A DNA stretch of 21,132 nt from a virus. Positions 1 to 21,132 of the stretch are shown here, piece after piece (position 1 is the stretch's first letter; the number at the start of each line of letters is the position of its first letter). The DNA lies in the IMG/VR virus record IMGVR_UViG_3300009419_000126, positions 1 to 21,132 of that record; one strand, 5' to 3'. The position numbers and the translations under genes are program-made. The notes below the pieces were generated by a model. That model saw only the letters and a program-made list of their open reading frames with translations, ran no database searches and was not told where the DNA came from.

Positions 1-2
1 AA

Positions 3-116
3 CGCTGGGACAATGAGAAAAAGCAAACCAACAAGCAAGGTGTGGCGGAAGAACAACTTGAAGAAACAACTCCGGACGCTGTAGCAAAAGTTGAACAACT
101 TTTTAGACACAAGTAA
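3..116 (+). CDS. 3' end of a protein of unknown function (partial)
   Basis: An open frame enters from the left edge and stops at TAA 114-116, giving the last 37 residues. They are very charged and polar (many Lys, Gln, Glu) and end in VEQLFRHK, so this is probably a helical or disordered tail. No domain can be recognised and the start lies outside the window. The gene reads rightward and converges on the leftward homing endonuclease, whose stop codon lies only 8 bases further on. It is called because the frame is open without interruption and its composition is protein-like. Function is unknown. Confidence 0.55.
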   Translation, partial: RWDNEKKQTNKQGVAEEQLEETTPDAVAKVEQLFRHK

Positions 117-124
117 ACTCAATG

Positions 125-868
125 TCAATCATTTAGAGAGCAAAACTTGCCCTTTTTGTGTCTAACTAAATTACCCTTGCCGCTACCTTCTTTGCCGCAC
201 TCACACATCCATTTCCATTGATTGATATGTGTTCCTGCATCAAGTTGCTGTTTATTTTGTAGCCTCATACGCTCTTTGTGTTCTTCTCCAAGCCAATGAT
301 GGGTGCCATCTTTCATCTTCTTTGCTGACGGATTGTTTTCACCCAAGAAGTGATGTGTGCCGTTGGCAATTCGTTTAGCATTGGTCTCTGGTCCCAGTAA
401 GTGATGTGTGCCATTAGCGACCTTCGCTATACTTGGATTGTTCTCTCCGCTAAAATTATGAGTTCCTTTAGCAATGCGTTTAGCGTTGGCACCGATGAAA
501 TTATGAGTGCCGTTAGCGAGTTGTTTATGAACTGGATTGTTTTCACCCAAAAAATGATGTGTTCCTTGTTCAATTCTCTCAAGTGCCCGTTCCCTGGCAT
601 CTTCACTTGTCCAACCAACACTGGCTCTTTTGTAGTTCATATTCAACGGGTCATCAAAATGTTGGTCAATATACTTTTCTTCAAGTAGTATAAGTTCATC
701 CAATGATGATGCCGTTGCTATGATTTCTTTGGATAAAGTGGATTTGTCTTTAATGCCAGAAACCCAATTACCGGAACCTAAATATCCGTCATCAATGTTT
801 TCTGTTTGGTGTCTGCCGATGTAGAAACGGCCGTTTGTATGAGTGGTTTTATAGATGTATAAATACAT
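125..868 (-). CDS. GIY-YIG homing endonuclease with GTHHF repeats
   Basis: Predicted free-standing nuclease of 247 residues. The N-terminus carries the GIY-YIG fold signature: YIY at residues 4-6, YIG at 16-18 followed by Arg19, then GYLGSG near 28-33 and the acidic helix LLEEKYID around 61-68. Residues 102-214 hold seven copies of a G-T-H-H/N-F-x-G motif of the NUMOD3-like kind, which in this class is thought to contact DNA. The C-terminus has a possible zinc knuckle (Cys222, Cys224, His237, Cys243). An upstream TTG would add 31 residues but overlaps a rightward promoter. The ATG at 868 has AAGGAG about 10 bases before it, so I start there. The gene points against all neighbouring early genes, as expected of a mobile selfish nuclease. 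The family is clear; the target site is unknown. Confidence 0.88.
   Translation of the reverse strand: MYLYIYKTTHTNGRFYIGRHQTENIDDGYLGSGNWVSGIKDKSTLSKEIIATASSLDELILLEEKYIDQHFDDPLNMNYKRASVGWTSEDARERALERIEQGTHHFLGENNPVHKQLANGTHNFIGANAKRIAKGTHNFSGENNPSIAKVANGTHHLLGPETNAKRIANGTHHFLGENNPSAKKMKDGTHHWLGEEHKERMRLQNKQQLDAGTHINQWKWMCECGKEGSGKGNLVRHKKGKFCSLND
227..565 (-). repeat. Seven GTHHF-type modular repeats inside the homing endonuclease
   Basis: Residues 102-214 of the nuclease repeat the motif G-T-H-(H/N/I)-(F/L/W)-x-G seven times at 16-25-residue spacing, often followed by ENNP or AKRIA(N/K). Repeated DNA words for GTHHFLGENNP occur at both ends of the block. Such modular repeats are known from phage HNH and GIY-YIG nucleases as DNA-binding units. 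Copy number could vary by recombination. Confidence 0.75.
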
Positions 869-954
869 TTGCTGATTGCTCCTTGTAAAAATATAGCAGT
901 TAGAGAGGGTAGATGTTGGCGCATCGTGACCCTCACTTTTATTTATCCCAGAAC

Positions 955-983
955 TTGACAATAAATGATTTTGGTGCTATAAT
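955..983 (+). promoter_or_regulatory. Sigma70-like promoter, TTGACAATAAAT class
   Basis: The -35 box TTGACA is at 955-960 and the perfect -10 box TATAAT at 978-983, with a 17-base spacer. The spacer begins AATAAAT, as in five other promoters of this window. It should drive the 1015-2064 operon. It faces away from the homing endonuclease. Confidence 0.85.
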
Positions 984-1014
984 ATAGTCATAATGTAACA
1001 AAACGAGTCTAACT

Positions 1015-1356
1015 ATGAACATTCAAACAGTCCGTGATAACTTAAAAAATACCATTGCCGGCAAGGAAATGCTGTTAGAGACATACAAGAATCCCAGTAT
1101 CCTGACCAAGCCGATTCGTGAGACAATGGCTCATATGTTGGAAATCAACATTGACGAACTCAAGCGTATCCTCAAGGATGTGGAACAGTGTGTGTTTGAC
1201 TATGACGAATTGAAAGATGACCTGAAAGAAGCCAATGGTCGTGTTCGTCAACTTGAACGGCAAGCATCCGATGACAGTTGGATCACTAACCCAGATCGTA
1301 TGGGCGGCGGCGGTTGGACGGCAGAAGAACTTGACCCTAACAGGGGTTGGAAATGA
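1015..1356 (+). CDS. Conserved-looking phage protein, unknown function
   Basis: A soluble protein of 113 residues, first in an operon of three. Residues 1-85 look helical and charged, with a likely coiled coil in ELKDDLKEANGRVRQLERQA near 64-83. The tail is Gly/Trp-rich (MGGGGWTAEELDPNRGW). No catalytic motif is visible. The ATG lies 31 bases after the -10 box and has only a weak upstream GAG as ribosome site. Its stop codon overlaps the next start by four bases (ATGA), which implies coupled translation. Not recognised as a named family. Confidence 0.8.
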   Translation: MNIQTVRDNLKNTIAGKEMLLETYKNPSILTKPIRETMAHMLEINIDELKRILKDVEQCVFDYDELKDDLKEANGRVRQLERQASDDSWITNPDRMGGGGWTAEELDPNRGWK

Positions 1357-1751
1357 TTGTCCCGGATTTAATCAAAGCCGTTGAAGAAGGAATGAAGGTA
1401 CATACTATGATTAACGCAAAAGAAGCCCGTGAGTTAGTTGAGCAAAGTGATGCCGGCGTGAAAAGACGATTGGAACACATTGAAGTATTGATTAGAACAG
1501 AAGCCTCTTTGGGCAAGCGTGAAGTATTACTGAAGGACTATCTCTACCACGAAGACTGGATGAAGGTTGATAAGAGACCATACCGCGACCCTGAGTTTAC
1601 TCCTGTTCAACGGTTGGTTAAGACTGAACTTGAAAAAGTAGGATTCACTGTGGACATTCACGGATACCCGATCACTATCGGTGGCGGTCTTGGTAGCATG
1701 GATGACAAGCCTCGCGAGGGGCACGATTATGCCATCAGAGTTAGGTGGTAA
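1353..1751 (+). CDS. Phage protein of unknown function, translationally coupled
   Basis: A protein of 132 residues. A TTG two codons earlier is possible, but ATG 1353 has AGGGG six bases upstream and an ATGA overlap with the previous stop, so I prefer it. The first 75 residues look helical (KAVEEGMKVHTMINAKEARE). The remainder is mixed, with the strand-like stretch VGFTVDIHGYPITIGGG followed by a short loop and DYAIRVRW at the C-terminus, suggesting a small alpha/beta domain. No signal peptide or membrane segment is seen. It sits between an unknown gene and a WGR-domain gene in one transcript. Function is unknown. Confidence 0.8.
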   Translation: MIVPDLIKAVEEGMKVHTMINAKEARELVEQSDAGVKRRLEHIEVLIRTEASLGKREVLLKDYLYHEDWMKVDKRPYRDPEFTPVQRLVKTELEKVGFTVDIHGYPITIGGGLGSMDDKPREGHDYAIRVRW

Positions 1752-1752
1752 T

Positions 1753-2064
1753 ATGAAATATAATCACATTGCTTGGTGCAAAGACGAAAAGACAAATGCT
1801 GATAAAGTGTGGGGTGTGATTTGCTTACAAACACCAACATCATCTTACAATGGTGATGGTAAGTTCGTAACCTTCTGGGGTAGGCGCGGCGCGAAACTAC
1901 AGACCAAGATTTGGGAAGGTACTAACTGGGACGCTACCCAAATGTTCCTAAAAAAACAAAGCAAAGGTTATCAGTCAGTTGAAAAAGATGAATTGGATGA
2001 AGTCTATCCAGAGTTCCAGCAAGACTTAGAGAAGACAGCATTCTGGGCGACATTTAAAATATAA
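1753..2064 (+). CDS. WGR-domain-like protein
   Basis: A protein of 103 residues that fits a single WGR domain. The pattern is FWGRRG at residues 41-46, followed by LQTKIWEG and then an Ala-x-x-Met-Phe-x-Lys-Lys segment and KGYQ near 71-74. WGR domains occur in PARPs and in stand-alone bacterial and phage proteins and are linked to nucleic-acid binding. Here there is no second domain. A longer reading from GTG 1681 would overlap the previous gene by 71 bases. The ATG at 1753 follows AGGTGG and starts one base after the previous stop, so I use it. It is the last gene before a hairpin at 2070-2099. Family assignment is by motif only. Confidence 0.72.
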   Translation: MKYNHIAWCKDEKTNADKVWGVICLQTPTSSYNGDGKFVTFWGRRGAKLQTKIWEGTNWDATQMFLKKQSKGYQSVEKDELDEVYPEFQQDLEKTAFWATFKI

Positions 2065-2069
2065 ATTAC

Positions 2070-2099
2070 AAAGGCTCATAAATAACTTTATGAGCCTTT
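2070..2099 (+). terminator. Perfect 11-bp stem-loop after the WGR gene, probable terminator
   Basis: Arms 2070-2080 and 2089-2099 are perfectly complementary, with an 8-base loop. The hairpin lies five bases after a stop codon and 15 bases before the next promoter. It is followed by only TTT and then GGG, a poor U-tract. A terminator is the simplest reading; a regulatory hairpin over the ATG at 2090 is the alternative. Confidence 0.5.
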
Positions 2100-2317
2100 G
2101 GGAAAAACATCAATTGACATTTAAACGAATTGTTGCTATACTACTAACAACATTTGTATTCTTTTGGATGACAATGGATGAGGAGGATATCAGATATCCT
2201 ACAGTCACACTTGAACATAAATGTGAGATAGCATTAAGGTCACTTAATATACCCGAACATGTTAAAAAACAATGTATTAAACTACTGAAAGACAATTATG
2301 AAACTAGCCCAGATTAA
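2090..2317 (+). CDS. Small single-pass membrane protein, start uncertain
   Basis: The frame encodes 75 residues: a basic N-terminus, one hydrophobic segment (about residues 14-27, IVAILLTTFVFFW), then a charged tail with two cysteines (45 and 62) that could form a periplasmic disulfide. The composition looks like a genuine protein. However, ATG 2090 sits inside the right arm of a hairpin, has no good ribosome site, and lies upstream of a consensus promoter at 2114-2142. From that promoter only ATG 2168 (49 residues, no membrane segment) could be used. The end overlaps the next gene by 20 bases. Function is unknown. Confidence 0.5.
   Translation: MSLWEKHQLTFKRIVAILLTTFVFFWMTMDEEDIRYPTVTLEHKCEIALRSLNIPEHVKKQCIKLLKDNYETSPD
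2114..2142 (+). promoter_or_regulatory. Sigma70-like promoter inside the 2090 frame
   Basis: TTGACA at 2114-2119 and TATACT at 2137-2142 are separated by exactly 17 bases, with TG one base before the -10 box (extended -10). It is closely similar to the promoter at 5422. It should feed the envelope/glycosyltransferase operon to 5425. Confidence 0.65.
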
Positions 2318-2819
2318 TGAAGCAATGAATCATCAAATCACTGGTGGCTCTGAATATCAATGGCAATGCTTCCCTGATGCACGATTCTTAGATTACGAAA
2401 GTGATTACGCCCAGGTGTCTATATTGTATAGTACGGTAGATCAAACTGTATACCAAGCAGATACCTCGATTAAACATGATATGTGGTCAAAGGATGAAAA
2501 GCCTTATCGTTGGACTAACCCATTATTTAAAGACGCATATCTTAATGAAGCAAAAGAACGCAATATTGATCCCGACCAAGCTTGGGATGATGTTAAATGG
2601 GTTGAATTAGAAGTAGCCGAAGACTTCCTTGAGAAAGCTCAGGCTATGTTCAATGGCGATGAATGGGATAGTCGCATTCAAGTTCCGTTAGACTTAGATA
2701 ATGACTTGCTATTGCAACTTGCTATGGAAGCACATAAGCGTGATATCACACTAAATAAAATGGTCGAGATTGTATTACAAGAGGCAATCGATCATCGTGT
2801 CAACGAAACATTAGGCTGA
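2298..2819 (+). CDS. Phage protein with C-terminal ribbon-helix-helix-like segment
   Basis: A protein of 173 residues. The N-terminal half (MKLAQINEAM, then EYQWQCFPDARFLDYES) is of a kind often seen in T4-like phages of aquatic bacteria, but I know no function for it. The C-terminal 45 residues read as a ribbon-helix-helix pattern: a short strand (IQVPLDL, near 127-133), a helix (NDLLLQLAMEAHKRD) and a second helix (LNKMVEIVLQEAIDH, 152-166). That suggests DNA binding or dimerisation. The middle is acidic. The start overlaps the preceding frame by 20 bases. The next gene follows after 30 bases with its own ribosome site. Confidence 0.82.
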   Translation: MKLAQINEAMNHQITGGSEYQWQCFPDARFLDYESDYAQVSILYSTVDQTVYQADTSIKHDMWSKDEKPYRWTNPLFKDAYLNEAKERNIDPDQAWDDVKWVELEVAEDFLEKAQAMFNGDEWDSRIQVPLDLDNDLLLQLAMEAHKRDITLNKMVEIVLQEAIDHRVNETLG

Positions 2820-2849
2820 TGCGTTATATAAGTGTAACAGGAGATCGTT

Positions 2850-3206
2850 ATGAAAAAAATTCTAGTAGCATTGGCACTTGCAGTATCAGCGCCTGCATTT
2901 GCAATTGATTGTCGCAGGGGTGTTGACCATAAACATCCCGCATGTTATGGATACAGTTATGTAGATCATCGCCACATGAATCATCACCATCGTCCTACTA
3001 TTGTATACCGAAATAATGATTGGGTGGGCCCAGCTATTGTAAGTGCAATAGGAACCGCAATCGTCATTGATGTAATGAACCGTAGACAAGAAACACAAAT
3101 TGTAGTACAACCGACGGTGGGTCAATCTAATCAAATATGCACGCCGTGGACTGAAACATTGCAATCTGATGGAACGATAACACGGACTCGTACTTGTAAT
3201 CAATGA
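2850..3206 (+). CDS. Exported histidine-rich small protein
   Basis: A protein of 118 residues with a textbook Sec signal peptide (MKK, hydrophobic core, Ala-Phe-Ala at 16-18 as the cleavage site). After cleavage comes a His/Tyr-rich stretch with HRHMNHHHR near residues 41-49, which could bind a metal. Next is a Gly/Ala/Ile segment (about 59-76) that could insert in or lie on a membrane. The tail has two cysteines in CTPWTETLQSDGTITRTRTC. AGGAG is well placed before the ATG. The next gene overlaps by four bases. Likely acts in the host periplasm or envelope; the exact role is unknown. Confidence 0.82.
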   Translation: MKKILVALALAVSAPAFAIDCRRGVDHKHPACYGYSYVDHRHMNHHHRPTIVYRNNDWVGPAIVSAIGTAIVIDVMNRRQETQIVVQPTVGQSNQICTPWTETLQSDGTITRTRTCNQ

Positions 3207-3490
3207 CTGAAATATTATACGGCGTTGGCAACTGGATTAAAGAGGATTGGCGAAGTAATCCTCTTAGATGTTTCTTAGAGATATTGGCTTGGTTCTTAAG
3301 TATCGGTTGTGCTTTTACAATGATGCTTACAGTACCAACTCCCCCTTTCTTAATTCTCTATCCACTATTCATTTTGCAATGTGCAATTTTTGCATGGGCG
3401 TCATGGACACGAAAGAGTTTAGGACTTTTAGCAAACTACATGTTGTTGGTAACTATTGACAGCGTAGCACTTTTTAGGATGATGACATAA
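3203..3490 (+). CDS. Small inner-membrane protein, three predicted helices
   Basis: A protein of 95 residues, ATGA-coupled to the exported protein before it. After an amphipathic N-terminus (ILYGVGNWIKEDWRSNPLR) there are hydrophobic stretches at about 24-43, 46-66 and 74-92, separated by a short WTRKS loop. Similar short membrane proteins beginning with this Trp-rich N-terminus are familiar from T4-like aquatic phages, without known function. Its stop codon overlaps the next start by one base (TAATG). Confidence 0.8.
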   Translation: MTEILYGVGNWIKEDWRSNPLRCFLEILAWFLSIGCAFTMMLTVPTPPFLILYPLFILQCAIFAWASWTRKSLGLLANYMLLVTIDSVALFRMMT

Positions 3491-3813
3491 TGGCAACACA
3501 AATTAAAATGACAAACGATAAAACTGGTATCACCAGAGATGGATACATCGGGTTTAGTTACAGTTATTTTTTTCTAGGCATCTTTAACATGGGATGGTTA
3601 GTACCTTTATACAGAGGTGAATTGATTCTATCTCTTGTATGCTTAGTTATTCATATATTGACATTACCCTTCTGGGTAATTACCTCAGTAGTATTTGGTA
3701 TATTCTTCAACAAATTCTACACTCTTAAATTAATTGAAGAAGGTTATCGTTTTAGTGATAGTGATACAGAACTTGTATCTAGGGCTAAAACAGTTTTAGG
3801 AATGAAACAATGA
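3490..3813 (+). CDS. Small membrane protein, two predicted helices
   Basis: A protein of 107 residues. A polar N-terminus (MATQIKMTNDKTG) leads to hydrophobic stretches at about 21-37 and 46-72, then a soluble basic/acidic tail (KLIEEGYRFSDSDTE). The layout resembles small bacterial two-helix families of the DUF2628 type, but I cannot assign it. It is tied to both neighbours by 1- and 4-base overlaps, so the membrane proteins at 2850, 3203 and 3490 are made together. Confidence 0.8.
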   Translation: MATQIKMTNDKTGITRDGYIGFSYSYFFLGIFNMGWLVPLYRGELILSLVCLVIHILTLPFWVITSVVFGIFFNKFYTLKLIEEGYRFSDSDTELVSRAKTVLGMKQ

Positions 3814-4100
3814 ACATTACAACAGAATGGACTGACAAAGATTGGGATAAGTTTACTGAATGGCTTAAGGGCATGTTAGCAGTAAGCGAAGGTGTAGTCA
3901 CATTCACAAAGTCTGATGGCACTGAGCGAGTGATGAAATGTACACTAGTACCAGATCAATTACCTAAAGTTGAAATTAAAGAGGATGCAAAGCCTCGTAA
4001 AGAATCAACTACAAGTATGCGTGTATTTGATTTAGAGAAAAAAGAATGGCGTAGCTTCACCATTAAGAAAGTCAAGCAAGTTAATTTCACTATAGAATGA
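3810..4100 (+). CDS. DUF2693/WYL_2-like SH3-barrel phage protein
   Basis: A protein of 96 residues matching the pattern of the phage family DUF2693 (WYL_2, Sm-like SH3 beta-barrel): an amphipathic helix with W18, then the strand-turn-strand GVVTFTKSDGTERVMKCTL (32-50), a variable basic linker, and the closing strands MRVFDLEKKEWRSF (70-83) and IKKVKQVNF. The family is thought to act in nucleic-acid or protein binding; no enzyme activity is known to me. ATGA overlaps link it to both neighbours. Confidence 0.75.
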   Translation: MNITTEWTDKDWDKFTEWLKGMLAVSEGVVTFTKSDGTERVMKCTLVPDQLPKVEIKEDAKPRKESTTSMRVFDLEKKEWRSFTIKKVKQVNFTIE

Positions 4101-5425
4101 ACGATTTTGAGCAAGGTAACATTCACTACATGGCTAATGAGTATTACGAAGCCAGTGAATGTTACAGAAGATTTTTAGAACAAGAGCCAAACAATTATGT
4201 TGTATGGCACAATCTTGGCATTGCACTTTGTCAATTGGATCGTGATGAAGAAGCACTACAATGTTTTGAATTACCATGCTCACATAACTATGTTGAAAGT
4301 TGGTTGAGTCGTGGTACTGCACTGCGTAGTTTAGGCAGATACCGTGAAGCACTAATCACATTCGCACATACCTTTGCACTAGACCCCAAACACTCTACTG
4401 CATATAGCAATTACGGAAATACATTGCGTGAATTTGCACTACCAGAACTTGCTATCCCTTTCTTAAAGATAGCACAGGAACTAACACCTGGTAATGTTAA
4501 CTATGAGTTGAACGAATCAGTCAGTCACTTAATGAAAGGTGACTTGATTGAAGGATGGAAAAAATACAATGCAAGATGGTATTATCAAAGTGATGTTAGT
4601 TTTAAGCCTAGCATTCCTGGGCCTGAGTATGACGGCTCTCAAGATATTGTCGGTAAAAGAGTCCTCGTATATTATGAACAAGGATTCGGCGACAGTATAC
4701 AATTCATTCGATTTGCAAAGGTACTAAAAGATAAAGGTGCTGATGTTATTCTGGTAACGAAGCCACAGCTTTATGATTTGTTTAAATACAACTTTCCTGA
4801 GTTTGAAGTACTAAATTCTGATGAACAATTATCACCATATCATTATCATGTAGCATTAATGGATCTTCCTAAATGCTTCGGTACTACTATAGATACTATT
4901 CCATATCCTACTCCCTACTTAGATGTAAATGAAGGATTGAAACAGTTTTGGAAGATAAAGTTAGGACCTAAGACAAAGAAACGAATTGGTTTACTTTGGA
5001 GTCCAAATAAGATTGCCTTCATATCACGCTTTCGTAGAATTGAATTAGAACAACTACTATCCATTACAAGTGATGAATATGAATTTGTAAGTTTGTCGTA
5101 TGAAGTAGATGAACAGATATTGGAGTTGTTATCAAAATACAATGTTAAAACTTTCCATGAAGACTTATCCGGATTCTATAACACGGCAGGATTGATTAGC
5201 CAACTTGACTTGGTTATCAGTATTGATACAGTAATCCCTCACTTGAGCGGAGCAATGGGAGTTCCCACTTGGGTGATGTTAACTGACTATGGTTGTGATT
5301 GGCGTTGGTTTATGAATCGCAACGACAGTCCTTTCTATAACTGCATGAGACTATTCCGTCAGACAAATGGTGTATGGCATACAGTACTTGAATCAATCAA
5401 ACAGGAACTAAAACAGTTCGGTTGA
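4097..5425 (+). CDS. TPR protein with C-terminal GT9-like glycosyltransferase domain
   Basis: A protein of 442 residues. Residues 1-150 form about four tetratricopeptide repeats (for example YYEASECYRRFLEQEPNNYV, and RYREALITFAHTFALDP). After the linker GWKKYNARW (153-161) comes a domain resembling heptosyltransferase-like glycosyltransferases (GT9 fold). Landmarks are EQGFGDSIQFIRF at 194-206, GLLWSPN at 298-304, IDTVIPHLSGAMGVPTW at 376-392, DWRW at 401-404 and DSPFYNCMRLFRQ at 410-422. In bacteria this arrangement transfers sugars to proteins or glycans. In a phage it could modify virion proteins or host surface glycans, or protect DNA. The donor and acceptor are unknown. It ends the operon, and its TGA lies inside the -35 box of the next promoter. 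Confidence 0.87.
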   Translation: MNDFEQGNIHYMANEYYEASECYRRFLEQEPNNYVVWHNLGIALCQLDRDEEALQCFELPCSHNYVESWLSRGTALRSLGRYREALITFAHTFALDPKHSTAYSNYGNTLREFALPELAIPFLKIAQELTPGNVNYELNESVSHLMKGDLIEGWKKYNARWYYQSDVSFKPSIPGPEYDGSQDIVGKRVLVYYEQGFGDSIQFIRFAKVLKDKGADVILVTKPQLYDLFKYNFPEFEVLNSDEQLSPYHYHVALMDLPKCFGTTIDTIPYPTPYLDVNEGLKQFWKIKLGPKTKKRIGLLWSPNKIAFISRFRRIELEQLLSITSDEYEFVSLSYEVDEQILELLSKYNVKTFHEDLSGFYNTAGLISQLDLVISIDTVIPHLSGAMGVPTWVMLTDYGCDWRWFMNRNDSPFYNCMRLFRQTNGVWHTVLESIKQELKQFG

Positions 5426-5450
5426 CACTAAATAAGACTCATGCTATACT
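5422..5450 (+). promoter_or_regulatory. Sigma70-like promoter overlapping a stop codon
   Basis: TTGACA 5422-5427 and TATACT 5445-5450 with a 17-base spacer. The TGA inside the -35 box is the stop codon of the glycosyltransferase. The -10 region (TGCTATACT) is the same as at 2134-2142. It drives the small genes from 5458 on. Confidence 0.78.
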
Positions 5451-5457
5451 ATGGGTT

Positions 5458-5616
5458 ATGAAACGAGAAATACTATCCTTCAAACTTGAGCCGATGAAAC
5501 ATCGTGCCCATCGTGTGTTGTTTGACGAGAACACACCGTTCAAACCTAAGGTTGTGCAATCCAAAAAAGGTGAGTACATTCGTAAACAAAAACACCGTAA
5601 CAAAAATGAGTACTAA
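5458..5616 (+). CDS. Small basic phage protein, start uncertain
   Basis: A very basic protein of 52 residues if ATG 5458 is used. The core HRVLFDENTPFKPKVVQSKK followed by a Lys/Arg-rich tail is the part most likely conserved; it could bind nucleic acid. The TTG at 5422 is part of the promoter and is rejected. ATG 5458 sits about eight bases after the -10 box, so a transcript starting there would be nearly leaderless. ATG 5494 (40 residues) has a weak GAG upstream and a 37-base leader, and is a fair alternative. The end overlaps the next gene by 11 bases. Confidence 0.62.
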   Translation: MKREILSFKLEPMKHRAHRVLFDENTPFKPKVVQSKKGEYIRKQKHRNKNEY

Positions 5617-5857
5617 AATCTTACATGAAGATCACCGCGACTTGCTTGGTCGTGAGGTTAATGAAGGAGATGCTGTTGCATACACACATCATAATAGCCT
5701 TTATGTGGGTAAGGTTATCAAAATCACTCCCAAGCAGGTTCGTGTAATACCCATGTTAACAAATTATCGTAGTGATACGGGTTATCTAAAGTATACAAAT
5801 CAATGTGTATTAATTGGTGGCCCTGAACTTACCGCCCATTTGTTAAAAAACATGTAA
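5606..5857 (+). CDS. Small SH3/KOW-like phage protein
   Basis: A protein of 83 residues. The core LLGREVNEGDAVAYTHHNSL, then LYVGKVIKITPKQVRV, reads as a five-strand SH3/KOW-like barrel, a fold used for RNA, DNA or protein contacts. Similar sequences are familiar from T4-like aquatic phages without known function. An upstream in-frame ATG at 5504 gives a low-quality extension that fully overlaps the previous gene, so I start at 5606. There is no clear ribosome site; the 11-base overlap with the previous gene suggests coupled translation. Confidence 0.78.
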   Translation: MSTKILHEDHRDLLGREVNEGDAVAYTHHNSLYVGKVIKITPKQVRVIPMLTNYRSDTGYLKYTNQCVLIGGPELTAHLLKNM

Positions 5858-5861
5858 AAAT

Positions 5862-5890
5862 TTGACAATAAATCCAATTTCTGTTACAAT
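5862..5890 (+). promoter_or_regulatory. Sigma70-like promoter, TTGACAATAAAT class
   Basis: TTGACA 5862-5867 and TACAAT 5885-5890, 17-base spacer beginning AATAAAT. It lies four bases after the preceding stop and drives genes 5922 and 6052. Confidence 0.82.
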
Positions 5891-5921
5891 ACATGTATTG
5901 AAACGATAAGGAATTGGAAGT

Positions 5922-6068
5922 ATGAAATTCACTCTGATTACAAGTAACGGTAAAGTATTCACTTTCTTTATCAAGGCTGTAGCAGAAACTTATCAACAAG
6001 CATACGGTGGCACTCTGTTCACCGGTTCTATTCTTACTAAGGAAACACAAAATGAAACTTTCTCTTAA
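5922..6068 (+). CDS. Very small conserved-looking phage protein (48 residues)
   Basis: ATG 5922 follows AAGGAATTGGAAG and is the first start after the promoter at 5862. The product starts MKFTLITSNGKVFTF, continues with a predicted helix (KAVAETYQQAYGG) and ends with a short strand and polar tail. This strand-helix-strand pattern recurs in small proteins of T4-like aquatic phages. The last 17 bases overlap the next gene in another frame. It is shorter than usual gene-calling cut-offs but has its own promoter and ribosome site. Function is unknown. Confidence 0.72.
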   Translation: MKFTLITSNGKVFTFFIKAVAETYQQAYGGTLFTGSILTKETQNETFS

Positions 6069-6273
6069 ACAAACCGCCCTGATTCAAACAGTTAAACTGT
6101 TTGGTATTGCCATCCTATTCGCTGGCTTGGCGCATGTGGCCTTTGCCTACTTTACGGTGGTACAGATTGGCTTTGCCTTTGCTGTAGCTGTCTTGGTCGC
6201 CCTAGGCAAGATGGTCTATGATGTTGAACTGAGCAAAGCCGAACATCAGGAAACACTGAGCAAAAAGGATTGA
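6052..6273 (+). CDS. Small membrane protein, two predicted helices
   Basis: A protein of 73 residues starting at ATG 6052, preceded by AAGGAAACACAAA. An earlier start at 6007 has no ribosome site and lies deep inside the previous gene. Hydrophobic stretches at about 15-33 and 37-53 are joined by a short turn, followed by a charged tail (ELSKAEHQETLSKKD). Its TGA lies inside the -35 box of the next promoter. The likely location is the host inner membrane; function is unknown. Confidence 0.78.
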   Translation: MKLSLKQTALIQTVKLFGIAILFAGLAHVAFAYFTVVQIGFAFAVAVLVALGKMVYDVELSKAEHQETLSKKD

Positions 6274-6298
6274 CAATAAATCAAGTTGGGTATATAAT
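6270..6298 (+). promoter_or_regulatory. Sigma70-like promoter, TTGACAATAAAT class, overlapping a stop codon
   Basis: TTGACA 6270-6275 and perfect TATAAT 6293-6298, 17-base spacer. TGA 6271-6273 is the stop codon of the preceding gene. The leader ACAGTTAACTAAAGGACT is repeated after the promoter at 7525. Confidence 0.87.
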
Positions 6299-6330
6299 AG
6301 AATCTTAGACAGTTAACTAAAGGACTAGAA

Positions 6331-6615
6331 ATGACATTGCAAGAAATCAATCGTGCTATCATCGCAGGCACTTTCTCTAACGAAGACCTGAATTCTATCG
6401 GGGATGCTATCAAGTTTGCCCGCAGTCAACTTGCTACCAAAGCCAAGTTTACATTCCGAGCAGGTTCACAAGTGAAGTTCACTAATTCCCGATCTGGTCA
6501 GACTGTACTTGGTACTGTTGAAAAGGTCAATCGTAAATTTATCATCGTCCGTGAAAACGGCAAAGCACTTGGTGGTAACTGGAAAGTGCCCGCTAACATG
6601 TTGCAAGCGGCTTAA
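6331..6615 (+). CDS. Phage protein with C-terminal SH3-like domain
   Basis: A protein of 94 residues with AAAGGACT well placed before ATG 6331. The N-terminal 38 residues are helical (LQEINRAIIAGTFSNEDLNS). The rest is a small beta-barrel pattern: FRAGSQVKFTNSRSGQTVLG, then TVEKVNRKFIIVRENG and WKVPANMLQAA. This arrangement is common in phage SH3/KOW-like proteins and may contact nucleic acid, but no partner is known. It is the first gene of the 6331-7022 operon. Confidence 0.82.
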   Translation: MTLQEINRAIIAGTFSNEDLNSIGDAIKFARSQLATKAKFTFRAGSQVKFTNSRSGQTVLGTVEKVNRKFIIVRENGKALGGNWKVPANMLQAA

Positions 6616-6636
6616 TTTTAACTTCAAGGAAAAATC

Positions 6637-6852
6637 ATGGAAAAAATTATCGTTGTTGTCGGTGCTATTGTTGTCGGTATTGCAGGTCTGTTGCTTCTCA
6701 GTTTTCTGTTGAGTTGGCCCGTGTACATGTTGTGGAATGGTTGCTTGGTCGGCGCTGCTGCAGGTGTAGCTGAAGTAACTTGGTTGCAGGCTTGGGGCCT
6801 GACTGTGTTGTGTAGCTTCTTGTTTAAGTCTAGTGTGAGTAATACAAAATGA
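6637..6852 (+). CDS. Small membrane protein, two predicted helices
   Basis: A protein of 71 residues with AAGGA before ATG 6637. A long hydrophobic run covers about residues 4-32, and a second stretch (WLQAWGLTVLCSFLF) covers 49-63, with an Ala/Gly-rich loop between. Tail KSSVSNTK. An ATGA overlap couples it to the next gene. Similar small proteins are common among T4-like aquatic phages, without known role. A holin-like function cannot be excluded but nothing specific supports it. Confidence 0.78.
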   Translation: MEKIIVVVGAIVVGIAGLLLLSFLLSWPVYMLWNGCLVGAAAGVAEVTWLQAWGLTVLCSFLFKSSVSNTK

Positions 6853-7022
6853 GCAAAGTAAACGAATTGTATATGGATATCGAATTGATGTTGGAAAAAG
6901 GCACCCATCCTGCTACAATCTCCGCAGTGCTTGACGTGCCGGTTTCTTGGGTTTATGAGGTTCTAGATGACGCCGAAAAACCTGATGAAGATTTTAGCTC
7001 CTTTAAAACAGTCAACAGTTAA
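6849..7022 (+). CDS. Small helix-turn-helix-like phage protein (57 residues)
   Basis: ATG 6849 overlaps the previous stop by four bases; TAA at 7020-7022. Residues 18-40 (GTHPATISAVLDVPVSWVYE and the following VL) match a helix-turn-helix spacing: helix, Gly/Asp turn, then a recognition-like helix SWVYEVL. The tail is acidic and probably disordered. A DNA-binding role is plausible but rests only on this pattern. It is the last gene before a 176-base gap. Confidence 0.7.
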   Translation: MSKVNELYMDIELMLEKGTHPATISAVLDVPVSWVYEVLDDAEKPDEDFSSFKTVNS

Positions 7023-7035
7023 TACTGTAGTACTA

Positions 7036-7140
7036 CTTTTTGGTGAACTAAAGTATTCATTTTAATGCCATAGGGACGCTAGGACCGATTCTTTTTGCAA
7101 TAATGCATCTTGATACAGTTCTAGCGTTTTTACCAAAAGT
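7036..7140 (+). other. Nested inverted repeats in the 7023-7198 gap: structured RNA or terminator
   Basis: This fills the largest non-coding gap of the arm. An outer pairing joins ACTTTTTGGT (7035-7044) with ACCAAAAGT (7132-7140), with one bulged T. An inner stem pairs 7076-7084 with 7119-7127 (ACGCTAGGA with TTCTAGCGT, one G-U). A short TGCA-ATAA-TGCA hairpin at 7096-7107 sits inside. A TTTTT run ends the inner stem. It could be a terminator for the 6331-7022 operon or a small structured RNA. No separate promoter was found for it. Confidence 0.4.
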
Positions 7141-7168
7141 TGACAATAAATGGGCATGGTGATATACT
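7140..7168 (+). promoter_or_regulatory. Sigma70-like promoter, TTGACAATAAAT class
   Basis: TTGACA 7140-7145 and TATACT 7163-7168 with a 17-base spacer starting AATAAAT. The first T of the -35 box is also the last base of the outer inverted repeat upstream. It drives gene 7199. Confidence 0.84.
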
Positions 7169-7198
7169 ATGTCTATAGATTGATTAAAGGAGCTTGAA

Positions 7199-7528
7199 AT
7201 GCGTGAACAGGAAAAAGAGTACAAATCTGCCGGTCAATGGGCTTGGTTCGCCGAGCGTGATGCTCGTATGCGTAGTGCAGTCAATAGTACTACTTTTAGT
7301 GATGCTCAAAAGCTAAAAGCCGAACGAGTTAAATTGGCTCTCGAACTGGTCTACCGTGCTGAAAAAGTATTCATTGAATATCGCAAAAAATTCATTAGTG
7401 TAAAAGTACACAAAGCACAAGTCCGTGATCGCAAGGGTCTGGTTCTGTTGGAAATGTGCTACCAAAATGAAGGTCTTGAAAAAGTTAAAACTGCTCAGGG
7501 CGTGACTTACCGAATCCTTAAGGCTTGA
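7199..7528 (+). CDS. Phage protein of unknown function, helical and basic
   Basis: A protein of 109 residues with AAAGGAG before ATG 7199. It is rich in Lys, Arg and Glu and mostly helical for the first 70 residues, with a probable long helix FSDAQKLKAERVKLALELVY. It ends in strand-like KTAQGVTYRILKA. No signal, membrane segment or catalytic motif is seen. It is a single-gene operon: it has its own promoter, and its TGA is part of the next -35 box. Confidence 0.8.
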   Translation: MREQEKEYKSAGQWAWFAERDARMRSAVNSTTFSDAQKLKAERVKLALELVYRAEKVFIEYRKKFISVKVHKAQVRDRKGLVLLEMCYQNEGLEKVKTAQGVTYRILKA

Positions 7529-7553
7529 CAATAAATGGGTTTGGGTATATAAT
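7525..7553 (+). promoter_or_regulatory. Sigma70-like promoter, TTGACAATAAAT class, overlapping a stop codon
   Basis: TTGACA 7525-7530 and TATAAT 7548-7553, 17-base spacer. TGA 7526-7528 ends the preceding gene. The leader shares ACAGTTAACTAAAGGACT with the promoter at 6270. Confidence 0.87.
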
Positions 7554-7585
7554 CATTACATAGACAGTTAACTAAAGGACTCAAA

Positions 7586-7810
7586 ATGACCAAGCAATTC
7601 GTACAAGTTAGTGCCCAAAAAGACAGCAACAATTTTGCTCACTGTAGCAACCTGAGCCTCATGGCAAATGAGGGTCTGACTGCCACGCAAGCATTGCGTA
7701 AATTGCAGGTTATGGCTGATGAGTACGCATTGAACGGGTACACAATCGAGTGGATCCGGGAAGATTTCGATGCCGTATACGAGGAAATGTACGGCGAATT
7801 GTTTGCCTAA
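7586..7810 (+). CDS. Small acidic phage protein, unknown function
   Basis: A protein of 74 residues with AAAGGACT before ATG 7586. A short beta-like N-terminus (KQFVQVSAQKD) is followed by two likely helices (LTATQALRKLQVMADEYALN and WIREDFDAVYEEMYGELF). Acidic overall. Compact and soluble, with no recognisable domain. It is expressed as a single-gene unit between two near-identical promoters. Confidence 0.78.
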   Translation: MTKQFVQVSAQKDSNNFAHCSNLSLMANEGLTATQALRKLQVMADEYALNGYTIEWIREDFDAVYEEMYGELFA

Positions 7811-7812
7811 AT

Positions 7813-7841
7813 TTGACAATAAATGGTTTTGGGCATATAAT
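7813..7841 (+). promoter_or_regulatory. Sigma70-like promoter, TTGACAATAAAT class
   Basis: TTGACA 7813-7818 and TATAAT 7836-7841, 17-base spacer. Nine bases after and including the -10 box match the promoter at 6270 (TATAATAGAATCTTA). It starts two bases after the previous stop. Confidence 0.87.
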
Positions 7842-7873
7842 AGAATCTTAAACAGTCGAACAAAGGAAACAAA

Positions 7874-8296
7874 ATGGCTTACTTCAATCAAGAACGCAAA
7901 CAGGAACGTGCTCCAGTTATCAAGGCTATCCTGAAAAAGTACGGTGTCAAGGGTTCGCTTGCTGTTCGCAACCACAGTACTTTTGTATTGAACATCAAGT
8001 CGGGTTCTATTGACTTTATTGAAAATTATATCAAGACCGATGCCGATAAAAACTACGGCAACAAAATGTCTGCTGACCAAGTTGCGTACATTCGCAAGAA
8101 TCAGGCCTTGGATGTAAACCCTTACTGGTATCAAGAACACTACACGGGTAAGGCTCTTTCTTTCCTGAAGGAAGTATTCAAAGCAATGAATGCAGGCAAT
8201 CACGACAACTCGGACGTACAAACCGATTACTTTGATGTGGGTTGGTATGTGGATGTAAACATTGGACAATGGAACACTCCGTATATTGTCCAATGA
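7874..8296 (+). CDS. Conserved-looking phage protein, unknown function
   Basis: A protein of 140 residues with the leader AAAGGAAACAAA before its ATG. It opens with a helical segment (QERKQERAPVIKAILKKYGV) and a strand pair (GSLAVRNHSTFVLNIKSG). It ends in an unusually conserved-looking aromatic stretch, HDNSDVQTDYFDVGWYVDVN then IGQWNTPY, with many Asp, Trp and Tyr. I recall related hypothetical proteins in large tailed phages but no function. It is soluble with no signal peptide. Confidence 0.82.
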   Translation: MAYFNQERKQERAPVIKAILKKYGVKGSLAVRNHSTFVLNIKSGSIDFIENYIKTDADKNYGNKMSADQVAYIRKNQALDVNPYWYQEHYTGKALSFLKEVFKAMNAGNHDNSDVQTDYFDVGWYVDVNIGQWNTPYIVQ

Positions 8297-8320
8297 ATTG
8301 AATAATGGGTAACATAATGG

Positions 8321-8349
8321 TTGACAACAATGTCCTTTTGTGTTATCAT
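8321..8349 (+). promoter_or_regulatory. Sigma70-like promoter for the 8414 operon
   Basis: TTGACA 8321-8326 and TATCAT 8344-8349, 17-base spacer. Unlike the other promoters the spacer does not start AATAAAT, and the -10 box lies inside a dyad (8341-8356). Confidence 0.72.
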
Positions 8350-8356
8350 TATAACA
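8341..8356 (+). promoter_or_regulatory. Operator-like dyad over the -10 box
   Basis: TGTTAT (8341-8346) and ATAACA (8351-8356) form a perfect 6-base inverted repeat around CATT, spanning the -10 hexamer and the expected transcription start. The placement suits a repressor site. It could also be a chance result of AT-rich promoter DNA. Confidence 0.4.
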
Positions 8357-8384
8357 GTGCTGTGAATTTAGCGGCACGTTTTTT
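8357..8384 (+). terminator. Intrinsic terminator/attenuator in the 5' leader of gene 8414
   Basis: Stem GTGCTG 8357-8362 with CGGCAC 8372-8377 (one G-U pair), 9-base loop, followed by TTTTTT at 8379-8384. It starts right at the predicted transcript start of the 8321 promoter and lies 30 bases before the gene. It therefore reads as an attenuator of this promoter, or a terminator of the upstream unit that the promoter overlaps. Confidence 0.55.
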
Positions 8385-8413
8385 AAACTTAGCTTTTATT
8401 TAAAGGAAACAAA

Positions 8414-8806
8414 ATGGCTAATTCTAATCAAACTTTCAAAGTCGCTGGTATTACAATTCACAACGGCAATGCTAAGGTTCGTTTCACCGATGACATGGTT
8501 CGCCGCATCAAACAGTTCACTAAAGGTGGTGCTTCACGGGTAGACTTTGTTGAGTTGCCCAGTGAGATGACTAAGGTTGAAGCATTGAAATATCTTGCAA
8601 CACTACCCGAGTTCGCTAGTCCATCTGATCAGGCAACAATTGCTGATACTCTTGAGGACAAGACTAAAGAGGCAAGTAAAGGTGAAGTCAAGGTTAAGGC
8701 TTCTAAAACAAAACCAAGTATTGATGCTATCAAGGCGCGTGGCAAGAAAACTAAAGAGGTGTCTGCGGAAGACATTCTTGCGGCAGTCGGTGACGCTCCC
8801 TTTTAA
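8414..8806 (+). CDS. Phage protein with charged low-complexity tail, unknown function
   Basis: A protein of 130 residues preceded by AAAGGAAACAAA, the same leader as gene 7874. Residues 1-50 look like a small mixed domain (FKVAGITIHNGNAKVRFTDD and VRRIKQFTKGGASRVDFVEL). PSEMTKVEALKYLATLPEF follows, then a Lys-rich linker (about 85-112) and an acidic end (VSAEDILAAVGDAPF). The basic linker with an acidic hydrophobic tail recalls small phage ssDNA- or protein-binding factors, but this is only an impression. It has the most elaborate leader of the arm (promoter, dyad, attenuator), so its dose may be controlled. Confidence 0.8.
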   Translation: MANSNQTFKVAGITIHNGNAKVRFTDDMVRRIKQFTKGGASRVDFVELPSEMTKVEALKYLATLPEFASPSDQATIADTLEDKTKEASKGEVKVKASKTKPSIDAIKARGKKTKEVSAEDILAAVGDAPF

Positions 8807-8820
8807 TTTACATTTATTAA

Positions 8821-9033
8821 ATGAATTTAAATTTGTCTACATTCCGTCGCTCATTTAATCCTCGTAAAGAATTTGATCCTGCAAACAAAAAAGATTTGCA
8901 AGAATTCAAGTTCTTTAAGAAAAATGGTAAATGGAAAAACGGTTGTCCATTCTATTTAGAAGATCCGTTCGTTGAGATTCCGGCAATGTGTGAAAGTAAA
9001 TTCACAAGTTACATGCTAGAAAAAATGAAATAA
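8821..9033 (+). CDS. Small basic phage protein, unknown function
   Basis: A protein of 70 residues starting at ATG 8821, 14 bases after the previous stop, without a clear ribosome site. It is basic in the first 45 residues (many Lys, Phe, Arg) and then has NGCPFYLEDPFVEIPAMCES, whose two cysteines and proline pattern recur in small T4-like phage proteins. The end (YMLEKMK) is helical. It is the last rightward gene and ends at a strong bidirectional terminator. Confidence 0.75.
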   Translation: MNLNLSTFRRSFNPRKEFDPANKKDLQEFKFFKKNGKWKNGCPFYLEDPFVEIPAMCESKFTSYMLEKMK

Positions 9034-9060
9034 AAAAGCCCCTTAATTGGGGCTTTTCTT
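9034..9060. terminator. Bidirectional intrinsic terminator between converging arms
   Basis: A 9-bp stem AAAAGCCCC (9034-9042) with GGGGCTTTT (9049-9057), 6-base loop, and a T-rich flank in both directions. It lies directly after the last rightward stop and about 20 bases past the stop of the leftward fibre gene, so it serves both transcripts. Confidence 0.9.
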
Positions 9061-9079
9061 TTGTACACTCTGAATTAGC

Positions 9080-10840
9080 TTACCAACTTGTTGTACCAGC
9101 AAACTTAGACCAAGTGTCCGTTGCTACACAAACATACAGGTTTCCACCACTATCGTATGCAGCCTGACCTGCTATTCCCGTACTTGTGTTCGCTATAGGA
9201 GCAGTGCTCCAAATTACAGTATTAGCATTGATTACTGGTAGGGCAACAAATGTGCCGTTACCTGTAAGAACATTTGAAACGTTACCATCTAAGTTAATTG
9301 TTGCGATATTACCGACTGAAGGGACTGTTGGAATAGCGACATATGTGCCATTGCCGGTTAATAGATTGCTTACATTTCCATCTAAGTTAATCGTTGCGAT
9401 ATTACCAACAGTCGGGATAGCAATGTTAGCAAATACACCATTACCTGCTAACCAAGTTTGACTGTTACCATCTAGGTTTAATGTTGCGATGTTGCCAACA
9501 GTTGGTACAACTGGGATAGCAACATAGGTTCCATTACCAGTTAGTAGATTACTTACATTTCCATCTAAGTTTAATGTTGCAATGTTGCCAACTGAAGGAA
9601 TAGCAATGTTAGCAAATACACCATTACCTGCTAACCAAGTCTGACTGTTACCATCTAAGTTAATTGTAGCTATGTTGCCAACTGTTGGGACAGCAACATA
9701 TGTACCATTACCGGTTAATAAATTACTTACATTACCATCTAAGTTAATGCTTGAAATATTACCTAATGATGGAGCACCGGTTAAGTTAGCGTAAGGCACG
9801 TTACTTAAGTTAGCACCATCGGCAGTAATGATACCTGTTGTGACAATTGTATTAGACCCAAATGCTGCCAATAGCGATACTACATTGCTATTACCATAAC
9901 TACTATTTGCGTCTGCACCAAATGTTCCATCGCCTCTCAATACATTTGAAATGTTACCATCTAAGTTAATTGTTGCGATGTTACCAACTGAAGGAATAGC
10001 AATATTAGCAAATACACCATTACCTGCTAACCAAGTCTGACTGTTTCCATCTAGGTTTAATGTTGCTATGTTGCCAACTGTCGGAACTACTGGGATAGCG
10101 ACATATGTTCCATTACCAGTTAGTAAATTACTTACATTTCCATCTAGGTTTAATGTTGCTATGTTGCCTAAACCAGAAACATTTGCGGCCGCTACACTAA
10201 ATGCCGTATTAGCGACATTAGCATTAGCTACAAAACCGGAAACATTAGCACCGGCAATAGCAGTCAGTGCTTGACCGTTACCTATGATATTACCTACACT
10301 TACATTACCAGTAGTTGTTATTGTGTTACTACCAAATGCATTTAGTAAGGAAACAACATTGCTATTACCATATGCGCTGTTTGCATCTGCTCCCCATGAG
10401 CCATTTCCTCGCAACACATTACTCACATTACCGTCTAAATTAATTACTGCAATATTGCCCGCCGTAGTACTAACGGTTACTGTACCAGAACCACCTGCTG
10501 AAGATGATACTATATTAACACCGTTTCCTGCGAGTATAGCATAAACTCCAGTTTGATTTACTACAGTTTGTCTGATAGTTTGGTCAATTGCGCTAACATA
10601 AGTGGTTCCTTGAGAACTATATACTGTTACCACGTCTGCTGGCTGATTGTTTGCACTAGTAGTTAGTGTAACATTATTTGCATTAACACTAGCAGTTGTT
10701 CCTACAAAAATAGCCTCACCGTCAGAAACAGTAGATTTCCCATTAGCTATAATAACTGATTGAGCCAGTTGACTCTCTATACTGCGTAATACAGTTGGAT
10801 CACTTAGTCCAACTGTTGGTTGTGTTCTTGAGGTTGCCAT
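9080..10840 (-). CDS. Repeat-built tail-fibre/adhesin-like structural protein
   Basis: A protein of 586 residues, low in charge and rich in Gly, Asn, Thr, Val and Ala. An N-terminal region (1-125) precedes ten copies of a ~30-residue unit, GNIAT-(L/I)-NLDGN, followed by either VSNLLTGNGTYVAIP or SQTWLAGNGVFANIAIP. A second module, YGNSNVVSLLxAFGSNTI, occurs twice (157 and 315). The end is a short domain, AAYDSGGNLYVCVATDTWSK. Such repeats suit a trimeric beta-structured fibre or decoration protein on the virion. GGAG precedes the ATG, and a late-type ATAAATAC box lies 22 bases upstream of the start. It shares its repeat with the next gene upstream (10949-13159). The exact virion position and receptor are unknown. 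Confidence 0.85.
   Translation of the reverse strand: MATSRTQPTVGLSDPTVLRSIESQLAQSVIIANGKSTVSDGEAIFVGTTASVNANNVTLTTSANNQPADVVTVYSSQGTTYVSAIDQTIRQTVVNQTGVYAILAGNGVNIVSSSAGGSGTVTVSTTAGNIAVINLDGNVSNVLRGNGSWGADANSAYGNSNVVSLLNAFGSNTITTTGNVSVGNIIGNGQALTAIAGANVSGFVANANVANTAFSVAAANVSGLGNIATLNLDGNVSNLLTGNGTYVAIPVVPTVGNIATLNLDGNSQTWLAGNGVFANIAIPSVGNIATINLDGNISNVLRGDGTFGADANSSYGNSNVVSLLAAFGSNTIVTTGIITADGANLSNVPYANLTGAPSLGNISSINLDGNVSNLLTGNGTYVAVPTVGNIATINLDGNSQTWLAGNGVFANIAIPSVGNIATLNLDGNVSNLLTGNGTYVAIPVVPTVGNIATLNLDGNSQTWLAGNGVFANIAIPTVGNIATINLDGNVSNLLTGNGTYVAIPTVPSVGNIATINLDGNVSNVLTGNGTFVALPVINANTVIWSTAPIANTSTGIAGQAAYDSGGNLYVCVATDTWSKFAGTTSW
9236..10165 (-). repeat. Nine ~90-base repeats encoding GNIATxNLDGN units
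   Basis: The DNA encodes nine of the ten units of the fibre protein, interrupted once near residues 309-358. Two unit types (VSNLLTGNGTY and SQTWLAGNGVF) alternate. Repeats are near-identical at protein level but differ at silent positions (for example ccatctaagttaat versus ccatctaggtttaat on the + strand). That indicates older duplication under protein-level selection. Confidence 0.85.
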
Positions 10841-10861
10841 TTTATTATTTCTCCGTTATTG

Positions 10862-10869
10862 TATTTATG
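10862..10869 (-). promoter_or_regulatory. T4-late-promoter-like box CATAAATA
   Basis: On the minus strand CATAAATACAATAACGGAG leads into the fibre gene start. T4-like late promoters are TATAAATA boxes read with a phage sigma factor. A very similar stretch (GATAAATAC, then AATAAGGA) precedes the fibre gene that starts at 14461. Confidence 0.5.
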
Positions 10870-10893
10870 CATTATTTACAGATTCTGTGATCC

Positions 10894-10916
10894 AAAAATT
10901 ACTGACCACATGTGGT
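10894..10916 (-). terminator. Possible weak terminator after the 10949 fibre gene
   Basis: The perfect 12-base palindrome ACCACATGTGGT (10905-10916) is followed on the minus strand, six bases later, by TTTTT (10898-10894). The stem is short and the gap to the U-tract is long. It could instead be a protein-binding palindrome between two fibre genes. Confidence 0.3.
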
Positions 10917-10948
10917 ATTACTGTTGCTATTTTTATACTTTTATTTAA

Positions 10949-13159
10949 TTAACCTATACGCCAGTTAGTACCATCGCACCAAACACATACAGTATTTGAT
11001 CCACTGTTACCTACGATTGCACCAAAGTTTCCTACTGGTGCTAAGTTAGCGTCACTGACAAATGCTCTAAATCCTGCTACTGCATATTGGCCGGATGGTA
11101 ATGTATCTACTGTTAGCACAGGACTTTGAGTTACCCCGACTTCGGTAAACAAGTAATTTTTAGCATTGGTTGTTAATTTAATACCATTTACTGATGTTAG
11201 TCTATTTGGTAGTGTGAATTGAGCAATTTGTTGACCAACGCCAGTTCCATTTACAGTAAATGTTCCTGCGCCGCCACCTGTATATACTCCAGTAACAGTT
11301 GTAGATGTGCTACCAAGTATTATGGTATCACCTACTTCCATCAATGCTAATACGCCTAGCATATAAGTGGAAGATGCATTAGTGAATGTCAGGGTATTGC
11401 CAGCCCAAACTAAATCATCATACTGAAATAATATATCAAATGTAACAGGTGGAATATTATTTGTTATTATACTACCTTGTGGTAATACTAAGTTACCAGC
11501 AGTGTCAAATGTCCAAGTGTTACCACCACTGTGTACGAATACATTAGGAGCAGCTCCGTTATAGTAACCTACTTCAAAACTTGAATCTTCACCGCCTAAG
11601 AATATATTAGAAAGTGGTTGATTGATATTTGAACTTGGTGCTCGTAAGTGTATATGTCCTGGACTAGTTGGATCAAGCACTAATGCCTGTACGCTATAGG
11701 CAACATCTGGTGTAAAGATCATTGTGCTTGCATTTGGACTTAATGGATCCAAAGAACTGTTAGCAACACTTTGAATTACACTGTTGCCACCTGCTAAGAT
11801 TAAATTACCAGTATTATCAAGTGTCATTGCGTATGATACATTATTAGCACTATCATAAGATGACATAATGATATTGCCAGTGCTACTTACTTGAACAAAC
11901 TTTTGATCGTTACCTACAATCAAATCATATGCTTCATTGTTGCCTGTATCAAAGTGAATATGACTTGCTACATCACCTGAACGAACTCTTACATATGCCA
12001 AGTTAGCAGTAAAGTCTGCACCGGCACTTAACTCTAATTGTGAATTGTCGCCTTGAATAGTAACATCATCAAATGTTACATTACCTGTGTTAGCACCACC
12101 TGCTACTGCCGCAAACACGCCGTTACCGTACAATACATTACTGTTACTACCATCTAAGTTGATTGTTGCAATATTACCAACAGTCGGGACGACTGGAATA
12201 GCAACATATGTACCATTGCCGGTTAATAGATTGCTTACATTACCGTCTAAGTTTAATGTTGCTATGTTACCTAAGCCAGTAACATTGGCAGCAGGATATC
12301 CATTAGAAAATTGTAAATCAGCAAGAACATATGTAGCATCAACTCTTGTTGCAGTTAGTGTACCATCAGCAGGATTGTATTGCAAATTATCATCAGCATC
12401 TATGTGTAAACTCTTGTCGCCGGGTCCGGCGCTTAGTACCACGTGGTATGAGAAGTTATTATTAACATCGGATACATCAAGATACTGAGATAAGTTAGCA
12501 TTACCAACTGTACCCGATACATTAGCACCTTGTATATTTGACAATCCGTTGCCATTACCAGCTAAGAAAGGAGATGTAAATACACCTGTCGTCTTATTAA
12601 ATGTAAATCCAGTATTACCACCAAACGAACCGGCATCATTGAATTGTACTTGTGTATTACTACCACCTGGTACACCATTCCCACCGCCTGTTTGCGCTGT
12701 CCATGACAGATTACCTGTGCCGTCTGTTTGTAATACGTAGCCGCCAGTGCCACCAGTAATTTTAACATTACCGACAGCACCTAAGTTAGCAGTTGTTCCA
12801 ACAGCTAATGTTGTGATAGATGCTAACCCGGTTGTACTTAAATTACCTACATATGCAGTGCCGTTACTTGTTATATTGCCGTTAACTGTTGCGTTGCCAG
12901 ATACTGCTAAGTTAGTTAATATACCGACACTAGTTATGTTTGGCTGTGCCGCATTAGCTACTGAGTAAGCAATATTAGCTGTACTAACTGCCGCATAGTT
13001 TCCGCCTGATTGTGAGAGTATGACATTAGCAAGATTACCTAGTGTTGTTTTTTGTGTAGTAGGTACACCTGCCATGTTGACAACTGGTAGTAATGTGGTA
13101 ACTGCTAAGTTGGCACTTCCTATGTCTGTTAGTTGTGTGATTTTAATTTGTGTTGCCAT
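10949..13159 (-). CDS. Large tail-fibre-like structural protein
   Basis: A protein of 736 residues, poor in charge and rich in Asn, Gly, Thr and Val. The N-terminus (MATQIKITQLTDIGSANLAV) is of a type used to attach fibres. The next part contains GGYVLQTDGTGNLSWTAQTG, the common phage-fibre 'Q-x-T-x-G-x-G-x-x-W' peptide. Two GNIATxNLDG units (near residues 296-350) are nearly the same as those in the neighbouring 9080 gene. Long beta-rich stretches with HIHFDTGNN and HIHLRAPSSN follow, then a C-terminal domain ending VCVWCDGTNWRIG, typical of fibre tips. AGGAT precedes ATG 13159. The gap from the preceding gene is 18 bases, so the two are likely co-transcribed. Confidence 0.83.
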   Translation of the reverse strand: MATQIKITQLTDIGSANLAVTTLLPVVNMAGVPTTQKTTLGNLANVILSQSGGNYAAVSTANIAYSVANAAQPNITSVGILTNLAVSGNATVNGNITSNGTAYVGNLSTTGLASITTLAVGTTANLGAVGNVKITGGTGGYVLQTDGTGNLSWTAQTGGGNGVPGGSNTQVQFNDAGSFGGNTGFTFNKTTGVFTSPFLAGNGNGLSNIQGANVSGTVGNANLSQYLDVSDVNNNFSYHVVLSAGPGDKSLHIDADDNLQYNPADGTLTATRVDATYVLADLQFSNGYPAANVTGLGNIATLNLDGNVSNLLTGNGTYVAIPVVPTVGNIATINLDGSNSNVLYGNGVFAAVAGGANTGNVTFDDVTIQGDNSQLELSAGADFTANLAYVRVRSGDVASHIHFDTGNNEAYDLIVGNDQKFVQVSSTGNIIMSSYDSANNVSYAMTLDNTGNLILAGGNSVIQSVANSSLDPLSPNASTMIFTPDVAYSVQALVLDPTSPGHIHLRAPSSNINQPLSNIFLGGEDSSFEVGYYNGAAPNVFVHSGGNTWTFDTAGNLVLPQGSIITNNIPPVTFDILFQYDDLVWAGNTLTFTNASSTYMLGVLALMEVGDTIILGSTSTTVTGVYTGGGAGTFTVNGTGVGQQIAQFTLPNRLTSVNGIKLTTNAKNYLFTEVGVTQSPVLTVDTLPSGQYAVAGFRAFVSDANLAPVGNFGAIVGNSGSNTVCVWCDGTNWRIG
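12107..12275 (-). repeat. Fibre repeat units shared with the 9080-10840 gene
   Basis: Two GNIATxNLDG units with the VSNLLTGNGTYVAIPVVP form lie here and match units of the other fibre gene closely at DNA level (accattgccggttaatag occurs in this one and, with one base changed, near 9348). Such shared blocks can drive gene conversion between the two fibre genes. Confidence 0.75.
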
Positions 13160-13177
13160 TTTTATATCCTAAATTCT

Positions 13178-14461
13178 TTAAGCACCTACAGGGGTTACAG
13201 TAACTATTACTGAAGGTACATCTATTCCCATTGTTGTATTAGCAGATGGTATTGCAACTATCTGTGCGTTTAAATCTGCACTACCCCACATCAACTGCAC
13301 ATATTCACCTGCACCTAATGTTTCTACAAAGTTCCAGGACGCAACTTCATACACATTTGATCCGGTTAATCTTAATCTGGTATTAGTCCATGGTACACTA
13401 GTGCCATTCTTTGATAACCAAACTTCCATATAATCAACTCCTGCATCAGTCTTTGTGAATTGTGCGCTAAACTGAATATTATAAACTCCTGCTTTAGCTA
13501 CTGTTAGTCGGCTATTAGATGTTACAGATACGCCATTAGCACTACTAGTGTTGTTAAATGTCATTGCCATAGCAGTGTTTGCTACAGGATTAGTTTGTGT
13601 AGTATTACTATAGAATGAACCATATCTAGGGGTATAGATGATGTTACCAGTAGTCAATACTAAGTTGCCAGCCGTGATATTTCCTGATACAGAGATAGTA
13701 TTTGCTAAGTCAACTGTAATCGTACCTGAGCCTGTGATAGGACTACCAGTGACTGTCAATGATGTACTTGCTACTGATACAGAAGTAACAGCCGCTACTG
13801 GAGTAGTTGAAATAGTAACATTACCGTTACCACTACTTACTTGAATACCTGAGCCTGCACTAACTCTAGTAACACCTGTATTGATTACGGTGAATCCGGG
13901 ATTAACATTTGGAACTCCCGAAGTAGTAACTTGAACACCTGTACCGGGTGTGATACTTACCGAAGTAACTGTACCTGAAACTGTGTTATTAGCTATATTA
14001 GTGATCCTGCCAAAAGTGTCCACGGTCACAGTAGGATTCGTATATTGTGATGCAACAACACCAGTCGTCGGCAAGTCTAAAACAATGTTACCGGCACCAA
14101 CAATAGGGCTGTTAGTCACAGTTAATGTACTAGATGTGACACCTACGCTTGTAACAGTTCCTGAACCACCATTGCTACCTGTAGTAGAAATAGTAATGTT
14201 TCCTGTATTAGCTGATATTGTTACACCGGATCCTGCTGTTAAGCTAGTAACTCCGGTGTTTGTTATGTCAACCGTACCCAGTGTGGCATTAGCATTTACC
14301 CCTATTCCAGTATTACCGGTGAAGGTAACGTACTGACTAGCGGCATTTGCTAGTATTGCAAAGTTGTTTTTTGTTTTGTTAAATGCTAAGTAAAGTGAAT
14401 CACTGCCCGCAGACTCGTTTTGCAAGCCGATATCAATTATTTGTAGGTTTCCTATAGCCAT
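13178..14461 (-). CDS. Fibre-like structural protein with C1q/jelly-roll-like C-terminus
   Basis: A protein of 427 residues. Residues 10-40 (IDIGLQNESAGSDSLYLAFN, then KTKNNFAILAN) resemble the N-terminal attachment segment seen in T4-like structural proteins (GDSL..AF.K.NNNF). Then come several Val/Ser/Thr/Gly repeats of the form VTSVSVxSTSLTVTGSPITG, spaced by SAGSGxxxS. Residues 300-427 look like a C1q/TNF-type jelly roll: RLTVAKAGVYNIQFSAQFTK, VDYMEVWLSKNGTSVPW, EYVQLMWGSADLNAQIVAI. Such domains form trimeric receptor-binding heads. AAGGACT precedes ATG 14461, inside an inverted repeat that also holds a late-type box. Confidence 0.83.
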   Translation of the reverse strand: MAIGNLQIIDIGLQNESAGSDSLYLAFNKTKNNFAILANAASQYVTFTGNTGIGVNANATLGTVDITNTGVTSLTAGSGVTISANTGNITISTTGSNGGSGTVTSVGVTSSTLTVTNSPIVGAGNIVLDLPTTGVVASQYTNPTVTVDTFGRITNIANNTVSGTVTSVSITPGTGVQVTTSGVPNVNPGFTVINTGVTRVSAGSGIQVSSGNGNVTISTTPVAAVTSVSVASTSLTVTGSPITGSGTITVDLANTISVSGNITAGNLVLTTGNIIYTPRYGSFYSNTTQTNPVANTAMAMTFNNTSSANGVSVTSNSRLTVAKAGVYNIQFSAQFTKTDAGVDYMEVWLSKNGTSVPWTNTRLRLTGSNVYEVASWNFVETLGAGEYVQLMWGSADLNAQIVAIPSANTTMGIDVPSVIVTVTPVGA

Positions 14462-14462
14462 T

Positions 14463-14500
14463 TTTAGTCCTTATTCTGTATTTATCAGAAAAGGACTAAA
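14463..14500 (-). promoter_or_regulatory. Late-promoter-like box inside a 10-bp inverted repeat over the ribosome site
   Basis: Arms TTTAGTCCTT (14463-14472) and AAGGACTAAA (14491-14500) pair perfectly over 10 bases, with an 18-base loop. On the minus strand the loop carries GATAAATAC (box 14479-14486), and the downstream arm is the AAGGACT ribosome site of the 14461 gene. In read-through RNA from upstream the hairpin would hide this site. A transcript starting at the box would lack the first arm and leave it open. Confidence 0.5.
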
Positions 14501-14510
14501 TGCTATATTG

Positions 14511-14840
14511 TCAGTATGGATTAAAAGAGCTACCGCACCCGCATGTAGTCTGTGCTTGGGGGTTGCTTATTTTGAATTGAGAACCGGATAAATCTTCAAC
14601 ATAATCAATAATTGCATTAGTCAAATATTGTGTAGAAATACTATCAACTAGCACACTTATTGGTCCAGCTGGTATTTCAAAATCATCTTCATTTTGTTCT
14701 TCATCTATGGTGAAACCATATTGCATTCCACTGCATCCGCCACCTTGAACAAAAACACGAAGTTTGGCTTTAGGATTGTTTTCCTCAGCTAAAATATCGG
14801 ATATTTTTGTTGTTGCGTTTTCAGTTATTGTTAAGTTCAT
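14511..14840 (-). CDS. erpA: A-type iron-sulfur carrier, ErpA/IscA family
   Basis: A protein of 109 residues, full length for the HesB/IscA/ErpA family. These proteins take up Fe-S clusters and hand them to apo-enzymes. The three cluster-binding cysteines are present: Cys36 in [11 protein letters not shown] and Cys100/Cys102 in [21 protein letters not shown], the NEDDFEI loop and [14 protein letters not shown] are closer to ErpA of proteobacteria than to IscA. It overlaps the SGNH gene by four bases and ends the 16264-14511 operon. In a phage it may support Fe-S enzymes during infection. Family certain; the ErpA versus IscA subtype is likely but not proven. Confidence 0.93.
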
Positions 14841-15631
14841 ATAGTATTATTTATCTTGGTATACAGTAATGCTGCGTTTAATAGTTCTGATTTTATTCCC
14901 ATATGCCCACGCGGCATTGAAGGTGAAATGTCCCTTGCTTGGTCAACTTGTTTCAACTGATACTCACCCGCATTAATGGCATCGTATCCGGTAGTTACTT
15001 CAATTATAGGACATTGTGCTATATTATGAACTATTGTTTTAGCTAAAGTACGCAAAGACTTGAAATACCCTATATCCTCGCCCGACATTAGGAAATTACC
15101 TATTTCTTTGTGATTTTTGTTATTAGTATCTTTAGTACTCCAGATGCCATAGTTATACCATGGTTCAGGTGTATTCTCATGGGGATTTTCAAAAGACTTA
15201 ACAATTGCTCTAAGATGATGTGGCCACTGCACTATTAACAGTTTGGGTAGTTTTTTAACTTTAGCGAACCAGGTAACAATGTTATAATTTACTACATCAG
15301 TTCCTGTACCAGCGACTGCAAGATTGTAATAATCAACATTAAGTTTATTGCTTAATAAGTACGCATAAGATTTTTCTAACTCTATCCCAATCCCTTCAGT
15401 ATGACTGCACCCTGTAAATAATATATAATTGTCTAAATCTATATTTTCTATTTCATTACATCTATGTCCGTTTATATTGCGTACATAAGAAATTGGATTA
15501 GTTCTATAGTACCAATCTGTCGGTTGTAACTTTAAATTTTTAGTAAACAACTCCTCTGAGTCACTTCCGGAAAAAGCTACATTATGTTCTTTTGGATGAT
15601 ATCCTATGAAATCATTGTTTAATGATAACAT
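14837..15631 (-). CDS. SGNH/GDSL-hydrolase-like protein
   Basis: A protein of 264 residues. Block I is [11 protein letters not shown] (residues 72-82) with the nucleophile candidate Ser76. Block II is [10 protein letters not shown] (103-112) with the oxyanion Gly. IVQWPHH (133-139) follows a central strand, and block V is likely Asp234...His243 in [17 protein letters not shown]. The pattern fits SGNH hydrolases, which act on esters of lipids, sugars or cell-wall acetyl groups; the block III Asn is not obvious. No signal peptide is seen, so it acts in the cytoplasm or on the virion. TAATG overlap with the IF-1 stop and ATGA overlap with the ErpA-like gene lock the three together. The substrate is unknown. 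Confidence 0.72.
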
Positions 15632-15843
15632 TATCGGCGCCTTACAATGCGACCTTTAGTTAAGTCGTAGGGACTGAACTCAATTTCTACCGTGTCACCT
15701 AGTAGAATTTTAATATCATGCTGACGCATTTTACCTGATATATAACCATTGACTGTGGGTCCACTGTTTAATGTAACTCTAAACACAGCATTAGGTAATA
15801 CATCAATTACCTTGCCGTCCATTCTAATGCCTTCTTCTTTCAT
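15631..15843 (-). CDS. infA: Translation initiation factor IF-1
   Basis: A protein of 70 residues that aligns end to end with bacterial IF-1 (usual length about 72). IF-1 is the OB-fold factor that sits in the ribosomal A site during initiation. Visible signatures are KEEGIRMDGKV, VLPNAVFRV (15-23), YISGKMR (34-40), GDTVEIE (49-55) and SPYDLTKGRIVRR (57-69). The usual basic residue after GKMR is Gln41 here. There is no good ribosome site before ATG 15843. An internal ATG at 15822 has GAAGG upstream, but the alignment of KEEGIRMDG with host IF-1 favours 15843. It lies second in a four-gene operon. Phage-coded initiation factors are known from some very large phages. Confidence 0.93.
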   Translation of the reverse strand: MKEEGIRMDGKVIDVLPNAVFRVTLNSGPTVNGYISGKMRQHDIKILLGDTVEIEFSPYDLTKGRIVRRR

Positions 15844-15871
15844 TTTGATTTATTAAACTCCTTTATTAACT

Positions 15872-16264
15872 TTAACCACGGCGCATCCTAGAGATTTCTA
15901 CCGCTTGTTCGTCACTGAAAATTGGTACCGCGTTACTCTTGTGCATAGTACCGATGCCAAGAATTTTGTTGCCTGTATATACTTTATGAACGGATGATGT
16001 AGACCCACCTGCAGTTACCATGCTGGGAATATGTTTTGATGTAGCACGACCAACAGGTGCTGACAACTTATAGGATAGTGGTTCAGCAGCCAATGCCCGT
16101 TTGCGCTTTTTGTCTTCCACCTCTACATCCCACTTTTTCTGCAACTCTTGCCAAGAGGCATCTAGTTCACGGGCTTTTTGTGCCTCTGCGCTATTGCGAA
16201 ACTTAACTTTACCTTTGCGTTTACCACCCATAGAAAGGGAAGGATGAGCGAGATGCATGGTCAT
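15872..16264 (-). CDS. Conserved-looking phage protein, first gene of the IF-1 operon
   Basis: A protein of 130 residues, strongly basic. The N-terminus is HLAHPSLSMGGKRKGKVKFR, followed by a helix (AEAQKARELDASWQELQKKW), a linker, and the C-terminal box ILGIGTMHKSNAVPIFSDEQ ending in ISRMRRG. I recall this C-terminal box from other aquatic phages but know no function. The consensus promoter at 16298 starts transcription about 27 bases upstream. There is no Shine-Dalgarno site; a 5-codon upstream frame (16261-16278) ends on the start codon as ATGA. Codon 3 is also ATG. Confidence 0.8.
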   Translation of the reverse strand: MTMHLAHPSLSMGGKRKGKVKFRNSAEAQKARELDASWQELQKKWDVEVEDKKRKRALAAEPLSYKLSAPVGRATSKHIPSMVTAGGSTSSVHKVYTGNKILGIGTMHKSNAVPIFSDEQAVEISRMRRG

Positions 16265-16297
16265 GATGTATAGGTCATAGTTGTTAAAACAGTGTCT

Positions 16298-16326
16298 ATT
16301 ATATATCTATATGGATAAAATGTCAA
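16298..16326 (-). promoter_or_regulatory. Consensus sigma70-like promoter for the IF-1/ErpA operon
   Basis: On the minus strand TTGACA (16326-16321) and TATAAT (16303-16298) match consensus perfectly with a 17-base spacer. The box sits in the gap between two leftward gene groups and gives the metabolic operon an early-type promoter, unlike the fibre genes downstream. Confidence 0.88.
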
Positions 16327-16340
16327 GTACACTAAAAGTA

Positions 16341-16763
16341 TTACTTTTTAAGAATCTTCCACATAGCTTCTTTTTCGATTATCTCAGCTTCAAGTTCCAT
16401 ATAGGCTTTGCGTAGACCACGCAAGTTTTCCCACTTAGCTTCTAATTCTTCGTTTGGGTGAAGAATAGCCAATCGTTCATCAATCTTATCTAATCGGTCA
16501 CTTAGCTTGACACCCTGAACAGTTAGTTCACCGGTGATATCAGCATCACCATTAACTTGTAATGTTTTACCTTGCAAGTTTGGGGCTGCACTAATCGTGC
16601 TCCAAGATGTGGTACTACCGTTTAAGTTACTCCAAGATACACCGCCCGCGCCAGTTGAGGTATAAACTTGTCCGGAAGTTCCTGTAGTACTGATTGTATA
16701 CTTGGGAGTTAGTGGGTCACCAATGTAGGTGTTGTTCATTGTATCAGTTAATGAATGACTCAT
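16341..16763 (-). CDS. Small fibre-like structural protein with C-terminal coiled coil
   Basis: A protein of 140 residues. Residues 20-60 are fibre-type sequence with SGQVYTSTGAGGVSWSNLNG, the peptide also seen (as VLQTDGTGNLSW) in the 10949 fibre. LQVNGDADITGELTVQGVKL at 68-87 is another common phage-fibre motif. The last 50 residues are charged helix with heptad-like spacing (LDKIDERLAILHPNEELEAK, LEAEIIEKEAMWKILKK). This suggests a short trimeric fibre or a connector. It overlaps the AbrB-like gene by four bases. Confidence 0.78.
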   Translation of the reverse strand: MSHSLTDTMNNTYIGDPLTPKYTISTTGTSGQVYTSTGAGGVSWSNLNGSTTSWSTISAAPNLQGKTLQVNGDADITGELTVQGVKLSDRLDKIDERLAILHPNEELEAKWENLRGLRKAYMELEAEIIEKEAMWKILKK

Positions 16764-16945
16764 AGTTTCTTAATGATTACCTTGCCCTTGTCATCAATTT
16801 GAAAATCAATGTTATCCCCTTCTTTCCAACCCAATTCTCGTAACAATTGTGGCGGCAATGGAATAATCATGTCACCGGTATCAGGATCTTCCTGAGTGAT
16901 AACTTCATAACGAATATTTTCTTTTGCGGGATTATTTTTAGGCAT
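16760..16945 (-). CDS. AbrB/SpoVT-like swapped-hairpin protein
   Basis: A protein of 61 residues. Residues 22-61 give the AbrB pattern: DTGDMIIPLPPQLLRELGWK followed by EGDNIDFQIDDKGKVIIKKL (strand, Pro-Pro, helix ending LGW, EGD turn, strand pair). Such domains dimerise and bind DNA, often as antitoxins or transition-state regulators. No toxin gene lies beside it: the neighbours are a fibre-like gene (4-base overlap) and a HAD phosphatase (7-base gap). It could therefore be a phage regulator. The family is reasonably sure; the target is unknown. Confidence 0.8.
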   Translation of the reverse strand: MPKNNPAKENIRYEVITQEDPDTGDMIIPLPPQLLRELGWKEGDNIDFQIDDKGKVIIKKL

Positions 16946-16952
16946 ATACTAC

Positions 16953-17510
16953 TTATCTTTTTAAGTAAGGGGCGTAAATCTTTTCTAATTGAGTAATCGT
17001 ATCTTGTGCCGCAGTAGGCACTTCTGACTCATCTTCGTGCTTAACTGGGATTCCACCTGCATTTGTCCATTTTTCAATATATGGACCAAAGTCATCTACT
17101 AATACATTAGCTATACCATTACTAACTGCATATTTATGTTTTTGACTAGTGAATATCGCATTTATACTAGAATCGGGATGATAATCATCAAGCCAATCTT
17201 TCTTCGCTTGTTTACTTACATCAGCATACGGACCTCGTAAAGGAGCACTTAACACAGTATATGGGATATTGTGTTGTTGAATCCATTCTATAATCTGTTT
17301 TCCACCTTTAAGTGGTCGCAAGTTGCGGAAAAAACTGTAAACATTCTCGGGAGTACTATTTGCCAATTCCTCAATCTCGTTCTCTTTGTTTACAATATCT
17401 TTCCAATGAGATACATTGTGCTTATCAGCCCATGCTCCAAAAAAGTCAGCTTGGACACCATCCATATCCAAATATAGATGGGGCATTTTCTTAGATTCTT
17501 CTATTTTCAT
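16953..17510 (-). CDS. HAD-family 5'(3')-deoxyribonucleotidase-like protein
   Basis: A protein of 185 residues. HAD motif I is LDMDGVQADF (14-23) with nucleophile Asp15 and acid/base Asp17. Motif II is the Ser in TVLSAP (85-90), motif III probably Lys103/Lys104, and motif IV VLVDDFG (136-142). The order and length fit the 5'-nucleotidase type C group, which dephosphorylates nucleoside monophosphates; phages may use this to adjust nucleotide pools. ATG 17510 coincides with the expected start of transcription from the 17517 promoter. ATG 17486 (MPHLYLDMDG), closer to the usual N-terminus of the family, is a good alternative start. Confidence 0.8.
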   Translation of the reverse strand: MKIEESKKMPHLYLDMDGVQADFFGAWADKHNVSHWKDIVNKENEIEELANSTPENVYSFFRNLRPLKGGKQIIEWIQQHNIPYTVLSAPLRGPYADVSKQAKKDWLDDYHPDSSINAIFTSQKHKYAVSNGIANVLVDDFGPYIEKWTNAGGIPVKHEDESEVPTAAQDTITQLEKIYAPYLKR

Positions 17511-17516
17511 AGAATC

Positions 17517-17545
17517 ATTTTACTTGTTTGCAAGTGGATTGTCAA
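17517..17545 (-). promoter_or_regulatory. Sigma70-like promoter inside the end of the coiled-coil gene
   Basis: On the minus strand TTGACA (17545-17540) and TAAAAT (17522-17517) with a 17-base spacer. The -35 box and most of the spacer are coding sequence for the last residues of the 17520 gene. It would serve the nucleotidase, AbrB-like and small fibre genes. Confidence 0.55.
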
Positions 17546-18173
17546 TAGCCTTTTGGATCTTGTTGTCCACTTCACGCTTCAATACTTCCACTTCTTTTGA
17601 AGTTTCACGTTTTAATACTTCCACTTCCTTTGAAATTTCACGTTTCAATCCTACAACCTCTCTTGTAATTTCTTGACGGGCATCAGCCATTTCTTTACGG
17701 ATAGCATTAACTTCTACCCTAGCTTTATCCAAATCTTCACGAATGTCTTTTCTAGCCTGACGCATTTCTTGTTCAGTCTCTCGTTGAGCAGACTTAACCC
17801 CCCGCTCGATTTGTTCTGTAACTGTTTCATTACGACGGATATCCGTTTTTAAATCATTCTTGATGTCACGGGTATAGTCCGTTGTCTTAGCACTATTTTC
17901 CTCTATGACTGCAAGGCGCTTGTCAAACTCTGACAAATCAGGAGCAATATATTTTTCTATTTTGCCCTTCATTGTTTGATAATCTTTATAGACTTCAAAT
18001 GCGCCATATAGTCCGCCTAAAGTAGAACTTACGATAGTAAATGCTACCATTAATTTTGCTGGGGTAAATTCGTATCCTCCTATGCTGATTACGGTGTCTT
18101 TACTTGCATATTTTTTTGCTGCATTAGCTAAATCATCAACCTTTGCATTTACATCTTTTATTTCTGTTGTCAT
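17520..18173 (-). CDS. Membrane-anchored long coiled-coil protein
   Basis: A protein of 217 residues. A 38-residue N-terminal part comes before one hydrophobic segment (about 39-60, AKLMVAFTIVSSTLGGLYGA). A long charged helix follows to the end. The final part has three 11-residue repeats (EVxVLKRExSK type, 169-201), a hendecad coiled coil. It may form a rod tied to the inner membrane. GGAAAG precedes ATG 18173. It follows a tiny membrane peptide by 11 bases and may act with it and the exported protein upstream. Spanin or holin function was considered, but the helix is far longer than usual and nothing specific supports it. Confidence 0.8.
   Translation of the reverse strand: MTTEIKDVNAKVDDLANAAKKYASKDTVISIGGYEFTPAKLMVAFTIVSSTLGGLYGAFEVYKDYQTMKGKIEKYIAPDLSEFDKRLAVIEENSAKTTDYTRDIKNDLKTDIRRNETVTEQIERGVKSAQRETEQEMRQARKDIREDLDKARVEVNAIRKEMADARQEITREVVGLKREISKEVEVLKRETSKEVEVLKREVDNKIQKAIDNPLANK
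17571..17669 (-). repeat. Three 33-base repeats encoding a hendecad coiled coil
   Basis: Residues 169-201 of the coiled-coil protein are ITREVVGLKRE, ISKEVEVLKRE and TSKEVEVLKRE. The DNA of the last two units differs at a few bases only, so copy number may change by slippage. Confidence 0.7.
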
Positions 18174-18184
18174 TTTACTTTCCT

Positions 18185-18307
18185 TTAAAACAATGAATTT
18201 TTCTTTTTATTGTCTGTTTTCTCAAACATCCTATTAATAACTTTGATTCCTACGTGTGTAACTAGCACACATACAGAAACAGTTATTCCTGTTACCCAGT
18301 CTATCAT
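18185..18307 (-). CDS. Tiny single-pass membrane peptide (40 residues)
   Basis: ATG 18307 lies one base after the stop of the large exported protein; GGAAAG sits just before it. The product is MIDWVTGITVSVCVLVTHVG (residues 1-20), then IKVINRMFEKT and a Lys-rich end. One hydrophobic helix (about 4-24) and a basic tail predict an N-out/C-in membrane peptide. The frame is exactly fitted between the genes at 18309 and 17520, with ribosome sites on both sides, which argues that it is real. A holin-like or regulatory role is possible; no family is recognised. Confidence 0.68.
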   Translation of the reverse strand: MIDWVTGITVSVCVLVTHVGIKVINRMFEKTDNKKKNSLF

Positions 18308-18308
18308 A

Positions 18309-20639
18309 TTACTTTCCTAATCTATATTGCTGATTAACCATCTCTTGATGTAATCTATCACTGCCTAGTCCTCTTAGTACTCTAGCATTGTCAACATTCA
18401 CTTGATTCTTATAAATTTCTTTTGGTGCATAGAATGCTACATCAGGCATCATTGTTGAATATGATTGGTATCCAGTAGGCTGTGTTGCCATTGATGCAAT
18501 ATCTACTTTGCCCGCCAATTCATTTGGTTGAACATTCTTGTTTACTGCATCTGTCTTTTGTTCTTGTGTAGTTGTATTCTGTAGCAACGGGCGTTGTTCT
18601 ATTGCATCATTTAATGTTGAACGACTGCCCATTTTAATACCTTCAGTCTGTGGTATAGATTCAGGTTCTATTTGTATATTTGTACGACCCAATGGTAGTT
18701 GAAATCCAAAGTTTGTTATAGGCGATTCGACTGATGAAAACACGGTAGCAGCCGGTGGAGTAAACAAACTATATTGAGATGTCATATTAGAAGTTGCCAA
18801 TCCAGTACTCATGCTTTGTGTAGTTTCAGCAGCAGTAACTTGTGTAGGAGGACGAATTGCTTCTATGCTTGATGAAGTAGATGATTGACCTGATTGTAAC
18901 ATAACTGTGCTAGTTTGTGGTTGTGGTGATGTACTAGTAGTACCGGATGAAACACTAGTACTAGTTGTGCTACTAGCCGTGCTTTGCGTAACTGCGGCAC
19001 CTGCTACTGTTTCTGCTTGTTGCTGTGCAGATTGTGCAGACTGTGTGGCAGCAGATTCTGCCGCTTGTACCACTGACTTGGCTTCGTTTCCTATTCTAGC
19101 TTGGTTACTACTAATCATGCTCATAACACTACTTAAACTAGGCCCTGCTTTGCTGTTATTATCACCGGCGGTTTTAACTTCGCCTGCTTTGGGCTGACTG
19201 CCGCCGCCTTGTGGAGGTGGCTGATTTGCTGGTGGATTGTTAGTATTGCTAGAAGCAGTTTGTGTTGTACCAGGAGGTGGTGGTTGACTGCCTGGTGGCG
19301 GCTCTGAGCCAGGTGGAGGGGTTGATCCAGGTGGCGGAGGCGGCGGCTTTGTTGGGTCGAGTAACAGTGTGCCTGCGGCAGAGTCTAATGTTGTTGATTG
19401 CGCTCCGTCATAGTAGGTAATACTAGATGTTGTAGTTGCAGAAGACATTAATTGTTTTGCCAATGCTTCAGCATACTTTTTGCAATCTGGACTATATAAT
19501 GGATTAGCAGTACAAGGATCAGCAGTATAAATTATTGTTGCCCATGCGCCTTCTATAGAAGAACCTGTACCTGATGCTGATCCTGTTATTCTACCTGTAC
19601 CCAGTAATGATTGATTCATACTTGATGGCAACAGATATTTGTCACTCACTGACCCGCTGGTCCCTTCACCCGTGAAACTGTACGGCTTTGAATGTATAGA
19701 CTGGTTGCTACTGTTAGTCAACGAAAAAGATGCATTTGCATACGCAGGTATGTTCATTGTCCAACTACACGAACCATCTTGATTCCAAGCAGTACATCCA
19801 GAAAAACCTTGTCCAACTCTCCAATTAAATCCATAGTTGAATCCATGTACAGTTGCTCCGACACCTGCATTCTGCAATGCGGTATTGATTGCAAACGCTT
19901 GATTTAGACTTGAGCCACCCTTTGTTGAATCTAATAAATTATTAGTGTTAAGTATATTACCGAAACCTGCACAAGTTGAACTATACGCAGGGTTAGTAGC
20001 GCAAGGATCAACTTTGTATTTCAAGTCAAAACTAACATTAATAATTTCTGGTCCATAGTTGCCAGCCCAGAAGTTGTTGTCCCTACCTATAAACCCCACT
20101 TGTGCGGTGCTTAGTGATGATGCTACATAAGGCGTTGCAAAAGTTTCAGAAAATTTAAAATTAGTCCAATTGTATAATTTATTGGTTGCAGATGAGTAAT
20201 CGTAATTTGCAATTTCATTACCACCTGAACCATACAGTTTTACATATGCTGCCAAATAATCTTGCTGACCACCATCCCAGCCGTTGCCGTTCTTAGCACT
20301 AAATCCAAAATTGAATCCACTTAATTGTACACCTGTTCCACCTGCTGCTAGTGCTTTGTTGATGTTGATAATCTGATTAAGGTCTGTCAGACCATAACTG
20401 AAGTTGATATTACCACCGTTAGTGATACTAGGATTGGGACCGCAATTACCTGGATCGCCGGCGGCAAAGCATAGTTGATTAACATACTCACCGTTATTCC
20501 AAGTACTAGTTGTATCCGTGGGTGTAGTACCGGAATTTATTAAATTGCCGGTAGTAGGATCTACAGTTTGACTATTAGAGTAACTTGCGGACAATAACGC
20601 CAAGGATAGCGCCAATGCCAACTTTCTTATAAGTGTCAT
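18309..20639 (-). CDS. Large exported protein with duplicated domain and Pro-rich linker
   Basis: A protein of 776 residues. The N-terminus is a Sec signal peptide (RK, then LALALSLALLSASYS, cleavage near 19-23). Two related domains follow (about 47-225 and 226-395): each has LNQ-x-x-x-IN-x-AL...G(F)N(F/Y)GF near its start and ends in DPC-x-x-NP-x-YS-x-x-C. A proline-rich linker (about 429-480, runs of PPPG), an Ala/Gln/Ser-rich helix (500-555), a Ser/Thr-rich stretch and a conserved-looking C-terminus (PDVAFYAPKEIYKNQ, SDRLHQEMVNQQYR) complete it. The start overlaps the upstream gene by 65 bases but has GAGG at good spacing. It probably reaches the periplasm or cell surface. Function is unknown. 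Confidence 0.82.
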   Translation of the reverse strand: MTLIRKLALALSLALLSASYSNSQTVDPTTGNLINSGTTPTDTTSTWNNGEYVNQLCFAAGDPGNCGPNPSITNGGNINFSYGLTDLNQIININKALAAGGTGVQLSGFNFGFSAKNGNGWDGGQQDYLAAYVKLYGSGGNEIANYDYSSATNKLYNWTNFKFSETFATPYVASSLSTAQVGFIGRDNNFWAGNYGPEIINVSFDLKYKVDPCATNPAYSSTCAGFGNILNTNNLLDSTKGGSSLNQAFAINTALQNAGVGATVHGFNYGFNWRVGQGFSGCTAWNQDGSCSWTMNIPAYANASFSLTNSSNQSIHSKPYSFTGEGTSGSVSDKYLLPSSMNQSLLGTGRITGSASGTGSSIEGAWATIIYTADPCTANPLYSPDCKKYAEALAKQLMSSATTTSSITYYDGAQSTTLDSAAGTLLLDPTKPPPPPPGSTPPPGSEPPPGSQPPPPGTTQTASSNTNNPPANQPPPQGGGSQPKAGEVKTAGDNNSKAGPSLSSVMSMISSNQARIGNEAKSVVQAAESAATQSAQSAQQQAETVAGAAVTQSTASSTTSTSVSSGTTSTSPQPQTSTVMLQSGQSSTSSSIEAIRPPTQVTAAETTQSMSTGLATSNMTSQYSLFTPPAATVFSSVESPITNFGFQLPLGRTNIQIEPESIPQTEGIKMGSRSTLNDAIEQRPLLQNTTTQEQKTDAVNKNVQPNELAGKVDIASMATQPTGYQSYSTMMPDVAFYAPKEIYKNQVNVDNARVLRGLGSDRLHQEMVNQQYRLGK

Positions 20640-21132
20640 CTATTTTTACCTCGTCTAACTTTGGAATCTTGTCCGGATTAGCTTCCCAAGATGCTTTAGC
20701 TTGCTCACCGATCTTACCTTCGTATGGGCAAGGTGTGCCGGCTGCTAACATTGCGTCAAACACACGACGGTCTTGACACATAGTAGCAACTGCGGCTACC
20801 TTCATGCCCATGTCGTATAGAGTCTTTGAGAGTTTTAATCGTTCACAATTCATATCTCTGACTGTGCCACCTGAACTTACACCAAATACTTGTGTCTGAA
20901 CAGACCCTGAACTACCAGTACTACATAAATCTGCGTTACCACCTGATAACATAGCAGGTGCTACAGCAGTTGGCGGAGGCTGAATAACTCGTTGAGTAAT
21001 AGTGCTTTCGTTTATGTTACGGTTGGTCATATCACCACTGTTAATGTTTTGATTAACGTTGGCATTTTGATTAACGTTTGTGTTAGCACTAGTGCTAGTA
21101 CTTGAACTAGTGTTAATATTGCGGTTAGTCAT
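20575..21132 (-). CDS. Phage protein with Asn-rich N-terminus and four cysteines (possibly partial)
   Basis: At least 185 residues; the frame is open to the window edge, so the ATG at 21132 may be internal. The first 50 residues are Asn/Ser/Thr-rich with MTNRNIN twice and VNQNANVNQNIN repeats. After QPPPTAVAPA comes a compact domain with Cys70, Cys96, Cys119 and Cys135 (VRDMNCERLKLSKTLYDMGM, ATMCQDRRVFDAML, AGTPCPYEGKIGEQA). A short hydrophobic C-terminus VGIGAILGVIVRKLL follows. The even cysteine number suggests disulfides and export, though any signal peptide would lie outside the window. Its end is overlapped by the next gene. Function is unknown. Confidence 0.75.
   Translation of the reverse strand: MTNRNINTSSSTSTSANTNVNQNANVNQNINSGDMTNRNINESTITQRVIQPPPTAVAPAMLSGGNADLCSTGSSGSVQTQVFGVSSGGTVRDMNCERLKLSKTLYDMGMKVAAVATMCQDRRVFDAMLAAGTPCPYEGKIGEQAKASWEANPDKIPKLDEVKIDDTYKKVGIGAILGVIVRKLL

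Follow-up and report, generated by a model that had tools for sequence, protein, structure and literature searches.

A repeated promoter heads small genes in the window

The window analyzed here, the whole stretch of 21,132 nucleotides of IMG/VR virus record IMGVR_UViG_3300009419_000126, repeats the 12-mer TTGACAATAAAT ahead of a series of small genes, which raises the question of whether the repeat reflects chance, recent duplication, selection for a strong promoter, the binding site of a further factor, or a joint at which genes are gained and lost. A scan of the window placed identical copies at the six positions named in the original prediction (955, 5862, 6270, 7140, 7525, and 7813), all on the + strand, where 0.04 copies were expected by chance and none of 100 shuffles gave six. 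The claim that the 12-mer always lies 17 bases before a TATAAT-like box was borne out in 6/6 copies, and a seventh copy with a single mismatch was found at 5422; all seven have a sigma-70-type layout (–35 TTGACA, 16–18 nt, TATAAT-like –10). In addition, the –10 box of each of the six exact copies stands 30–32 nt from an ATG, a regularity that the prediction had missed. At 5422, this distance is 7 nt (ATG at 5458), so the gene j mRNA may be leaderless.

A single small gene had been proposed behind each copy. According to the ORF positions, this is the case for 7140, 7525, and 7813 but not for 955, 5862, and 6270, which head two or three genes each (Table 1). The TGA stops of genes m and q lie inside the TTGACA of promoters 6270 and 7525, respectively. 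A 269-aa antisense ORF over genes r and s was rejected as spurious.

Table 1. Positions of promoters, genes, and structured elements in the window
Feature	Position	Strand	–10 box	Description
Cassette promoter TTGACA-ATAAAT-GATTTTGGTGC-TATAAT	955..983	+	TATAAT	Heads ORFs 1015-1356, 1407-1751, and 1729-2064
Hairpin	2069..2100			Downstream of the three-ORF unit of promoter 955
One-mismatch cassette promoter TTGACACTAAAT	5422..5450	+	TATACT	Gene j
Cassette promoter	5862..5890	+	TACAAT	Heads genes l (5922-6068) and m (6052-6273)
Cassette promoter	6270..6298	+	TATAAT	Heads genes n, o, and p
Gene n	6331..6615	+		94 aa; family behind a cassette in 9/14 records
Structured element	7051..7139	+		Two hairpins (A-run/T-run in the second); abuts promoter 7140 on its upstream side
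Cassette promoter	7140..7168	+	TATACT	Gene q
Gene q	7199..7528	+		109 aa; gain or loss together with its promoter
Cassette promoter	7525..7553	+	TATAAT	Gene r
Gene r	7586..7810	+		74 aa
Cassette promoter	7813..7841	+	TATAAT	Gene s
Gene s	7874..8296	+		140 aa, PHROG 10415; family behind a cassette in 11/14 records

An extended motif recurs in related phages

The motif proved longer than first described: in related large phages it reads TTGACA-ATAAAT-SS-nTTTGGGTR-TATAAT, lies 26–34 nt before an ATG, reaches up to 41 copies per record, and is almost never found inside genes. Absence of the 12-mer elsewhere had been named as an observation that would count against the original prediction; instead, it was present in 30 of 50 related records (285 matches vs. 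2 for the reversed pattern), of which ten (G041–G050) were chosen for carrying the motif and 40 by protein homology, and in 20 of the latter. We then counted 309 cassettes in 13 records, bearing in mind that counts across records are not independent because of overlap between records (G008 and L139 represent the same contig, and G011 and G012 share promoter spacings). Eleven of these cassettes fell inside called genes, compared to 72 of 172 other TTGACA-N17 sites, and A-rich bases precede their –35 box. For 251 cassettes, a start was located no more than 100 nt away, and for 189 of these at 26–34 nt, using home-made, codon-based gene calls that gave a bonus to starts behind any TTGACA-N16-18 promoter. 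Such a distance would be compatible with a predicted transcription start 6–8 nt after the –10 box.

The two conserved halves of the spacer are separated by more freely varying positions, position 9 among them, and the 12-mer is kept in deeply diverged phages. When TTTTGG alone was fixed, the first half was recovered as TTAAAT (51), ATAAAT (34), CAAATT (13), and ACAAAT (12) among 176 sites. Chance in AT-rich DNA could account for isolated sites, since single sites with a scrambled AT-rich 6-mer after TTGACA are common; however, 119 of 120 control stretches held one site only, whereas ATAAAT behind TTGACA gave at least two sites in 32 of 120. Together with the expectation of 0.04 copies in the window and the recurrence of the 12-mer across related records, this rules out chance, whose probability we regard as negligible.

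Megablast of the window against 50,697 phage records gave no match and no close isolate; the search for a close isolate with the 776-aa protein likewise gave no match, and that with the cassette gave weak partial matches only. The extended motif was nearly absent from cellular genome contigs (three stretches, all in MAGs). Among 14 related records, in which the window itself is not counted, T4 gp23 was found in 11 and RecA/UvsX in 10, while no Sigma70_r2 or RNA_pol_Rpb2_6 domain was found in any. A phage RNA polymerase or sigma factor was thus rejected as the reader of these promoters (no match in 14/14 records), and since neither domain was found, the most likely reader would be the host RNA polymerase, acting early in infection.

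Recent duplication alone does not account for the copies

The copied leaders of the original prediction were found as described, with ACAGTTAACTAAAGGACT shared by promoters 6270 and 7525 and TATAATAGAATCTTA by 6270 and 7813. The likeness of these three leaders would fit a recent tandem amplification of the promoter-plus-gene unit within this phage. However, few of the driven genes are related to each other: 23 of 228 have a paralogue driven by a further copy within their own genome. In addition, the same motif is spread over the related records, and the variable spacer position 9 sits between conserved blocks, which together make tandem amplification highly improbable. The wider suggestion that the 12-mer is merely a mark of recent duplication also failed, because driven genes are mostly non-paralogous, the 12-mer persists in diverged phages, varying positions split its halves, and each genome has a spacer dialect of its own (see below).

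Modules are exchanged at the 12-mer

Cassette junctions were kept between genomes in 37% of 260 comparisons, compared to 62% of 417 adjacent cassette-free junctions, a difference matched by none of 10,000 permutations. At broken cassette junctions, the driven gene still had a cassette far more often (104/165 vs. 39/1,038), and promoter and leader move together with the gene they precede. The gene r orthologue in G008, with a cassette of its own, lies ~32 kb away on the other strand. An ungapped flank comparison covering 660 distinct sites found 998 pairs with the same gene and a changed left flank, 120 with the same left flank and a changed gene, and 73 with both kept, a test that is weak alone, as the left flank differed in 99/91/69% of cassette pairs vs. 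82/63/42% of cassette-free pairs.

Two insertion/deletion events in the window were joined exactly at the 12-mer. In relative L133, the left flank of promoter 7140 (57/60 positions) is fused to the right side of promoter 7525 (17/17 in spacer and –10 box, 56/60 in the gene). Statistically, a driven module retains its spacer and leader while its left flank changes freely; the joint falls at TTGACAATAAAT, as shown for the two events in the window. This agrees with the prediction that promoter-plus-gene cassettes were inserted one after another: they are gained and lost singly, with joints at the 12-mer and the leader moving with the gene.

A high level of shuffling could also reflect variable early regions; the local control argues against this as the sole cause.

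We consider it likely, on the basis of these sequence comparisons, that the 12-mer comprises the –35 box and the beginning of the conserved spacer in a sigma-70-type promoter family of T4-related jumbo phages, and that each copy, together with its leader, drives a set of one to three small genes and moves with them. Since the same 30–60 bp precede many unrelated genes, always in one orientation, a pair of copies could recombine, probably through a phage RecA/UvsX-type system, and this would add or remove a promoter-gene module while every gene keeps a promoter.

Promoter strength alone might also have shaped these sites, the spacer being the sequence preferred by the host polymerase and similar promoters having arisen or persisted because strong early expression was selected for, without any involvement of recombination. 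The perfect –35 box, 17-nt spacing, near-perfect –10 box, and A-rich bases before –35 are consistent with this; the spacer of the trp/tac promoter starts with TTGACAATTAAT. Moreover, R451 of Escherichia coli sigma-70 responds to spacer sequence near –18, according to the part of PMC7229825 dealing with the spacer. Nevertheless, shared leaders, recombinant joints, the excess of broken junctions, and dialect differences between phages would all be left unexplained, and we think this alternative unlikely.

Spacers form genome-specific dialects

Spacers occur in genome-specific "dialects": the spacer in front of orthologous genes is that of the genome in which they reside, and one dialect can be common to several promoters at a locus, even including a changed –35 box (in G002, TTGACC occurs at 20 of 58 promoter-like sites). 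These dialects suggest that the spacer may be read by something. The original prediction had offered a binding site for another factor, and in such a case the spacer would be an operator, bound between the –35 and –10 boxes of all early promoters by a lineage-specific phage regulator that shuts them off or activates them, so that dialects follow regulator specificity. Residence-dependent spacers and the one-dialect loci speak for this, as do spacer dyads in the dialects of G028, L196, and L163 (shuffle P = 0.002, 0.02, and 0.03, within a range of 0.002–0.58 over 12 typed dialect sequences). However, no significant dyad was detected in the dialects of L181, L151, and G002 or in that of the window (P = 0.43 and 0.10), so that a palindromic operator fits some dialects but not the window's, and no candidate regulator was found. 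Furthermore, orthologues shared the spacer 6-mer in 134 of 351 cases compared to 78.7 expected from genome frequencies, so part of the dialect pattern is inheritance with the gene. An operator thus seems possible to us, if doubtful. More speculatively still, each jumbo-phage lineage may have a private promoter code, in which a factor specific to the lineage reads the spacer, tens of promoters change their code together, and these promoter blocks double as joints for plugging host-takeover genes in and out; a new gene would then be usable only if it arrived with, or landed behind, a promoter of the right dialect.

Comparison with known systems

The PeSL (promoter early–stem loop) elements of T4-type phages (Arbiol 2010; Comeau 2014), as described in the portion of PMC4503421 devoted to them, are likewise early-type promoters that recur in the intergenic regions of T4-related phages, bordering genes that are shuffled between relatives. 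The cassettes also lie at borders of shuffled gene modules, and the gp23 counts above point to T4-related myovirus carriers; by analogy, they appear to behave like PeSL promoter linkers. In contrast to that description, a scan for short terminator-like hairpins, restricted to loops of 3–8 nt and thus unable to reach a longer recurring hairpin, found none at 301 of 309 cassettes and one at 8 (1.6 in shuffles), and a composite promoter-terminator was rejected as the general form. A minority have a longer hairpin element: folding gave a strong hairpin at 31 of 309 cassettes vs. 26 of 449 controls, and elements like that at 7051..7139, which matched no Rfam family, recur upstream of cassettes in relatives. 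Also unlike PeSL as presented there, the cassettes have spacer dialects and a joint that maps to the 12-mer.

T4 early promoters, whose logos are given for RB69, RB49, 44RR, RB43, and Aeh1 in PMC1524935, resemble the cassettes in their per-genome consensus, A-rich bases before –35, many copies at novel ORFs, and sigma-70-type –10 box. However, their –35 box is GTTTAC-like, whereas all cassettes, as defined, have TTGACA, and the promoter section of that paper describes no block that is conserved genome by genome along the entire spacer. The class I intergenic repeats of halovirus HF2 are similarly 56–58-bp promoter repeats between early genes, but of the archaeal TATA type, and the account given by PMC8707807 mentions no exchange of modules at them. 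Conserved early-gene regulatory motifs have served to identify anti-defence genes of archaeal viruses, where, in the outline provided by PMC11065993, a shared strong early promoter also marks small genes of unknown function, although virus and promoter type differ. Our literature search on the 12-mer and the topic, with subscription journals mostly outside its scope, returned no genome-specific spacer dialect and no module joints at the –35 box.

Implications for large phages

Comparison with relatives indicates that small genes equipped with individual switches come, go, and change order through joining exactly at the switch, and the joint of gene exchange can be located to a dozen bases. Very large phages may thereby trade small, mostly function-unknown genes without breaking expression. 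The promoter also offers a practical bait: genes n and s, a phosphatase-like protein, MoxR, VWA proteins, and rIIA, a homologue of which lies behind a cassette, are promising candidates for a part in counter-defence or early takeover of the host. If it is true that a factor reads the dialects, then a regulatory code would be changing as a whole, together with its promoters, between related phages.

Promoter copies in the window

The original prediction placed six copies of a 12-mer, TTGACAATAAAT (the -35 hexamer TTGACA plus the first six spacer bases, ATAAAT, here the 6-mer), in the window, and all six were there, on the + strand, with 0.04 expected by chance and 0/100 shuffles reaching six. 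As predicted, a -10 box follows each at exactly 17 nt (TATAAT in four, TACAAT at 5862 and TATACT at 7140) and the common leader strings are present; an ATG occurs 30-32 nt past the end of the -10 box in all six. The proposal of one small gene behind each copy held for three, the other three heading two or three genes. A further, seventh copy, with one mismatch, begins at 5422.

Coordinates of features in the window and in related phage records
Feature	Position	Strand	Remark
Homing-endonuclease-like gene	125-868	-	PHROG 314; divergent from promoter 955
Exact 12-mer copies	955, 5862, 6270, 7140, 7525, 7813	+
Promoter to ATG of candidate leaderless gene	5422-5458		-10 end 6-7 nt ahead of ATG
Upstream gene's TGA stop within TTGACA	5423-5425, 6271-6273, 7526-7528
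Genes n, q, r, s	6331-6615, 7199-7528, 7586-7810, 7874-8296	+	behind cassettes
Structured element, ~90 nt	7051-7139; L298:12219-12308; L329:10236-10325; others		directly upstream of cassette
Open frame, 269 aa	7568-8377	-	antisense to genes r and s; rejected as spurious by codon score
586-aa protein	9080-10840	-	coding DNA of many imperfect repeats; sole match PHROG 21017, C-terminal
Open frame, ~8,150 codons	G041:113949-138410		relative
G028-dialect promoters	L364 near 11240, 11523, 11861	-	spacer nearly constant, leaders vary

A longer motif, widespread in related phages

The window makes up a single IMG/VR record, 21,132 bases long. No near relative of it was present among 50,697 phage records, and its relatives, with records of up to 524 kb, were reached by protein searches. 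The expectation that the 12-mer would recur elsewhere was borne out: it occurred in 30 of 50 records, 10 of them picked for carrying it and 20 among the remaining 40, with 285 matches versus 2 for the reversed pattern and at most 41 in one record. Listing every TTGACA-N17-TATAAT gave the consensus TTGACA-ATAAAT-SS-nTTTGGGTR-TATAAT, so the whole spacer is conserved and the motif is longer than the 12-mer. Information is high across the spacer, dips near position 9 and is almost nil within about six bases left of the -35.

The spacer halves were tested independently in two scans, fixing TTTTGG or ATAAAT alone, plus scrambled controls. Among the matches listed, the TTTTGG scan (176 sites, 120 stretches) returned TTAAAT 51, ATAAAT 34, CAAATT 13 and ACAAAT 12 times, and the ATAAAT scan (177 sites) returned T at spacer position 10 in 105, at position 11 in 123 and at position 12 in 128. 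Also among the matches listed, single-site stretches made up 88/120 and 89/120 for the real halves versus 72/73 and 119/120 for the controls, and an ATG lay 25-35 nt past the -10 at 125/176 and 132/176 sites versus 29/119 and 6/74. Cellular contigs (257 Gb) held the extended motif in three stretches, all MAGs.

T4 kinship was demonstrated in the relatives, from their records: the T4 capsid family Gp23 was found in 11 of 14 related records and a RecA/UvsX-type protein in 10. Neither Sigma70_r2 nor RNA_pol_Rpb2_6 had a match in the 14, an absence that means little for some of them because they are fragments. The driven genes include a rIIA homologue, a MoxR-type ATPase, a VWA/metallopeptidase protein, a phosphatase-like protein and a GIY-YIG protein. 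The promoters would most naturally be read early in infection, by host RNA polymerase carrying its main sigma factor.

Placement and spacer dialects

We counted 309 cassettes in 13 records, requiring TTGACA, a -10 with up to two changes and a 6-mer within one change of four genome-specific forms, or dialects (in G016, of two further forms as well). Only 11/309 lay inside called genes, versus 72/172 other TTGACA-N17 sites, and 251/309 versus 86/172 had a gene start within 100 nt downstream, as called by a custom gene caller whose bonus to starts behind any TTGACA-N16-18 promoter was the same for both classes. The distance to the start was 26-34 nt in 189 of these 251 and 6 nt in 13, a possible leaderless class; sites with an ATG 6 nt past the -10 box occur in G008, G041 and G012. 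As the box ends 6-7 nt ahead of the ATG at these sites and at 5422, transcription there may start on the start codon itself. The upstream TGA stop falls within TTGACA in 75/309 cassettes, and an upstream stop ends 0-5 nt ahead of it in 68 more.

Orthologues of gene s stand behind ATAAAT in the window, G008, G041, G042, G012 and G023, and behind ATTAAT in G029, AATAAT in G024 and TTAAAT in G039; in G028 the second spacer half differs. In more distant loci the -35 changes as well: G002 has TTGACC (20/58 promoter-like sites) next to AATAATTCCCAATTTGC-like spacers, L181 has TTGACC-AATATTCACCGAAATGC and L163 has TTGACC-AAAAATCATTTTGGTTG, with altered forms in other loci. Among 351 orthologue pairs the 6-mer agreed in 134, against 78.7 expected from genome frequencies, so it is partly inherited with the gene. 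Strong spacer dyads occurred in G028 (P 0.002), L196 (P 0.02) and L163 (P 0.03); that of the window's form was not significant (P 0.43, or 0.10 when position 9 is A). The G028 consensus, CAATAAAT-CCA-ATTTATTG counting the end of the -35, forms an 8-bp inverted repeat. No regulator was identified for the dialects.

Cassettes as probable module joints

Comparison of orthologous loci for cassette gain and loss, as originally proposed, revealed that the order around gene s varies like beads on a string. With P for the cassette, it reads P-n-o-p-P-q-P-r-P-s in the window, P-n-p-P-q-P-s in G008 (r, with a P of its own, lies elsewhere on the opposite strand), P-n-p-P-r-P-s in L129, P-n-p-P-s in L138 and P-q-P-n-P-s in L178. 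Locus L133 matches window promoter 7140 in its left flank (57/60) and promoter 7525 on its right side (spacer plus -10 17/17, leader 28/32, gene r 56/60); the crossed comparisons gave 16/60 on the left and 13/60 in the gene, and TTGACAATAAATGGG is the sole stretch that all three share. At a second joint, in G008, the left flank of 7525 (53/60) is fused to the gene s side (leader 27/32, gene 54/60). Recombination between direct promoter repeats would add or remove one promoter-gene module and would yield exactly these two structures.

Across the 13 records, comparisons of which share genomes and are not independent, co-directional junctions with a cassette were kept in 37% of 260 comparisons versus 62% of 417 for cassette-free junctions touching the same genes (junction means 0.30, n = 95, versus 0.59, n = 113; 0/10,000 permutations as extreme). 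Where a cassette junction was broken, the downstream gene's counterpart in the second genome still followed a cassette in 104/165 cases, versus 39/1038 for broken cassette-free junctions, and the upstream gene's counterpart still preceded one in 71/165 versus 46/1038. In broken pairs the leader (0.67 versus 0.44 random) and spacer (0.59 versus 0.45) went with the downstream gene, and the 25 nt upstream of the -35 did not (0.33 versus 0.29). Among pairs with similar gene starts (ungapped test), left flanks differed in 99, 91 and 69% for cassettes but, for cassette-free genes, in 82, 63 and 42% as well; the two groups separate more clearly by the flanks retained at 80% or more (0/223, 12/171 and 5/39 versus 59/884, 109/446 and 88/177). 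Variability of early regions may explain part of this shuffling.

Comparison with known systems

In T4-type phages, genes are described as shuffled by PeSLs (promoter early - stem loop; PMC4503421). The cassettes do not in general fit that definition, because a terminator-like hairpin lies within 60 nt upstream of only 8/309 (shuffles, 1.6); compared with PeSLs, they mostly lack the short terminator. Folding gave a strong upstream hairpin at 31/309 cassettes versus 26/449 control sites. In the ~90-nt element a GC hairpin is followed by a long one that ends in an A-run/T-run and has a conserved loop; a model from seven copies matched further loci, 12 of 16 checked (some on the same contig) directly preceding TTGACAATAAAT, and the window copy had no Rfam match.

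Each T4-like phage is described as having an early-promoter logo of its own, in which an A-rich element lies ahead of a GTTTAC-like -35 (PMC1524935), and sigma-70 as being able to sense the spacer near -18 (PMC7229825). To these systems the cassettes add a general absence of the short terminator, a conserved, genome-specific spacer and joints placed at the 12-mer.
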